From assembly GCF_000336755.1 (NCBI RefSeq), contig NZ_AOLK01000011.1, positions 98,443 through 162,442 on the forward strand: DNA of 64,000 bases, written 5' to 3'. Origin of the DNA: Haloferax elongans ATCC BAA-1513. Its GTDB lineage: Archaea > Halobacteriota > Halobacteria > Halobacteriales > Haloferacaceae. Each line of letters starts with the position of its first letter. Positions within the stretch are counted from its first letter, which is position 1. Shown piece after piece: positions 1 to 64,000 of the stretch. Below the pieces are notes generated by a model that saw only the letters and a list, made by a program, of their open reading frames with translations, had not been told where the DNA came from and ran no database searches. A program made the position numbers and the translations under genes.

Positions 1-2253
1 GACGGTGGCGTCGTAGGTGTCGTCGCCGTCGCCGTCGGTGAGCGAGACGGCGGTTCCAGCGCCGAACGCCGAGAGATTCGCGGTCACCGTCGAGATAGAC
101 ACCACGTCGGTTACGGTCGCTGAGACAGTGAGAGAGTCCGCGTCGGCGACGACGCCGTCTCCGTTGGTCGCGTCGGTCACGGTCGGATTCGTGATTGTCG
201 GTGGTGCGGTGTTCAACGCGAGCGTTCCCGACGACCCTGTCTGTTCGTTGTCGCCGTCGTCTGTCGTCGTCACCGCGACTGCGTAGGTCCCTTCGCCGGA
301 GGCGCTCGCCGCGTCGACCGTGACGGTCCTGGTGTAGGTACCGCCGCCGCTGTTGGTGAGGGTGACTGCCGAGCCTGCACCGAAGGCGGAGGCGTCGGCG
401 GTGACGGTGACGACGCCGCTCGTCGCGTCGGTGCTGTTCGCGCGAATCTCGATGCTGTCGCCGTCCTCGACGATTCCGTCGCCGTCTGTCGCGTCCGTTA
501 CCGAGATGTCGGTGAGCGTGGGCGCTGTCGTATCGAGAACGAGCGTGCTGGTCGTCACCGACTCGACGTTGCCCTCGGCGTCCGTGGCCGTGAGTTGGAC
601 GGAGGTGGTTCCGTCGGACGCCGCGTTCTCGGCTTTCACGGTCGCCGTGAAGTCGTACACGTCGTCGCCGTTGGAGTCTGTCAACGCCTCGCTCTCACCG
701 GCGTCTCCCCAGCCGAAGTCACCCGCGTCGAACGTGACGCTGGCGATATCGCTCGTCGCGTCAGTCACGTTTGCGTGGATGCGCACGTCGTCACCGTCCG
801 CGACGACACCGTCGCCGTCGGCGGCATCGACGAGCGTTGCGTTCGTCAGCGACGGGTCGATGGTGTCGACGGTCGTCGTGTCAGACCGGCCGCCTGCGCC
901 GTTTAGGTCGGTCGAGTCGTTGGCGACGAGCAGGTCGGCGGTGAAATCGCCTTCTGTGCTGGTGTTCCACGTCGCGGTGTAGGTGCCGCCGGACTCGGTG
1001 AAATCGGTGTCTGTCAGCGTCGTCGTGCTTGGCCCGCTGACGGACACTTCGATGTCGGCCAGCGTCTCCGAGGAGTCGAAGCTGACGGTGAGGTTCTGTC
1101 CGCTCGGGTTGGTGACGCTGTAGGCGGTGATGTCCGGCGGGGCACTGATTGCGACCGCCCCGCTTTCGTTCGAAGCGCTCTGGCCGACCCGGTCGACGGC
1201 GGTCACGGTCGCGTTGTAGTAGCCATCTGGTGCGGCCGCCGCGCCGTCCGCGGTCGCTGTCGCGGTGTAGGTGTCGCCGGTGTCTTTCGTGAGCACGACG
1301 GCAGAACCGGCACCGAACGACGAGAGGTCGACTGTGAGTTGTGCGCCGTCGAGGGTCTGTCCGGCCGGGCCGTCGGTGATGACCGCCTCGATGCCGAACG
1401 TGTCGCCGTCGTTGAGCACGCCGTCTTGGACTGCGGTCCCGGTAAACTGGACGTTCGAGACCGACGGCGTCGAGGTGTCTACCGTCAGCGTCGTTCCGGT
1501 CGTCGCGTTCTCCTCGTTTCCTGCGCCGTCCGTGTCGGTCGCGATGACTTCGACCGAGTGGTTTCCTTCGGTCGGTGCTCCCTCGGCGCCGACGGTGATG
1601 GTCGTCTCGTAGGTGTCGCCGCCGGTGGCACTGAGTGGTTCGGCGGCGTCTGCGCCGAAGGCGCTGAGGTTGGCCGTCACCGACCCGATGCTCGTCGTGT
1701 TCTCGACGACGGTCGCGCTGACTGTGACGGCGTCGCCGGTCGTGACGTGGCCGTTGCCGTCGGCGTCGTCGGTGACAGCGAGGGTGGAAATATTCGGTGG
1801 CGTCGTGTCGACGACGACGGACTGTTTCTCTCCGCTCGCACCGTTGTTTCCGTCGTCGCCCTTGGCGACGAGCAGTTCGGCGGTGTAGTTGCCGTCCTCG
1901 GACGCTGTGTGCGTGGCTGTGTAGTGATATGGTGCGGTCGAGTTGCTCGTCGAAAAACTCGATTCGTCGATGTTGTACTCGGTGACTTTCTCGAAGTCGC
2001 TCAGGTTCAGCGAACTGTTGTAGAACCCGACGTCGATTTGCTGAAGCGACTTGGAGGACGAAAAGCTGATTTCGACCGTTTGTCCGCCAGTGTTCTCAGA
2101 TGTGAAATTCGTGATTACCGGCGCGGACGCCGCCGACGCGACGGCCGGCCCCGAACTGACGCCGACGGTCGCTGCCGGTGCAAACACCACCGCAGAGAGA
2201 ACGACGAGACTGGTGAGAAACGCTCTGACCGCATTCCGGCTGTCTTTGTCCAC
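1..2253 (-). CDS. Secreted multi-repeat surface protein, N-terminal part (runs off the window)
   Basis: The minus frame is open from a GTG at 2253 to the window edge, about 751 residues with no stop. An in-frame stop lies eight codons before the GTG, so the start is well fixed. Residues about 8-40 form a Sec-type signal peptide (VRAFLTSLVVLSAVVFAPAA) without a twin arginine. The rest is a train of repeated modules of roughly 110-120 residues. Each carries variants of VTDATDGDGVVxDGD, then SAFGAG, then GDTYxxT, then ATDxxGN. Copies of the GDG motif lie near 1730, 800, 460 and 130, with a diverged one near 1380. Asp/Thr-rich beta-sandwich (Ig/cadherin-like) repeats like these are usual in haloarchaeal surface proteins. 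The C-terminal anchor is not in the window. Function is not recognised beyond an inferred adhesin or S-layer-associated role. Confidence 0.85.
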   Translation of the reverse strand, partial: MDKDSRNAVRAFLTSLVVLSAVVFAPAATVGVSSGPAVASAASAPVITNFTSENTGGQTVEISFSSSKSLQQIDVGFYNSSLNLSDFEKVTEYNIDESSFSTSNSTAPYHYTATHTASEDGNYTAELLVAKGDDGNNGASGEKQSVVVDTTPPNISTLAVTDDADGNGHVTTGDAVTVSATVVENTTSIGSVTANLSAFGADAAEPLSATGGDTYETTITVGAEGAPTEGNHSVEVIATDTDGAGNEENATTGTTLTVDTSTPSVSNVQFTGTAVQDGVLNDGDTFGIEAVITDGPAGQTLDGAQLTVDLSSFGAGSAVVLTKDTGDTYTATATADGAAAAPDGYYNATVTAVDRVGQSASNESGAVAISAPPDITAYSVTNPSGQNLTVSFDSSETLADIEVSVSGPSTTTLTDTDFTESGGTYTATWNTSTEGDFTADLLVANDSTDLNGAGGRSDTTTVDTIDPSLTNATLVDAADGDGVVADGDDVRIHANVTDATSDIASVTFDAGDFGWGDAGESEALTDSNGDDVYDFTATVKAENAASDGTTSVQLTATDAEGNVESVTTSTLVLDTTAPTLTDISVTDATDGDGIVEDGDSIEIRANSTDATSGVVTVTADASAFGAGSAVTLTNSGGGTYTRTVTVDAASASGEGTYAVAVTTTDDGDNEQTGSSGTLALNTAPPTITNPTVTDATNGDGVVADADSLTVSATVTDVVSISTVTANLSAFGAGTAVSLTDGDGDDTYDATV

Positions 2254-2333
2254 GAATCTACAGTGATACTGAAAGTGTCATTCGAACGTGTACTATCGCT
2301 ACTCAGCCCAATTATACCGTACGGCATGGGGAT

Positions 2334-2350
2334 GTAGCCAATAAGGCTAC
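2334..2350. terminator. Small hairpin between lysE-type gene and surface-protein gene
   Basis: GTAGCC, loop AATAA, GGCTAC: a perfect 6-bp stem lying 31 bases past the end of the LysE-type gene and 80 bases before the surface-protein GTG. The surroundings are AT-rich. It could end lysE transcription or act in the leader of the surface-protein mRNA. No oligo-T tract follows on the minus strand, so the terminator label is tentative. Confidence 0.35.
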
Positions 2351-2380
2351 TGCTGAAATTATCAAATATGTTATTTAGGG

Positions 2381-2998
2381 CTATTCGAGGCCGAGACCGA
2401 CGCCGAGTGCGACCATCACGCCGCCGCCGACCCAGTTGAGCCCCGAGGTAACTCGCCGTGATTCGAGCGCGTCGCTCGCGCGGTCGGACGCGACCGCGAC
2501 CAGACAGAGATACGCCGCCGTGAGAACTGCGTAGGCCCCTCCGAGAAGTACCATCCGAACGTCGGCCCCGGCTCCCGTCCCGGCGAAGGTGGGCAGAAAC
2601 GCGAGGAAGAACAGCGCGACTTTCGGGTTGAGCGCGTTTACGAAAACGCCGCGGCGAAAACTCCCGCCCGAACTCGTCTCTACCTGCGGGTCGAACTCAC
2701 GGTGCCGGATGGCTGTGAGTCCGAGATAGACCAGATACAGCGCGCCGGCGTACTTCAGGGCGCGATATGCAACCGGCGCGGCTCGGAGTAATGCCGCCAA
2801 CCCGAGCGTCGCCGCTGCGGTGTGGAGTAAGACGCCGGTGGCGATGCCGAGTGCCGAGCGAATCCCCGAATTTCTGTCCTGTACGCCGCGAGCGAGGACG
2901 TACACCGTGTCAGGGCCGGGTGTGAGGATGAGCGCGATAGCCGCGGCGCAGAAGGCAAGGAGAGTCGCCGGGCCGAGTCCGAACGCGATGCCGGTCAT
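2381..2998 (-). CDS. LysE/RhtB family amino-acid exporter
   Basis: 205 residues, the usual size for LysE/RhtB exporters. The N-terminal hydrophobic helix is followed by the family signature LTPGPDTVYVLARG (about residues 26-39), and a second motif FRRGVFVNALNPKVALFFLAF lies near 114-134. About six membrane helices are visible. The family exports amino acids such as homoserine, threonine or lysine; the substrate cannot be read from sequence. It ends about 130 bases upstream of the secreted repeat protein gene on the same strand and starts 33 bases after the hydroxyacid dehydrogenase, so it may be co-transcribed with the latter. Confidence 0.88.
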   Translation of the reverse strand: MTGIAFGLGPATLLAFCAAAIALILTPGPDTVYVLARGVQDRNSGIRSALGIATGVLLHTAAATLGLAALLRAAPVAYRALKYAGALYLVYLGLTAIRHREFDPQVETSSGGSFRRGVFVNALNPKVALFFLAFLPTFAGTGAGADVRMVLLGGAYAVLTAAYLCLVAVASDRASDALESRRVTSGLNWVGGGVMVALGVGLGLE

Positions 2999-3031
2999 CG
3001 ACTCTGGCTAGGATTCCGTCGCTGAAGTACG

Positions 3032-4012
3032 TCAGGGTTCGGGAAGCACTTGATTCCGCAGCGGTTCGTCGGCCGTTTCTCCGTCCCACCCGTCGTCTGC
3101 TTCCAACCGTTCGACGTTCTCCGCGAGGATGTCGGCCAGTCGGGTGTAGTACTGCGGCGTGTGGCCCGCGACGTGCGGGGTGATGAACACGTTCTCGAAG
3201 TTCCACAGCGGGTGGGCTTCCGGGAGCGGCTCGGGGTCGGTTACGTCGAGTGCGGCCGCCCGAATTCGACCGCGTTGGACCGTCTCGACGAGCGCGTCGG
3301 TGTCGACGACGCCACCGCGGGCGATATTCACGAGGACGGCGTGGTTCGGCAGTGCGTCGAACGCTTGCTTGTCGAGGAGGTGTCGTGTCTCGTCGGTTAG
3401 CGGACACGCGAGCACGAGGAAATCAGTCTCTACGAGGGCGGATTCGAGGTCGTCGAAGCCGACCACGCGGTCGGTCGGCCCGCCCTTCTCGGGCGTGTAG
3501 CGAACACCAATCGTCTCGACGCCGAAGGGTTCGAGTCGCTCGACCACCGCCTGTCCGATTGCGCCGAGGCCGACGACGGTGACTGTCGAGCCGTTCAGTT
3601 CGCCGTACGCCTGAAACGACCGCCACTCGCGGCGTTCCTGTCGGCGGATTCCCTCGTCGAGGCGGCGGGTAATCATCAGGAGCCAGCCGATAACGTGTTC
3701 GGCGATGTTGGGGCCGTGGACACCGGATGCGTTCGTGACCGCGACGTCTCGCTCTCGGAGCGTCTCCATCGGGAGGTGGTCGTATCCGGCGGCCGCGCCC
3801 GCGAACAACTTGAGGTTCTCTGCGGCAGCGAGCACGTCGTCCTGGAGGTACGTTCCGGTGATGATGTCGGCGTCGCGGGCGGCATCGAGGGTTTCGGCGG
3901 TCGTCTTCGGGTGGATGAGTGTCGCCTCAGGGAGGCGCTCGCGGAGCGCATCGACGTACTCCTCGGCGGGGATATCGTGATTTGGCTGGTCGAGGACGAG
4001 GATTCGGGTCAT
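3032..4012 (-). CDS. D-isomer-specific 2-hydroxyacid dehydrogenase
   Basis: I start this at the ATG at 4012 (MTRILVLDQP), giving 326 residues; a longer frame to 4171 would overlap srp54. The Rossmann motif GLGAIGQA lies at about 148-155. The catalytic set is Arg232 (VNIARGG), Glu261 (DPEPLP) and His280 (TPHVAGHT), in the order usual for NAD(P)-dependent D-2-hydroxyacid dehydrogenases (phosphoglycerate, glyoxylate or hydroxypyruvate types). It lacks an ACT domain, so it is probably not a full-length SerA. The substrate is unknown. It is divergent from srp54 with about 90 bases between the two starts. Confidence 0.88.
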   Translation of the reverse strand: MTRILVLDQPNHDIPAEEYVDALRERLPEATLIHPKTTAETLDAARDADIITGTYLQDDVLAAAENLKLFAGAAAGYDHLPMETLRERDVAVTNASGVHGPNIAEHVIGWLLMITRRLDEGIRRQERREWRSFQAYGELNGSTVTVVGLGAIGQAVVERLEPFGVETIGVRYTPEKGGPTDRVVGFDDLESALVETDFLVLACPLTDETRHLLDKQAFDALPNHAVLVNIARGGVVDTDALVETVQRGRIRAAALDVTDPEPLPEAHPLWNFENVFITPHVAGHTPQYYTRLADILAENVERLEADDGWDGETADEPLRNQVLPEP

Positions 4013-4094
4013 CGTTCGTGGTGTCGCTTGCGCGACCGAAAGGTGTTCGCCCGCGGACGCGACGGATAAAGCCTTTACCGACGGGACGGCGTAG

Positions 4095-5489
<1,395 letters not shown>

Positions 5490-5595
5490 CGACGCCGACA
5501 CGAACCTCTCGTTTCCGACTTCGTCTCTCACGGTTTTTCGAAGGGAGTTCCGAGATACCGCCGACTTTTAACGTTCGCGTTCGTCGCACCCCACA

Positions 5596-6177
5596 ATGAC
5601 CGTGCGCGACGTCGCTGTCGAGGCATACCGGGAAGCACTCCCGGCGCTGTCTGCGAGTCTCGTCGGCGGTCTCGTCGCGGGCGTCGTCCTCGGCGGGATG
5701 CGCGCGGAACTCCGTGCGGTTCCAGGACTTCTCGTTCTCGTGCCCGCGCTGCTCGCGACTCGCGGGAACGTCTACGGCTCGCTCGGTGCCCGCGTCGCAA
5801 CCGCGCTCCATCAGGGGCTCATCGAACCGCGCGTCACCGCAGGCGACGACAGACTCCAGGCCGCCGCGGCGGCCGCCCTCGCAAACGGTGTCCTGACCAG
5901 CACCTTCGCCGCCGTCGCCGCGTTCTTCCTCCTGACACTCCTCGGAAGCAAGGTCGCACCGCTTCCGATTCTCGTCGGCGTGGCCATCGTCGCCGGACTC
6001 CTATCTGGTATCGTCCTCACAGCCGTCGTCGTCACCGTCGTCTTCGCGGGCTATCGCCGCGGCCGCAACCCCGACACGCTCGTCGGTCCAATCGTGACGA
6101 CGACCGGTGACGTGTTCGGCATCCTGTTTTTGCTCATCGCCGTGCGAACTGTCCTCGCCATCGCAGGGGTGTTCTGA
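5596..6177 (+). CDS. MgtE-like membrane transporter, first half
   Basis: 193 residues with five hydrophobic segments. The sequence GGLVAGVVLGGMRAELRAVPGLLVLVPALLATRG has the pattern of the MgtE/SLC41 integral membrane domain: an early GxVxG helix followed by a conserved PxLxxxRGNVYGS loop. That domain normally moves Mg2+ or other divalent cations. There are no N-terminal CBS or MgtE_N regulatory domains. The next gene starts one base after this stop and carries a second copy of the same domain, so the two probably form one transporter as separate subunits. The family call is from sequence pattern; the ion is unknown. Confidence 0.8.
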   Translation: MTVRDVAVEAYREALPALSASLVGGLVAGVVLGGMRAELRAVPGLLVLVPALLATRGNVYGSLGARVATALHQGLIEPRVTAGDDRLQAAAAAALANGVLTSTFAAVAAFFLLTLLGSKVAPLPILVGVAIVAGLLSGIVLTAVVVTVVFAGYRRGRNPDTLVGPIVTTTGDVFGILFLLIAVRTVLAIAGVF

Positions 6178-6178
6178 G

Positions 6179-6739
6179 ATGCCCACGGAGTGGACTGTCC
6201 GAGCGATTTCGCGGGCGATGCTCCCGGTCTTGCTCGTGCTCACGCTCGTCGAACTCGGAAGCGGACTCGTCCTCGGGAGTTTCGAGTCGAAATTACTGCG
6301 GTATCCGTCGCTTCTCGTCCTCGTGCCGGTCACTATCGGGACGGCAGGGAACCTCGGAAGTATTCTCGCGGCACGCCTCTCGACGTCGTTCCACCTCGGG
6401 ACGCTCTCGTTTTCACCCGCTGACGACGAACTCGCTGGCAACGCCATTGCGACGTTCGCCCTCGCGGTGACGATGTTCCCGGTCATCGGTTTCGGTGCGT
6501 GGGTGCTGGCCGCGCTCGTTTCGGGCGGGGCGACGCTCGCAGCGCAGACTGTCATCTTGGTCGCGCTCACCAGCGGCACGATTCTCGCGGTGCTGGCGGT
6601 GGCTGTGACGCTTACCGCGACGTACGCCGCCTACCAGTTCGGCCTCGACCCGGACGACGTGGTCATCCCGGTCGTGACCAACGTTTGCGACGTGCTCGGG
6701 GTCGTGGTGCTGTTCGGCGTGGTGCAGGTGCTGGTGTGA
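6179..6739 (+). CDS. MgtE-like membrane transporter, second half
   Basis: The start is the ATG at 6179, one base after the previous stop; longer in-frame extensions would overlap the upstream gene. The 186 residues show about five membrane helices and the loop PSLLVLVPVTIGTAGNLGSI, which parallels the PGLLVLVPALLATRGNVYGS loop of the partner gene. It is therefore a paralogous MgtE/SLC41-type domain. The close coupling and equal size suggest an obligate heterodimer matching the two-domain SLC41 fold of eukaryotes. No cytoplasmic Mg2+-sensing domain is present. Function is inferred from the family only. Confidence 0.8.
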   Translation: MPTEWTVRAISRAMLPVLLVLTLVELGSGLVLGSFESKLLRYPSLLVLVPVTIGTAGNLGSILAARLSTSFHLGTLSFSPADDELAGNAIATFALAVTMFPVIGFGAWVLAALVSGGATLAAQTVILVALTSGTILAVLAVAVTLTATYAAYQFGLDPDDVVIPVVTNVCDVLGVVVLFGVVQVLV

Positions 6740-6810
6740 TTTCGCTGCCGACTGCTGACACCCACTCCCCGACCGACGCCGCTTAGTTCGCTCGCTCCCC
6801 AGGACAGACC

Positions 6811-7782
6811 GTGCAACCGTCGGCGTTTCTCCCAGTCCTGTTCGAGGTACTTCCGCGAGTCGCCCGTATCGCGGTCTACATCGCACTCGGCGTCTTCGCG
6901 GCCAACCTCGTTGTCGCGTTCGGACTCGTGGAGCGAATCGCCGGACTCTCGCGGTACCTGACGGGTCCGGCGAACCTCCCCGACGAGGTGGGAACAGCCA
7001 TCGTCACGACCGCCGCCTCGACGACGGCCGGATACGGCATGCTCGCCGAGTACCGCGAATCCGGCGTCCTCGACGACCGGGCCACGCTCGTTGCGGTCAC
7101 CATCAACACGTTCTTCGGCTTCGTCCAGCACATCTTCACGTTCTACTGGCCCGTTCTCATCCCCATTCTCGGCCAAGAGGTTGGGTTCATGTACGTCGGC
7201 GCTCGCGCGGCTATCGCGCTCGCCATCACGCTCACGGGCGTCGTCGCCGGAGCGGTGCTCCTCTCGGGGCGGAACGTCGACGCTACCGCAGTCGCACAGA
7301 CTGATGGTGCTGGTGAGGCCAGCGAGGACGAACAGTCGCTCCGGTCGATGCTCGAAGACGCTGGGCGAAAGACGTGGAAGACGCTCAGGCGAATCGTCCC
7401 GCGACTCGCCATCGTCTACGTGCTCGTCACGCTCCTCTTGCGGACGACCGACCTCGAATCGTTCACCGCGCTCGCCAGTCCGCTGACGAATCTCGTCGGA
7501 CTGCCGGGTGCCGCCGTCCCGATTGTCGTCGCCTTCGCGTTCGACACGACCGCCGGGGCCGCGGCCATCGCGCCGGCTATCGGACAGACGTTCACGCCGA
7601 AACAGGCCGTGGCGACGATGCTCATCGGCGGTATCATCTCCTTTGCCGTCTCGACGTTCAAGCGGTCGATACCCTTCCAGTACGGCATCTGGGGCCCCGA
7701 ATTCGGGTCGAAGGTCATCGCCGTCAACACGGGGCTAAAAATCGTATTTATCGCTATCGCGGTGGCGGTGCTGGTCGCCTGA
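6811..7782 (+). CDS. Gate-domain (nucleoside-recognition-type) membrane protein
   Basis: 323 residues from a GTG start, about 70 bases after the MgtE pair and in the same direction. Hydrophobic segments alternate with the motifs TTAASTTAGYGMLAEY (about 67-82) and PGAAVPIVVAFAFDTTAGAAAIAP (about 230-253). These are two halves of the Gate fold found in nucleoside-recognition and ferrous-iron transporter families. A charged loop sits at about 150-180. Its place after the MgtE genes hints at ion or solute transport, but the substrate cannot be told. Confidence 0.75.
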   Translation: MQPSAFLPVLFEVLPRVARIAVYIALGVFAANLVVAFGLVERIAGLSRYLTGPANLPDEVGTAIVTTAASTTAGYGMLAEYRESGVLDDRATLVAVTINTFFGFVQHIFTFYWPVLIPILGQEVGFMYVGARAAIALAITLTGVVAGAVLLSGRNVDATAVAQTDGAGEASEDEQSLRSMLEDAGRKTWKTLRRIVPRLAIVYVLVTLLLRTTDLESFTALASPLTNLVGLPGAAVPIVVAFAFDTTAGAAAIAPAIGQTFTPKQAVATMLIGGIISFAVSTFKRSIPFQYGIWGPEFGSKVIAVNTGLKIVFIAIAVAVLVA

Positions 7783-7803
7783 GACGCCGCGGCCGTCGCC
7801 GCG

Positions 7804-8220
7804 TTATCTGTCGTTCGGGTCGACCGGTCGCCCGTCTTCGGTCGGCGGTGCGATGTAGTCGATGACTTCGTCCACCGTCGGGTCGCGGACGGTCACGTGG
7901 ACTTCGATGTCGCCGAGTTCGTCGGGGTTGCCGACGGCGAAGTTGACGACGCCCTTGAACGCCGCCTGCTTCTTCAGCGCGAACGAAAAGCCGTCGTCGT
8001 CCTGTCGCTTGGCGAACTCGCGGCGGGCCGTATCGAGGATGGCCTGCTCGTGGAGGCGCTCCGAAAAGCGCTCTAACTCGTGGGTTTCGCCGACGAGCGT
8101 CCCGTCTTCGTGGGTGAGTTCGACGCCGGGAAAGAGGTTCTCGACGGCGTCGCCGACGCGGTCGGTGATTTCGGTGTCGCGCACGGGGGCCTCGATACGA
8201 ACGTCGACGCTGTATATCAT
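7804..8220 (-). CDS. UPF0201 family RNA-binding-like protein
   Basis: 138 residues beginning MIYSVDVRIEAPVRDTE, the typical UPF0201 N-terminus. It contains FSFALKKQAAFKGVVNFAV near 80-98 and the ending DYIAPPT. The fold resembles the ribosomal-protein L5/RNA-binding domain, hence the usual annotation, but a target has not been established to my knowledge. It overlaps the end of the upstream UPF0200 gene by four bases (ATGA), so the two are translationally coupled. The pairing of UPF0200 with UPF0201 is conserved in archaea. Confidence 0.9.
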   Translation of the reverse strand: MIYSVDVRIEAPVRDTEITDRVGDAVENLFPGVELTHEDGTLVGETHELERFSERLHEQAILDTARREFAKRQDDDGFSFALKKQAAFKGVVNFAVGNPDELGDIEVHVTVRDPTVDEVIDYIAPPTEDGRPVDPNDR

Positions 8221-8786
8221 GCGTTGGCCTCCGCGACGGCGTCTGGGCCTTCCTCGAACAGGAGGGTAATTTTCTCGCGGTACTCCGCCAGCGTGCCGGT
8301 GTTCTCGATGACCACGTCGGCACGGTCCATCGCCTCGCCCATCCCGAAGTCGAGTTCGCGCTCCTCGCGCTTCTTCAGCGACTTGACGTCGGTGTCGCTC
8401 GCGTCTCGCCCGCGGTCAAGCAGACGCTCGGCGCGCGTTTCGAACGGCGCTTCCACGCTCACGAGGACGAATTCCTCGCCGAAGGCGTCGCGGAAGCGGT
8501 CGAGTTCCACGTCCGACCGCAGGCCGTCTACCAGCACCACGCCGTTCGATTCGAGGTGGTCTTCGACGACCGGAAGCGAGCGCGCTGCGATGGCGTCGTC
8601 GCCTTCCTCTTCGCGGAGTGCTTTCGCAATCGTTCCGTGCTCGGTCGCCGGGTCGAGACCGCGAGCACGGCACTCCCCGCGGATGATGTCGCCCATCGTC
8701 ACGACGGGAATCCCCGACTCGCGGGCTACTTCGGCGAGTTCGCCTTTTCCGCTGCCGGGCAGGCCGACTGTCCCGATGACTTTCAT
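8217..8786 (-). CDS. UPF0200 family P-loop kinase-like protein
   Basis: 189 residues from the ATG at 8786 (MKVIGTVGLPGSGKGE). The Walker A motif GLPGSGKGE lies at 8-16 and a kinase-like lid RLLDRGRDASD near 125-135. UPF0200 proteins resemble dephospho-CoA kinases and adenylate kinases, but the substrate is not established. A TTTAAC element at about 8811-8818 (minus strand), some 28 bases before the ATG, supports a leaderless start and rules out the longer in-frame extension. The gene overlaps the UPF0201 gene. Confidence 0.88.
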   Translation of the reverse strand: MKVIGTVGLPGSGKGELAEVARESGIPVVTMGDIIRGECRARGLDPATEHGTIAKALREEEGDDAIAARSLPVVEDHLESNGVVLVDGLRSDVELDRFRDAFGEEFVLVSVEAPFETRAERLLDRGRDASDTDVKSLKKREERELDFGMGEAMDRADVVIENTGTLAEYREKITLLFEEGPDAVAEANA

Positions 8787-8971
8787 GGCGGTTGCTACCG
8801 CGCTCGCGCTGTTAAACCCTCCCTTCACCGTCGCTTGGTTCGATTTCCCGTCGCCCGACTCTCCCGTCACTGTCGCTCGGTTCTTCCTCTGTCGTCGCTT
8901 GATTCTCTCGTTCACGACACCGACCTGCGGGCGGCGCGACACTTTTCGCGTCTCGTCGCCCACTGTAGACT

Positions 8972-9349
8972 ATGTCTCAACGCTCGCTCGTCGTTCGCGC
9001 GCTGTGGTTCGTGGTCGTCGGGTGGTGGGCGACGCCGCTCGTCGTCAACGTCGCGTGGTTCCTCAACGCGACCATCATCGGCCTCCCGCTCGGCATCAAA
9101 CTCATCAATCTCGTCCCGACGGTGCTCTCGTTGAAGGAGCCACGGTCGCTCACCGACCCCGACTCGGCCCGCGGGCAGCGGTCGCTTCTCGTTCGTGCCG
9201 TCTACTTCGTGTTCATCGGCTGGTGGTTCAGTTGGTTCTGGGCGAACGCCGCGGCGTTCTTCGCAATCACTGTCGTCGGCCTTCCGGTTGCCTTCTGGAT
9301 GTTCAATCGGCTGCCGGTGGTCACCTCCCTGTACCGGTTCGACGGATAG
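8972..9349 (+). CDS. YccF domain membrane protein
   Basis: 125 residues built from two similar halves. Each half has an arginine-rich lead (RSLVVRALWFVVVGWW and RSLLVRAVYFVFIGWW) followed by W-rich membrane helices and a GLPxxxxxxN loop. This is the pattern of the YccF (DUF307) family of small inner-membrane proteins. Its role is unknown. It is divergent from the UPF0200 gene, with about 185 bases between. Confidence 0.85.
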   Translation: MSQRSLVVRALWFVVVGWWATPLVVNVAWFLNATIIGLPLGIKLINLVPTVLSLKEPRSLTDPDSARGQRSLLVRAVYFVFIGWWFSWFWANAAAFFAITVVGLPVAFWMFNRLPVVTSLYRFDG

Positions 9350-9392
9350 AACCCGATTCGTTTTTCTTCCGGGGCCGATTTGTGGCATCCGA

Positions 9393-9466
9393 GGGCGCGT
9401 AGCTCAGTCGGACAGAGCGTCGGACTTCTAATCCGATGGTCGCGGGTTCGAATCCCGTCGCGCTCG
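9393..9466 (+). tRNA. tRNA-Arg (anticodon UCU)
   Basis: The full cloverleaf can be drawn. The acceptor stem GGGCGCG (9393-9399) pairs with CGCGCTC (9459-9465) with one G-U; the discriminator G is 9466. The D stem GCTC/GAGC is 9402-9405/9415-9418. The anticodon stem TCGGA/TCCGA is 9420-9424/9432-9436 with loop CTTCTAA, so TCT at 9427-9429 reads AGA. The T stem GCGGG/CCCGT encloses TTCGAAT. There is no intron. CCA is not encoded. The segment after it contains two partial copies of its 3' end. Confidence 0.97.
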
Positions 9467-9523
9467 CTCGGCCGGAGGCCTCGCTCGCGCGACTGACTCC
9501 CACTCGGCGATGCCTCGCGGGAG

Positions 9524-9536
9524 TCCCGTCGCGCTC
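9524..9536 (+). repeat. Partial copy of tRNA-Arg 3' end, copy 1
   Basis: TCCCGTCGCGCTC repeats the last 13 bases of the tRNA-Arg body (9453-9465) exactly, 71 bases further on, and is followed by a run of five T. Such duplicated tRNA 3' ends are the usual footprint of integrase attachment sites. The T-run could also act as an RNA 3' end. Confidence 0.8.
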
Positions 9537-9591
9537 TTTTTGTTGCTGAACTGCGGTTGGTTGCTGAGCGCCAGCGAGGCGTGTCGGAACA

Positions 9592-9604
9592 TCCCGTCGC
9601 GCTC
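9592..9604 (+). repeat. Partial copy of tRNA-Arg 3' end, copy 2
   Basis: A third exact copy of TCCCGTCGCGCTC, here preceded by A as in the tRNA itself and followed by TTTT. It is spaced 68 bases from the second copy. No integrase gene is visible between the copies, so if these are attachment sites the element has been lost. Confidence 0.8.
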
Positions 9605-9709
9605 TTTTCGGTAGAGTCTCTATTCCTGACGAGCATCGGAACATGCCCTTGGATATGCGTGTTTCGATCGGGTTAGAATAGCGACATTTTCTTGATCGAG
9701 TGGCGCAAG

Positions 9710-9994
9710 ATGCCTCGTATGGACGTTCTCGGCATCGTTGCCGCCGCGGTCGTCTTCGGCGTCGCCGCCTACAATTTCGTGACGAGCCTCGGCGGCCGAT
9801 TCACGAGGCCCCTGTTCGGTTGTCTAGGACTCATCGCCGCAACGTTCCACGTCGTCGAACACTTCGGTATCGCGGGGGTGCTCGGACTGGACGTCGCCCG
9901 CGGCCTCAAACTCGTCGCGGCCCTGCTCCTTGTCTCAGTGCTGGTCGACTTCCTCGCTCGGCGCGCCGATGTGGTCGATTCTGGGTCCTCGTGA
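9710..9994 (+). CDS. Small membrane protein, unknown function
   Basis: 94 residues from ATG 9710. A TTAGAATAG promoter-like element at about 9672-9680 places the transcript start near 9702, which favours this ATG over the upstream TTG. Three hydrophobic helices are predicted (about 6-22, 30-48 and 58-78), with a His pair (FHVVEHFG) in the middle helix. I do not recognise a family. It stands alone between the tRNA repeat zone and another small gene. Confidence 0.6.
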   Translation: MPRMDVLGIVAAAVVFGVAAYNFVTSLGGRFTRPLFGCLGLIAATFHVVEHFGIAGVLGLDVARGLKLVAALLLVSVLVDFLARRADVVDSGSS

Positions 9995-10045
9995 ATACTC
10001 CGGTCACCCACCATTCTCAATACGTATCGGCTAGTTGTCTTTTGT

Positions 10046-10249
10046 ATGGTCTTCGCGTCTGACTCCCCGTTCGGTGGACGTTTCGAACAGACGATAGACG
10101 ACGCGGTCGTCTACGGCGACGCCGAGATGGAGTCTGTGCTCCACGAGGGACCGGTCCGCGTCCTCGTCAACGGTTGGGTCGAGGTGCCGGGCGGCCGGTA
10201 TCTCTCCCCGCACGCGGTCCACCACATCGACGCGCAAGTACCGGAGTAA
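10046..10249 (+). CDS. Small acidic protein, unknown function
   Basis: 67 residues (MVFASDSPFGGRFEQ...). It is acidic, without cysteines, membrane helices or a signal peptide, and has a beta-rich pattern in VRVLVNGWVEVPGGRYLSPHAV. Codon use is typical of the genome and the frame is clean, so it is likely real. I do not recognise it. It converges on a 35-residue zinc-finger gene on the other strand. Confidence 0.6.
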   Translation: MVFASDSPFGGRFEQTIDDAVVYGDAEMESVLHEGPVRVLVNGWVEVPGGRYLSPHAVHHIDAQVPE

Positions 10250-10258
10250 CGCCGAATC

Positions 10259-10366
10259 TCAGACGACTTCCAACTCTCGCCCACAATCGGGACACGCCGA
10301 ATCGACGATTGTTACCTGCGCGTCGCAGTCGGGACAGAACTCTCGATAGCACGCTCGGTCGCCCAT
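10259..10366 (-). CDS. 35-residue zinc-finger micro-protein
   Basis: ATG at 10366 to TGA at 10261-10259. The peptide has two knuckles, CPDC at about 11-14 and CPDC at about 26-29, separated by an AQVTIVDSA strand, so four cysteines can hold one zinc. Haloarchaea encode many such two-CPxC micro-proteins. The start context and acidic composition fit. Function is unknown; roles in regulation or RNA contact are known for relatives only in part. Confidence 0.7.
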   Translation of the reverse strand: MGDRACYREFCPDCDAQVTIVDSACPDCGRELEVV

Positions 10367-10471
10367 GGTTGACTATCGCATGGGCTGGTGGGAGAAGATT
10401 TGGATTCGAGACTGATTGGGCGCTCTTTTCACTCTACGTGTGTCGATTCGCGCCGCTATCGGGCGTGACGC

Positions 10472-10499
10472 AAAAAAAATCGGGTCGGATCAGGCCGAC
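10472..10499 (-). terminator. Hairpin plus T8 terminator downstream of the thermosome gene
   Basis: Read on the minus strand: GTCGG, loop of six, CCGAC, CCGA, then eight T (10479-10472). It lies about 120 bases beyond the thermosome stop codon and is the best-looking terminator in the window. Archaeal termination mainly needs the T-run. Confidence 0.55.
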
Positions 10500-10570
10500 G
10501 TTTCGAGTCGATGCGTGAGTCAGTGGATGGGTGTATGGTGGCCTACTGGGGCGCGATTTACATCGGCGTA

Positions 10571-10587
10571 ACCGAGCGAAGCTCGGT
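10571..10587. repeat. Inverted repeat downstream of thermosome gene
   Basis: ACCGAGC, loop GAA, GCTCGGT: a 7-bp stem with a 3-base loop. It sits between the thermosome stop and the T8 terminator and may protect the mRNA 3' end. Confidence 0.5.
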
Positions 10588-10594
10588 GGCCTAC

Positions 10595-10617
10595 GTGAAA
10601 GTCGGATCCCCCGACTT

Positions 10618-10621
<4 letters not shown>
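10595..10621. repeat. 11-bp hairpin containing the thermosome stop codon
   Basis: GTGAAAGTCGG, loop ATCCC, CCGACTTTCAC: a perfect 11-bp stem with a 5-base loop. The TGA stop of the thermosome gene (10620-10618) lies inside one arm. It is likely an mRNA 3'-end structure. Confidence 0.65.
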
Positions 10622-12333
<1,712 letters not shown>

Positions 12334-12357
12334 AGTCATCGCCTGATTGTTTGTGAT

Positions 12358-12368
12358 TCTATAAAAAC
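12358..12368 (-). promoter_or_regulatory. Thermosome TATA box
   Basis: On the minus strand GGTTTTTATAG, centred about 30 bases before the ATG at 12333. This spacing implies an almost leaderless mRNA. Confidence 0.65.
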
Positions 12369-12447
12369 CTTCCGAATAGTGGCATGTCAAAACGCAACAC
12401 GGGGGCGCGGTCGTGACCCGACGACGGCGGTCGATTACATGGGTTTA

Positions 12448-12699
12448 TCAACGACTACGAAGCCAAACTCGGCGTGCGCCATCGAAGGGGTCGGCGTAGT
12501 CGATGCCGAGTGAGTCGTAGACGCCTCGTGGAATCCCGATGTCTGCGAGGAGGAGGTCGCCAGCCTCCGCAGTAGCAAGCCCGGTCTTCGGGAGCGCGAG
12601 CGTGAGAGTCGTGTCGGGTTCGACGGTGACACCGGGTGCCTCGCGCATCTCGTCGGCCGTGACGGGCCGTCCCTTGTCGCTCTCGAACTGTGGCGTCAC
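12448..12699 (-). CDS. Stand-alone fragment resembling the end of a YjeF_N (NAD(P)HX epimerase) domain
   Basis: 83 residues. The stretch VTVEPDTTLTLALPKTGL followed by AGDLLLADIGIPRGVYDSLG matches, by recall, the last part of YjeF N-terminal (NnrE epimerase) domains. There the ALPKxGL and DIGIP motifs close the Rossmann-like fold. Everything upstream (the NAD(P)HX-binding part) is missing, and only about 120 bases separate it from the next gene. It is either a decayed duplicate or a domesticated short protein. The open frame of 83 codons and normal composition suggest it may still be expressed. Confidence 0.6.
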   Translation of the reverse strand: MTPQFESDKGRPVTADEMREAPGVTVEPDTTLTLALPKTGLATAEAGDLLLADIGIPRGVYDSLGIDYADPFDGARRVWLRSR

Positions 12700-12822
12700 A
12701 GCTCTCGGTACGTCGGGCGGTGGAAAAACGATACGGGGCTGGTGCGTCGCAAGCGGTGCCCCGACGGTGGCGTCGGCGGCGGTGCGTGCCGCACCTCAGT
12801 GGTGTCTCGTCGGCGAGACGGG

Positions 12823-13365
12823 TCAGTTGTTCTGTCGGACGTTGAATCCGCTGGTCAGTTCGTTGTGCTTCCGTTCGAGGAACGAGTAGACGGCACCGTG
12901 CGGGGCACCGTCGAGAATCATCTCGACGGCGCGGCGGACGGCCTCGACTTCTTCGGGTTGGCCGATGATGCCGAGCGTGGAGCCGTAGATGACCACGTCC
13001 GCCCCGGTCAACTCTTCCATGAGTTCGCGGGTGCGGCCGTTCTCGCCGATGAGTCGGCCCTTCTTTCGCCGCATGTCGTTTTTATTGCGGGTGTGTCGGT
13101 CGATTTCGATGAGTTCGAACATCGCCATCTCTTGGTCGAGGAGCAACATCGCGTCCTCAGGGGCGAAGCCGCGGCCGACGGCGCGAACGACGTCGGGGGC
13201 GACCATCCCGAGAACGGGGTCGCCGACGCTGTCGATGGCGACACTGCCGTTTTCAGAGTCGACGTCGAGTCGAACCTCTGCGCGTCGCTCGATTTCGCGG
13301 AGTGTCGACCCACCTTCGCCGATGAGAACACCGATACGGTCCTGCGGCACCTTGACGTGCTGCAT
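12823..13365 (-). CDS. KH-domain protein, Pno1/Dim2-like rRNA maturation factor
   Basis: 180 residues with two KH modules. The first, VPQDRIGVLIGEGGSTLREIE (about 5-25), has the GxxG loop GEGG. The second, KKGRLIGENGRTRELMEELTGADV (about 100-123), has GENG. This is the archaeal counterpart of eukaryotic Pno1/Dim2, which acts in small-subunit rRNA processing with Rio1. A TTAAAC element at about 13389-13395 on the minus strand, some 26 bases upstream, supports a leaderless ATG. Its neighbours are rio1 and eif1a, the usual conserved grouping, here interrupted by a CPBP protease gene. Confidence 0.92.
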   Translation of the reverse strand: MQHVKVPQDRIGVLIGEGGSTLREIERRAEVRLDVDSENGSVAIDSVGDPVLGMVAPDVVRAVGRGFAPEDAMLLLDQEMAMFELIEIDRHTRNKNDMRRKKGRLIGENGRTRELMEELTGADVVIYGSTLGIIGQPEEVEAVRRAVEMILDGAPHGAVYSFLERKHNELTSGFNVRQNN

Positions 13366-13485
13366 ACGCGTGGATACCCGGTGAAATGGTTTAAGAGTTC
13401 GCTCGCGGGGGCACTGCGTGTGTCTCTCGCACGCGATGCTGGGGTCTCAGCAAAATCGCTGCAAAACCAGCGCGTACCGAGACAG

Positions 13486-14289
13486 TCACGTCGCGTCCGG
13501 CGACAGCAGGGTAGGCCAGCGGGCTCTGACCCGGTAGACGACGAGCGACGCGACAGCGACAATGATGAACCCGACGACGACAGCGGGGCGGTTGTGGGCC
13601 GCCGCGAACACGCCGTAGGTTCCGAGAAACGTGTTGACCGCTGCGTGTCCGAACACCGCCGGGACGAGACTTCCATCAGCCCACTCCGTGGCGACGCCGA
13701 ACAGAACCGACCACGAGACGGTCAACGCGACGAACGCGAGTGGGTCGCCGCCGCCGACGGCGAACGATTGGCCCGAGAGGAGAAACAGCGGTGCGTGCCA
13801 CAGCCCCCAGAGACTCCCGATGACGACCCCTGCGGTTCCGGGACCGAAGCGCTCACGGAGGAGTGGATGCGCGAAGCCTCGCCATCCGGCCTCCTCGGCA
13901 AGTGGCCCGCCGAGAAAAACGTTCACGAGGATGACAACCGGTATCGCAAATAGTGGTGGACCACCGCCGAGTCCACCCGGGACGCCACCGAGTGATGTGA
14001 CCCAGACGGCAGCGACGGTGGTGACGAACGCGACCACGACGACAGCGACTGCGGGCCACAGGCCGGGCCGCCACGCGAGATACTTCGAGAGGAGCGCTTT
14101 GACGCCGTTTCGGCCAGCGGTCCGCCACGTCAACAGGGACGCCGCGACAGTCGGTCCCCACGCACCGACGAGGATGGCAGCGACGTCGACGGTGTCGGGA
14201 AGAACAGATGTGAGGAGCCAAAACGGCCACGCCCACAGGGCCGCGAGACCGACGAACGCGGTGAACCGGCGGGCGACGCTCCCTGCCAT
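13486..14289 (-). CDS. CPBP family intramembrane metalloprotease
   Basis: 267 residues with about eight membrane helices. The CPBP (Abi) motifs are EEAGWRGF at about 132-139, a second histidine motif GLWHAPLFL near 165-173, and HAAVNTFLG near 225. These supply the Glu/His set of Rce1-like glutamic or metallo-proteases. It starts three bases after the rio1 stop and so shares its transcript. The substrate is unknown. Its position inside a ribosome-maturation cluster is unusual and may be only a lineage-specific insertion. Confidence 0.85.
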   Translation of the reverse strand: MAGSVARRFTAFVGLAALWAWPFWLLTSVLPDTVDVAAILVGAWGPTVAASLLTWRTAGRNGVKALLSKYLAWRPGLWPAVAVVVVAFVTTVAAVWVTSLGGVPGGLGGGPPLFAIPVVILVNVFLGGPLAEEAGWRGFAHPLLRERFGPGTAGVVIGSLWGLWHAPLFLLSGQSFAVGGGDPLAFVALTVSWSVLFGVATEWADGSLVPAVFGHAAVNTFLGTYGVFAAAHNRPAVVVGFIIVAVASLVVYRVRARWPTLLSPDAT

Positions 14290-14292
14290 CGA

Positions 14293-15156
14293 CTACTCCT
14301 CGTCGGTCGCTTCGTCGGCCGTCACGAACTCGTACAGTGAGTCGGGGTCGGCGTCAGCCCCCTGTCGCTGGAAGAATTTCGCGATGTTTCGGCAGTCGCG
14401 GCGGAGGAACTCCTCGGCGTTCGGATGGTGGACCGTCACGGCCTGTCCGAGGTCGATGACGACAAGTTCGCCCTCGTGGATGATGAGGTTGTACTCCGAG
14501 AGGTCGCCGTGGACGAGTCCGGCGCGGTGGAGACGGCGCATATACTCGCGGGCGACTTCGTAGGCGGTGTCGGGATTTTCGACGTTCACCTCCGAGAGTC
14601 GTCGTGCCCGGTCTTCGACCAGTCCAACAAGCTCCATGACGAGGACGTTTCGTTGGACTGCAATTGGGGAGGGAACTCTGACTCCGGCGCGTTGGGCGCG
14701 TTCGAGGTTAGCGAACTCCTTTCTGACCCATGCGCGGACGACTTGCCCCTTGTCGTTGCCGATGCTCTCGAATCGCGGGTCGCCTTCGAGGTAGTCGCGC
14801 ATGTGCCGGAAGTCTGAGGCGTTGATGCGGTATATCTTGACCGCGACGTCCGTCTCGTCGGCACCCAGTGCCTCGTAGACGTTCGCCTCTTTCCCGGTCG
14901 AGATGGGGCCGCCGAAGGCCGAAATGTGGCCGTCTTGGACCAGTTTGTATATCGCCGCGAAGGTGGCGTCGTCGAACACCGACTGTTCGACCTTGAACTG
15001 GTCGGCGTCTTTCATCCGAATCCGGAACTCGTCGAAGTCGCGGTCGCGTCGCCGCGCGATGCGGTCCGCCGCGTCGTCGGTGACGTCTATCTCTTCCCAC
15101 TCGTCACCGAACGCTTCACCCTCTTGGGGCTCGACCATGCCGAAGTCGTCACTCAT
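14293..15156 (-). CDS. rio1: RIO1-type serine protein kinase
   Basis: 287 residues. The flexible ATP loop STGKEANVY (86-94), the lysine of AVKIYR (107), the catalytic loop HGDLSEYN (216-223) and IDLGQ (metal-binding Asp, about 235) are all present, so the kinase should be active. Rio1 acts in late small-subunit maturation and probably works as an ATPase there. It lies downstream of eif1a and directly upstream of the CPBP gene. The N-terminus is acidic, as expected for a haloarchaeon. Confidence 0.95.
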   Translation of the reverse strand: MSDDFGMVEPQEGEAFGDEWEEIDVTDDAADRIARRRDRDFDEFRIRMKDADQFKVEQSVFDDATFAAIYKLVQDGHISAFGGPISTGKEANVYEALGADETDVAVKIYRINASDFRHMRDYLEGDPRFESIGNDKGQVVRAWVRKEFANLERAQRAGVRVPSPIAVQRNVLVMELVGLVEDRARRLSEVNVENPDTAYEVAREYMRRLHRAGLVHGDLSEYNLIIHEGELVVIDLGQAVTVHHPNAEEFLRRDCRNIAKFFQRQGADADPDSLYEFVTADEATDEE

Positions 15157-15254
15157 TCGTCTGCTCCTACGGGAGACGAGATGAAAAGGGCACAGGTGCT
15201 GTTGCGCTGTGTCTCATCGGCACACGATACGTATCGCAGTCGATGTGCGGGCGA

Positions 15255-15545
15255 TTACTGGATGTGACCTTCGCGCCGAAGTTGGTCCGCTTCGGACTTC
15301 TCGTAGCGCCACGTCACGTCGGCCTTCTCGTCTTGCCAATCCCACGGTTCGACGAGGACGACGTCGTCCTCTCGAATCCAGATGCGTTTCTGCATTCGTC
15401 CGGGGATGCGAGCGGTCCGCTCGACGCCGTCGGCACAGCGGACGCGGATACGATTGGCACCGAGCATGTTGGTCACGACGGCGAACTCTTCGTCGTCGTT
15501 CGGCATTCGAAGGTCTCGGCGGCTCTCGTTCTCGTCGTCGCTCAT
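15255..15545 (-). CDS. eif1a: Translation initiation factor aIF1A
   Basis: 96 residues from the ATG at 15545; further in-frame extension would overlap the upstream divergent gene. The OB-fold core is clear: [20 protein letters not shown], then [26 protein letters not shown]. aIF1A binds the ribosomal A site and helps scanning and start selection. It is the first gene of the eif1a-rio1-CPBP run, with 98 bases before rio1. Confidence 0.95.
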
Positions 15546-15650
15546 GCGCGAGCGTTTGACGGCGTCATGTTTAAACCCGCCGACGTATATCTGACGTTTC
15601 CCGTCGCACCAAGCGACGCGTTTAGGGGAGTCCCCACTCGCACTGGTGGT

Positions 15651-15830
15651 ATGCTCGATAAACTTGGAACAAAAGGGATAGTTGGAATCGTCTGCCTGCT
15701 CGCCGGTATCGGCATCGTCGCCGTTCAAGCGCCAATCGTCGCTGCCGGTATCGCGCTCGTCGTCGCGGGGATGGGCCTCGTGGCGAGCGGTCTGGCGGAG
15801 GGCGTGATGAAGATGTTCGGAATGGCCTGA
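15651..15830 (+). CDS. 59-residue membrane protein, unknown function
   Basis: The ATG at 15651 gives two hydrophobic helices (about 10-26 and 29-46) rich in Gly/Ala/Val with a short C-terminal tail (GVMKMFGMA). Longer frames would run through eif1a, so this short form is preferred. Similar two-helix proteins are common in haloarchaea, but I know of no function. It converges on tyrS. Confidence 0.65.
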
Positions 15831-15857
15831 AACGGTGTGTCGTCGGCCGAGACGGAC

Positions 15858-16844
15858 TCAGCCGTTTATTTTCTCGCGGCCGGGCGCGATGAGTTCGTCG
15901 AGGTAGCTCGTCAGTGCGCCCTTCGCGTCGAGGGGGTGGAGTTCACCCGATTCGAGGTCCGCTTCGAGCGACTCGTACTCGTCGTATTCGAGGTTGCCAC
16001 CGTACTCGTCGGGGCGCTCGACGACGACCTGCTCGAAGCGCGGGAAGACGTGGTATTCGAAGATTTGCAGGACGGGATTCTCGCGTTCGTCGCCGTCGTC
16101 TGTCGGCTCTGGGTCCGCCGTCGGCGGGCAGTAGGCGTCGTTGACCTTGTCTTCGATATCCTCAGCGGTGTCTTCCATCGAGATGGTGACGCCCTTCGAC
16201 GAGGACATCTTACCGATGCCCGTCGCGAGGTCGGCGATAAGCGGCGTGTGCATACAGGTCGGCGAGTCCTCGTTGATGCTCGGCAGCGTGTCGCGGGCGA
16301 GCATGTGGACCTTTCGCTGTTCCATCCCACCGATGGCGAGGTCGACATCGAGGTAGACGATGTCCAGCGCCTGCATGATTGGGTAGACCGCCTGCGCGAC
16401 GGTCACGCTGTCACCGCTCTTGATTTCGGCCATCGCACGCTCGGCACGCGAGAGCGTCGTCTCCAGTTCGAGCGCGTGGAGGTCGAGAATGTAGCTCTCG
16501 TCGAGTTGGTACTCGGAGCCGAGGACGAACTCGGTTTGGCTCTCGTCGAGGCCGTAGGCGATGAACTGTTCTTTCATCCGCTCGGCCGTCTGCCGAATCT
16601 CCTCGAATGTGCCCTTGCCATTGAGGTAGGCGTGTACGTCAGCGAGAAGTACGACTACCTCGAAGCCCGCCTCTTGGAGGTCGATGAGCTTGTTGGCGGT
16701 GAGCATGTGACCGATGTGGAGGACGCCGGAGGGCTCGTAGCCCACGTACGCTCGCTTGCCCTCGGGGTCGTCGGCCAGCGCGCGCACTTCGTCCTCCGTG
16801 ACCACTTCGGAGGCGTTCCGAGTGATCAGGTCGTATGCGTCCAT
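15858..16844 (-). CDS. tyrS: Tyrosyl-tRNA synthetase
   Basis: 328 residues, the archaeal/eukaryotic short form. The class I motifs HIGH (43-46) and KMSSS (212-216) are present, plus the tyrosine pocket YVGYEPSG and QALD regions. It charges tRNA-Tyr. A CATATCC element near 16869-16875 on the minus strand, about 27 bases upstream, fits leaderless transcription. Just beyond it starts a 100-base structured element (16882-16981). Confidence 0.97.
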   Translation of the reverse strand: MDAYDLITRNASEVVTEDEVRALADDPEGKRAYVGYEPSGVLHIGHMLTANKLIDLQEAGFEVVVLLADVHAYLNGKGTFEEIRQTAERMKEQFIAYGLDESQTEFVLGSEYQLDESYILDLHALELETTLSRAERAMAEIKSGDSVTVAQAVYPIMQALDIVYLDVDLAIGGMEQRKVHMLARDTLPSINEDSPTCMHTPLIADLATGIGKMSSSKGVTISMEDTAEDIEDKVNDAYCPPTADPEPTDDGDERENPVLQIFEYHVFPRFEQVVVERPDEYGGNLEYDEYESLEADLESGELHPLDAKGALTSYLDELIAPGREKING

Positions 16845-16881
16845 ACGTGTCTGGTGTCGGGGAGGTGGGATATGACTTCTG

Positions 16882-16981
16882 ATAGGGATTATCGTAGTCG
16901 TTCGTCATCTCCCTCCGTGAGAAGGGACTCCGTCGTCAGCCTCGGGTCGCGAACCCGTCGGCTGGCTACGATAGTCCCTAT
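16882..16981. ncRNA. Candidate structured RNA: three-way junction upstream of tyrS
   Basis: The outer arms ATAGGGATTATCGTAG (16882-16897) and CTACGATAGTCCCTAT (16966-16981) form 16 continuous pairs if one T-G is allowed. Inside are two hairpins. TCCCT/AGGGA is 16910-16914/16923-16927. CAGCC plus CGGGT, loop CGCGA, ACCCG plus GGCTG is 16937-16947/16953-16964. The element fills most of the 190-base gap between tyrS (minus) and a membrane-protein gene (plus). It could be an RNA gene, a leader element of the plus-strand gene, or an operator; no known family fits by eye. Confidence 0.5.
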
Positions 16982-17035
16982 GAAACGCCGCCCGCGGGCG
17001 AAACGGACAACACACCGCGGTCCTAACTCCGGGTG

Positions 17036-17335
17036 ATGTCCGACTCAGGCACTCGAACGCGCGCGCCGATGGTTATCTTCGGAGCGCTCATGCTCGCCGT
17101 CTTCGGCCTGCTGGCGGCGATGTGGGCCTCCGTCCGCGGCGGCAACCTCCTTCCGTACATCCTCGGGTTCGCCGTCTACTTCCTCGCCTTCCACGTCTAC
17201 CTCCCGTACCGGGTTCACAAGGACGCGACGTTCAAAGAGCGGAACGCGACGTTCTGGGCAGCACTCGCGTTCTTCGTGCCGCTTCTGGGGCCTGCACTGT
17301 ACGTTCTATCTTGGCAATTTCAATCAAAAAATTAG
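17036..17335 (+). CDS. Small membrane protein, C-terminus possibly replaced at an AT-rich junction
   Basis: 99 residues from ATG 17036 (a GTG lies one codon earlier). Three membrane helices: about 12-30, 36-54 and 72-90. The GC-rich coding pattern holds until about residue 90. The last codons (QFQSKN, then TAG) are AT-rich like the island that follows, so the original 3' end may have been lost when the island arrived. No family is recognised. Confidence 0.65.
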   Translation: MSDSGTRTRAPMVIFGALMLAVFGLLAAMWASVRGGNLLPYILGFAVYFLAFHVYLPYRVHKDATFKERNATFWAALAFFVPLLGPALYVLSWQFQSKN

Positions 17336-17345
17336 AACTTTGATT
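17322..17345. terminator. Bidirectional hairpin between convergent genes
   Basis: AATCAAA, 10-base loop, TTTGATT (perfect 7-bp stem). The TAG stop of the plus-strand gene lies in the loop and the minus-strand island gene ends 10 bases beyond. AT-rich arms give T-rich tracts on both strands. Confidence 0.45.
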
Positions 17346-17354
17346 AAACTAGAA

Positions 17355-18680
17355 TCAGGTATTTTGAGCGTCAGTTAGTTTTGCTAACTGATTTTCTACA
17401 CCGTCCAGATCATGTTCCTTCGAACACGTGAGCAATTTAAGTAGAACTGAGTCAATTTTCGTTGTTACTATGTCTGACTCAGCATCTTTTAACGCATCTA
17501 TCGCGCCTACAATCGGCTTGAATAGTTTCACTTGTTCTGATTCAGATAGCTCCCAGATAGCACATTGTTCACAACAGTTCACCGATAGCTGCTCTATGTA
17601 TCCGATCTGTCTAACTACGTTACTTATATCATTCCTATCCATTGACAGTAATATATTGTTTCTGATTTCAGTGATTCTTTGTTCAAATATATCGTAGCTA
17701 TCTATGCTTGGTTGAACTCTTCCCTGCTTAATCACGTCTGATGTCAAATGTTCAATCTCTTTTTTTGAGATATTGTCAGAATCAAACTGAATAGTTGCTG
17801 CAGGTTCTGGGTTATATTTCATCTCGTCATTTGGGAATGTATTCCATTCCACACTGACAACACCATCTTTCTCAATTAACTCTTGGTATGAATTGAGTGA
17901 CAGGTCAATTGCAAATGAGTTGGTGGATAGTTCGGACTTTGATATTGAAACTGCTTCATGAGAACAGTCTGTTGCCAATTTATCAGATTCTACAAGTTCA
18001 CAAACCCGTTTCAAATGGCGCTTTTGGTGGATCGTATTATACAGGGCCTTTTCTGCTTGTCTATACGTCTTCTTCTCTTTAGTAGGTGGTCTACGTATTA
18101 ATCCAATTAGTACCGTAATCACTGTAGGTGAAATAATGACCAAAATTGCTGTTGACGCTATGTTAGATATCTGTTCTGCGGCCTGAGAATAATATGGGAC
18201 TGAAACCCCAAGAACCAAGAATCCAATTACAATGAACATACCGGTGATTACAAAATACCCTGAATTTATCGTGTTCCTCAACCTATTATTTGAATCGTCA
18301 GTCACCAAATCATATATAATTTTAATAACTACACCTAGGATTGGTGCGGTCCATTGTAACGAGTCTAGATCTAATGGCCCTGAGAGAAATCTAAGAATAG
18401 CTTCGCCAGGAACCAAATTCACCGGCTTCCAGATCAAGACTACAAAACCAACTATAAGAGAATACGACAACAATATAGCAAAATTTTTGACAATCGGATT
18501 GGGTGTTTTTATCCCTTGTCTTGCTCTTCTGAAAATATTTGTCGGACTCCATATTCTGAAATATGCACGAATCTTAACCGAGTTAAAGGGGGAAATAATC
18601 CCATGGTTCATGTAGTATATGATGCCTAGGAATAAAGAATATAGCAAAACAATTACAACATCCCAATTAACCGTTTGCAT
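17355..18680 (-). CDS. Unrecognised membrane protein with large cytoplasmic domain (AT-rich island cargo)
   Basis: 441 residues. Five hydrophobic helices fall in the first 200 residues (about 7-24, 67-85, 105-125, 141-162 and 175-195). A soluble, mostly helical region of about 240 residues follows. It contains a short cysteine cluster (NCCEQC near 372-377) and ends in an acidic/helical tail. Codon use is Ile/Asn/Lys-rich and unlike every other gene here, so it is foreign. I know of no family match. A membrane-anchored sensor-effector layout occurs in some defence proteins, but no catalytic motif supports this. Confidence 0.85.
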   Translation of the reverse strand: MQTVNWDVVIVLLYSLFLGIIYYMNHGIISPFNSVKIRAYFRIWSPTNIFRRARQGIKTPNPIVKNFAILLSYSLIVGFVVLIWKPVNLVPGEAILRFLSGPLDLDSLQWTAPILGVVIKIIYDLVTDDSNNRLRNTINSGYFVITGMFIVIGFLVLGVSVPYYSQAAEQISNIASTAILVIISPTVITVLIGLIRRPPTKEKKTYRQAEKALYNTIHQKRHLKRVCELVESDKLATDCSHEAVSISKSELSTNSFAIDLSLNSYQELIEKDGVVSVEWNTFPNDEMKYNPEPAATIQFDSDNISKKEIEHLTSDVIKQGRVQPSIDSYDIFEQRITEIRNNILLSMDRNDISNVVRQIGYIEQLSVNCCEQCAIWELSESEQVKLFKPIVGAIDALKDAESDIVTTKIDSVLLKLLTCSKEHDLDGVENQLAKLTDAQNT

Positions 18681-18724
18681 GATGCATGAGATTTTGCCAA
18701 ATCACATATCATTTGTCATATTTT

Positions 18725-20719
18725 TCATCGCCTATCGGCGCGATGCTCGGAGATAATCTGGTCGACCATCGACTCCTGTTGCTCCTTTCGACGCTCCGCG
18801 GCGCGCTCTTCCCAATCAGCAATTGCAGATTCGACTGCTGACTCCTTGGCAACCGCGAGTTCGTCTATCTCCTGAATCGTCACGCCGTCGGCGGGAGCGA
18901 CCGGAACCTCAGCTTCGAACAGCACCTCGTCTGCGACTTCCGAGAGGTTGCCCGACCGGAGGACGACCTTGGGGTCGAACTCGGCGAGGCGCTCGGCGGT
19001 CGTTCGTCCCGCGCCGCTGGCGTCGCGGAGGTAGACCACGTCCCCTGCGGCGATGCCGTACTCTTCGACGGTTTGGTCGAGCGCGCCGTTGGTGAACTGC
19101 TCGACGATTTTGACCGGGACGAGGTTCCCATTGGTGTTCACGTCCGCGAAGTTCGAGTGGTCGAGTTTCCACAGCGACTTCAGGCGGTCGAGTTTGTCGG
19201 CTAACTCCTCGTTTTCGGCCTCTAAGGACTCGACTTTCCGTTCGAGTCTGTCGTTGTCGCGTTCGAGTCTGGACACCTCGCGTCGCTCGCGGGCCTTCCG
19301 GCGCTCTTCGCGTCTGGCGTCCGAGAGTTCCTGTTTGTACTCCTCGATGGTCTCGTCTTTCTCCTCGATGGTCGCTTTCAGGTCTTCGACGTGGGATTCG
19401 AGGCGTTCGACTCGGGATTTCAGCGACCGGATTTCGCGCTCCTCGGGCGAGAGGTCGGGTTCGGTCGGGGATTCCTCGTCGGAGTCGTCAGTCTCCTCGT
19501 CCCCGTCGTCGTTCATCTCTCGAAGGACGGCTTCGACGGACTCCTCGCTAGAGAGGACGCGAGCGATGACCTCCTCGCGGTCGATTTCGGCTGGGACCTT
19601 CCGCGAGATGCGTTCGAACTGGTCTTCGTGGTCGTCGAAGGCGAACAAAGCGGCGGCGAGGGCGTCGCGCTCGTGGTCGTTCTCGTAGTTCACCTCGCGG
19701 GTGCGGTGGAGTTTCTCGTCGACCGGGATGTCCTTCGGCGGTGCCCAGCCCGCGGCGTCGAAACTTCGGCGGAACTTCTCGGCCGTCTCGGGCATCGGGT
19801 GTACGTCGGCCGCGACGAGTGCTGGGCGACCGCGCTCGATGAGCCATTCGATGACGGCGGCGGTGTCGGCGGTGCGAGTCGAGTGGATATCGAGGACGCG
19901 TCCGTCGAGCCCGACGACGGCGACTGCCGTGGTCGTGCCGGGGTCGATGCCGACGATGACTCGGTCGCGGCGCTTGACGAGGGGTTCGAACTCGATGCCG
20001 TCGCGGCGCTCGCGCTCGATTTCGACGCGGGTGTCACCGGAGCGGTGCGTCGAGACGGGGATGTCTTGCGGCCGCGCTTCGACCGTGTACACCGCTTTCG
20101 AGTAGCCGCCGTACTTTTCGGTCACGTCGCGCTCGTACGCCAGATTCGCTTCGTCGAGTGCGGACTCGACTTCGCGGGACTCGCGTTTGACCGACCCGTG
20201 GATACGACGCGTGTAGCGGTCTTGACTCCAGCCACCTTTGCCGGTCGAGCGCCCTCGAGAGACCTTCACGGTCGTCGTGTTCTCGAAGGCGGCGACCTCG
20301 TGGCCGACGTTCGCGAGGGCGAGTCTGGCAGCGGCCTCCGCCTCCTTCATCGGCTTCTTGCCGTACGGAACGCCGTGTCTCGATGCGACTCGCGAGAGGG
20401 GTTCCGGTCGCTCGGCACCAGTCACCTGCACGAGTTTCGTCTCGTGGGGAAGCCACTGCAGGAAGCGGACGAGGTCGTCTTTGTCGGTCGCGAGTTCGTA
20501 CATGTTGTCGGTCGCGACCATCGCGGGGACCTCGCTCTCGATGAGGCGACGTAACTTGCGGAAGGAGACAACGTCTCGTTCGATTCGGACCTTGTCTGAC
20601 TCGGTGTCTCGGGTGTCCAACACGACCAACGCGTACGACGGGGAATCCCCTCGAACGTCGCCGCTTTGGATGTCGACGCCGAAGACGACCGAGTCAAGCG
20701 CGCTCGTCCGGTCGTTCAC
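18725..20719 (-). CDS. DUF460 family protein with RNase H-like domain and coiled coil
   Basis: 664 residues from a GTG at 20719 (VNDRTSALDSVVFGVDIQSG). A TATATA box at 20741-20750, 27 bases upstream, fixes this start; a longer frame to 20902 would overlap the next gene. The RNase H/RuvC-like core RVIVGIDPGTTTAVAVVGLDGRVL lies near 253-277. A charged linker and a coiled coil (about 420-520, RxxERRKARERREVSRLERD) follow, then a C-terminal domain. DUF460 is archaeal and predicted to act on nucleic acids. No experimental role is known to me. Confidence 0.88.
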   Translation of the reverse strand: MNDRTSALDSVVFGVDIQSGDVRGDSPSYALVVLDTRDTESDKVRIERDVVSFRKLRRLIESEVPAMVATDNMYELATDKDDLVRFLQWLPHETKLVQVTGAERPEPLSRVASRHGVPYGKKPMKEAEAAARLALANVGHEVAAFENTTTVKVSRGRSTGKGGWSQDRYTRRIHGSVKRESREVESALDEANLAYERDVTEKYGGYSKAVYTVEARPQDIPVSTHRSGDTRVEIERERRDGIEFEPLVKRRDRVIVGIDPGTTTAVAVVGLDGRVLDIHSTRTADTAAVIEWLIERGRPALVAADVHPMPETAEKFRRSFDAAGWAPPKDIPVDEKLHRTREVNYENDHERDALAAALFAFDDHEDQFERISRKVPAEIDREEVIARVLSSEESVEAVLREMNDDGDEETDDSDEESPTEPDLSPEEREIRSLKSRVERLESHVEDLKATIEEKDETIEEYKQELSDARREERRKARERREVSRLERDNDRLERKVESLEAENEELADKLDRLKSLWKLDHSNFADVNTNGNLVPVKIVEQFTNGALDQTVEEYGIAAGDVVYLRDASGAGRTTAERLAEFDPKVVLRSGNLSEVADEVLFEAEVPVAPADGVTIQEIDELAVAKESAVESAIADWEERAAERRKEQQESMVDQIISEHRADRR

Positions 20720-20740
20720 GGCGGCGAGTAGGGACGCGCC

Positions 20741-20750
20741 GAATATATAC
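20741..20750 (-). promoter_or_regulatory. TATA box of the DUF460 gene
   Basis: GTATATATTC on the minus strand, centred 27 bases before the GTG at 20719. It decides the start codon and indicates a leaderless mRNA. Confidence 0.7.
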
Positions 20751-20880
20751 TCCACGCCGGAGGTGGTTTGCTCTCCTCGCCAGCACGTGTCTGCGTTCTT
20801 CGCCAGAACGAACGTGCTCTCGTGTCGGCTGAAAGACTCAATACGAAACAAACAACTCACCAGAGTGAAATTTCTGACCG

Positions 20881-21816
20881 ATGAGTGCAGACTCTCCATC
20901 ACCGCCGTCTATGACCCCGCGGTCACTGACGCGGATTGCCCTGATTGCAGGTATCGCCCTCCTCCTCATTGCCGCCCCCATCGCCGGACTCCTCGCGTGG
21001 GAGCCAGTCGAAGAGGGGAACGTGAAAGTCGTCAAGAAGTGGGGCGCGACGACCGGAACGGTGTTCGAACCCGGCGCGCACCTCGTGAACCCAGTCGCAC
21101 AATCGACCGTCTCCCTCTCGGTCCGCCCGCAGTCGTACACCATGTCTTCGTCGACTAGTGAGGGCGACAAGCGGGGTGACGACGCCATCACCGTCCTCAC
21201 ACAAGACGGACTGCGAACCGACATCGACGTGACCGTTCGCTACCGCGTCGACCAGTCGAAGGCGGTCAACTTCTACCGCAACTACCGCACCCTCGACACT
21301 GCAGAAGAGCGACTCATTCGCCCGTCGATTCGCTCGGTCCTCCGTACCGAGGCCGGTCGGCTCCCCGTCACCGTCATCTACACCGGCGAAGGTCAGACGC
21401 AGTTGAAGGCCGCCGCCGAGAAGGAACTCTCGAACGAGTTCTCCGAGGCTGGTATTATCCTCGAAGCCGTTCAGGTTCGGAACGTCGAACTCCCGAGTGA
21501 ATACGCACAGGCAGTCGAACAGAAGGAAATCACCGAGCAGCGTCGCCAGCAGAAGCAAGACGAACTCGCCGTCGAAGAACTCGAAGCCGAGCGCAAGCGC
21601 ATCGAGGCACAGGGGCAGGCCGACGCGAACCGCATCCTCGCCGAATCACTCTCTGACGAGGTGCTCGCCCAGAAGTACATCGAGAAGTTAGACGAGACGG
21701 ACACGGTGTACATCCCGGTCGGTGACGGCGGCTACCCGCAGTTCGTGCGTTCGCTCGACAGCGATAGCTCGTCTGACTCGTCGACCGACTCCGACACTAA
21801 CAGCACGTCCAACTGA
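20881..21816 (+). CDS. SPFH/prohibitin family membrane protein
   Basis: 311 residues: short N-terminus, one membrane helix (about 20-40), then a band-7/SPFH domain (about 45-220: EEGNVKVVKKWGATTG ... DIDVTVRYRVDQSK). A charged helix follows (EQKEITEQRRQQKQDELAVEELEAERKRIEAQG) and an Asp/Ser-rich tail. SPFH proteins form large membrane-associated rings that organise membrane patches or regulate proteases. The stop overlaps the start of the next gene by one base, so the two are co-translated. Confidence 0.92.
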   Translation: MSADSPSPPSMTPRSLTRIALIAGIALLLIAAPIAGLLAWEPVEEGNVKVVKKWGATTGTVFEPGAHLVNPVAQSTVSLSVRPQSYTMSSSTSEGDKRGDDAITVLTQDGLRTDIDVTVRYRVDQSKAVNFYRNYRTLDTAEERLIRPSIRSVLRTEAGRLPVTVIYTGEGQTQLKAAAEKELSNEFSEAGIILEAVQVRNVELPSEYAQAVEQKEITEQRRQQKQDELAVEELEAERKRIEAQGQADANRILAESLSDEVLAQKYIEKLDETDTVYIPVGDGGYPQFVRSLDSDSSSDSSTDSDTNSTSN

Positions 21817-22160
21817 TGCGGTTCGGTCGCGAACTCGTCGCCGTCGTCATCGTGTTCGCTCTCGTCGGCGCACTCGTCCGCACCGGTGTCGGGCGGTTCG
21901 TCCTCCCAGTCGTGGCTTTGGGTGTCGTCGCGGGCGTCGTCGTCCTCCTTACGCGACGACCAGCCTACACGCGGACGACGTTCGGCCCGCGAACGCGGAT
22001 TCTCGAATCGCTCTCACCGGATGCCGACGCCGTCTGCGTCGAATGCGGGTCGCCCGCGACGACCGTCAGACGCTACGTCCGCGAGTGGGTGATTCTCGGC
22101 GTTCCTGTCGTCCTCCTCGACGACGGGCAGATTCCCATCTGCGACGACCACCGCGACTGA
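21816..22160 (+). CDS. Membrane protein with Cys/His motif, partner of the SPFH gene
   Basis: 114 residues, coupled (TGATG) to the SPFH gene. Two N-terminal helices (about 5-45) are followed by a soluble part with CVECGSPATT and CDDH, which could bind a metal (Cys2-Cys-His). The location suggests an accessory factor of the SPFH complex, similar in spirit to NfeD partners but without that OB-fold signature. No family is recognised. Confidence 0.65.
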   Translation: MRFGRELVAVVIVFALVGALVRTGVGRFVLPVVALGVVAGVVVLLTRRPAYTRTTFGPRTRILESLSPDADAVCVECGSPATTVRRYVREWVILGVPVVLLDDGQIPICDDHRD

Positions 22161-22188
22161 ATCGAGGGTCGGCCACCGAGAACCGTTT

Positions 22189-23073
22189 TTAGACTAGGTT
22201 CGCTTCCGCGACGAATTCGACGCGACCACCGACGCGAACAGTCACCTCTCCGGCATCGCCACCCTCGTCGCTGGCTTCGAGGTGGAGATGCGAGGGGCGG
22301 CCCATCTCGTAGCCCTGCTCGACCGTCACCTCGACGCTCGACTCACCGAAGTACTCGTGCCGAGCGAGATAGCCCGCGAGACAGCCGTTTGCGCTTCCGG
22401 TGGCAGGGTCTTCGGCGACGCCGTGACCGGGTGCGTACATCCGCGCCGCGAGGTCGTTCGCGTCGTCGCGCGGGTCCGGACAGAAGGGAAGCAGGTTCTC
22501 CGGACCGCCATCGTCGAGGAATGCGCGGTATGCGGGGAGGTCGACTTCACTCCGGCCGAGGGCATCGCGGTCGCGGAGGGGAACCATCAGTGCTGGGAGC
22601 CCAGTCGAAACGGCCTGTACGGGCCAGTCAGTGTCGAGGTCGTCCACGTCGAGCGAGAGGACTTCTGCCAGCGTCTCGTGTGCGAACTTCTCGCCGAACT
22701 CGGGTGCGTTCTGGGTCATCCAGTACACCTCGTCGCTGCCCGCTGTGCGCACTTCGACTGGTATTTTCCCGACACCGAGGTTCAGCGTGATGTCGTCTCC
22801 GGCCTCGAAGTGCTCTCGGAGGGTGGCTGCGGTCCCGAGAGTCGGGTGTCCGGCAAACGGAATTTCGCCCGCAGGCGTGAAGATTCGAACGTCGAACCCC
22901 GTCTCCGGGCTTCCACCTTCGATGAAGGTCGTCTCGGAGTAGTTCATCTCCTTTGCGAGCGTCGCCATCTGGTCGTCCGAAAGCGTGTCAGCGTCTTCGA
23001 AGACGGCGAGTTGGTTTCCGGCGTACTTCTCGGTGGCGAACACGTCGAGGATGTGGAAGTCGTTCGAGGGCAT
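22189..23073 (-). CDS. PhzF family isomerase/epimerase
   Basis: 294 residues. The opening FHILDVFATEKYAGNQLAVFED matches PhzF proteins; GNQLAVF is the family hallmark. The catalytic Glu lies in NYSETTFIE (about 45-53), and GHPTLGTA and DPATGSANGCLAGYL are diagnostic. PhzF acts in phenazine synthesis in bacteria, but the wide family of isomerases mostly has unknown substrates. It stands alone, converging with the SPFH operon. Confidence 0.9.
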   Translation of the reverse strand: MPSNDFHILDVFATEKYAGNQLAVFEDADTLSDDQMATLAKEMNYSETTFIEGGSPETGFDVRIFTPAGEIPFAGHPTLGTAATLREHFEAGDDITLNLGVGKIPVEVRTAGSDEVYWMTQNAPEFGEKFAHETLAEVLSLDVDDLDTDWPVQAVSTGLPALMVPLRDRDALGRSEVDLPAYRAFLDDGGPENLLPFCPDPRDDANDLAARMYAPGHGVAEDPATGSANGCLAGYLARHEYFGESSVEVTVEQGYEMGRPSHLHLEASDEGGDAGEVTVRVGGRVEFVAEANLV

Positions 23074-23142
23074 ACCCCGTGGTGCGTCGGGTGGTGAGAA
23101 AAGCGTATCTGCTGGCCGACATGAAACACGCGGCCCTGTGAC

Positions 23143-24081
23143 TTACTCGTCCGCGTCGCTGTCGGGGTACGGGATGTCGATTTTCTGGCCATCCTCGGCG
23201 ACGAATACCTCGCCGTCGAAGACTTCCTTCGCCTGTTCGAGCAGTGGTCGCGGGTTGGCGGCGTAGCGCGCCGAGATGTGCGTCAGTGCGAACCGGCGGA
23301 CGTTGGCGTCGCGGGCGACGCGAGCCGCCTCGCGGGCGGTCGAATGCGCCGTCTTGGCTGCGCGCTCTGCTTCCTCGTCGGTGAACGTCGCGTCGTGGAC
23401 GAGTAGGTCGGCGTCTCGGGCAATCTCGATAGTTCCGTCGAGCGGGCGCGTGTCACCGGTGTAGACGACCTTCCGGCCGGGTCGCGGGTCGCCGACGACG
23501 TCCTCGGACTTGATGACTGTCCCGTCTTCGAGTTCGACATCTTCGCCGCTGTGGAGGCGGCCGAATGCGGGTCCGACCGGGACGCCGAGTTCCTCTGCCT
23601 TCTCGCGGTTGAACCGGCCGGGTCGGTCGTCCTCGACGAGGGCGTAGCCGACCGACGAGGTTCGGTGCTCGGTCTCGAAGGCACGGATTTCGTAGTCGTC
23701 GCCGCGGTAGGCGACGTTTCCGGGACGGGTTTCGTGAACCGAGACGTGAAAGCCGGGTTGGTAGCCGCCGGCGTGGACGAGCTTTTTGAGGTGTTGCTTG
23801 CTTCCCGGCGGGCCGTGGATGGCCAGCGAGTCGTCGCGCTCGTTGAAGTCGAGCGTCTGAATCAGGCCGGGGATACCGAGGATATGGTCGCCGTGGAGGT
23901 GCGTGACGAATAGGTGCGAGATACCGAATCCGGTCCCGAACCGCATCATCTGACGTTGGGTTCCTTCCCCGCAATCGAACAGCAGGCGCTCGCCGTCGCG
24001 GTTCACGAGGAACGCGCTCGGCGCTCGCGCCGTGGTGGGAACGGCCCCGCCGGTCCCGAGGAAGGTTGCACGCATGGACAT
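23143..24081 (-). CDS. rnz: Ribonuclease Z (tRNA 3' endonuclease)
   Basis: 312 residues from ATG 24081 (a second ATG two codons later, 24075, is equally plausible). The metallo-beta-lactamase core has HLHGDH (61-66), further metal ligands in YTGDTRP and LLVHDATF, and the late HISARY motif of tRNase Z. It cuts tRNA precursors after the discriminator base, as needed here because the tRNA gene lacks CCA. A longer upstream frame would collide with the divergent RFC gene promoter. Confidence 0.95.
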   Translation of the reverse strand: MSMRATFLGTGGAVPTTARAPSAFLVNRDGERLLFDCGEGTQRQMMRFGTGFGISHLFVTHLHGDHILGIPGLIQTLDFNERDDSLAIHGPPGSKQHLKKLVHAGGYQPGFHVSVHETRPGNVAYRGDDYEIRAFETEHRTSSVGYALVEDDRPGRFNREKAEELGVPVGPAFGRLHSGEDVELEDGTVIKSEDVVGDPRPGRKVVYTGDTRPLDGTIEIARDADLLVHDATFTDEEAERAAKTAHSTAREAARVARDANVRRFALTHISARYAANPRPLLEQAKEVFDGEVFVAEDGQKIDIPYPDSDADE

Positions 24082-24259
24082 GAACGAAACTCGTGGCGGC
24101 GGGGGTAAACGTGCGTCGAATCTGCGGCGCGGCAACAGTCCCGCGCCGGCGCTGTACCAACGTAGCGAGACGGCGTGTCGCGTCGGCGACGAGGGGGACA
24201 CACATTGACGACGACACGGACCGACCGATTCTTACCCGACCGTCTGTTACGGCAGTCCA

Positions 24260-25285
24260 ATGGACGCGCCGCTGTGGACCGAGACGCACGCGCCGACACT
24301 CGACGAACTCCCACAGCCGGAGGCTCGCGAACGCTTCCGCCGCGCCGTGGACGAGCCGATGAATCTCGTCGTGCAGGGGCCGCCGGGCGTCGGCAAGACC
24401 GCCGCAGTCCGCGCGCTCGCCGAAGCCGCCCACGATGACCCCGACAACGACCTCATCGAACTCAACGTCGCGGACTTCTTCAACCGGACGAAAAAGCATA
24501 TTCGACAGGACCCCCGGTTCGAGCAGTTCCTCGACGGTCGGAGCCGCATGGCCAAACGCGACATGATAAATCGCGTGCTCAAGGAGTCGGCGAGCTACGC
24601 CCCGATGTCGGGGACCTACAAGACCATCGTTCTCGACAACGCCGAATCTATCCGCGAGGACTTCCAGCAGGCGCTTCGCCGCGTGATGGAACAACACCAC
24701 CGGACGACGCAGTTTATCATCACCACGCGTCAGCCCTCGAAGCTCATCCCACCGATTCGCTCGCGGTGCTTCCCGGTGCCGATGTCCGCACCGGCTGACG
24801 AGGACCTCGAAGCGCTCCTCGCCGACATCCTTGACGCCGAGGGTGTCGAGTACGACGCGAGTGGACTCCAGTTCCTCGCCGACGCCTCGGGTGGCAACAT
24901 CCGCAAGGCCATCCTCTCGGCGCAGCGCACCGCCACCGAAGCCGACGAGGTGACGATGTCTACTGTCCACGCCGCCCTCGGCGACGTTGGCTTCGACGAC
25001 GAACTGAAGACGCTCCTCATTCAGGCCCGCGAGGGCGACATCCGCGACGCCAGAAAGACTGTCACGACCCTCCTCGACGACGAGGGCTACGAGGGCCAGG
25101 AACTCCTCCGTGGCATCCTCCGGGTCGCCGACGCGACGCCCGAGCGATTCGCCGACGGCGAACTCGCTCGCCTCCACGAACTCGCCGGGGGGGTTGATTT
25201 GGACCTCGTGACCGGCATCGACGACCGCCTACACATCACCCATCTCCTCACGAGTTGGGGCGCGGAAGTCCGCGACGAGGCCTGA
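24260..25285 (+). CDS. Replication factor C small subunit (clamp loader)
   Basis: 341 residues of AAA+ fold. Walker A is GPPGVGKT (40-47) and the SRC arginine-finger motif is at 168-170, followed by the clamp-loader collar domain. Walker B reads LDNAE (125-129) rather than the usual DEAD/DEXX box, so this subunit may be impaired in hydrolysis while still offering its arginine finger. Haloferax has several RFC small-subunit paralogues; I think this is the divergent one, but the name is not certain. It works with PCNA, encoded elsewhere in the window, and is followed directly by asd. Confidence 0.92.
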   Translation: MDAPLWTETHAPTLDELPQPEARERFRRAVDEPMNLVVQGPPGVGKTAAVRALAEAAHDDPDNDLIELNVADFFNRTKKHIRQDPRFEQFLDGRSRMAKRDMINRVLKESASYAPMSGTYKTIVLDNAESIREDFQQALRRVMEQHHRTTQFIITTRQPSKLIPPIRSRCFPVPMSAPADEDLEALLADILDAEGVEYDASGLQFLADASGGNIRKAILSAQRTATEADEVTMSTVHAALGDVGFDDELKTLLIQAREGDIRDARKTVTTLLDDEGYEGQELLRGILRVADATPERFADGELARLHELAGGVDLDLVTGIDDRLHITHLLTSWGAEVRDEA

Positions 25286-25888
25286 ATGAAGTTCGCTCCC
25301 GGCTACCGACGGTTCGCCCTTCCGGCGTTCCTCGGCGCGGCAGTCGCGGCGTTCGTCTTCCCACCCGCAGGCGCAGTGCTCCTCGGCATCGGTGCGTTCG
25401 TCCTCTGGTTCTTCCGCGACCCCGAGCGAACGCCACCAGCCGAATCGGGCGTTATCTCACCCGCCGATGGCCACGTCTCCGTCATTCGCGAGGAGGGCGA
25501 CCGCGTTCGCGTCGGGGTGTTCATGAACGTCACCGACGTGCACGTCAACCGCGCACCCGTCGCGGGCGAGGTTCGGGACGTGACCCACCGCCCCGGTGCC
25601 CACAAACCGGCGTTCTCGAAGGATTCTGATAGGAACGAGCGCGTCGATATCGAGGTCGTAGGCGACCGCGGCGACGAGTACGAGGTGTCCCTCATCGCCG
25701 GGGCGTTCGCCCGGCGGATTCACCCCTACGTCGCGCCCGGCGACGAACTCGCCCGTTGTGACAAAATCGGCCACATCGACTTTGGCTCTCGTGCGGACGT
25801 GTTGTTGCCGCCCGAGTTTGGTGTCGAGGACGTGGTTGTCGAGAAAGGTGAGTCGGTGCGGGCGGGCGAGACGGTCGTTGCGAAGTAG
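25286..25888 (+). CDS. asd: Archaetidylserine (phosphatidylserine-type) decarboxylase
   Basis: 200 residues. The start codon follows the RFC stop with no gap. One N-terminal membrane helix region (about 12-40) precedes the decarboxylase core: VISPADGHV (57-65), VFMNVTDVHVNR (78-89). The self-cleavage site is FGS (166-168), where Ser168 becomes the pyruvoyl group. The short form lacking extra domains fits archaeal enzymes, which make archaetidylethanolamine from archaetidylserine. Confidence 0.92.
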   Translation: MKFAPGYRRFALPAFLGAAVAAFVFPPAGAVLLGIGAFVLWFFRDPERTPPAESGVISPADGHVSVIREEGDRVRVGVFMNVTDVHVNRAPVAGEVRDVTHRPGAHKPAFSKDSDRNERVDIEVVGDRGDEYEVSLIAGAFARRIHPYVAPGDELARCDKIGHIDFGSRADVLLPPEFGVEDVVVEKGESVRAGETVVAK

Positions 25889-26008
25889 TTGTCGCGTCTC
25901 CTAACCCCTGCAACCTCTTTCTTTCACTCTCTCCGTGCTGTTCCAATTTTGAGACTTTCGCGGCGATAGATATATGTACTATGCTACCAACCCACATTCT
26001 GTACCGCT

Positions 26009-26278
26009 ATGAAGCCATGTCACAGTTGTCGGTCGGTCATCGACGAGTATTTCCTGGACAAACAACTCGAAACGCTGCGCGACCTCACAGTGGACGACTT
26101 CAACATCTGTGCGGATTGCGTGACTATCGTCGACGATGCGTGCGTGGAGTGCGGCGGCGGGGTGTACGTCCCGCAAAACGAATCGGACGTTCCCGACTAC
26201 TGCCCGGCGTGCCGGTCTGACCTCATCGCTCGGACCGGTCAGGACCCGGGTTGGAACTGCGACACCATCTCAACGTAA
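26009..26278 (+). CDS. Multi-CxxC zinc protein
   Basis: 89 residues with four CxxC knuckles: CHSC (4-7), CADC, CVEC and CPAC, plus one more cysteine near the C-terminus. It probably holds two zinc ions in a rubredoxin/ribbon-like fold. An AT-rich ATAGATATATG element at 25964-25976 sits about 36 bases upstream. Function is unknown; its neighbours do not help. Confidence 0.75.
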   Translation: MKPCHSCRSVIDEYFLDKQLETLRDLTVDDFNICADCVTIVDDACVECGGGVYVPQNESDVPDYCPACRSDLIARTGQDPGWNCDTIST

Positions 26279-26401
26279 ACGGCACCCCGGCTCTCACCGT
26301 TTGCGCTTTTTGACTGACTCTGGCACCCTGAGTAGCAACGCATCCAGTCTCGGGACAGCAACTTGACAACTGTCTTCTTCCTCGGCGCTGTCGGTCTTCG
26401 T

Positions 26402-26824
26402 ATGCCCTCCACAGCTTCCGCCTCTTCCACCACCACTTCCTCCTCGCCGTCGGACTGGTGGTACGGGGTCGCCATGTTCCCACTCACGCTCATCACCAGC
26501 CTGCTTCCGGTAGTCGGGTTCATCGGCGTTCACCGTCTCGTCAGTCCCGAAAACCCGAGTGTCTACATGCTTTTGCTCGGCGTGTTTCTCTTCGCACAGG
26601 GTGCCGCGATGCTCCTCGCTGTCATCGTGTTAGGGGCGCTCGTCTTGGATATCCACGAGTTGCAGAAGACCGACGACTCGTGGCACCCCCACTGGGCGTG
26701 GGTCGTCCCCGGGGTCGTCAATATCGCAGGGCCGCTTTTCTCCCCGGCCTTCGCCGTGTCCCTGCCGCTGTTGACGTTCTATCTCTACCGGCGCGGGAAG
26801 CGAGTCGGTGCGCCGAGTTTCTGA
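26402..26824 (+). CDS. Four-helix membrane protein, unknown
   Basis: 140 residues from ATG 26402, preferred over a TTG 13 codons earlier. A Ser/Thr-rich N-terminus is followed by four hydrophobic helices (about 24-42, 52-74, 95-115 and 115-130). No family is recognised. It is the last gene before the CRISPR leader and reads towards the array. Confidence 0.7.
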   Translation: MPSTASASSTTTSSSPSDWWYGVAMFPLTLITSLLPVVGFIGVHRLVSPENPSVYMLLLGVFLFAQGAAMLLAVIVLGALVLDIHELQKTDDSWHPHWAWVVPGVVNIAGPLFSPAFAVSLPLLTFYLYRRGKRVGAPSF

Positions 26825-27041
26825 CCGGGTGCTTTCGACTGATGACACTCTGACGAACTGTACTCGGTGATACGACAGCGACTCGGCCGTGGTGGGCGTT
26901 TGCGGACACCCGTCTTGGACCTGTTCGGGTGCTCTCCAAACTACAGTCGACCCCCCGGGGCTGAGAGGTGTACTGAGGGTCGACGGAAACTGATGAGTGA
27001 GAGCGGTGGATATAGGACTCTACGCCTACGAATTGGATATG
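26825..27041 (+). promoter_or_regulatory. CRISPR leader
   Basis: 217 bases between the preceding gene and the first repeat. It contains an inverted repeat GTCGACCC/GGGTCGAC (26946-26953/26977-26984) with 23 bases between, and a GGATATAGG promoter-like element at 27008-27016 that would start RNA just before the first repeat. The leader side is assigned because the repeat at the other end is degenerate. Confidence 0.65.
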
Positions 27042-27402
27042 GTTACAGACGAACCCTAGTTGGGTTGAAGCAATCTTTGAGTTAGACGGCATTGCCGGTG
27101 ACTTGATTGTTACAGACGAACCCTAGTTGGGTTGAAGCCCACTGGTGCGTGGGTGACCGATGGCATCGTTACCGACAGTTACAGACGAACCCTAGTTGGG
27201 TTGAAGCTGCGATGACCCCCCAATCCAGGAGCGAGCACCTTGTTACAGACGAACCCTAGTTGGGTTGAAGCATCGGTACGTCGATGCCCATAACGAGGTC
27301 TCGTGCGAGTTACAGACGAACCCTAGTTGGGTTGAAGCTACAACGGCTCCAATGCAGTCGTTGACGTGTCGTCGTTACAGACGACCTGCATCGATTGAAA
27401 TC
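27042..27402 (+). CRISPR. CRISPR array, 6 repeats and 5 spacers, no cas genes in the window
   Basis: Five perfect 30-base repeats start GTTACAGACGAACCC and end GGTTGAAGC, at 27042, 27109, 27178, 27242 and 27309. A sixth copy at 27374-27402 keeps only GTTACAGACGA and ATTGAAA. Spacers are 37, 39, 34, 37 and 35 bases (27072-27108, 27139-27177, 27208-27241, 27272-27308, 27339-27373). Repeat length and sequence fit the haloarchaeal subtype I-B group. The degenerate end marks the trailer, so transcription is left to right. The final repeat overlaps by one base the stop codon of the methyltransferase gene on the other strand. Confidence 0.97.
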
Positions 27403-28373
27403 TAGTCTGCTCGATGCAACAGATGCACGTACCGCACTAGCGACCGGTGCACCCGCCGTTCGAACACCTGTTCGACCTCCCAGCCAGCGTCTTCGGCTTC
27501 ATCGACCCACGACCTATCGGCGACCATCACGCACTGCGGCGCGACCCGGTGAACCTCCGCGAGTGCTCCACCGACCAAATCCGCGAGCGAGTGCTGAGCA
27601 ATCTTCGACTGCCGACCATACGGGGCGTCGAAGACGACGCCGTCCATCGAATCGTCGCAGAGTGGGAGTGCCGTCGCATCGCCGCGAATGACCGCACCGG
27701 AGCCGACGTAGTGGTCCACGTTCACCTGCGCACCGCGGGCCATCTTCGCCTGTGCGTCGACGCCGACCACGTCGGCACCGACTAACCCGGCTTCGAGGAG
27801 GACGCCGCCGGTGCCGCACATCGGGTCCAAAATCCGAGCACCGGGTTCCGCACCGGCCATGTTGACGAAGGCGCGGGCGTCCATGGGTGCCATGCTCCCC
27901 GGTTGGAAGAACGGCCGGTCGGTGGGTTTTCGGTCGCCGAAGCCACGGACGCCCTCGACGACGGTCCAGCCGACGAGACAGGCGTCTTCGGAGAAGTAGA
28001 CGCGGAGTTCGTGGTCCGGGTCGTCGAGGTCGACGCCGAAGCCACGGTCGACGAGTGCGGAGCCGAGTCGGCGCTCCGCGTCGGTGGTGCTGATGCCCGT
28101 TAGGGCGCGAACGTCGCGGGCGCGGACAGCGACGGTTCCCTCGCGGTCGATGGTGGCTCCCTCGACGATAGCGCGGGCGGCCTCGATATCCGGGTCGCAG
28201 TGGCCGACGAGTTCGACGACGCGGCGGGTGTATGCGAGATGCGCCGCTCGGTCGGCATCGACGCCGCGGGCGGTGGCGAGGCCGGGCGCGACGACTTCGA
28301 CGCCTGTCGCCGCCGACTCGGCCTCGCGGGCGGCGAAGTCGTCTTCTTCGCCGGCGAGTTCCAATCCGTACAC
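27402..28373 (-). CDS. trmG10: tRNA (guanine10-N2)-dimethyltransferase
   Basis: 323 residues from a GTG. The N-terminal THUMP-like part (about 30-130) binds tRNA. The Rossmann methyltransferase follows with DPMCGTGG (183-190, SAM site) and FDAPYG (248-253), in place of the usual DPPYG catalytic tetrapeptide. FFQPGSMAPMDAR sits between them, as in Trm-G10 enzymes. It methylates G10 of tRNA. Its stop codon TAG lies at the trailer edge of the CRISPR array. Confidence 0.92.
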   Translation of the reverse strand: MYGLELAGEEDDFAAREAESAATGVEVVAPGLATARGVDADRAAHLAYTRRVVELVGHCDPDIEAARAIVEGATIDREGTVAVRARDVRALTGISTTDAERRLGSALVDRGFGVDLDDPDHELRVYFSEDACLVGWTVVEGVRGFGDRKPTDRPFFQPGSMAPMDARAFVNMAGAEPGARILDPMCGTGGVLLEAGLVGADVVGVDAQAKMARGAQVNVDHYVGSGAVIRGDATALPLCDDSMDGVVFDAPYGRQSKIAQHSLADLVGGALAEVHRVAPQCVMVADRSWVDEAEDAGWEVEQVFERRVHRSLVRYVHLLHRAD

Positions 28374-28484
28374 GCTCGGAACTGACGGCCCGCGAAAATG
28401 AGGATATCGGTCGCCGGTGGGCCCGTCTTGGAGTTGGATGGGAACAGCACCAGTAGTCGTCCGAACGTGATAGTTCGGCGACGA

Positions 28485-28498
28485 CGAAATTTATTATC
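28485..28498 (+). promoter_or_regulatory. BRE plus TATA box of the 28519 gene
   Basis: CGAAAT (28485-28490) followed by TTATTATC (28491-28498), centred 26 bases before the ATG at 28519. It is the clearest BRE-TATA pair in the window and implies leaderless transcription. Confidence 0.7.
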
Positions 28499-28518
28499 AC
28501 TGGATAGAATCCACTCGC

Positions 28519-28830
28519 ATGGCTTCTCTCGACGCCATGCTCTGGGGCGCGGCGGCGCTCGCCTACGGTCTCGGAGACTACGTCACGACCGTCCTCGGCG
28601 TCAGATTCGCGGGCATTCAGGAAGGCAATCCAATCGTTCGACTGCTCTCTGGTGGCGACCCCGGACCGGGCTCGTTCGCCGTCTTGAAAATCGTCTCTGT
28701 GGCGCTGTTCTTCGCGACCTACTGGGTTCTCAGACCAGCCTCTGCTCGACTCGCAATACCTGGAGCGCTGACATTTCTGGGCGTGGTGGTCACCGCCCGG
28801 AACGTCCAAATCATCCGGCGGCGGGTGTAA
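28519..28830 (+). CDS. Small membrane protein of the DUF5658-like type
   Basis: 103 residues, three membrane helices. The N-terminal helix carries GLGDYVTTVLG followed by EGNPIVR, the pattern of a haloarchaeal family with a conserved Asp in the first helix and an E-NP motif in the loop. The role is unknown. It sits just upstream of tbp but has its own strong promoter. Confidence 0.75.
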   Translation: MASLDAMLWGAAALAYGLGDYVTTVLGVRFAGIQEGNPIVRLLSGGDPGPGSFAVLKIVSVALFFATYWVLRPASARLAIPGALTFLGVVVTARNVQIIRRRV

Positions 28831-28852
28831 GTTGTCAGTCTCCTGCACCAAT

Positions 28853-28870
28853 CTTTTTAAAGGTTAAATA
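28853..28870 (+). promoter_or_regulatory. tbp promoter region
   Basis: TTTTTAAAGG (28854-28863) and TTAAATAC (28864-28871) lie 20-33 bases before the tbp ATG. Either could serve as the TATA box. TBP genes can be autoregulated, and two overlapping boxes are compatible with that, but this is inference. Confidence 0.5.
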
Positions 28871-28888
28871 CGTGACTTAAACCGTTAC

Positions 28889-29455
28889 ATGACCGACCCC
28901 AAGGACACAATTAACATCGAGAACGTCGTCGCCTCCACGGGAATCGGCCAGGAGTTGGACCTCCAGAGCGTGGCGATGGACCTCGAGGGCGCAGACTACG
29001 ACCCCGAGCAGTTTCCCGGTCTCGTCTACCGTACCCAGAACCCCAAGTCTGCGGCGCTCATCTTCCGCTCCGGGAAGATTGTCTGCACCGGCGCGAAGTC
29101 GACAGACGACGTTCACGAGAGCCTCGGTATCGTCTTCGACAAGCTCCGAGAGCTTCAGATTCCGGTCGACGACGACCCCGAAATCACCGTCCAGAACATC
29201 GTCACGAGCGCGGACCTCGGTGAGAACCTGAACCTCAACGCCATCGCCATCGGGCTCGGTCTGGAGAACATCGAGTACGAACCGGAGCAGTTCCCCGGTC
29301 TCGTCTACCGCCTCGACGAACCAAGCGTGGTCGCGCTCCTCTTTGGGTCGGGCAAACTCGTCATCACGGGTGGCAAGAAGCCGGAAGACGCCGCAGCCGC
29401 GGTCGACGTCATCATCTCGCGTCTCTCGGACCTCGGTCTCCTCGGCTCGTTCTGA
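28889..29455 (+). CDS. tbp: TATA-box-binding protein
   Basis: 188 residues made of two direct repeats of about 90 residues, each with INIENVVAST/ITVQNIVTSA, then EYEPEQFPGLVYR and a GK(I/L)V(C/I)TG strand, forming the saddle that bends DNA. It recruits TFB and RNA polymerase. It is very acidic, as in other haloarchaea, which carry several TBP paralogues. The start ATG is almost leaderless. Confidence 0.98.
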   Translation: MTDPKDTINIENVVASTGIGQELDLQSVAMDLEGADYDPEQFPGLVYRTQNPKSAALIFRSGKIVCTGAKSTDDVHESLGIVFDKLRELQIPVDDDPEITVQNIVTSADLGENLNLNAIAIGLGLENIEYEPEQFPGLVYRLDEPSVVALLFGSGKLVITGGKKPEDAAAAVDVIISRLSDLGLLGSF

Positions 29456-29504
29456 CCGGGCACGAATCGACCGAACCTAAGTTCGTCGCGTCCATTCGGC
29501 CGAT

Positions 29505-29885
29505 ATGGACGTGCTCTCCCTGCAGACGGCGACCGACGGCGCGCCGATAACCGCCGTCGCCGGAACCTTCGCGCTGTTCGCGCTGTTTCTCTCTCTCACC
29601 GCACACATCGCTGCACGGAACGTCCTCGGCGACGTCGAAGTCAAGAAGGCGTTCGCCGTGGGTCCTGTTCCGGCAGCCATCGCCGTCGTCTTTACGACGT
29701 TTCAGTTGAACTCGTTTCTCGCACTCGCACTCGCCATCGGGTTCGACTTCGGACTCGTCAAATTCCTCTACGGCCAGTCGAACCGCCTGTCGGCCTACGT
29801 GGTCTTTATCCACTTCGTCGTCTCGGTCATCCTCGGCGTCGTCCTGTTCGGACTCGCCGTCATCCTCTCGACTGCGCCGGTCTGA
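29505..29885 (+). CDS. Four-helix membrane protein, unknown
   Basis: 126 residues, four hydrophobic helices (about 15-37, 48-66, 68-86 and 95-120). A conserved-looking FDFGLVKFLYGQSN segment lies near 81-94. It follows tbp by about 50 bases on the same strand. A haloarchaeal conserved family by look; no function is known to me. Confidence 0.75.
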   Translation: MDVLSLQTATDGAPITAVAGTFALFALFLSLTAHIAARNVLGDVEVKKAFAVGPVPAAIAVVFTTFQLNSFLALALAIGFDFGLVKFLYGQSNRLSAYVVFIHFVVSVILGVVLFGLAVILSTAPV

Positions 29886-29968
29886 GCCGGCCAACTCCGT
29901 GACGGAGGTTGATTTGTCGGTGGTTCGTCCTGTGTAGCTTCATTAGTTTGGACAGACAACCGCCGAGT

Positions 29969-30919
29969 GTGTCCCCTCGAACACTCCTCTGGAACAGTAC
30001 CGAACGCCGCCCTCGTGCGCCGCTTCGACTCCTCGCTACTCCTCTCGTCGTCATTCTCGTCGCGATTATCGTCGGCATTGCCGTCGGTGGAACCGTTTCC
30101 GCCCTCCTCGGGACGAGCAGATTCGGACGACTCGTAATTTCGCTCGTCTCGGTCAGTACGACCGGGCTGGCTGGCTTCCTCGTCGCTCGTTATATTGACC
30201 GACGAACCGTCTCGGACCTCGGATTCGGCATCGACCGCGACTGGCTCCTCGACCTCGGGTTCGGCCTCGCCCTTGGCGGGGTGTTGATGACGCTCATCTT
30301 CCTCGTCGGACTGGCGACCGACTGGATTGCGGTCACCCCGGTGCAACTCGGTGTCGACCGCGTACTCGGCGTGGTCGCGCTCTTCGTGTTCTTCATCGCG
30401 GTCGGCATCTCCGAAGAACTCCTCTTGCGCGGCGTCGTCCTCACGAACGTCGCAGAAGGGCTTCGCTGGCGATTCGACGTGCCAACGGCGCTCACGACCG
30501 CGCTCGTCGTCTCGTCGGCCGTCTTCGGTATCGCGCATCTCCAGAACCCGAATTCGAGTCTCGCCAGCACGCTCAGTATCACGCTCGCGGGCGTCATGCT
30601 CGGTCTCGGCTACGTTCTCACCGGCGACCTCGCCATTCCGACAGGCATCCACATCTCGTGGAACTTCGTGCAGGGCGGCGTCTACGGCTTCGCAGTGAGC
30701 GGCCTCGACTTCGGTACGTCACTCGTCGAGACGACAGAGCGCGGCCCGGACGTGGTCACTGGCGGACCGTTTGGCCCCGAGGCTGGCTTGCTCGGTGTCG
30801 GCGCGATGGTCGTCGGTGCGCTCTGTATCGCGTGGTACGTCCAGTTTAGGTACGGCACGCTCGGGCTGGACTCGTCGGTGTCGGTGCCGGAACTGCGCTG
30901 GAAAGAAACCGAGTCGTAG
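29969..30919 (+). CDS. CPBP family intramembrane protease
   Basis: 316 residues from GTG 29969; in-frame TTG starts exist upstream (29909, 29948). About eight membrane helices. CPBP motifs: SEELLLRG (about 148-155), FGIAHLQNP (near 200) and HISWNFVQGGVYG (near 235). The Glu-Glu, His and His/Asn set is complete. Such Rce1/Abi-like proteases cut membrane proteins or act in peptide maturation; the substrate is unknown. It converges with hisG, 11 bases apart. Confidence 0.85.
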   Translation: MSPRTLLWNSTERRPRAPLRLLATPLVVILVAIIVGIAVGGTVSALLGTSRFGRLVISLVSVSTTGLAGFLVARYIDRRTVSDLGFGIDRDWLLDLGFGLALGGVLMTLIFLVGLATDWIAVTPVQLGVDRVLGVVALFVFFIAVGISEELLLRGVVLTNVAEGLRWRFDVPTALTTALVVSSAVFGIAHLQNPNSSLASTLSITLAGVMLGLGYVLTGDLAIPTGIHISWNFVQGGVYGFAVSGLDFGTSLVETTERGPDVVTGGPFGPEAGLLGVGAMVVGALCIAWYVQFRYGTLGLDSSVSVPELRWKETES

Positions 30920-30930
30920 AGACGGAACGA

Positions 30931-31776
30931 CTACTCGACCAATCGCTCGATTTCGGTGACGAGGATACCGCTCGCACCCACGTTCTTCAGGTCGCTCACG
31001 ACCTCGAACACGTCGCGTTCGTCGACGACTGCGTGGACAGCGACGGTCTCGTCGCCCGCGACGTCCATCACTGTCGGGCCGCCCAGTCCGGGGATGACGT
31101 CTTTGACGGTGTCGAGTTTGTCTCGCGGGGCGTTCATCATCAGGTAGCGCTTGCCTTCGGCCGAGCGGACGGATTCGAGGGCCATCACGAGTTGTGCGAC
31201 CTTCGGCTCGTCCACCACTTCCGGGCGGGCGAACAGCCGAACCGACGAGGAGAGCACTTCGTCTACGATTGCGAGGCGGTTGACTCGGAGCGTCGTCCCC
31301 GTCGAGGTGATGTCGATGATGGCGTCGGCCATCTCGACGTGCGGGGTGAGTTCGGTCGCGCCGGTCACTTCGACCACGTCGGTGTCGATTTCCTGCCGGT
31401 CGAAGTAGGTGCGGGCGATGTTCGGGAACTCGGTGGCGACGGTCTTTCCAGCCACGTCTTCGACCGACTCGATGTCGCCGTCTTCGGGGGCGGCGAGGAC
31501 GAGTCGGCACTTTCCGTACTCTAAATCGAGGAGTTCGGCGAGACGGTGGCCGGATTCACGGACCTGGTCGAGTCCTGTGATACCGACTTCGGCCGCCCCG
31601 TCACGGACGTATTCGGGGATGTCGGCGGCGCGGGCGAAGAGAACGGTCACGTCGGGGTCGACCGTATCGGCGTAGAGTTTCCGGTCGGCGCCGTTGTCGA
31701 GATGGAGGCCGGCACGTTCCAGAAGGTCGATAGTCGGTTCGTGCAAGCGGCCTTTGTTGGGAACGGCGATTCTCAT
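30931..31776 (-). CDS. hisG: ATP phosphoribosyltransferase, long form
   Basis: 281 residues. The first enzyme of histidine synthesis, joining ATP and PRPP. The N-terminal [11 protein letters not shown], the PRPP loop [14 protein letters not shown] (about 155-168) and a C-terminal ACT-like regulatory domain (about 205-281, KRYLMMNAP ... [14 protein letters not shown]) identify the long, histidine-inhibited form that works without HisZ. It is isolated from other his genes, as in other haloarchaea. Confidence 0.96.
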
Positions 31777-31837
31777 ACAGTCACCTCACACTGGGGGGCT
31801 AACTGGCTTTCGCCCGCCGCAAACGCCTCGGGGTCTT

Positions 31838-32350
31838 TCACCCTTCGACGAGCGTGTCGATGAGTCGGTCGAACCGGTCTACGAACCGCTCGGGCAGCGA
31901 GGGCGACACGTCGTCGAGGAGCTTCGTCGTCCGGCTCGGGTGAGTGAGGACGAGCGTCACGCGGTTGTGAAGGTCGCGTTCTTTTTCCACGAGGTCGCGC
32001 TCAACGAGGTGGTCGAGGTGCCACTCCAGCGTGCTGCGGGCGACGCCGATATCCTGTGCCACGTCGTCGGGGCGGGCGTCGCCGTGTTCGAGCAGGTGGC
32101 CGAGGATGTCGCGGGCGGTCTCGCGCCGGACGAGTGCCAGCGCGCCGCGTTCCCACGCGTCGAAGTCCGGCGGGTAGTAGTGTGTCCGGCCGTAGAACTC
32201 GCTTCGTCGAACCGACTGTTCGGAGAGGAGTCGGCGAATGTGGTGTTGTACTTGACCGGGTGCGAGGTCGAGCGTGCGCACGAGCTCGTTGAAGTGGATA
32301 CCCGGGTTGTGCTTGATATGGTCGGCGACGCGGATTCGTGTCTCGCTCAT
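31838..32350 (-). CDS. Double winged-helix transcriptional regulator
   Basis: 170 residues with two HTH modules: IRVADHIKHNPGIHFNELVRTLDLAPGQVQHHIRRL (about 6-41) and ARDILGHLLEHGDARPDDVAQDIGVARSTLEWHLDHLV (about 78-115). This is a common haloarchaeal layout. It overlaps the upstream membrane-protein gene by four bases (ATGA), and that coupling suggests the membrane protein and regulator act together. No ligand domain is visible. Confidence 0.85.
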   Translation of the reverse strand: MSETRIRVADHIKHNPGIHFNELVRTLDLAPGQVQHHIRRLLSEQSVRRSEFYGRTHYYPPDFDAWERGALALVRRETARDILGHLLEHGDARPDDVAQDIGVARSTLEWHLDHLVERDLVEKERDLHNRVTLVLTHPSRTTKLLDDVSPSLPERFVDRFDRLIDTLVEG

Positions 32351-32697
32351 GGTTCGTGTGCCCCCGTCTCGCGCTCGATAGACCGGGCGTAGTAGATGGC
32401 CGCGAGGACGAGTCCGGCCATCACGAGGTCCAAGACGTGTTCGGCGACGTGGTGGTCGACGTCCGAGATGACACCGGCGAACGTGAGCGCCACGACCCCT
32501 GCACGCGACGCGAAGGCGAGAAGCGCCAACGCGATGAGCAGGTGCGACCGCGTCCGTCGGCGGTAGAACACCGCGACCCCGAGCACCGCCAGCGTGACTG
32601 ATGCAACTCCGGAAAGGGTGACGATGGCGGTGACGAGCGGGCCAGCGGCCGTCTGGACGTGCCCCGGAGCGAGCGCGAACTCCAACGGGGGTTCCAT
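32347..32697 (-). CDS. Three-helix membrane protein coupled to a regulator
   Basis: 116 residues with helices at about 18-40, 50-72 and 82-103, and a His-His pair (DVDHHVAEH) in the last loop. It is followed with a 4-base overlap by a double winged-helix regulator, a pairing seen repeatedly in haloarchaea where the membrane partner may sense or tether. Function is unknown. Confidence 0.8.
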   Translation of the reverse strand: MEPPLEFALAPGHVQTAAGPLVTAIVTLSGVASVTLAVLGVAVFYRRRTRSHLLIALALLAFASRAGVVALTFAGVISDVDHHVAEHVLDLVMAGLVLAAIYYARSIERETGAHEP

Positions 32698-32836
32698 GAC
32701 CCTCGATAGTAAGGGGGTGTACGTAAGCCCGGCAGCCGATTCTCGTATTTCGGGAAAGTATCTCCTTTCAGAGAGGTCTGGGGAATCGGCGACGCTGAGA
32801 CGGAGGATTCACGGCACCCCGAGCAAAACGCCCGGC

Positions 32837-34129
32837 ATGGATACGCTCCGAATCGAGGGTGGACAGGTACTCCGCCCCGACATGACGGTCGAGCGCGCGG
32901 ACGTCCTCGTCGACCGCGACGACGGTACGATTCTCGACATCGGCACGGACCTCGACGCCGACGCGTCGGAGACACTCGACGCCGACGGCTGTCTGGTGAT
33001 GCCCGGCTTGGTCAACGCCCACTGTCACGTCTCGATGACCCTCCTCCGCGGCTACGCCGACGACAAGGAACTCGACGCGTGGCTCCGCGAGGACATCTGG
33101 CCGGCCGAAGCGGCGCTCACGGCCGACGACATTCGCGTCGGTGCCGAACTCGGTCTCGTCGAGATGATTCGGTCGGGAACGACCACCTTCGCGGACATGT
33201 ACTTCGACGTGCCCGAAATCGTCGATGCAGTCGAGGATGCGGGCCTTCGCGCCCGACTCGGCCACGGGTCTGTCACCATCGGCAAGGACGACGACGACGC
33301 GTGGGACGACATCGAAGAGAGCATCGAAATCGCCCGCGAGTTCGACGGCGCTGCCGACGGCCGCATCCGAACGGCCGTGATGCCGCACTCGCTGACGACG
33401 GTCGGCGAGAAGTATCTCCGCGAGGCCGCCGCCGAGGCGCACGAAGACGATATTCCGGTCCACTACCACGCCAACGAGACGACCGACGAGGTCGACCCAA
33501 TCGTCGAGGAACGCGACGAGCACCCGCTTTCGTACGCCAAGGACCTCGGTATGCTGACCGAGCGCGACTTCATCGCCCACGGCGTCCACGTCGACGACGA
33601 GGAAATCTCCTTGCTCGCCGAGTCCGGAACGGGCGTCGTCCACTGTCCTGCGTCGAACATGAAACTCGCCTCGGGCATGGCACCCGTACAGGACATGCTC
33701 GACGCGGGCGTCACGGTCGGTATCGGAACCGACGGAGCCGCCTCGAACAACGACCTCGACATGTTCGACGAGATGCGCGACGCCGCGATGATTGGCAAAC
33801 TCGCCGCGGACGACGCCAGCGCGGTGGCTGCGGAAGATGTGGTTCGCATGGGAACCGCCGGGTCCGCAGATGCAATCGGGCTTCCGGGTGGCGCACTCGA
33901 AGTCGGCGGCGTCGCCGATATCGCCGTCGTCGACCTCGACGCACCCCACCTGACTCCTGCCAACGACCTCGTGAGCCACCTCGCGTACGCTGCCCGCGGG
34001 TCCGACGTTCGGCACACCGTCTGCGATGGACAGGTGTTGATGCAGGACCGCGAAGTCCTGACGCTCGACGAGTCTTCAGTGATGGAACGCGCTCGGGAAG
34101 CGGTCACAGAGCTCCGCGACCGTATCTAG
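32837..34129 (+). CDS. mtaD: 5-methylthioadenosine/S-adenosylhomocysteine deaminase
   Basis: 430 residues from ATG 32837. Amidohydrolase fold with metal ligands HCH (62-64, NAHCHVSM), a later HYHANET and HGVHVD, and TDGAASNNDLDMF near 300. It deaminates MTA/SAH, the first step of SAM-product recycling in organisms lacking classic MTA phosphorylase routes. ahcY lies 430 bases downstream on the same strand, so the window holds two branches of SAH disposal. Confidence 0.92.
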   Translation: MDTLRIEGGQVLRPDMTVERADVLVDRDDGTILDIGTDLDADASETLDADGCLVMPGLVNAHCHVSMTLLRGYADDKELDAWLREDIWPAEAALTADDIRVGAELGLVEMIRSGTTTFADMYFDVPEIVDAVEDAGLRARLGHGSVTIGKDDDDAWDDIEESIEIAREFDGAADGRIRTAVMPHSLTTVGEKYLREAAAEAHEDDIPVHYHANETTDEVDPIVEERDEHPLSYAKDLGMLTERDFIAHGVHVDDEEISLLAESGTGVVHCPASNMKLASGMAPVQDMLDAGVTVGIGTDGAASNNDLDMFDEMRDAAMIGKLAADDASAVAAEDVVRMGTAGSADAIGLPGGALEVGGVADIAVVDLDAPHLTPANDLVSHLAYAARGSDVRHTVCDGQVLMQDREVLTLDESSVMERAREAVTELRDRI

Positions 34130-34150
34130 ACTCCCACACCGAAGAACAGC

Positions 34151-34462
34151 TTATTCGTCTAACTCAACGCGCAACCCGTCGTCGGTGACCGTCACTTCCA
34201 TCGACTCGAACGTTCGGCAGTACTGCGAGACGTGGCGGCCGTCGGTGTGGTTGACGACGATTGACTTTTCGAGAAGTGAGACCTCGTGCAGTCTGTTTAC
34301 CTCCCGGTACGCCGTCGAGAGCGGAACGTCAGCGCGGTTACTCAGTTCTTTCACCGTCAGTGGTTCGTCGGCGACACGCAATAGGTCCGGGACCGCAGGG
34401 GCGCTCATCAAGGCGAACAACTCCTGTTCTGCGACCGTGGTCCCGTTGTCTACGACGAGCAT
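34151..34462 (-). CDS. Winged-helix transcriptional regulator
   Basis: 103 residues: HTH at about 15-60 (LFALMSAPAVPDLLRVADEPLTVKELSNRADVPLSTAYREVNRL), then a beta wing with NHTDGRHVSQYCRTFESMEV. ArsR/HTH_20-like. It is divergent from ahcY and convergent with the deaminase, a good place to regulate the SAM cycle, although nothing in the sequence proves this. Confidence 0.8.
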   Translation of the reverse strand: MLVVDNGTTVAEQELFALMSAPAVPDLLRVADEPLTVKELSNRADVPLSTAYREVNRLHEVSLLEKSIVVNHTDGRHVSQYCRTFESMEVTVTDDGLRVELDE

Positions 34463-34562
34463 CTGGCATCACTGTGGTAATCTTTCCATTGACACTTGTA
34501 GGTTCGGGCGGGACCCCGACTGCCTTCGGTAAGGTTTTCGGACGCCTCGCCGAAGACCCGAT

Positions 34563-35849
34563 ATGAGCGAACACTACGCTCCCGTCTCCGAGCACCTCGA
34601 CGACGTCGAGGCTGCCCGGGAAGAGGGACGACGCAAGATGGATTGGGCGCTCCAGCACATGCCTATCCTGCAGGAACTCCGCGACCAGTTCGAGGCCGAC
34701 CAGCCGTTCGCTGGCGAGGTCGTCGGCATGGCCATGCACGTCGAAGCGAAGACGGCGAACCTCGTCGAACTGCTGGCTCTCGGTGGTGCGGAAGTCGCCA
34801 TCACCGGTTGCAACCCGCTTTCGACCCACGACGACGTCTCCGCCGCACTCGACGCACACGACGACATCACCTCCTACGCCGTCCGCGGCGTCGACGAAGA
34901 GGGCTACTACGCGGCCATCGATGCGGTCGTCTCTCACGAGCCGACCATCACCGTCGACGACGGGATGGACATGGTCTACACCATCCACGAGGAGTACCCC
35001 GAACTCATCGAGACCATCGTCGGCGGCGCTGAGGAGACGACCACGGGTGTCCACCGCCTGCGCGCCATGGACGAAGACGGCGAACTGAAGTACCCCGTCT
35101 TCGCCGTCAACGACACGCCGATGAAGCGCCTCTTCGACAACGTCCACGGCACGGGCGAATCCTCGCTGGCGACCATCGCCATGACGACGAACCTCTCGTA
35201 CGCCGGGAAGAACGTCGTCGTCGGCGGCTACGGCCACTGTGGCAAGGGTGTCGCGAAGAAGGCCGCTGGACAGAACGCGAACGTCATCGTCACCGAGGTT
35301 GACCCCCGGCGCGCACTCGAAGCCCACATGGAGGGCTACGAGGTCATGCCGATGGAAGAGGCCGCGAAGGTCGGCGATGTGTTCATCACGACCACCGGCA
35401 ACCGCGACGTCATCACCCGCGAGGACTTCGAGCAGATGAAAGACGGCGTCCTCCTCGCCAACGCCGGTCACTTCGACATCGAAATCGACCTCGACGCACT
35501 CTCCGACCTCGCGGTCGACCAGTACGAGGCCCGCGACGGTGTCGACGCCTACGAGATGGAAGACGGTCGCCGCCTCAACGTCCTCGCCGAGGGTCGCCTC
35601 GTCAACCTCGCGTCGCCCATCGCACTCGGCCACCCGGTCGAGGTCATGGACCAGTCGTTCGGCGTGCAGGCTGTCGTCGTGCGCGAACTCGTCGAGAACG
35701 GCGACGACTACGACGCCGGTGTCCACGAGGTTCCCGACGAACTGGACCGCGAAGTCGCCGAAATCAAGCTGGAAGCCGAGGGCATCGAGTTCGATTCGAT
35801 GACCGACAAACAGCGCGAATACATGGGTAGCTGGGCCCACGGGACGTAA
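34563..35849 (+). CDS. ahcY: Adenosylhomocysteinase
   Basis: 428 residues. It hydrolyses SAH to adenosine and homocysteine with tightly bound NAD. Visible motifs: CNPLSTHDDVSAAL, the NAD loop VGGYGHCGKG (near 219-228), the substrate lysine/aspartate stretch PVFAVNDTPMKRLFDN, and GHFDIEIDL. The C-terminus is of the archaeal short form. A homologue of the SAM cycle; mtaD lies upstream. Confidence 0.97.
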   Translation: MSEHYAPVSEHLDDVEAAREEGRRKMDWALQHMPILQELRDQFEADQPFAGEVVGMAMHVEAKTANLVELLALGGAEVAITGCNPLSTHDDVSAALDAHDDITSYAVRGVDEEGYYAAIDAVVSHEPTITVDDGMDMVYTIHEEYPELIETIVGGAEETTTGVHRLRAMDEDGELKYPVFAVNDTPMKRLFDNVHGTGESSLATIAMTTNLSYAGKNVVVGGYGHCGKGVAKKAAGQNANVIVTEVDPRRALEAHMEGYEVMPMEEAAKVGDVFITTTGNRDVITREDFEQMKDGVLLANAGHFDIEIDLDALSDLAVDQYEARDGVDAYEMEDGRRLNVLAEGRLVNLASPIALGHPVEVMDQSFGVQAVVVRELVENGDDYDAGVHEVPDELDREVAEIKLEAEGIEFDSMTDKQREYMGSWAHGT

Positions 35850-35876
35850 GCCCGACCACACCCAGACGACCGTTTT

Positions 35877-36572
35877 CTACGCGTTTCGACCACGTTCGGT
35901 CCACTCGCCCGCCCGCCAGACGAGTGCGATGCCGCCTATCCATCCAGTGAGACGCATCGCCTCGACGACGATATCCGGTGGTGCTTTCCAGCCCCACCCG
36001 GTCGGGGTGCGGGTCTGTCCCGTGTTCCGAACTTCGTAGTACTGGCCGTCGTGCTCGACGAACCAGGTGTGTTCCCTCGCCTCGGACTCGGTGACGGTCG
36101 CAGAGCCGGTTTCGATGGCCGACTGGACGTACTCGGGCACGTCTTCGGACTCCTCTGCGGCCGCCTTCCGCATCGCCTCGTCAGCGACGGGTTCGACCGT
36201 GAGAACGAGTGAGCCGTCGTCGAATCGTTCGACGAGCCGATAGAACCGGGCGTCGCCCTCGGCCAGACGAACGTAGTCGTAGTCGTGGGCGAGCGGTTCG
36301 TCGTACTCCTCGGCGGTACTGCCCGTCGGGAGGTCGACACGAAGCGTCTGCCCGCTGGCGAGTGCCGACGCGACTGCACAGTCGCGGCCGCCCGGACACC
36401 AGCGGATATCGATGTCGTGGTGCCCGTACTCGGGAATCTCGTTCGTCGCCTCGGCCTCGTACGTGAGCGTCGTTTCGTAGGAGACGCTCTCTGGATAGAC
36501 GTACAAGGGATTCGCCAGTAGTGCGACTCCGACGAGGAGACAGACGAGGGCGCGTCTGTTCTGGCGATTCAT
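35877..36572 (-). CDS. Exported, membrane-anchored protein of unknown function
   Basis: 231 residues from ATG 36572; longer frames would overlap the histidine kinase. The N-terminal helix (about 8-25, ALVCLLVGVALLANPLYVYP) is a signal anchor. The outside domain contains two cysteines in RWCPGGRDCAVASAL that may form a disulfide and beta-rich repeats. A C-terminal helix (about 207-222) would anchor it again. No family is recognised. Confidence 0.75.
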   Translation of the reverse strand: MNRQNRRALVCLLVGVALLANPLYVYPESVSYETTLTYEAEATNEIPEYGHHDIDIRWCPGGRDCAVASALASGQTLRVDLPTGSTAEEYDEPLAHDYDYVRLAEGDARFYRLVERFDDGSLVLTVEPVADEAMRKAAAEESEDVPEYVQSAIETGSATVTESEAREHTWFVEHDGQYYEVRNTGQTRTPTGWGWKAPPDIVVEAMRLTGWIGGIALVWRAGEWTERGRNA

Positions 36573-36616
36573 GCGTCGAGCTTTTCGACAGCAGACAAAA
36601 GGCTTGGTGGCACGCG

Positions 36617-38152
36617 CTACCGGCGCTTCTTCACACCGAGTCCGAAGAGGCTCCCGAAGACAGCACCCCACACGGCGTGTGCGACGAGACTCGGCACAGA
36701 GAGTGTCGGGACGGTCGCGTCGATACCGACCCACTGGAGCCAAAGCGGCATGACGAACCCCGCCGCGAAGAACCACAGAAACAGGCCGTACACCACACCC
36801 AGACCGGCCATCACCGCTGGGCGGTGGGTTACACTCCACGGGTCACTGTTGCAGACGGCCGCCGCGAAGAGGATGCCGAAGACGACGCTGTGAAAGAGGT
36901 GTGTCACCCACCCGACGCCGACGTTCATCACGCCGTAGAGTGCACCGATGATGGCGAACGAGTCGGTGAGTAACTCTGTGACGGCACCCATCGCGACACC
37001 CGAGACGATGGCTGCGACAGTGGTGATGCCGAGCACCCACGGCGGGATTCCGTATCCAGACGAGTCGTCGACCACGTTCTCTGTGGAGTGCGCAAGCGAG
37101 ACGGTCACGACAGACCCATCTTCGGTAGTCTCCACGTCGACGTTGCCACCGTATTTGTCAACCACGAGCAGTCGCACGAGGGTGAGTCCGAAGCCCGTGG
37201 TCGGGTCGTCGTACTCGGGGAGGTCGCGCTCTTCGACGACTGCAGCGACGTTCTCTGGGATTCCCGGCCCCTCGTCGGTGATGTCGATGGTAACGTGGTT
37301 GTCGTGTGACGACACCCGAACCGAGACGTGCGGGTCGTCGATGTCGGCGTGGACGACTGCGTTTTCGAGGAGGTGTCGAAACGCGGTATCGAGGTGTGCG
37401 TCGGCCACGACGCGCGTCTCTGCCGGTGCGTCGGCGTCAAGCGAGATGCTCGCGTCCGGGTACGACGTTCGGACATCGTTGATTGCCGACCGGAGTCTCG
37501 GGTACACTCGCGTCGAAACCGACCCCTCACTCGCCGGGCCGACGATGGCTCGGAGTTCGGAGATGGACGTGTTGATGCGGTCGGCGTTTCGTTGAATGAC
37601 CTGCAAATTCGACGAGCCAGTCGTCTGTTCGGCCACGTCGAGGTCTGCGTAGCCACGGATGACGTTCACCTTGTTCAGCACTTCGTGGCGGAGAATCCGG
37701 TTGAGAACGGTCAGTCTGTCTGCCTGTTTCGACAACTCGCGACGGTGGCGTTTGTTCATCGCCGCGCGAACGCCGGTGAGGACGCCGCCGACAGACCCGC
37801 CGATGAGGACGTTCGCGACGAGCGCCGACCGGGTGAACTCGGTCAGTTTGGTGGCGTCTTCGGTTCCGGTCAGAGTCAATACAAGGACGATGACCATCGA
37901 AAGCGTGCCGAGGACGCTCCACGCGGCGACGGTGTTTACGAACGTCTCGTCGTACGAACTCACCACAAGCCCGATGCCGAAGACGGTCAACCCCAGACCG
38001 AGGACGAGAAACGCTGCCTGTCCGATGAGAAACTCGCTGAGGGTCGAACTGGCATCTATCGACTCTAACACTGTGTATCGGGTCCCCAGAAAGCCAATGG
38101 CAGCGACTACGAACCCTCCGTACTTCACGTCGCTTTCGTGGAGACCCACCAT
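36617..38152 (-). CDS. Membrane histidine kinase with an extra C-terminal membrane domain
   Basis: 511 residues from ATG 38152 (a GTG at 38170 is possible). About four N-terminal helices (10-125) precede the HisKA box RILRHEVLN (His about 156). The HATPase follows: N box ENAVVH, G1 DEGPGIP and G2 GFGLTLV (about 240-345). A second membrane domain follows at about 365-511 with four helices and repeated GVMNVGVGWVTHLFHSVVFG and VAHAVWGAVFGSLFG motifs. That part resembles stand-alone haloarchaeal membrane proteins. No response regulator is adjacent. Confidence 0.85.
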   Translation of the reverse strand: MVGLHESDVKYGGFVVAAIGFLGTRYTVLESIDASSTLSEFLIGQAAFLVLGLGLTVFGIGLVVSSYDETFVNTVAAWSVLGTLSMVIVLVLTLTGTEDATKLTEFTRSALVANVLIGGSVGGVLTGVRAAMNKRHRRELSKQADRLTVLNRILRHEVLNKVNVIRGYADLDVAEQTTGSSNLQVIQRNADRINTSISELRAIVGPASEGSVSTRVYPRLRSAINDVRTSYPDASISLDADAPAETRVVADAHLDTAFRHLLENAVVHADIDDPHVSVRVSSHDNHVTIDITDEGPGIPENVAAVVEERDLPEYDDPTTGFGLTLVRLLVVDKYGGNVDVETTEDGSVVTVSLAHSTENVVDDSSGYGIPPWVLGITTVAAIVSGVAMGAVTELLTDSFAIIGALYGVMNVGVGWVTHLFHSVVFGILFAAAVCNSDPWSVTHRPAVMAGLGVVYGLFLWFFAAGFVMPLWLQWVGIDATVPTLSVPSLVAHAVWGAVFGSLFGLGVKKRR

Positions 38153-38283
38153 GTGATGTATATAGTTCACACGACACGAGACTTATCCTTTTGGTGACTG
38201 TTACGATGAGATGAATGTGGTCTGTATTGACTCGTTTTCGAAGGCGCAGGAAGCCGTGTGGGGGCCGAAGCGGGGGAGATAGC

Positions 38284-38382
38284 CGGGTTGGTGGGTGGTC
38301 GGTTGATGGCTGGCTGGTGGCCGGTTAGTGGTCGGTTAGTGGTTGGCTGGTGGCCGGTTGGTGGTCGGTTAGTGGTCGGTGC
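38284..38382. repeat. Minisatellite of 11-bp units
   Basis: A run of GGTYRGTGGYC-like 11-mers. It includes two 33-bp units, 38311-38343 and 38344-38376, that differ at one base. The units are GT-rich on the plus strand with almost no A. It lies between a histidine kinase and an SMR exporter gene, downstream of the exporter (minus). Confidence 0.9.
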
Positions 38383-38409
38383 CGTGCGCTCCGTCAGCGT
38401 CCAGAGCCG

Positions 38410-38742
38410 CTAGTGAGCGCTCATCTCGGAGAGGACGTTGACACAGTAGATGCCCGCGAGGATGAGAAGCATGCCGACGACGCCGGTCAGGTCGATTGGC
38501 TCGTCGAACACGACGATGCCGATAGCTGCCACGCCCACGATACCGAGTGCGGCCCACGTCCCGTACACGACGCCGATTGGGAGTTCTTCCAGCGTCAGCG
38601 AGACCAAGTAGAACGCGACTCCGTAACCGACGACGACGCCGATACTTGGTGCTGGCTTCGAAAAGCCCGCCGAGAGTTTGAGGGCGGTCGTTCCGACGAG
38701 TTCTGAGACGATTGCGGCAGCGAGCAGTACGTACGGATTCAT
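38410..38742 (-). CDS. Small multidrug resistance (SMR) family exporter
   Basis: 110 residues, four helices, from ATG 38742. The essential glutamate of helix 1 is present (IVSELVGTTALK, Glu14), and GVVYGTWAALGIVG in helix 3 is diagnostic of EmrE/SugE-type proteins. It exports cationic compounds or guanidinium; the exact substrate is not readable. It is a single gene rather than a pair, so it probably acts as a homodimer. Confidence 0.92.
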   Translation of the reverse strand: MNPYVLLAAAIVSELVGTTALKLSAGFSKPAPSIGVVVGYGVAFYLVSLTLEELPIGVVYGTWAALGIVGVAAIGIVVFDEPIDLTGVVGMLLILAGIYCVNVLSEMSAH

Positions 38743-38853
38743 GTCAGTCGGTCGTCTTACTCGACGTATGATGATTCTGAAATATCCCGCCACTTGCGGG
38801 GCGTTGTTCCAGAATTACCAAGCATCCGCCACCGAATCGTTCAGTACGCGACA

Positions 38854-39642
38854 ATGACCGAATTCGGCGAACTCGGCCTGTCGAGCTACGAAGAGAAGGT
38901 TTACCGGACGCTCCTCGTCACGGGCGCGGCGACTGCAACGGCGCTCTCGGAGGCGAGCGAGGTTCCCAAAGGTCGGATTTACGACGTTCTCAACGGCCTC
39001 GAAGCCAGACGACTCGTTCGGACGCACTCGACACAGCCGACGCGGTACGTCCCCGTCGACCCGCCGACTGCGGTCGAGCGACTGCTCGCAGAGCGCGCCG
39101 CGGAACTGTCCGAAGAGTGGTCGCGCTATCTCGATGTCGCCGACACGGTTCGGTCGAATCTCCTGCCGACGCCCCCGGCAGACGGCAACCTCTGGCTCGG
39201 GTCGCTCGGCAGCGACGAGATGCAGACGGCGATGCAGCAACACGTTCGGACGGCGACTTCGACGCTTCACGCTGCTGTCGGACCGCCCTACGAGCAGGCT
39301 TCGTGGGAGACGCTCCAGACCGAGTTCGACGCGTTCTTCGACGGCGCACAGGCAGACCTCGACGTGTCGATACTCCTCAGCGACCGCGTTCTCGACGTGC
39401 TTCCCGAGGAGTTCCCGAGTCTGATTGGGTCGCAGTCGCCGACAGTCGAACTCAGGGCCCACCCGGAGATTCCGGTCTCGTTCGACGTCGTCGACCGGAC
39501 GGTCGCGTCGGTCGACATCCCGCACCCGCAGTCGGCCGCCGACCGTTTCGGCATCGTCGCGGTGCAAGAACAGGCCGTCGTCGACGAATTCGAACGGCAG
39601 TTTCAGCAGTTGTGGACTGCGGCGACGCCGCTCACCGAGTAG
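38854..39642 (+). CDS. TrmB family transcriptional regulator
   Basis: 262 residues from ATG 38854. The N-terminal winged helix [18 protein letters not shown] ... [23 protein letters not shown] (about 7-60) is the TrmB signature. A coiled linker (about 70-95) and a C-terminal phospholipase-D-like sensor domain follow. TrmB proteins usually sense sugars. It is divergent from the SMR exporter, so it may control that gene; the ligand is unknown. Confidence 0.9.
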
Positions 39643-39737
39643 CGAGATGCGCAGGTCCACTCGCAGCATCGTACCGACGGGGTTCGCCGAGACGTCGCTT
39701 CGTCTCTTTTATCACGGCCACTCCCCGACTCACGACT

Positions 39738-40160
39738 ATGTCTTCGAACAGAAAGGGCGACCGGCGCGAGCGCGAACTCGTCAACAGACTCGACGAGGCC
39801 GGGTTCGCGGTCATGCGTGCCCCCGCGTCCGGGAGCGCGACGACCCGGGAACTCCCCGACGTGCTCGCGGGCAACGGCGACGTGTTCTACGCCATCGAGG
39901 CGAAGGCGTCCAGCGGCCGCCCCATCTATCTCGACGGCGAAGAGGTCGAAGCCCTCATCTACTTCTCGCAGAACTTCGGGGCGAAAGCCCGCATCGCCGT
40001 GCGCTTCGACCGTGAAGATTGGTACTTCTTCCACCCGGGCGACCTCTATGTGACCGACGGCGGCAACTACCGCGTCAAGAAGGAAACCGCACTCTCGGAG
40101 GGCGAAGACTTCGACTCGTTCGTCGGCGGGCCGACGCAGACGCGTCTGGGCGACTCGTAG
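39738..40160 (+). CDS. hjc: Holliday junction resolvase Hjc
   Basis: 140 residues. The nuclease fold has the catalytic set Glu11, Asp41 (ELPDVLA), Glu54 and Lys56 (AIEAKAS), plus a basic N-terminus ([14 protein letters not shown]). It cuts four-way junctions in recombination and fork repair. It stands alone, convergent with the SWIM gene. Confidence 0.95.
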
Positions 40161-40178
40161 CTGTCTCTTATTTCGAAT

Positions 40179-40868
40179 TCACACCCGCGCAAATCGCTCG
40201 CCGAGTGACTGCACCCCGACGAACCCCTGTTCGACCCGCCGGAGACGAGAGGCCGGGAATCGGTACGCCCGCAATTCTCCGAGGTCAGCGAGTCCAGCGT
40301 CTGCCGGTAGCGACCCGAGGTAGACGGCCTCGAAGACCGGTTCGTGGTCGCCGTAGTCGGCGTTGGTCTCGTAGTCGGAGACGAGGTCTCCGGTCTCAGT
40401 TCGGGTCTCGTCGGCGCGGGTGCCGAGGTCGCGGGTGACGACGAGTAGGCTTCCGGTCTCGCGGTCGTGGACGAGGTCACCGGGGTGGTGCTCGTGGTCA
40501 GAACAGAGGTACGGCCCGGTCGCCTCCATCGGGACGAACGTCTTGTCACCGCAGACGGCACAGGTGGCGCTACGGCGACCCGGTGGCGGGACTTCGCCGC
40601 GCGTAATCTCGATAGCGACGCGGCGCAGGTGCTTACAGCGAGCGTGTCGGATGGCGTTGTCGGGGCAGGTACAGGTGCGGGCGTCAACGTCGACGACGTA
40701 GGTGCCGCCGTCGGTTTCGACGACGTAGCGGCCGTCGCGAAGCGGTCGCACGGCCATTGGTTCGACGCGTGCGCGGCGTGAACGACCGGACAGTCCATCG
40801 GGCGGAAGCGTCGTCTTTCGGCGCACCGGGCGGCGAGTCGACGCGGGTGTGTGTACGGTGTGCGTCAT
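40179..40868 (-). CDS. SWIM zinc-finger protein
   Basis: 229 residues, or 192 if it starts at the internal ATG (MAVRPLRDGRYVVE). The SWIM motif CTC...CKH is Cys66, Cys68, Cys78 and His80, with the usual CxCx9CxH spacing. A second pair (CAVCG near 102, CSDH near 120) may hold another zinc. SWIM proteins take part in DNA or protein binding, often with recombination enzymes, and hjc is its convergent neighbour. A TATATC element lies about 50 bases before the start, so a 5' leader is likely. Confidence 0.85.
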   Translation of the reverse strand: MTHTVHTPASTRRPVRRKTTLPPDGLSGRSRRARVEPMAVRPLRDGRYVVETDGGTYVVDVDARTCTCPDNAIRHARCKHLRRVAIEITRGEVPPPGRRSATCAVCGDKTFVPMEATGPYLCSDHEHHPGDLVHDRETGSLLVVTRDLGTRADETRTETGDLVSDYETNADYGDHEPVFEAVYLGSLPADAGLADLGELRAYRFPASRLRRVEQGFVGVQSLGERFARV

Positions 40869-41037
40869 GGTGGTGCCGGGGAGTCTCCAGTGGTTGTCCT
40901 CCGGTGGCTCCCAGTACGTAGATATACGGCCCCGAGCGACCTAAACCCTCGTTTCGGGTGGAATTCACCCGCCAGAGTGCCCGTCTCGGGAGCGCTCCAT
41001 CGAAGCCCTTTTAGAATGGCCACGGATACGTCGTCGC

Positions 41038-41241
41038 ATGGCTATCGAAGCGGAGATGCGTCGGAAGATTGCCGTCTCCATCGTCGCGGTCGGGGTATTT
41101 ATCGCCCTCATCGTCGGCATCGGCGCGACCTACAATCAGACTGGACTGGTCGCCACGGGCGGTCTCGCTCTCGTGGGAGCTATCGCGGCGTTCGTGCTCG
41201 TGATGGCTGGTATCGGCATCTGGTTGTCCCGGTCGTCCTAA
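41038..41241 (+). CDS. 67-residue two-helix membrane protein
   Basis: Helices at about 11-30 and 38-62 follow a charged N-terminus (EAEMRRKIAV). A CTTTTAGAATG promoter element about 26 bases upstream supports the ATG. A conserved-looking haloarchaeal small protein; function unknown. Confidence 0.7.
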   Translation: MAIEAEMRRKIAVSIVAVGVFIALIVGIGATYNQTGLVATGGLALVGAIAAFVLVMAGIGIWLSRSS

Positions 41242-41371
41242 GCCGGCAGAAGAACGCAAGCGGTTTCTCTCTCCTCTCGTCCGGTTTCCGAGTGAGTGAC
41301 GACGCTGTCGTGACGATGTCGCTAACGGCGGCTGACAGCATTCGAAACCGTTGGAAAACGTTGCATCCGGC

Positions 41372-42439
41372 TCACTCGGCGTCTTCCATCGCCGTCTCGT
41401 AGTACGCCATCGGGTGGGCGATGGTGTCGCAGCGGTCGTCGCGATTCACACAGAGGTCGTACGCCTGCATCGTCTCACAGGAGGGCGGCGCGAACTGTGA
41501 CCCGCTGGAGTCTGCGAGCACCGTTGCTCGCGTTTCCAGTGCCTCCGCGCTCGCGTCGCCGACGACGCTGCCGACTTCTTCGGGGTCGAGGCCGACGCCG
41601 ACGAGGAACGCCGCAAGGGAGAAGGCCGCCTCGTTGGGCAGTGATTCGCCGTCTTGGGTCCGTTCGAGGAGCGCCGAGATACACGGCGGAAACAGGTCCG
41701 GTTCGACCGAGTCGGCGTAGACGGCGTTGATAGCACCGCGGTCAGAAAGCAGATTCCGAATACGCTGGACGTGGGAGTCGAGCGCCGCCGCGAGTTGGTC
41801 ACCTGCGTCGCTGCCGCGGACGGCGAAGGGAAGACCCTCGGAGACTCGGCGACGTGTCGCTTCGCGGAGGATACTGTACAGTTCCTTTCGGGCGACGCGA
41901 ACCGCGCCGTCGGCGAGTGCTCGGTTGACCAGCCGCCACTCGTCGCCCCAGTCGGGGTCCGAGTAGGTGAGATACGGGCCAACATCGACCCAGTAGTGGT
42001 CCGGGGCACGGTGTCGACTCTCCTGTCGTTCGGTTCGCACCGCCCCGTCGAGGTCGAACTCCTGAAGCACCTCGTCGAACGAGGCGCGGGCCTCGCCTTC
42101 GACGCCATCACCGTTTGCGCCGAAGTCGTCGACCATGCGCTCGTAGGCGGTGTCGGCCTCGGCGCGGGCGTATTTGTCCACCGCCGCGGGCGTCTCGATA
42201 AGCGAGACGAGGATGCGGGCGATTGGGTACGAAAGCAGTTCTTCCTGTGTGTCCCACGCGTAGGGGTCGTCGGGTTCGACGGTCCCCTCCATGAGGGCTC
42301 GTTCGACGCGCTCGACGCCACGCTCGACGGCCGGGGCGTCTTCGGCGATGAGCGCCGCGATAGCGACGTCTGCCGATTCGACCGCCTCTCTGGCCGCGGC
42401 GAAGAACGGGTAGCGAGCGTGGAGCGGGCGCATCCGCAT
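41372..42439 (-). CDS. priL: DNA primase large subunit
   Basis: 355 residues. It pairs with PriS to make RNA primers and carries a 4Fe-4S cluster in its C-terminal half. Candidate ligands are Cys in FPPCISALLER, PSCETMQ, YDLCVN and DRCDTI, in that order. The N-terminal helical part is typical of archaeal PriL. priS is not in the window. The start may be either of two ATGs two codons apart (42439 or 42433). Confidence 0.93.
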   Translation of the reverse strand: MRMRPLHARYPFFAAAREAVESADVAIAALIAEDAPAVERGVERVERALMEGTVEPDDPYAWDTQEELLSYPIARILVSLIETPAAVDKYARAEADTAYERMVDDFGANGDGVEGEARASFDEVLQEFDLDGAVRTERQESRHRAPDHYWVDVGPYLTYSDPDWGDEWRLVNRALADGAVRVARKELYSILREATRRRVSEGLPFAVRGSDAGDQLAAALDSHVQRIRNLLSDRGAINAVYADSVEPDLFPPCISALLERTQDGESLPNEAAFSLAAFLVGVGLDPEEVGSVVGDASAEALETRATVLADSSGSQFAPPSCETMQAYDLCVNRDDRCDTIAHPMAYYETAMEDAE

Positions 42440-42553
42440 ACCGCCTCCTTCCGGGTGCCCACCGATAAACGCGACGAATCTCCCGGTCGGGTGACCACCC
42501 GCGCCGCCGACGCATCACACGACCTATTACGGACCACGCCATCAGTCACTCTC

Positions 42554-43147
42554 GTGCCGCACTTCGACTACCCGTGTCCGGACTGTCGCGCCACGACGAG
42601 TCTCCACGACGCCGACTGCCGGTTCGAGGGGACGCCGTGGGTCGAGGTCGAACGCGCATACGTCGATATCGTCTCGGTCCTCACCGGCGGCCCGTGCGAC
42701 GAAGAGACGCTTCGCCAGGAAGCCCCGGGGGAGTGGGGGCCCCTCCAGCAGGCCGCTCTGGACCGTCTCACACGCGACGAACGGGTGTCGGAGGCGAACT
42801 CCGGCGTCTTGCGACTGCTCACCGCCGAGGAGTTCAGAGAAGAAGTCTCCGAACCGACTCGCGAACCGATGCGGACGCTCTACCTGAAAGGGAGCGTCCC
42901 GGGCTGTCACGACAACGCCGTCTTTGCCATGATTGCGTGGTACGAGATGGTCGGTCTCTCGTGGCCCGAGACGCGCGAGAACGTCGTCAACTGGCTTCGC
43001 GAGACGGGTGCGTGGGACCGCGGCGGCTTCGAGGAGACGACGCCGCAGGAACTCGTCGAGAAGAAACGCCACGTGTACGAGGCGGGCTACGGGTGGAAAG
43101 AGAAAGCGACGGCGGCGAAACGCGTTATCGACCGCTACCACGCCTGA
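42554..43147 (+). CDS. Conserved haloarchaeal protein next to priL, unknown
   Basis: 197 residues from GTG 42554. The N-terminus has a zinc-ribbon-like pair CPDC (8-11) and a later Cys, followed by a helical region with a WxxxxGLSW stretch and an ending rich in Lys/Glu. It is divergent from priL with 114 bases between. I recall no function. The longer frame upstream overlaps priL and is rejected. Confidence 0.8.
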   Translation: MPHFDYPCPDCRATTSLHDADCRFEGTPWVEVERAYVDIVSVLTGGPCDEETLRQEAPGEWGPLQQAALDRLTRDERVSEANSGVLRLLTAEEFREEVSEPTREPMRTLYLKGSVPGCHDNAVFAMIAWYEMVGLSWPETRENVVNWLRETGAWDRGGFEETTPQELVEKKRHVYEAGYGWKEKATAAKRVIDRYHA

Positions 43148-43218
43148 GTCGGTCTCTCGAATCTCCTCTCCGGCGTTTGGCCGTAATGGTTAGGAACGTC
43201 TCGCTCCATTGATGAGTC

Positions 43219-44583
43219 GTGAGTGTTCCGGAATCGGCAGTTGTAACTGAAGCACCCCCACCGGCGGACGAGGAGGGTTCGGGGTCGAAACGCGCTCTCG
43301 CCGTCGTCATCGCAATCGTGTTTATCGACCTGCTCGGCTTTGGGGTGGTTATCCCGATTCTCCCGTTTTACGTGCGGAGCTTCGCCATCAGCGACGTGTT
43401 CATCGGATTACTCGCGGCGTCGTATTCCATCATGCAGTTTCTCGCCGCACCAATCCTCGGTCGCATCTCCGACCAGCGCGGTCGGCGACCGGTCATCATG
43501 CTGTCGCTCGTCGGCAGCGTCCTCGCGTGGACCGTCTTCGGCCTCGCCGGACAGGTCGAACTCGCACTCGGGACGACTGCCGCGGTGGCGACGCTCTTCG
43601 CCTCACGGATGCTTGCGGGAGCCATGGGCGGGAATATCGCCACCGCACAGGCGTACATCGCAGACATCACGCCCGCAGAACGCCGTGCTGGCGCGCTGGG
43701 ACTCATCGGTGCCTCGTTCAGCCTCGGGTTCATCTTCGGCCCGGCTATCGGCGGCTTGATGGCTTCGGACCCGGTCGTCGCTGGCGCTCGCGACGTTCTC
43801 CCAGCGGTCGTACCGGCGACGCGCTTCTCGCTGCCGAGTTTCACCGCTGCCGCGTTGAGTCTCGTCAGTCTTGGCTTCGCGTTTGTCTTCCTGCGCGAAC
43901 CGGACAGAAAGCGCAGTACTGCCGCATCGTCGACGACGACCCTCGTCTCACAGTTCCGGGGGGCGCTCGCCGACGACGCACTCCGCGGTCTGGTCGTGGC
44001 GTTTTTCGTCGTCTCGGTGGCCTTCTCGGGGATTCAGGTCATGTTCATTCCCTTCGCCGCCGACATCTACGGCTACGGCGAGACGGAGACAGCGTTGTTC
44101 TTGACGTACATCGGTATTCTCGGCACGCTGAATCAGGGCGTCGTCGTCGGGCAACTCGCTCGGCGGTACTCCGAAGCGGTGCTGGCCGTCGTCGGTGCAT
44201 TCGGGTTGATGCTCGCACTTGCCCTCCTTCCCTTCTCGCCGACGCTCGGTGGGTTCCTCCCCGCTATCGCTGGACCGGCGTGGCTCACGCGCGAACTCGT
44301 CGCGCTCCTCCTCGTCGGTGCGCTCCTCTCGTTCGGCAACGGGATGTTGAACGTCTCGCTTTCGACGCTCGTCTCGACCTCCGCCTCGGACGACCAGCAG
44401 GGAAACGCCTTCGGCGTCACGCAGGGCGCAGGCAGCCTCGGGCGTACTGTGGGCCCGCCGGCGATGGCAGCGCTCTACGTCCTCGCGTACTGGTCGCCGT
44501 TCGTCGCCGGGGCAGTCTTGGTCATCCCCGTCATCTACATCCTCGCCGCGGTCGCTCGTCGCCCGCGTCGAGTGCTGTCGTGA
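43219..44583 (+). CDS. Major facilitator superfamily exporter
   Basis: 454 residues from a GTG, twelve membrane helices. Motif A GRISDQRGRRPV sits in the loop after helix 2 (about 87-98), and the family motif C-like GFIFGPAIGG (near 168-177) is typical of drug/H+ antiporters of the TetA/DHA1 type. A charged N-terminus precedes helix 1. The substrate is not known. Confidence 0.9.
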   Translation: MSVPESAVVTEAPPPADEEGSGSKRALAVVIAIVFIDLLGFGVVIPILPFYVRSFAISDVFIGLLAASYSIMQFLAAPILGRISDQRGRRPVIMLSLVGSVLAWTVFGLAGQVELALGTTAAVATLFASRMLAGAMGGNIATAQAYIADITPAERRAGALGLIGASFSLGFIFGPAIGGLMASDPVVAGARDVLPAVVPATRFSLPSFTAAALSLVSLGFAFVFLREPDRKRSTAASSTTTLVSQFRGALADDALRGLVVAFFVVSVAFSGIQVMFIPFAADIYGYGETETALFLTYIGILGTLNQGVVVGQLARRYSEAVLAVVGAFGLMLALALLPFSPTLGGFLPAIAGPAWLTRELVALLLVGALLSFGNGMLNVSLSTLVSTSASDDQQGNAFGVTQGAGSLGRTVGPPAMAALYVLAYWSPFVAGAVLVIPVIYILAAVARRPRRVLS

Positions 44584-44656
44584 CCGTGACCACACGACGT
44601 ATCGCAGGCAGCCGTGGACCCACAAGTGTTAGGCCCGCGGACTTGGATTGCTACTC

Positions 44657-46354
44657 GTGGTCTCGGCTAGCGTACTTTCGCCCCTCGTAGTTCTGTGTGC
44701 GCTTGCAGCCGCAGTCTCGGGAACCATCGCGGTGATTGCGTGGCGCGAAGGGACCGAACCAGGCTCGAAGTCGCTTTCTGTCCTCCTGTTCGCCGCGACC
44801 CTCTGGGCTGCGTCGTACGCGGTCGCACTCACGACGTTCGACCTCGGCACTCGCGCGTGGTTCGAAATCCCAATCGAAATCGCACAGGCAATCATCGCTC
44901 CGGCGTGGTTCGCCTTCTCGCTCGCGTACACTGGCCGCGGCGACCTGCTCACGAAGCGAACCGTCGGCGTGTTGCTCATCTTTCCGGCCTTCGTCGTCGC
45001 CAGTATGCTGGCCGACCCGGCCAGTAACCTCCTCTGGACGAACTACCGACTCGACCCGATTCTCGGCGCGGCGACGGTCCGGTTCGACCCGACGTTTTGG
45101 TACCTCCTCCACGCCGTCTACGGGTACGTCATCATCGGCACCGGGTTGGTGCTCGTGGTGGAGATGCTGGTCGAACGACTCTCTCACTACCGCGAACAGG
45201 CTGTCGCGCTCGCTATCGGCTCGACTGCGCCGACCGTCGCACACGTCGCCCACACCTTCCAACTCGGCCCGCTGACGATGATTAACTTCACCCCCATCGC
45301 GCTCTCGGTGACGGGTGCGACGTTTGGCTACGCACTCTATCAGTTCCAACTGTTCGGCCTCTCGCCAGCGACGGGTCGGTTGGGTCGCCGCTCCGCCATC
45401 GACGACGTTGCGGTCGGCATTCTCGTCCTCGACCGCGAGAACCGCGTCGTCGACGCAAACGCGGCCGCGACGTCACTCCTCGATATCGATGGTGCGTCGG
45501 CGGCGCTCGAACCGCTTTCGGCGGTCCTCCCGGGCGTCAACCTCGACTCGGACCGCCAACTCGTCGACGTGACTGTCGACCGCCGTCGCCGAACGTACGA
45601 GGTGACTGTCTCGCCAGTGACCGACCAGTATGACCAAACGCTCGGCCGAACTGTCACCATCTCGGACGTGACCGCCCGTGTTCGACGCCGACAGCGCCTC
45701 GAAGTGTTGAACCGCGTCCTCCGGCACAACCTCCGAAACGACATGACGGTCGTCATCGGGTACGCCGACATGGTCGAAGACCGCCTCCCGGACGGCGAAC
45801 AACACGCAGCGGAGACGATTCGCTCCCGGTCGAACGCCCTGCTCTCGCTCGGCGAGAAGGCGCGGTCTGTCGAGCAGGTCATGGCGAACATCGACGCCGA
45901 ACACAACTTCGACGCGGTACAGACGGTCGAAGGCGTCGTCAACGAGGTGCAGTCGTCGTCCGATACCGGGTCGGTAACTATCGACGCGCCACCGACGCTG
46001 CAGGTCGTGGGCAGCGAATCGGCGACGAAACTCGTCGTGCGTGAACTCGTCGAGAACGCGTTCGACCACGGTGGCGACGACCCGAACGTTCGCGTCGGGA
46101 TTCGCCAAGACCAGTCGGACCTCGTCGTGACGGTCACAGACGACGGTCCCGGTATCCCGGAGTACGAACGCAGCGTCGTCGAGACGGGTGGTGAGTCCGC
46201 ACTGGAACACGGCAGCGGTATCGGACTGTGGGCCGCCCACTGGACGGTCGATGCGCTCGGCGGTCGGCTCTCGTTCGATGTCGAAGACGGAACGACGGCG
46301 ACGGTTCGACTCCCGCGGTGGTGCGGGAGAGCCACGGACGTATCTGACGAGTAA
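44657..46354 (+). CDS. 7TM-PAS histidine kinase
   Basis: 565 residues from GTG 44657; a TTG three codons earlier is possible. Seven membrane helices (1-225) are followed by a short PAS domain (about 248-335) and the HisKA box NRVLRHNLRND (His about 357). The HATPase has ELVENAFDH, DDGPGIP and GSGIGLW (about 440-555). Archaeal 7TM kinases often lack an attached receiver, and no response regulator lies in this window. It converges with pcn. Confidence 0.9.
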   Translation: MVSASVLSPLVVLCALAAAVSGTIAVIAWREGTEPGSKSLSVLLFAATLWAASYAVALTTFDLGTRAWFEIPIEIAQAIIAPAWFAFSLAYTGRGDLLTKRTVGVLLIFPAFVVASMLADPASNLLWTNYRLDPILGAATVRFDPTFWYLLHAVYGYVIIGTGLVLVVEMLVERLSHYREQAVALAIGSTAPTVAHVAHTFQLGPLTMINFTPIALSVTGATFGYALYQFQLFGLSPATGRLGRRSAIDDVAVGILVLDRENRVVDANAAATSLLDIDGASAALEPLSAVLPGVNLDSDRQLVDVTVDRRRRTYEVTVSPVTDQYDQTLGRTVTISDVTARVRRRQRLEVLNRVLRHNLRNDMTVVIGYADMVEDRLPDGEQHAAETIRSRSNALLSLGEKARSVEQVMANIDAEHNFDAVQTVEGVVNEVQSSSDTGSVTIDAPPTLQVVGSESATKLVVRELVENAFDHGGDDPNVRVGIRQDQSDLVVTVTDDGPGIPEYERSVVETGGESALEHGSGIGLWAAHWTVDALGGRLSFDVEDGTTATVRLPRWCGRATDVSDE

Positions 46355-46412
46355 GTCGAGAGTCCAGTCGCTCACGAGTGTCGATGCCGCAGAAAAGTGG
46401 TGGGACGCTCGG

Positions 46413-47156
46413 TTAGTCGCTCTGGATACGCGGGGCGAGCATGTAGGTAATTTCGCCCATCCCTTCGGCAATCTGGTAGTGAAGCTTGACCGGGAACTCT
46501 TCGCCGAGTTCGACGGTGACCTCTGCGTCGGACGGAATCGCCTTGTTCATGTCCTTGAGGTAATCGAGCGAGAACAGCGAGTCGGCCGCGCCCGCTTCGA
46601 TAGCGATGAGGTCTGCCGGGGGAAGCGAGAGGTCGACGTCGTCGGTGTCGCCCTCTGCTTCGATGTGGAACGTCTCTTCGGTGTCGTCGACGCGGAGGCG
46701 GATGTGGTCAGAGACCATGTCGGCCGCCTTGATACCGCGGTCGAGGTGCGCGCCTTCGAGGACGATGTTCGCGGGAAGGTCGAGGTCCGGGATGTCCGGT
46801 TCCTGACGGATGGAATCGGGGTCGATGAGCGCGAGGGTGTAGGAGAGTCCGTCGATACGGATGTTGAGCTTCCGAGTCTCCTCGTCGAGCGTGAGGTGGA
46901 CGAGGTCGCCGGCACCTGCCATGCCTGCGACTTCTTCGAGACGCGAGAGGTTGACGCCGATGACGCCGCCGTCGGCTTCGTAGGACTCGAACGCAGACGC
47001 GTCGAGCGAGAGGTCGACCATACCGACGTTTGCGGGGTCGACGGCGCGGATGGCGAGGCCCTCCTCGTTGAGTCGAATCTTACACTCGTCGACGAGCACG
47101 CTCACCGAATCGAGCGCGTCCCGGAGCGTCGCGGCACTCACGATGGCCTTGAACAT
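46413..47156 (-). CDS. pcn: Proliferating cell nuclear antigen (DNA sliding clamp)
   Basis: 247 residues, the usual clamp length, with the two-domain repeat and the interdomain loop near 120-130. The start [18 protein letters not shown] and the stretch EYLKDM-like [12 protein letters not shown] near 200 are typical. The C-terminal MLAPRIQSD is the end of the clamp. Strongly acidic surface. It works with RFC and Hjc-type partners. Its TATA box TATTTTTAA (47181-47189) contains the stop codon of the upstream kinase gene. Confidence 0.97.
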
Positions 47157-47180
47157 ATGTGCCGTCGTACGACAGCGGTC

Positions 47181-47189
47181 TTAAAAATA
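47181..47189 (-). promoter_or_regulatory. pcn TATA box overlapping a stop codon
   Basis: TATTTTTAA on the minus strand, centred 29 bases before the pcn ATG. The last three bases are the TAA that ends the upstream histidine kinase, so the two genes are separate units joined at the promoter. Confidence 0.65.
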
Positions 47190-48926
47190 CTCCTGATTTG
47201 CAACGGTATGTTCTTCCCGCACGCCTCCCCGCGTGTGTGCGTCAGCGCCGAGCGGAATCCGAAGCCGGACGAGCGCCCCCTCGGCCGGCTCGTCGAAGGT
47301 GATGTCTCCCCCGAGTATCGTCATCCCCCACCGGACCAGCCACAGCCCGACGCCGCTTCCGTGACGGAGGTCGTCTTCGGTTCCGCTGTCGATGACGTGC
47401 CGTTCGCCTTCTGGGATTCCGTCACCGTTGTCTTCGACTTCGATTACGAGTTCTCTGGACTCTGTGGTCGTGTCGATGGTCGCCCGTATCACTACCTGCG
47501 GCACGTCGCCGTCGCTGTGGTGGACGACGGCGTTTTCGACGAGTTCGTCGAGGACTGCGCTCAGTATCTGGCGGTCTGTCTTCACGCTAATCTCCGGTGA
47601 GACGGTCACGGTCACGTCGACGTCTTCGTATTGGGTGCGAACCGTCTGTGCACTCTCTTCGGCAACGGTTCGAATCGAAACGTCCGTGACGGCTGCGTCG
47701 TCTTCGGTCAAGACCGTCTCGACGGTCCGGGCCTTTTTACTCAGCGACACGAGCCGTGTCGAAGCCTCGTGAATCTGCGTCGCAAATGTTCGTGAGCGTT
47801 CGCTCGTCTCCGCGTCCTCCGCGATGAGTTCGGCGTAGCCGGTGACCACGTTCATCTCGTTGCGGACGTTGTGTCGGAGGGCGCGGTTCAGCACCTCCAA
47901 CCGCTGTCTCTGGACTTCACGCAGCGTCACGTCGCGGAAGACGAACGACTCGCCGATGCGTCTGCCGTGCCGGTCTTCGAACGCCGAGCGAACGACATCG
48001 TACCGGCGGCCGTCGTTTCCGACGTAGTTTGTGTGTCCCAACTCACGGTGGGGGAAGTCCGGGACGACTGCTTCGAGCGGCTTGCCGAACGCCGTCCGCT
48101 GATCGACGTCGAAGAGCGCCGCCGCCTGGCCGTTGAGGCTGAGGACGCATCCTCGCTTGTCGACGACGACGACGCCGTCTTCGAACCCCTCGATGACTTT
48201 TTCCTCGCCGATGCGTCGGTGGGACGGGTCCACTTCGAGGAAGCGTGACTCGAAGAGTGCGTACGCGAAACAGAGACCGCTGAGGCCGAGTACCATCGGG
48301 ATATATTCCAGCCCCTCGATAGGCGGGACATCGGTGAACGCGACGGCTCCAGCGGCCAGTGGGATGAGTGCACCGAGGAGCATCGCCACCGCCTGTCGTT
48401 CGTAGATGTGTTCGTAATTTCGAACCGACCCGAGGATGACGACGATACCGCCGAGAAAGACGAGGTTCGTGTAGAGGTACTGGACGAGTATCCACGGCGT
48501 GAAGGAGAACGTCGCGATGGAGAGGCCCTGCCGAGAGACGACGGACACGTCGGTCCAGGCAACTTCGAACACTGGGTTCGTCAGTACTGCGGCGATGGTC
48601 ACGATGGGAACGCTACACAGACCGGCGACGACAGTGGTGCGCTGAGTGAGTCGCAGGCCGAGGTATTCCCCGACGAAGAGGACCCATACGACGGGCAGTG
48701 CTGAACTCAGGACGAGACCGGCCGCTGTCGCCGTCGTCGTTATCCACGGTGCGTACCCGAGCGTCGCGACGCCGACGAAAAGCGCCCACAGCCCGCTCAG
48801 GGTGGTGAGGACGACGAACCACCAGGACGCCGCCGAGTCGCGGTAGCGAAAGGAGATTCCGGCGAGCAGGAACTCGACACCACCGGAGACGAAGTACGCC
48901 ACGATGAAGAGTTCGGCTAGAATCAT
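47181..48926 (-). CDS. 7TM-PAS histidine kinase
   Basis: 581 residues, related in layout to the kinase at 44657: seven helices (1-220), PAS domain (about 235-335), HisKA NRALRHNVRNE (His about 350) and HATPase motifs ELVENAVVHH, DNGDGIP and GSGVGLW (about 440-560). No response regulator is adjacent. It sits directly upstream of pcn with its stop in the pcn promoter. Tandem 18-bp repeats lie just ahead of its ATG. Confidence 0.9.
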   Translation of the reverse strand: MILAELFIVAYFVSGGVEFLLAGISFRYRDSAASWWFVVLTTLSGLWALFVGVATLGYAPWITTTATAAGLVLSSALPVVWVLFVGEYLGLRLTQRTTVVAGLCSVPIVTIAAVLTNPVFEVAWTDVSVVSRQGLSIATFSFTPWILVQYLYTNLVFLGGIVVILGSVRNYEHIYERQAVAMLLGALIPLAAGAVAFTDVPPIEGLEYIPMVLGLSGLCFAYALFESRFLEVDPSHRRIGEEKVIEGFEDGVVVVDKRGCVLSLNGQAAALFDVDQRTAFGKPLEAVVPDFPHRELGHTNYVGNDGRRYDVVRSAFEDRHGRRIGESFVFRDVTLREVQRQRLEVLNRALRHNVRNEMNVVTGYAELIAEDAETSERSRTFATQIHEASTRLVSLSKKARTVETVLTEDDAAVTDVSIRTVAEESAQTVRTQYEDVDVTVTVSPEISVKTDRQILSAVLDELVENAVVHHSDGDVPQVVIRATIDTTTESRELVIEVEDNGDGIPEGERHVIDSGTEDDLRHGSGVGLWLVRWGMTILGGDITFDEPAEGALVRLRIPLGADAHTRGGVREEHTVANQEYF

Positions 48927-48942
48927 CCGCCGAGTACACTCT

Positions 48943-49009
48943 GTGGCCGCTGGTCCAGTTGCGGCCGTCGGTCCAGTTGTGGCCGCTGGTCTAGTCGCGG
49001 CCGCTCGTC
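48943..49009. repeat. Tandem 18-bp repeat, about 3.7 copies
   Basis: Units GTGGCCGCTGGTCCAGTT (48943-48960), GCGGCCGTCGGTCCAGTT (48961-48978), GTGGCCGCTGGTCTAGTC (48979-48996) and a partial fourth (48997-49009). They lie 17 bases upstream of the kinase ATG (minus) in its promoter zone. Confidence 0.9.
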
Positions 49010-49135
49010 GGGAGTTGTCGCCGAACGTACGCCGTTCATACCCTCTCGACTAGAACAGTCGCTAAATCATAACTTCTCTCCCGAATTGATTATTTGCTGT
49101 CTATTCGTGACAGCTAACTTTCCGGCCCATTCATA

Positions 49136-49149
49136 TGAACAGCTGTTCA
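49136..49149. promoter_or_regulatory. ArsR operator palindrome
   Basis: TGAACAGCTGTTCA is a perfect 14-base palindrome, 12 bases before the arsR ATG and just after a TTCATATG promoter element (49130-49137). This is where an ArsR-type repressor would block transcription of its own operon. Confidence 0.7.
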
Positions 49150-49160
49150 ATCATTCAGGT

Positions 49161-49553
49161 ATGTCCGAGTCCACGAGACTCCGAAACCTCATCGAAGACG
49201 AAGTCGGGTCGTGTTGTGACGCCGACGTCGAAGCGCGCCTCGACCGACTCTCGGAGCTTGTCACGCACGTTCCGAGTGACTACGACGCCGACTTGGCGGC
49301 GATGAAAGCGCTCGGAAACGACACGCGCTACCAGGTCGTTCGCTTGCTCACCGCCGCCGACGAACTCTGTGTCTGCGAGATTACGCCACTCGTCGACGTG
49401 AGTGAGAGTGCCGTCAGTCACGCGCTTTCCGACCTCACAGATGCGGGACTCGTCACCCGGCGTAAGGAGGGAACGTGGCGCTACTACCAGTCGACAGCAC
49501 TCGCAGAGCGCCTCGTCTCCGCTCTCGACGCCGAACGAGGTGACGACGAATGA
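49161..49553 (+). CDS. arsR: ArsR family metalloregulator
   Basis: 130 residues from ATG 49161. The winged helix contains the ArsR metal site DELCVCEI (Cys72 and Cys74 of LCVC), and CC at 18-19 may add ligands. ArsR repressors release DNA when As(III)/Sb(III) binds. It overlaps the next gene by four bases (ATGA). It is the first gene of a four-gene run. Confidence 0.9.
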   Translation: MSESTRLRNLIEDEVGSCCDADVEARLDRLSELVTHVPSDYDADLAAMKALGNDTRYQVVRLLTAADELCVCEITPLVDVSESAVSHALSDLTDAGLVTRRKEGTWRYYQSTALAERLVSALDAERGDDE

Positions 49554-50008
49554 GCGATGCGACTCCGACCGACCCGACACGCGTCGCGTTCGTCTGCGTC
49601 CAGAACGCCGGCCGAAGTCAGATGGCCACCGCGTTCGCCCGGCGCGAACAGGCCGCCCGCGACCTCGACGGCCGCATCGACATCGTCACTGGCGGGACCG
49701 ACCCGGCCGACCACGTCCACGACGAGGTCGTCGACGTGATGGGTGAGAAGGGGTTCGACCTCGCCGACGAGACGCCGCGAGCCATCTCGCAAGACGAGAT
49801 TATGGACGTGGACATCGTCGTGACGATGGGCTGTTCGGCAGAGGGAATCTGCCCGATGACGTGGCGCGGTGACGCCCGCGACTGGGACCTCGACGACCCC
49901 GACGGCCGCGACCCCGACGAGGTCCGGGCGATTCGCGACGACATCGAATCTCGGGTGTTGGCGTTGTTCGACGAACTCGTCGACGACGACGGAGGTGTCG
50001 ACCGATGA
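49550..50008 (+). CDS. arsC: Arsenate reductase (low-molecular-weight phosphatase type), copy 1
   Basis: 152 residues. The P-loop CVQNAGRS (Cys16, Arg22) is the LMW-PTPase/thioredoxin-type ArsC active site. A later pair, Cys95 and Cys101 (VTMGCSAEGICP), matches the redox cysteines that form the disulfide cascade, so this copy is likely a true arsenate reductase. An aspartate in RDWDLDDP serves as acid. Starts with a 4-base overlap with arsR. Confidence 0.85.
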   Translation: MSDATPTDPTRVAFVCVQNAGRSQMATAFARREQAARDLDGRIDIVTGGTDPADHVHDEVVDVMGEKGFDLADETPRAISQDEIMDVDIVVTMGCSAEGICPMTWRGDARDWDLDDPDGRDPDEVRAIRDDIESRVLALFDELVDDDGGVDR

Positions 50009-50442
50009 GCGACGACCCGACACGCGTCGCGTTCGTCTGCGTCCAGAACGCCGGGCGCAGCCAGATGGCGACCGCCTTCGCCGAACGCGAGCGCGAACGC
50101 CGTGGCCTCGACGACGACGTGGAAATTCTCACTGGCGGTACTCATCCCGCCGACGACGTCCACGACGTGGTCGTCGACGTGATGCGCGAGGAAGAGTTCG
50201 ACCTCGGCGACCGCGAACCGCAGGCCGTCTCCACCGAGGCGCTCGAATCGTGCGACATCGTCGCCACGATGGGGTGTTCGACGCTCGAACTCGACACCAG
50301 TGCTGGCGTCGAGGTGCACGACTGGGCGCTCGACGACCCACACGGCCAAGACCTCGACACGGTGCGCGAGATTCGCGACGATATCGCGGGTCGCGTGACC
50401 GCCCTATTCGACGACCTCGACTCGGCGGATACGACACAGTAG
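50005..50442 (+). CDS. ArsC-like phosphatase, copy 2 (redox cysteine lost)
   Basis: 145 residues, a paralogue of the gene just upstream. CVQNAGRS (Cys12, Arg18) is kept. The second region reads ATMGCSTLELDTSAG, so the second redox cysteine is missing and this copy cannot run the full arsenate-reductase cycle as usually drawn. The two genes share 42 identical bases (49570-49611 and 50013-50054), evidence of recent duplication or gene conversion. It overlaps copy 1 by four bases. Confidence 0.82.
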   Translation: MSDDPTRVAFVCVQNAGRSQMATAFAERERERRGLDDDVEILTGGTHPADDVHDVVVDVMREEEFDLGDREPQAVSTEALESCDIVATMGCSTLELDTSAGVEVHDWALDDPHGQDLDTVREIRDDIAGRVTALFDDLDSADTTQ

Positions 50443-50443
50443 C

Positions 50444-51526
50444 GTGGCGATTGCAGAGCTCTGGGCACTCGAAATGGTGCTCGCGGCATTCGCAGGCGGC
50501 GCGTTCGGTGCTGCCATCGGCGCACTTCCATCGTTCACGCTCGCAGGTCTCGTCGTCGTCATCGGCGAACTCTACGGTCTCGTCCGGCGGACGACCGACG
50601 TGGGGTTCGCTGCTGTCGACCTCACGGGTGCAGTCGGCTTGGGCGTCGTGTTCGGTCCCCACGTTGCTTTCGGCGGCGGGGCGGCGGCAGTTGCCTACGC
50701 GGCGAAGCACGAGCCCCTCGACTTCGACTCCGAGTACCACCCCGCGAAAGATGTCACTCGCGGACTCGGCAGCGCTCCCGACGTGCTGTTCGTCGGCGGC
50801 GTCTTCGGTATCTTCGGCTACTGGGTTGCGACCCTCGCTGGGACGCTCGGTCTCCCAACCGACCCTGTCGCACTCGCCGTCGTCGTCTCGGCGTTGGCCC
50901 ACCGTCTCGTCTTCGGGTACAGCCTCATCGGCACTGTTCCCGACCGATTGATGGATATGTCACCGTTCGAACGCGGCGAGCCGAGACACAGCGCACAGAC
51001 CGACGGCGGCCACGTCGACAGCGAGCACACGTCGGACACCGGCCGATTCGCGGTCGAACCGTGGCTTCCGTATCAGTACCGCTGGGCCGACGTGGTCGGA
51101 CTCGGTGCCGTCGTCGGCATCTTCGCTGCCTACATCGCGTATCTGACCGGGAGCGCGTTTCTCGCGTTTGGACTCAGTGTCGTCGCGCTCGTCTACATCA
51201 ACGCCGGCACCCCGAAGATTCCTGTGACACATCACATGTCGCTTCCCGCCAGTACTGCCGTCCTCGCGGCTGTCGGAAGTCCGCTCGGCTCGCTGACGCC
51301 CACTGCGGTCGCTAACGCACTCCCGCTTTCGGAGGCGCTGCTTCTCGGTGCGGTCTTCGGGGCGCTCGGTGGCTTCTTCGGCGAGGTCACACAACGAATC
51401 TTCTACGCACACGCCGACACCCACCTCGACCCGCCTGCGGCGAGTATCGTCGTCACGTCGTTCGTCATCGGCGTGCTTGCGCTCGTCGGCGTCTTCCCTG
51501 GGTCGGCATGGGTGCCGCTTCCGTAA
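50444..51526 (+). CDS. Unrecognised polytopic membrane protein in the ars operon
   Basis: 360 residues from GTG 50444, one base after the preceding stop. About ten hydrophobic helices in two halves, separated by a charged linker (about 170-205, ERGEPRHSAQTDGGHVDSEH). Gly/Ala-rich helices such as GGAFGAAIGALPSF and GAVFGALGGFFGEV recur. It is not ArsB or Acr3 by any motif I know. Position suggests an arsenic-related exporter or permease, but a role outside arsenic is possible. Confidence 0.75.
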   Translation: MAIAELWALEMVLAAFAGGAFGAAIGALPSFTLAGLVVVIGELYGLVRRTTDVGFAAVDLTGAVGLGVVFGPHVAFGGGAAAVAYAAKHEPLDFDSEYHPAKDVTRGLGSAPDVLFVGGVFGIFGYWVATLAGTLGLPTDPVALAVVVSALAHRLVFGYSLIGTVPDRLMDMSPFERGEPRHSAQTDGGHVDSEHTSDTGRFAVEPWLPYQYRWADVVGLGAVVGIFAAYIAYLTGSAFLAFGLSVVALVYINAGTPKIPVTHHMSLPASTAVLAAVGSPLGSLTPTAVANALPLSEALLLGAVFGALGGFFGEVTQRIFYAHADTHLDPPAASIVVTSFVIGVLALVGVFPGSAWVPLP

Positions 51527-51634
51527 GCGGCTCTCGCCGACTCCCGGCCGAACAACCGCTTTCGAATCGACCGCGCCGTGTTCGTACGGTCCCGAGTCGG
51601 CACCCCTTTCAGCGCTGACGCCGTCGATACCGAT

Positions 51635-51694
51635 ATGAGCGACATTTCGCACGATTCCGACGTTCGAGACCGACTGAGGGGTGCACTGAGATAA
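51635..51694 (+). CDS. Possible 19-residue upstream ORF before rlmE
   Basis: ATG at 51635 and TAA at 51692-51694 encode MSDISHDSDVRDRLRGALR. The stop is two bases before the rlmE ATG. It may be a leader peptide, or chance. Only the clean start, the tight spacing and acidic/basic balance support it. Confidence 0.25.
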   Translation: MSDISHDSDVRDRLRGALR

Positions 51695-51696
51695 CC

Positions 51697-52470
51697 ATGG
51701 CACGAAAAGACCACTACTACAACAAGGCCAAACAAGAGGGCTATCGCGCTCGCTCGGCCTACAAGCTCAAACAACTCGACAGCGAGACGGGACTGTTCGG
51801 TCCCGGCAACACGGTCGTCGACCTCGGTGCCGCCCCCGGTGGGTGGCTCCAAGTCGCCTCCGAGAAGGTCGGCGACCACGGGAAAGTCGTCGGTGTCGAC
51901 CTCCAGCGAATCCGCGACATCGACCACCACAACGTCGAGACGGTTCGCGGTGACATGACCGAAGACGACACGAAGGAGAAACTGAAGGACATCGTCGGTG
52001 AGCAGGGCGCTGACGCCGTCGTCTCTGACATGGCTCCGAACATGACCGGCGAGTACTCGCTGGACCACGCCCGCTCTATCTATCTCGCTCGGCAGGCGTT
52101 CGAAGTCGCACAGGAACTGCTCGCGACCGGCGGCGACTTCGCCGTGAAGGTGTTCGACGGACAGGACCTCGCGGACTTCCGCGCCGACATGGAACCGGAG
52201 TTCCAGTACGTCCGGTCGATTCGCCCCGACGCCTCCCGTGACAGTTCGTCCGAGCAGTACCTCGTCGGCAAGCACTTCCTCACCGCGCCCGTCCGAAAGG
52301 GCGACGAAGTCGAAGTCGAAATCGTCGACGTCGGCAGCGAGGGCGACGGCATCGCCAAAGTCGAAGACTTCACCGTGTTCGTCCCCGGGACCGAAACGGG
52401 CGAGACGCCGCTGGTTCGCATCACGGACGTGAAGCCGCGGTTCGCCTTTGCAGAGCGCGTCGACGACTGA
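51697..52470 (+). CDS. rlmE: 23S rRNA 2'-O-methyltransferase RlmE (FtsJ type) with TRAM domain
   Basis: 257 residues. SAM site DLGAAPGGW (42-50) and the K-D-K-E catalytic set: Lys23 (RSAYKL), Asp111 (VSDMAPN), Lys151 (AVKVF) and a Glu near 186. The C-terminal TRAM domain (about 195-255) is an archaeal addition that binds RNA. It methylates the ribose of a 23S rRNA uridine. Confidence 0.93.
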   Translation: MARKDHYYNKAKQEGYRARSAYKLKQLDSETGLFGPGNTVVDLGAAPGGWLQVASEKVGDHGKVVGVDLQRIRDIDHHNVETVRGDMTEDDTKEKLKDIVGEQGADAVVSDMAPNMTGEYSLDHARSIYLARQAFEVAQELLATGGDFAVKVFDGQDLADFRADMEPEFQYVRSIRPDASRDSSSEQYLVGKHFLTAPVRKGDEVEVEIVDVGSEGDGIAKVEDFTVFVPGTETGETPLVRITDVKPRFAFAERVDD

Positions 52471-52566
52471 ACCGGACAGTCCTCTCGGCAGAGTCTAGAC
52501 CGCAACGCACCAGCTCTCGTTTTCTCTTCGCTTCTCTCGGTGCTCGCGTCGGACTGCCTCTCTCGA

Positions 52567-52737
52567 CTACTCGCTGATTACGAGTTCGAGTTCGAGTCCG
52601 GTCGTACACTCCACCCCTCGGCACTGTCCCGTTGCGAGAATGTCCCCAAACGACGTGTACGTCTTGCAGTTCGGACAGCGTATCCCCATCTCCATAGCGT
52701 CTATTTCGTTGAGACGCACCCGCTGCTCACCGGCCAT
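52567..52737 (-). CDS. 56-residue zinc-ribbon micro-protein
   Basis: ATG 52737 to TAG 52569-52567. It holds CPNC (21-24) and CRGVEC (39-44), a four-cysteine zinc ribbon in a beta context (GIRCPNCKTYTSFGDI ... GLELELVISE). Composition and acidic charge fit a real haloarchaeal protein. Function unknown. It is convergent with rlmE. Confidence 0.65.
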   Translation of the reverse strand: MAGEQRVRLNEIDAMEMGIRCPNCKTYTSFGDILATGQCRGVECTTGLELELVISE

Positions 52738-52787
52738 GGTGTGTGGTATGATACCAAAAGAGATAAGGCGCGCGACGATTCTCAGAC

Positions 52788-53507
52788 TCAGTCGGCGACC
52801 CAGCCGTCGTCTTCAGCCTTGGCACCGTCGCCGAGGAGGGCGACGACGGCGTAGACGAACGGCGTATCGACCAGTGCGATGAGGAGTTTCAAGAGGTACT
52901 GTCCCGCGATAAGCGCGAGGAGGACGTTCTGTGGGAGTGCCTGCCCGATTCCGAGAACCGTCGGGGCGACGTAGAACGCGACACCGACGAAGATGACGGT
53001 GTCGATAGCCTGACTCGTCGCCGTCGAGACGATGTTGCGGAGCCACAGGAACGACCCGTCGGTCAGGTCGCGGATGCTGTGGAAGACGATGACGTCCCAG
53101 TTCTGACTGACGATGTACGCGAGGAGGCTGCCAGCGATGATGTTCGTCCCCGACCCGAGCACGTCGGCGAACTTCCCGGCGAACTCTGGGTTGGCGGCGG
53201 GGGCCGCGATAGTACTCCAGACGAGACCGAGCAGGATGAAGTTCATCGCGAAGCCGACGTTGACCATCACTTGTGCCGGGCGGCGACCGTACAGTTCCGA
53301 GTAGCAGTCGGACGCGAAGAAGGTGACTGCGTACGCCAGTGCCGCACCGGGCATGATAATCGACGCACCCACGACCGGCAACTCGCCGAGTGCCGACGGG
53401 AGGGGAATCGCCAGCACCTTCGACGCGGTCAACTGCGCGGTCGTCAGGGCCGTGACGAACAGCCCAATGAGTGCGACCTGTCCGACGTTCAGACGCCCGT
53501 CACTCAT
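52788..53507 (-). CDS. Queuosine/archaeosine-precursor transporter (YhhQ/VUT family)
   Basis: 239 residues with six to seven helices. Family pattern: TTAQLTASKVL in the first helix, FFASDCYSELYGRRPAQ after the third and SQNWDVIVFH, then SQAIDTVIFV. Members import 7-deazaguanine precursors (PreQ0/PreQ1). In archaea this would feed archaeosine in tRNA. Its start overlaps the upstream ribbon-helix-helix gene by eight bases, so the two form an operon. Confidence 0.85.
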   Translation of the reverse strand: MSDGRLNVGQVALIGLFVTALTTAQLTASKVLAIPLPSALGELPVVGASIIMPGAALAYAVTFFASDCYSELYGRRPAQVMVNVGFAMNFILLGLVWSTIAAPAANPEFAGKFADVLGSGTNIIAGSLLAYIVSQNWDVIVFHSIRDLTDGSFLWLRNIVSTATSQAIDTVIFVGVAFYVAPTVLGIGQALPQNVLLALIAGQYLLKLLIALVDTPFVYAVVALLGDGAKAEDDGWVAD

Positions 53508-53676
53508 CTTCTGCGAGTCGATTGTGGCGGTCGTCGATCTGGTCGAGGAGGTCCAGTGTCTTCCGAATCGACGCTCGAACCGCGTCGCTTCGATTCACGA
53601 ACTTCTTGTCGTCGCCGACGTGCTCGTCTAAGTCCGTGAGCAACTCGTCGGGTATCTCGACGCTTATCTTGGCCAT
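53500..53676 (-). CDS. Ribbon-helix-helix (CopG-type) regulator
   Basis: 58 residues. The strand MAKISVEIPDELLTDLDEHV and helices KKFVNRSDAVRASIRKTLDLL form an RHH DNA-binding fold. It is too short for any other domain. It lies just upstream of the transporter gene and the two overlap. A short inverted repeat, ATTAT-TACG-ATAAT, sits in its promoter and is a likely operator. Confidence 0.82.
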   Translation of the reverse strand: MAKISVEIPDELLTDLDEHVGDDKKFVNRSDAVRASIRKTLDLLDQIDDRHNRLAEDE

Positions 53677-53684
53677 ACCTGAGG

Positions 53685-53698
53685 ATTATTACGATAAT
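53685..53698. promoter_or_regulatory. Candidate RHH operator
   Basis: ATTAT (53685-53689), TACG, ATAAT (53694-53698): 5-base inverted repeat with a 4-base spacer, nine bases upstream of the RHH gene start and overlapping its promoter AT-rich tract. Autoregulation is inferred. Confidence 0.45.
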
Positions 53699-53775
53699 AC
53701 TTACGCCTTTTCAACGGCTCTCAGCCCTGAGAACCTTCCTGACAGCAGATTTTGACAAGAAAATTTGACGGCGGC

Positions 53776-55929
53776 CTACTCTGCCGCGCCGCGTGCGGGA
53801 GCGAGGTTCCGTCGCCCACCGAGTGTTACCACGAACAAGATTCCGAGACCGATGCCGTAGGCGGCCATCAGCGGAATCGTCACCATGAACATCGTCGTGA
53901 TGCTCGCGGGCGTGAAGACTGCCGACAGCGAGAGGATGAGGACCGTCACCTCGCGCCAGCGGCTCCGCATCGTCTCGTAGGTGATACCGGCCGTGTTCAG
54001 GAGTATCATCAGAATCGGCACGTCGGCGAGGAGGCCGATACCGGCCGTCGTGAAGAAGATGAGCCAGAAGAAGTTCGTGATGCGGTAGGCGACAATCATG
54101 TTCGCCGCGATGGCGTCCTCGACGAGGAACGTGATGACCGTCGGCGCGATGTAGCTGTAGCCAAGCGCGAAGCCACCGAGGAGTCCGCCGGTGAGCGCGC
54201 CCGTCCACAGGAAGACGCTGCGACGGCGCTGGTGAATGACGTTTCGTTCGCGGAGTGCGGGCCACGCGAAGTACGCAAGCAGCGGGACCGTCGCCATCGC
54301 GGCCAGAATCGTCGAGAACTTCACCTCGAAGATGAGCGCCTCCATCGGGTGGAGGGCGACGACGTTCAGCACCTCTTCGGGCGTCACTGCGGCGGGAAGA
54401 CGGCTGAGGAAGTCCTCGTACACGTCCCGGATACCACCAGTGTAGAGCCAGCCGAACGTGCCCGCGAGGACGAGCATGAACCACCCGACCAGCCAGAACG
54501 CTCGCGAGGTGAGCGACTCGACGATGAACGCGATGTCGGTGTAGTAGCCACCGATATCGTCCTCGTCGGTTTCGCCGTCAGTAAGCTCTGAGAAGAACGC
54601 GCCGCCAGCGCGAGTCGTCCGCTCTTCGAGTTCGCTGGACTCTTCCTCGTCGGATTCGGTGGCCTCTCTGTCGGCCTCCGCCTCGTCGAAGCGGTCGAGG
54701 ATGGCCTGTGCCTTCTCCGTGTCGTCGTCGTCGATAGCGGCGGACGCGAGCGCCATCGCGTCGTCTTCTTCGAGGTCGACGAAGACCTCGGGTGGTGCCG
54801 CGCGGACGCCGTTGGCGTCGAGTGCCGAGAGGTCGAGTTTCGTCGGGTCACCGACGCCGACCTCGGTGCGTTCGAGGCGTTCGATGTCGCGGTAGACGAA
54901 GTACCCGAGGGCGAAGACAAGGCCGACGAGACCGCCAGCGACGACGAACGCACCCAAGACGAGTTGCGACCCGGCGTCGTAGAACACGTAATCGCTGCCC
55001 GCCGCGTCGAGGCTGGCGTTCGCGAGTTCGACGCCGCCGTACTCGTAGAAAGCGTAGACGAGCAGCCCTGCGACCACGCCGATCCCGGCGAGCAGGTTCC
55101 AGTGCGACGTTGCGGTCGACTTGAGGTCCATCTTCTCGCTGCCGCGCTTGGCCGTGACGACGACCTTGGCGAGATAGAGGCTGAAGCCGTAGAGCGAAAT
55201 CACCGGCACGGCCCACATAATCTGCGTGAATGGGTCCGGCGGGGTGAACAACGCGCCGAACGCGAAGATGCCGACGACGGCGTGCCGCCACTTGTCGCGG
55301 AAGGTCTCGTAGCGGACGATTTCGGCGTACGACAGGCCGGTCATCGCCAGCGGAAGTTGGCTGGCGAGACCGAACGAGAGCGTGAGCAGGAAGATGAACT
55401 GTGACCACTTCACGATGGAGTAGGTCGGCGTGAACCCCGCGGAGAAGGCGTTCTTCGCCAGGAATGCGAACGTGAACGGGAAGAACACGAAGTAGCCGTA
55501 GGCGACGCCCGCCGCGAACAACACGACCATCGTCAGGCCGATGAGGACTAGTTTCCACGGCGCGACGGGTGACTTCGGCCACGCGCCGCGGGCTTTCAGC
55601 GCGTCCCTCGCGAAGTAAATAAACGGCGGGAGTGCCATGATGATGCCCACGACGAGCCCGATTTTCGCCTGGAGGAGGATGACGTCGAACGGCGTCTGTG
55701 CGATGATTTCGAGGACTCCCTCGGTTGACGCGTCCATCTGGGCGACCGTGACGCCTTTGAAGAAGTCCCAGACGTACAGTCGGAGGGCGTAGAACGTCCC
55801 CAGAAAGCCGATGAGGAAGACGATGAAGACTTTCTGGAGGTCTTTTTGCGCCGCTCGAAGCATCGCACCCGCGGTCTCACGGCCTGCGGCGAGTGCCTGT
55901 TGGGTGTCGTCGTCGAGGGCGCTGGACAT
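53776..55929 (-). CDS. tatCt: Tandem TatC protein (twin-arginine translocase, TatCt type)
   Basis: 717 residues with two TatC domains in one chain: about 25-300 and 480-705, joined by a charged linker (about 355-450) rich in Glu/Asp. Each domain has the six-helix TatC arrangement and FTPPD-P or FTPAS-type motifs. Haloarchaea carry this fused form, probably with fourteen helices, beside a single TatCo. It moves folded proteins through the membrane, the major secretion route in these cells. Divergent from tatCo. Confidence 0.95.
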   Translation of the reverse strand: MSSALDDDTQQALAAGRETAGAMLRAAQKDLQKVFIVFLIGFLGTFYALRLYVWDFFKGVTVAQMDASTEGVLEIIAQTPFDVILLQAKIGLVVGIIMALPPFIYFARDALKARGAWPKSPVAPWKLVLIGLTMVVLFAAGVAYGYFVFFPFTFAFLAKNAFSAGFTPTYSIVKWSQFIFLLTLSFGLASQLPLAMTGLSYAEIVRYETFRDKWRHAVVGIFAFGALFTPPDPFTQIMWAVPVISLYGFSLYLAKVVVTAKRGSEKMDLKSTATSHWNLLAGIGVVAGLLVYAFYEYGGVELANASLDAAGSDYVFYDAGSQLVLGAFVVAGGLVGLVFALGYFVYRDIERLERTEVGVGDPTKLDLSALDANGVRAAPPEVFVDLEEDDAMALASAAIDDDDTEKAQAILDRFDEAEADREATESDEEESSELEERTTRAGGAFFSELTDGETDEDDIGGYYTDIAFIVESLTSRAFWLVGWFMLVLAGTFGWLYTGGIRDVYEDFLSRLPAAVTPEEVLNVVALHPMEALIFEVKFSTILAAMATVPLLAYFAWPALRERNVIHQRRRSVFLWTGALTGGLLGGFALGYSYIAPTVITFLVEDAIAANMIVAYRITNFFWLIFFTTAGIGLLADVPILMILLNTAGITYETMRSRWREVTVLILSLSAVFTPASITTMFMVTIPLMAAYGIGLGILFVVTLGGRRNLAPARGAAE

Positions 55930-56060
55930 ACCTACGTGGCGAAAGCAGTCTGGCGGTTATCAATCTTTTTCACCGAACCCGTCACAGTCGGGGGTCTCGA
56001 CGCGTTCCGACGGCCCAATCCGAAAAGACCTATAACAAGCCGGAAGCGTAGGTCACCTGA

Positions 56061-57485
56061 ATGGCGGACGAGGCGCGCGACGCGGAACGGTCTCCGGACG
56101 ACGACGAGGCCGACGCGTCGGACGACATCGTCGATGCCGACTCGGAACCTTCGGACGACACAGCCGACGGCGACGGCGAGGAGTCGACGGAAAGCGGGTT
56201 CGTCTACGGCCGCGTGGAATCACGCGACGAGACGGAGAGCGACGCGTCTGACGAGACAGAACGCGGTGCTGTCGCCGAGACCGATGCAGACGCCGAGGCT
56301 GACGTTGACGCCGAAGCTGAACCGGACGCTGACGCCGACGTAGAGGCAGAGTCGGCGTCGGAGTCGGGCTCAGACACTGACGCGGACGACGCTGACGTGG
56401 ACTCTGACTCCGACAGCGACGTGGACACCGAACCGGACGCCGACTCCGATTCGGACGCCGATTCCGAAGACGACGACACGGAGTCGGTCCCGAGCAACGT
56501 GTCTCGGATGGTCCCCGAATCTGAGACAGATTCAGACGCTGAAATCGAGGACGACTCGGGCGACGACATCGAGACGCCCACTGCAATCGACGCGGAAACG
56601 GCTCCCGGCGGTGACGACCCGGTCGATTCGTCCGAACTCCCCTACGCAGAGGGGGACTCGCCGGTGCCGAGCCCCGAAGCCGACAGTCTTGTCGACGACG
56701 GCGTGATGGGCTCCGCGCCCGAGAGCGACCAGGAGATGCCGCTGACCGACCACATCGAGGAGATGATTCGTCGGTTGGCGGTCGTCTTCGCGGTCGCTGG
56801 GACCATCACACTCCTGTTGTTCCCTGGCGCGGACATGCTCAACGCGTACGTCAATACCGGCCTGCCGAGTGCGACGGACGTCATCAACTTCCTCTGGAAC
56901 ACGCACATCCCCTCGGCGGCCGAGATGGCAGACCGTCGCCCGCGCCTCTACGGCCCGCTCGAACTCATCCTCACCAAACTCAAAGTCGCGGGTCTCGCTG
57001 GGACGGTCATCGGGCTTCCGGTGTTCGTCTACGAGACGTATCTGTTCATGCGCCCCGGGCTGTTCCCCAAGGAGCGCAAGTACTACCTCGCGGCTGTCCC
57101 GACGAGCCTCGTCCTCGCTATCATCGGCGTCACGTTCGCTCACTTCGTCGTCCTCCCGGCTATCTTCGCGTACTTCACCTCGTACACTGAGGGGACGGCG
57201 GTCATCGCATTCGGCCTGAAAGAGACGTTCAACCTCATCCTCATCCTGATGGGCTACATGGCAATCGTCTTCCAGATTCCGCTGTTCGTCCAGTTGGCCA
57301 TCATGATGAACTTGGTCACGCGACAGTGGCTCGAAGACCGCCGCCTCCTCTTCTGGGGCGCGTTCCTCGGGCTTGCGTTCCTCGTCAGCCCCGACCCGAC
57401 CGGGATGGCACCAATCATCGTCGGCGCGACGATGATTGTCCTCTTCGAGGGGACGCTCGCGCTCTTACGCTGGACTGGAAACTAA
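56061..57485 (+). CDS. tatCo: TatC protein with a long acidic N-terminal extension (TatCo type)
   Basis: 474 residues. The first ~225 are very acidic Asp/Glu/Ser/Ala low-complexity sequence (repeats such as DADAEADVDAEAEPDADADVE). The six-helix TatC domain follows (about 228-470: PLTDHIEEMIRRLAVVF, SPDPTGMAP). The acidic part is cytoplasmic by topology and may bind TatA, substrate signal peptides or ions; no known domain fits. ACCTATAAC lies about 28 bases upstream. Divergent from tatCt, sharing a 130-base promoter region. Confidence 0.93.
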   Translation: MADEARDAERSPDDDEADASDDIVDADSEPSDDTADGDGEESTESGFVYGRVESRDETESDASDETERGAVAETDADAEADVDAEAEPDADADVEAESASESGSDTDADDADVDSDSDSDVDTEPDADSDSDADSEDDDTESVPSNVSRMVPESETDSDAEIEDDSGDDIETPTAIDAETAPGGDDPVDSSELPYAEGDSPVPSPEADSLVDDGVMGSAPESDQEMPLTDHIEEMIRRLAVVFAVAGTITLLLFPGADMLNAYVNTGLPSATDVINFLWNTHIPSAAEMADRRPRLYGPLELILTKLKVAGLAGTVIGLPVFVYETYLFMRPGLFPKERKYYLAAVPTSLVLAIIGVTFAHFVVLPAIFAYFTSYTEGTAVIAFGLKETFNLILILMGYMAIVFQIPLFVQLAIMMNLVTRQWLEDRRLLFWGAFLGLAFLVSPDPTGMAPIIVGATMIVLFEGTLALLRWTGN

Positions 57486-57510
57486 CCCCCGTCTATCATT
57501 TCCCGCGTTG

Positions 57511-57597
57511 GTGTGGCTCGTCACCTGTTCGAACTGCCAGTCGCTGGAAGACCCCGGCCGTGACTCTTGCCGGGTCTGCGGCGACTCGCTGGACTAA
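57511..57597 (+). CDS. 28-residue zinc-ribbon micro-protein
   Basis: GTG 57511 to TAA 57595-57597 (an in-frame TTG lies one codon before). CSNC (6-9) and CRVC (20-23) form a tiny zinc ribbon: VWLVTCSNCQS ... DSCRVCGDSLD. Only the cysteine pattern and clean frame support it; no promoter is obvious. It sits just after tatCo. Confidence 0.45.
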   Translation: MWLVTCSNCQSLEDPGRDSCRVCGDSLD

Positions 57598-57602
57598 TCT
57601 TT

Positions 57603-58076
57603 TCAGGCTGACTCGGTCGCCTCTCGCTCTTCAGCCTCGACGAGCCCTTCGACGCGTACCTTCAACGCCTCGTTCATCGCTTCGAACCCCTCGCGCGTCT
57701 GGTCGCCGATACGCCAGAGGATAACTCCGGCGAGGATGCCGGAGAACTGTTCTGCGTGTTCGAACCGCGTTCGCTCGCCGCCATCGAGCGATTCGAGGTG
57801 GAACCGATGTTCGCCGTCGAAGAGGCCGGGAACGAGAAGGTGGCCGAGCCACCTGAATTCCCGGTGTTTCTCACAGTGCGTCACGTCGGGTTCGAACACC
57901 GATTCGCGCTCGCCCGGCGGCATGAGATGAACGGTCAGCGTCGCGCCCTCGTTGACTCGGCCCGCGACGCGCATGAAGGGATTCCACTCGTGGTAGTGGT
58001 CGAAACCGACGAGTACGTCCCACACCCGCTCGGGCGGCGCGTCGATTTCGATGCTCGTAGTCAGTTCACGCGTCAT
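57603..58076 (-). CDS. SRPBCC (START/polyketide-cyclase-like) protein
   Basis: 157 residues from ATG 58076. TSIEIDAPPERVWDVLVGFDHYHEWNPFM (about 6-34) is the opening of SRPBCC ligand-binding folds. The C-terminal helix (about 120-150, EGFEAMNEALKVRVEGL) completes the fold. Such proteins hold hydrophobic ligands; the substrate is unknown. Confidence 0.85.
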   Translation of the reverse strand: MTRELTTSIEIDAPPERVWDVLVGFDHYHEWNPFMRVAGRVNEGATLTVHLMPPGERESVFEPDVTHCEKHREFRWLGHLLVPGLFDGEHRFHLESLDGGERTRFEHAEQFSGILAGVILWRIGDQTREGFEAMNEALKVRVEGLVEAEEREATESA

Positions 58077-58150
58077 AGAGACATCTTCGTCGGCCAGCAC
58101 CGTGAATCTCGCGCGGAACGTTCATTGCGGGTGCGACGAGAGACGGAAAC

Positions 58151-58795
58151 ATGGCAACCCTTCTTCTCGCCCGGAGCGGCGAGACGACGTGGTACCGCGA
58201 GGGGCGTGTGCAGGGGTGGGCACCCGTTTCGCTGTCCGACGACGGACGGCGACAAGCAGACGCGCTCGCACGCCACGTCGAACGGGCATACGGCGTCGAC
58301 CGTATCGTCACCTCGGACATCGAACGCGCACGCGAGACGGCACAGTTCGTCGCCGACGCGGTCGGTGTCGAACCAGCGTTCGACCCAGCGTGGCGCGACC
58401 GCGACGCAGGGTCGCTTCAGGGACTCGACGCCAGAGGCGTCTTTGCGAAGTACCCGCAGTACGCGCTCAGAGATGTCGGCGTTCCGGCGACGCGAGAGCG
58501 ACCCCCGAGCGGGGAAAGTCTCGTCGAGGCGCGCCGCCGCGTCGTCACGGCGTTCGATGGACTCGTCGGCTCACTGCACGACGACGAGACGGTCGTGGTC
58601 GTCACCCACGGGACGCCGGTTCGCCTCGTCCTCGGGGCGGTGAAAGAACTCGATACTGTCGATGCGATACTGGCGCAAGAACTCGACCACGGGTGTCTGT
58701 GTGAACTCGACGTCGCAGTCGCGACGGACGACGTGGCCGACGAGCCAACCGTGACTGTCGTCACGGAGAATTTGTCGCAGTTCGACGCGGACTGA
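58151..58795 (+). CDS. Histidine-phosphatase superfamily protein lacking the catalytic histidine
   Basis: 214 residues with the full phosphoglycerate-mutase-like fold: LLLARSGETTW (4-14), SDIERARETA (55-64) and VTHGTP (152-156). The RHG box that carries the phosphorylated histidine reads RSG, with Ser9 in place of His, so normal phosphohistidine chemistry should be lost. The second His (153) is intact. It may be a pseudoenzyme or bind phosphate ligands. Confidence 0.85.
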   Translation: MATLLLARSGETTWYREGRVQGWAPVSLSDDGRRQADALARHVERAYGVDRIVTSDIERARETAQFVADAVGVEPAFDPAWRDRDAGSLQGLDARGVFAKYPQYALRDVGVPATRERPPSGESLVEARRRVVTAFDGLVGSLHDDETVVVVTHGTPVRLVLGAVKELDTVDAILAQELDHGCLCELDVAVATDDVADEPTVTVVTENLSQFDAD

Positions 58796-58812
58796 CGCGG
58801 GTCGCTGGCTGG

Positions 58813-59691
58813 TTACTTTCGCATCGGGTAGTCTTGTGCGAACACGTCGTCGACGAGCAGGTCGTCTTCGTCCTCGTCGGCGGCGGGGCTGACGCTGCCG
58901 GTTCGGTAGCCGTGTAAGTCGAGGGTGACGTGGTCGAAGCCGACATCTTTGATGTGGTCACGGGCGGCGCGCACGAAGTCGGGGTCGAGCGCGTGCTCCA
59001 GTTCGTCTGGGGCGACTTCGATGCGCGCGAGGCCGTCGTGGTCGCGGACGCGGAACTGCTCGAAGCCCCACGTTCGGAGGATGCGTTCTGCCTGCTCGAC
59101 GCGCGAGAGACGTTCTTCGGTCACTTCGAGACCGGTCGGGATACGCGACGAGAGACAGGCCATCGAGGGCTTGTCGGCGACGGAGAGACCGTACTCGTCG
59201 GCGATTTCGCGGACTTCGTCTTTCGTGATGTCGTGTGCGAGAAGCGGTGAGACGACTTCTAACTCTTCGACAGCGCGAAGCCCCGGGCGGTGGCCTTCCC
59301 CGGGGTCCGAGGCGTTCGTTCCGTCACAGACCGTCTCGATGTCGCGCTCGCGGGCGGCCTCGTACATCCGGCCGAGGCGCATCGTCCGGCAGTGGTAACA
59401 CCGGTCGTCGTCGTTCGTCACGAAGTCCGGATTGTCGAGTTCGGAGAATTCGACGACGACGTGTTCGATGCCGATTTCGTCGGCGACGCGCGCCGCGTCT
59501 TCGAGTTCGGCTTCGGGAAGGGTCTCGCTCTTGGCTGTGCAGGCGACCGCGTCCTCGCCGAGGGCGTCGAACGCGAGGGCGGCGACCACACTGGAGTCTA
59601 CGCCGCCGGAGAAGGCGACGAGGGCACTGTCTCGTTCCGCGAGTGCCTCGCGTGCTGCGTCTGCCTTCGCCGCGGCGTCTCGCTCGCTCAT
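58813..59691 (-). CDS. larE: LarE-type ATP-dependent sacrificial sulfur transferase
   Basis: 292 residues from ATG 59691. The PP-loop SGGVDSS (28-34) binds ATP, and MACLSSRIPTG holds the Cys (179) that in LarE supplies the sulfur for the nickel-pincer cofactor. Another CYHC pair (98-101) may bind iron-sulfur. LarE makes the cofactor of lactate racemase; larA, larB and larC are not in the window, so the role here is by family only. Confidence 0.88.
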   Translation of the reverse strand: MSERDAAAKADAAREALAERDSALVAFSGGVDSSVVAALAFDALGEDAVACTAKSETLPEAELEDAARVADEIGIEHVVVEFSELDNPDFVTNDDDRCYHCRTMRLGRMYEAARERDIETVCDGTNASDPGEGHRPGLRAVEELEVVSPLLAHDITKDEVREIADEYGLSVADKPSMACLSSRIPTGLEVTEERLSRVEQAERILRTWGFEQFRVRDHDGLARIEVAPDELEHALDPDFVRAARDHIKDVGFDHVTLDLHGYRTGSVSPAADEDEDDLLVDDVFAQDYPMRK

Positions 59692-59830
59692 GCGCCCTCC
59701 TTCCAAGTCGAGTGGCAAAAGCCCCTCGTCACCGGCGCGCTCGGCCGCAACTTTCCGAATCGGCGCGGAACCCACCGACGGCGGAGACGACGTACCACTT
59801 TTTGTCCCTTGCCGCGATAGGTGCGCCCGA

Positions 59831-61822
59831 ATGGACTTCGAGACCATCCCGGGCGTCGGCGAGAAGACGGCAGCGGCGCTCGCGGAACTCGACGACGCCG
59901 AGCGAGCGCTGACAGACGGCGACGTCGCGGCGCTCGCACGAGCACCGGGGCTGACGGAGGGAAGGGCAGCAGCTATCGCGCGCGGAGCCATCCGCCGCGA
60001 CCACGACGACCCCGGCGGCTTCCTCGCTACCGACCGGGCCTCGGAGTTGTATCGCGACGCACTCGGCCTCTTGCAAGACCGCACGGTCACCGACTACGCC
60101 GAGAAACGACTGGAGACGCTGTTTCCGACAGGCTCCGCCTCGCGCATCGAAGAGGTCCGCGAGTTCGCCCGCGACGCCGCCGACATCGGCCCCGACCCTG
60201 ACGTGCTGGCGGCGCTTTCGGGCGTCGAACCGCTCTCGGACCCGAAACCGCGTCGCGTCCGCGAGCGCTGTCTCGCCACCGCCGACGCCGAGCGCTACGC
60301 CGCGGCGAAGGAGGCGTTTCCCGAACTCTCTATCGAAGTCGTCGAAGACGCGCGCGGTATCGGCGAACTCGCCCGGTCGTACTCGACTGTCATCGTCCTC
60401 GACGAGTCATTCGCGGGCATCGACGTGGACGGCGACGTGCGCGTGCTTCCGGACGCTGCCGAGCGCACACACGAAGTCGTTCCCGAGCGCCTCCTGACGT
60501 TCTTCGCCGAGAACCGCGAGGCGCTCGTCGCCGCGGCCGAGGTTCACGACGCCGCGGGCATCGACCCGCCGTGTGACCTCGACGCGCTCCGCGATGCGCT
60601 CTCTCGTCTCGACGACGACGGAACCATCGTTGGCGACGACGAACTCCAGCGACTCACGGCCGCGGTGGACGACATCGACGCCGCCGTCTCGACCGCGGAA
60701 TCAGTCGCCAACGACCGCCTCCGCGACGTGATTCGCGAGCGCGACGTGACTATCGAAGGGACTGATTTCCTCTCGTTGGTCGAACAGGGCGCGCGCGTCG
60801 ATTCCCTGCTCTCGCGCGAACTCGAAGACGAGTTCGACGAGGCACTCGCGGCCGCGCGCGACCACTTCGTGGAGTCGCTGGGGCTCCGCCCCGGCGAAGC
60901 CGACCTCACGGACCGCGTCTTCCCGGAGAACCCCTCGTTCCCGCTCGAACACGAGGAAGAAGCAGTCAGTCGCCTCCGAACCGAACTCAAGGCCGCCCGC
61001 GACCGCCGCGCCGCGAAACTGAAAGCAGACCTCGCCGCGGACCTCGGCGACCTCCGCGAGCCGGTCGAGACGCTGGTCCGCGACGCGCTCGAACTCGACG
61101 TGCGCCTTGCTATCTCGCGGTTCGCCCGCGACTTCGACTGCGTCTTCCCCGAATTCACAGGCGCTGCGGGCGACGACGGCCTCGGAACCTTCGCCATCGA
61201 AGCCGGGCGCTCACCGCTTCTCGACGTGGATTTCGAGGATGTGGACCCCGTCGATTACGAAGTCTCGGGCGTCACGCTCCTCTCGGGCGTCAACAGCGGT
61301 GGGAAGACATCGACACTCGACCTCGTGGGTCTCGTGGTCGTCCTCGCCCACATGGGGCTTCCCGTCCCCGCGGAGTCGGTTCGTCTCTCGCGCTTTTCCG
61401 AACTCCACTACTACGCCAAGTCGCAGGGGACGCTCGACGCCGGTGCCTTCGAGAGTACGCTTCGAGACTTCGCTGCACTGACTGACGGCGCGGCCGACCG
61501 GCTCGTCCTCGTAGACGAACTGGAGAGTATCACCGAACCCGGTGCGTCGGCGAAGATTATCGCCGGAATCCTCGAAGAACTCGCCGAGCAGGGCGCGGCC
61601 GCCGTGTTCGTCTCCCACCTCGCGGGCGGCATCCGCGAGGCGGCGGACGTTCGGGTCGCAGTGGACGGCATCGAGGCTGTCGGCCTCGAAAACGGCGAAC
61701 TCGTGGTGAATCGCTCGCCCGTCAAGGACCACCTCGCCCGGTCGACCCCGGAACTCATCGTCGAGAAGTTGGCTGGTGACAGCGACGGTGAGTTCTACGA
61801 CCGACTCCTGAAAAAATTCTAA
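59831..61822 (+). CDS. MutS-like DNA repair ATPase with N-terminal HhH motif
   Basis: 663 residues from ATG 59831. An N-terminal helix-hairpin-helix (IPGVGEKTAAALAELDD, 5-21) precedes a long helical core. The MutS ATPase follows: Walker A SGVNSGGKTST near 487-497, Walker B LVLVDELESI near 555-565, and a His switch VFVSHLAGG near 595. It lacks the mismatch-binding domain I of MutS1, so it belongs with the archaeal MutS5/MutS2-like branch, whose function is uncertain. Confidence 0.88.
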   Translation: MDFETIPGVGEKTAAALAELDDAERALTDGDVAALARAPGLTEGRAAAIARGAIRRDHDDPGGFLATDRASELYRDALGLLQDRTVTDYAEKRLETLFPTGSASRIEEVREFARDAADIGPDPDVLAALSGVEPLSDPKPRRVRERCLATADAERYAAAKEAFPELSIEVVEDARGIGELARSYSTVIVLDESFAGIDVDGDVRVLPDAAERTHEVVPERLLTFFAENREALVAAAEVHDAAGIDPPCDLDALRDALSRLDDDGTIVGDDELQRLTAAVDDIDAAVSTAESVANDRLRDVIRERDVTIEGTDFLSLVEQGARVDSLLSRELEDEFDEALAAARDHFVESLGLRPGEADLTDRVFPENPSFPLEHEEEAVSRLRTELKAARDRRAAKLKADLAADLGDLREPVETLVRDALELDVRLAISRFARDFDCVFPEFTGAAGDDGLGTFAIEAGRSPLLDVDFEDVDPVDYEVSGVTLLSGVNSGGKTSTLDLVGLVVVLAHMGLPVPAESVRLSRFSELHYYAKSQGTLDAGAFESTLRDFAALTDGAADRLVLVDELESITEPGASAKIIAGILEELAEQGAAAVFVSHLAGGIREAADVRVAVDGIEAVGLENGELVVNRSPVKDHLARSTPELIVEKLAGDSDGEFYDRLLKKF

Positions 61823-61831
61823 AGTCCGCGT

Positions 61832-62386
61832 TCACTTCTCCGCCTGCCACTCCTCGCGAAGCAGCCCGTACCGAACCAAATCCCGGTAGGCACCGTCGAC
61901 GTACATCAACTTCCGCTGTCTCCCTTCCTTGACGAAGCCGAGCGATTCCAGCAGGCCGCGAGAGGCGTCGTTGAATGCGTACACTCCAGCGCCGATTGCG
62001 GGGGTGTCGTAGGTCCGAAAGGCGTAGTCGATGGCGAGTGAGACGGACTCTTTCCCGTACCCCTCGCCGTGAACGTCGGGAATTAGCCAGTAGCCGAGTT
62101 CCGGGCGCTTGTAGTGGGCGTCGGCGACGCTTATCTGTCCGATTCGCGTGATGTCGTCTTCGTCCGGGTCCGCCGGGTCGGCGTCGGCGGATTCGAGACA
62201 GACGAGAAGCTGGTCCGGCGCGTTGCGGTCGTCCGATATTTCGTACTGCTCGCGGTTCATGACCGGGTTCCCGAGCGTGTACCGAAGTTCGGGATTCGCG
62301 GCCGCCCGCTGGATGAACGGGACGTCTTCGGTTTCGACAGTTCGGAGCGTGACGCGCTCGCCGCTCGTGACAATTGCGCCGGGCAT
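61832..62386 (-). CDS. GNAT family N-acetyltransferase (RimJ/RimL type)
   Basis: 184 residues from ATG 62386. RVTLRTVETEDVPFIQRAAANPELR opens the domain, and GYWLIPDVHGEGYGKESVSLAIDYAF with the acetyl-CoA loop is typical; later IGAGVYAFNDASRGLLESLGF and YVDGAYRDLVRYGLL. RimJ/L-like enzymes acetylate ribosomal-protein N-termini, but many have other substrates. Convergent with the MutS-like gene. Confidence 0.88.
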   Translation of the reverse strand: MPGAIVTSGERVTLRTVETEDVPFIQRAAANPELRYTLGNPVMNREQYEISDDRNAPDQLLVCLESADADPADPDEDDITRIGQISVADAHYKRPELGYWLIPDVHGEGYGKESVSLAIDYAFRTYDTPAIGAGVYAFNDASRGLLESLGFVKEGRQRKLMYVDGAYRDLVRYGLLREEWQAEK

Positions 62387-62445
62387 GGGTGGAGTGCCGA
62401 GGGAGGCGCAATACGCTTTGTGTGTCGTCGCTCCTATCACGCTAC

Positions 62446-62451
62446 TTATAG
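62446..62451 (+). promoter_or_regulatory. TATA box of the 62474 gene
   Basis: TTATAG centred 25 bases before the GTG at 62474. It supports a leaderless GTG start. Confidence 0.55.
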
Positions 62452-62473
62452 TGTTTTAGAGACACATTTGGCC

Positions 62474-62737
62474 GTGCCCTCCGATTCGCTCTCACCCGAA
62501 GAACAGTACGAGATTACCTATCAGGCGACGAAAAACGCCATCTGGGACGTGCTCGGAACAGCGGTGTATCTAGTGTTTCTCATCTTTGCGGTCGCCATTG
62601 CGCTGTTCGCTATCGCATTCCCGGCGATTGGGTCGCTCGCGACTGGAGACGTGAAACCGTTCGTCGTCGGCGTTGCGGTGCTCGGCCTCGCTGTCGTGGG
62701 ATTCGGTTCCTATCGTATCTACCAACTGGTTCAGTAG
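62474..62737 (+). CDS. Two-helix membrane protein, unknown
   Basis: 87 residues from GTG 62474 (VPSDSLSPEEQYEITYQATKNAIWD). A charged N-terminus precedes helices at about 26-52 and 59-82. A TATA element 25 bases upstream supports this start against a longer frame that runs antisense to the GNAT gene. Haloarchaeal small-protein style; no family known. Confidence 0.7.
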   Translation: MPSDSLSPEEQYEITYQATKNAIWDVLGTAVYLVFLIFAVAIALFAIAFPAIGSLATGDVKPFVVGVAVLGLAVVGFGSYRIYQLVQ

Positions 62738-62823
62738 GTAACGTATCGACTCGTCAGTTCCCAGCGAACCGTGGTGACGAGCGCCACGATTACGACGAGA
62801 ATCGACCCGAGCGAGTTCTGCAT
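62731..62823 (-). CDS. Possible 30-residue membrane micro-protein
   Basis: ATG 62823 to TGA 62733-62731, encoding one helix (SILVVIVALVTTVRW) with a short tail. It overlaps the end of the plus-strand gene by seven bases. It is plausible as a single-span micro-protein but unproven. Confidence 0.3.
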   Translation of the reverse strand: MQNSLGSILVVIVALVTTVRWELTSRYVTY

Positions 62824-62860
62824 CACGAATCGTTTTGCACCATCGACGTGACGCCACTGT

Positions 62861-63565
62861 ATGCACGATTCTCCAGTCGCACTTGTCACCGCAAGTAGTC
62901 GTGGCATGGGCGCGGCGTGCGCCCGCCGACTCGTGGACGATGGCTACACGCCCGTCCTCTTGTCAACGTCCGGTGCCGCCGTCCACCTCGCAGAAGACCT
63001 CGGCGGTGTCGGGTTCGAAGGTTCCGTGACCGACTCCGACGACCTCGCAGCGATGGTCGAGGCCGCCACGGAGACGTACGGTCGACTCGACGCCGTCGTC
63101 AACAATACCGGCCATCCACCGACTGGCGATTTGCTCGACATCACCGACGAGGAGTGGCGCGAGGGGATGGACCTCGTCTTGCTCAACGTCGTCCGCATGG
63201 CCCGACTCACGACGCCACTCTTGCGTGAAGGCGACGGCGGAAGCGTCGTCAACATCTCGACGTTCTCGGCGTACGAACCGTCGCCCGATTTCCCCGTCTC
63301 GTCGGTCCTGCGTGCGGGGCTTGGTGCCTACACGAAACTCTACGCCGACCGGTTCGCGGCCGACGGCGTGCGGATGAACAGCGTGCTCCCGGGATTCGCC
63401 GACAGTTACGAAGTCGACGACGAGACTCGCGAGCGAATTCCGATGGGCCGACCCGCTTCCGTCGAGGAAATCGCCGACTCCGTCGCGTTTCTGGTCTCCG
63501 ACGAGTCGAGTTACATCACCGGCCAGAACCTCCGCGTCGATGGCGGCCTGACGCGACACGTCTGA
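62861..63565 (+). CDS. SDR-fold protein with an atypical active site
   Basis: 234 residues. The Rossmann motif TASSRGMG (10-17) and NNTG (81-84) show a short-chain dehydrogenase/reductase. The YxxxK pair is absent. The helix reads SSVLR (147-151), placing Ser at the tyrosine site and Arg at the lysine site. Such divergent SDRs exist in FabG-like groups and may be catalytically changed. It precedes the orc gene on the same strand. Confidence 0.88.
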
Positions 63566-63626
63566 CGACTGGAACCGATTTTTCTGGGGTGACAGCGGTG
63601 CCGTCTCACGCTACCCGTGGCAATCC

Positions 63627-63661
63627 CGTCGGGTCCGCTCACTTCGCTCACTCTCCCGACG
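63627..63661. repeat. Inverted repeat upstream of the orc gene
   Basis: CGTCGGG (63627-63633) and CCCGACG (63655-63661) flank GCTCACTTCGCTCACTC-type direct repeats. The 178-base gap between the SDR and orc genes holds this structure; I see no typical long origin-recognition boxes. Confidence 0.4.
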
Positions 63662-63743
63662 ACGTTCCACTCGCTTCGCTCGTGGCACTCCCGTCCGGCG
63701 TCGCGGTAAACGATTAAGTCCCCGGCGCGTGGTACTCTACTCG

Positions 63744-64000
63744 ATGAGGGAGGACCCCGAAGAGGGGATGTTGTCGTGGGACGAGACAGTGTTCCGCGAC
63801 GAGCACGTCTTCGAAATCGACCACATCCCGGAGACGTTCAACCACCGCGAGAGCCAACTCCGAAGCCTGAAGTACGCGCTTCGCCCGGCAGTCCGGGGTT
63901 CTCGCCCCCTGAACACGATGGTTCGCGGACCACCCGGGACTGGTAAGACCACCGCCGTCCAGAAGCTCTTCGGCGAGTTGGGCACGCAGTCGGGGGTTCG
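63744..64000 (+). CDS. orc: Orc1/Cdc6 family replication initiator, N-terminal part (runs off the window)
   Basis: 85 residues in the window from ATG 63744. The N-terminal IPETFNHRESQLRSLKYALRP precedes the AAA+ Walker A GPPGTGKTT (62-70), diagnostic of archaeal Orc/Cdc6. Many haloarchaeal orc genes sit beside origins, but none can be shown here. The remainder lies beyond the window. Confidence 0.92.
   Translation, partial: MREDPEEGMLSWDETVFRDEHVFEIDHIPETFNHRESQLRSLKYALRPAVRGSRPLNTMVRGPPGTGKTTAVQKLFGELGTQSGV

Follow-up and report, generated by a model that had tools for sequence, protein, structure and literature searches.

In a 64,000-nt stretch of Haloferax elongans DNA (the window), an ars operon closes with the gene for a membrane protein that, by sequence, is a member of the ars-linked branch of a haloarchaeal family of predicted glycerol transporters. 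The family is already known, as an uncharacterised predicted glycerol transporter; its ars-linked branch is real and conserved and, to judge from the sequences and their neighbours, most likely an arsenite facilitator. To our knowledge, few protein families are known to let arsenite out of the cell: ArsB, Acr3, a few MFS proteins and the aquaglyceroporins. We consider it probable that the window protein is a passive As(OH)3 facilitator, derived from a predicted transporter for glycerol encoded beside the glycerol kinase gene glpK and by now reserved for As(OH)3. If so, arsenic would leave the cell by a route that has no kinship with the known pumps.

The operon consists of four genes placed head to tail at positions 49161-51526: arsR, arsC1, arsC2 and the membrane-protein gene. 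The arsR/arsC1 and arsC1/arsC2 pairs each overlap by four bases, and the membrane-protein gene, a forward-strand reading frame of 360 codons with a GTG start, begins at 50444, one base past the end of the arsC2 stop codon at 50442, in agreement with the original prediction. An FtsJ-type methyltransferase gene follows at 51697, 171 bases past the membrane-protein gene, and we infer that the ars operon stops ahead of it. The flanks of the ars genes include a histidine kinase with a HisKA_7TM Pfam match and, on the opposite strand, a sliding clamp, assigned by eye. The features of the locus are:

49136-49149, no strand: TGAACAGCTGTTCA, a perfect 14-base palindrome upstream of arsR, proposed ArsR operator
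49161-49553, + strand: arsR, ArsR/SmtB-type metalloregulator with an ELCVCE motif (NF033788, PF01022)
49550-50008, + strand: arsC1, candidate arsenate reductase of the LMW-phosphatase fold, type A (CVQNAGRS, GCSAEGIC; PF01451, 98.4 bits)
50005-50442, + strand: arsC2, ArsC of the LMW-phosphatase fold, type B (SCDIVATMGCSTL, third Cys shifted upstream; PF01451, 94.5 bits)
50444-51526, + strand: 360-residue membrane protein without Cys, proposed As(OH)3 facilitator (from family, gene context, clade, AlphaFold model and literature)

The regulator is matched by NF033788 with 82.2 bits (cut-off 55) and by PF01022 with 42 bits (cut-off 22), and its Cys pair lies in the ELCVCE motif; in Escherichia coli ArsR, a motif of this type binds As(III). 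The palindrome occurs once in the window. Of 36 distinct arsR genes, 18 have a related element, AT[ACT]TGA[AG]N5-6T[TC]CA, within the 90 bases ahead of them, compared with 0.04% of shuffled sequences; the pattern was picked after inspection of the sequences. The 18 loci that bear it include some with Acr3 and some with the channel gene. We propose from these sequences that the palindrome is the ArsR operator. A scan for sigma-70 promoters and terminators gave nothing usable for an archaeon.

Searches of Pfam, NCBIfam and PDB sequences with the single membrane protein returned no match, and neither did the same searches with an alignment of 62 family members. At E ≤ 10 the protein is matched by none of PF00230 (MIP), TIGR00832, PF01758 and PF02040 (ArsB), and an NPA motif is absent from its sequence. 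It contains no cysteine. The original prediction described a protein free of ArsB and Acr3 motifs, which Pfam and NCBIfam bear out, and called it unrecognised, which holds for the Pfam, NCBIfam and PDB sequence searches but not for the literature, where the family has been described (PMC3102087). The ten helices it counted correspond to ten hydropathy peaks and to about ten membrane segments, several of them broken, in the AlphaFold model (mean pLDDT 93.2, pTM 0.92). The model also shows the anticipated two halves, and an internal repeat is supported by a single profile comparison, in which residues 72-153 align with about 263-342 (probability 85%, E 5.8e-6), GPH facing THH and DPVA facing DPPA. 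Motifs conserved in the family are GPH, PVTHH, E-x3-R and FYAHxDTHxDPPA. The linker, at residues of about 165-212, does contain the histidines ascribed to it, but we rejected it as a likely metal site because it is modelled with low confidence (pLDDT below 50 at 190-195) and is not conserved.

A Foldseek search with the model found nothing significant (best E 0.037). In VIA-align, the top seven rows were urea transporters (Z 7.1-7.8, 188-203 residues aligned), followed mostly by Amt/Rh proteins; these alignments cover the whole model and are weak, all with Z below 8, where according to the tool's note a likeness may reflect shared arrangement alone. With a remote relative from actinobacteria, truncated at the N terminus, partial matches to TRIC channels rank first, and the alignments of greatest length over the full span (153-170 residues) are those with urea transporters, at rank 10-17. 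A two-fold, channel-like architecture is likely, and a relationship to urea transporters, given the weak resemblance, possible.

The available text of PMC3102087 describes a haloarchaeal membrane protein adjoining glycerol kinase, predicted in 2011 as a new glycerol transporter, and one haloarchaeon in which an MIP replaces this protein beside glpK. The family is of the rrnAC0550 type, and we linked the window protein to it through the glpK context of its homologues. The accessible portions of the Hfx. volcanii literature do not name the glpK neighbour, and those of the open-access literature, including PMC12029414, PMC3600143 and PMC6205960, yielded no link of the family to ars genes. The nearest relatives of the window protein are haloarchaeal, and genome-wide searches detected homologues in 134 of 170 genomes from its own taxonomic family and in 292 of 392 from its order. 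Our neighbourhood sample, extended by 40 further members of our own choosing and 63 named from a separate collection, comprised 127 distinct proteins once short and duplicate ones were dropped; it is not random, because the best matches to the window protein were favoured. Within it, glpK lies directly upstream of the family gene in 90 cases (glpK alone in 81, glpK with arsR/arsC downstream in 9), 15 members lie downstream of arsC and 22 have other contexts. The window protein is about 39-57% identical to its glpK-type relatives over the full length and at similar size; the second copy in its own genome (L051) is glpK-linked and 54% identical to it. A frequent haloarchaeal layout sets glpA-glpB-glpC divergent from glpK and the family gene. 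Further afield, the family gene precedes dhaK (dihydroxyacetone kinase) and dhaM-type genes in a Bacteroidetes bin (L106), and in Actinomycetaceae bins (L132) it clusters with an FGGY pentulose/polyol-type kinase, a protein like RpiB/DerI (erythrulose-phosphate isomerase) and a relative of glycerol-1-phosphate dehydrogenase.

Seven bins of Balneolaceae, halophilic Bacteroidota (L075, L076, L084, L088, L090, L095 and L128, the last a fragment), also carry copies, which share about 50% identity with the window protein. No glpK or arsR/arsC was detected near the six that could be typed, which suggests that these copies came by transfer from haloarchaea. In L090, an ArsM-like match lies about 300 bases away on the opposite strand.

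All 15 family members found downstream of arsC form one clade, with support of 100/99, in a 78-row tree built without long-branch rows; a fuller but quicker tree of 127 rows gives the same ars clade plus four divergent rows. Members of the clade span several taxonomic families, with Haloglomus irregulare and two Halosimplex species among them; the arrangement is also found in Haloarcula pellucida and Natronobiforma cellulositropha. At twelve positions, for example A77G, A107G and L254A, the 15 ars-linked proteins differ from the 90 linked to glpK, in each case by a mild substitution.

Both ArsC copies have the LMW-phosphatase fold, with a P-loop Cys and two more Cys. The best NCBIfam match of arsC1 is to the glutathione/glutaredoxin arsenate reductase, at 64.8 bits and under the cut-off of 157.6; arsC2, at 56.1 bits, is likewise under its cut-off. 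In haloarchaeal ArsC proteins the third Cys stands six residues past the MGC Cys (type A), eight ahead of it (type B, TMGCSTL) or at both places, and the window carries one protein of type A and one of type B in tandem. Thirty loci were fetched with an ArsC1 query, and an ArsC2 query added further loci to the typing. Ten of the 30 carry Acr3, each of these ten together with arsR and arsC; in three the Acr3 was verified by TIGR00832 over its cut-off, one haloarchaeal Acr3 scoring 369 bits. Among 80 distinct ArsC matches typed in the fetched loci, 42 are of type B and 34 of type A or AB. The 42 type-B proteins have Acr3 as a neighbour in 15 cases, the window-type membrane protein in 17, neither in 10 and both in none; the 17 is enriched, because the loci were partly fetched through the membrane protein itself, and the zero is the informative figure. 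An exclusive pairing of type-B ArsC with the channel gene was rejected, since Acr3 is its partner about equally often.

Acr3 occurs in 2 of the 12 genomes with an ars-linked copy, in both elsewhere in the genome; in a sample of the order, a hand count of matches at E < 1e-50 gave 115 of 195 genomes. It is rarer in the genomes with an ars-linked copy (Fisher p 0.005, six shared genomes removed from the order sample), with the p values optimistic because the sampled genomes are related to each other. In the window genome, no match to MIP/aquaglyceroporins, ArsB or Acr3 was found anywhere. Its single SBF match was rejected as an Acr3, being PanS/BASS-like, and of its nine ArsA_ATPase matches the one scanned (L161) passes the general GET3/ArsA cut-off but falls far short of those specific to ArsA. 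ArsC-like proteins are present in 183 of 195 genomes of the order, and several of the genes (for example, L187, L191 and L192) have no arsR or transporter gene nearby; being nearly universal and partly isolated, some of these proteins may not be arsenate reductases. In the window's own genus, two arsC1 homologues (L170 and L171, 84%) stand without arsC2 and the membrane-protein gene, which is therefore not obligatory beside ArsC. At L170 the FtsJ-like gene seen in the window comes after arsC, as though arsC2 and the channel gene had been gained or lost together.

Gene context supports well the assignment of the membrane protein as an arsenite exit protein in the usual Acr3 slot; substrate, direction, passive mechanism and regulation of the membrane protein by ArsR we infer. 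Counting against this reading are the sub-cut-off scores of both ArsC copies, the arsC homologues that lack the gene beside them, the presence of Acr3 at two Halorussus-type loci of the family and in 2 of the 12 ars-linked genomes, the weak structural matches and the mildness of the 12 diagnostic substitutions. The window gene would have arisen by duplication of a haloarchaeal glycerol transporter gene beside glycerol kinase, and a channel for small, uncharged, polyol-like molecules would by now be reserved for As(OH)3 and, probably, Sb(OH)3. Arsenate would enter through phosphate transporters and be reduced to As(III) by ArsC; ArsR would sense As(III) and release the operon; and As(III) made inside, at a higher concentration than outside, would flow downhill through the channel. 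Glycerol channels are known to conduct As(OH)3 (PMC1440775 and PMC6205960, in the text available). As to the site of origin, in two genomes (L052 and L053) a channel-bearing ars cluster near a glp cluster adjoins an IleS-type gene, in L052 lying between this gene and glpABC, and in other genomes glpK and the transporter gene adjoin the same IleS-type gene. This neighbour may mark the place at which the ars-linked copy originated.

A second association with ars genes has glpK first, then the family gene, then arsC and/or arsR, as seen in Haladaptatus (L077, L078, L085 and L089) and Halorussus (L079) and, in the same order, in L146-L150, L152, L153 and L156. Because the gene order differs, it probably arose separately. 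At two loci of the Halorussus type (L079 and L147), exceptions that fall outside the type-B count, the family gene, arsR and Acr3 occur together. The order with glpK first could mean that both functions use one channel, or that detoxification was placed beside a route of arsenite entry; on either reading the family would pass arsenite.

The earlier expectation of a pump, and of a new type of arsenite exporter, survives in part: no known exporter was found in the genome, and gene context places an exit protein in the Acr3 slot, but the protein is of a kind already known from the predicted glycerol transporter family, and the evidence favours a downhill facilitator. Acr3 is a secondary transporter and handles As(III) in a Cys-dependent manner. 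An energy-coupled As(III) exporter, such as a proton antiporter, would suit a protein that holds the position of Acr3; we nevertheless judge it unlikely, because the relatives are predicted to carry the uncharged solute glycerol, urea and ammonia channels provide the best, if weak, full-length structural likeness, and the window protein has no Cys. The same three observations lead us to a channel rather than a pump.

The cargo might also be methylated arsenicals or antimonite instead of inorganic arsenite. In 2 of the 15 ars-linked loci, arsM lies between arsC and the membrane-protein gene; one of these arsenite methyltransferases was scanned (351 bits against a cut-off of 263) and shares 62% identity with the other. 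At the remaining ars-linked loci, the window included, no arsM was found in that slot and the constant partner is ArsC, which makes this reading very unlikely. (At the arsM locus L135, an FtsJ-like gene lies downstream as in the window, by eye.) We hold it just as improbable that the protein is a plain second facilitator for glycerol or dihydroxyacetone whose place in an ars operon is irrelevant to arsenic. Its 54% identity to the glpK-linked copy and the ties of the family to polyol metabolism would fit such a role, but in one well-supported clade the link to ars genes persists in different genera and families, type-B ArsC pairs with either Acr3 or this gene, and the genomes with an ars-linked copy usually carry another family member (at least two in 9 of 12). 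All 12 also carry glpK, so a search for a glpK-less genome with an ars-linked copy, considered as a test, gave no separation.

With the passive As(OH)3 facilitator as the preferred reading, a broader proposal seems to us evenly balanced: that a non-MIP channel family with a urea-channel-like two-fold repeat took on the role of glycerol facilitator and one of its branches became an arsenite exit channel replacing Acr3, convergent with AqpS, and, jointly with this, that the branch is a candidate for haloarchaeal arsenite export without ArsB. In Halobacterium NRC-1, arsB has no role in arsenic resistance and a non-ArsB transporter has been proposed (review PMC3600143, in the sections available). 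If the proposal is true, a second, unrelated glycerol-type channel would mean that the chemical likeness of As(OH)3 to glycerol was put to use on at least two occasions, and the 2011 prediction would gain an easily scored arsenic phenotype as a test.

Among known systems, the window protein shares full-length homology, similar length and the same motifs with the glpK-linked transporter (rrnAC0550-type, from the text of PMC3102087 at hand), and differs from it in its separate ars clade, its 12 diagnostic positions and its place beside arsC rather than glpK. It occupies the same slot, beside the same types of ArsR and ArsC, as haloarchaeal ACR3 in arsR-acr3-arsC operons, but unlike ACR3 it has no TIGR00832 or PF01758 match. 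In its model, full-span VIA-align rows and an internal repeat recall urea transporters and Amt/Rh proteins, although Z is at most 7.8 and neither a sequence match nor a significant Foldseek match accompanies the likeness. MIPs in ars operons have been counted in a bacterial survey (PMC4435449, as far as accessible). AqpS, from the ars operon of Sinorhizobium meliloti, makes cells sensitive to outside arsenite but resistant to the arsenite that they themselves produce from arsenate (PMC6205960 and PMC1440775, in the portions available). As with AqpS, so far as these sources describe it, a glycerol-type facilitator would stand in place of ArsB/Acr3 in an ars operon, after arsenate reduction; AqpS is an MIP, whereas the window protein has neither an MIP match nor an NPA motif, so the likeness would be convergent. 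The membrane protein would then work like AqpS from outside the MIP family.
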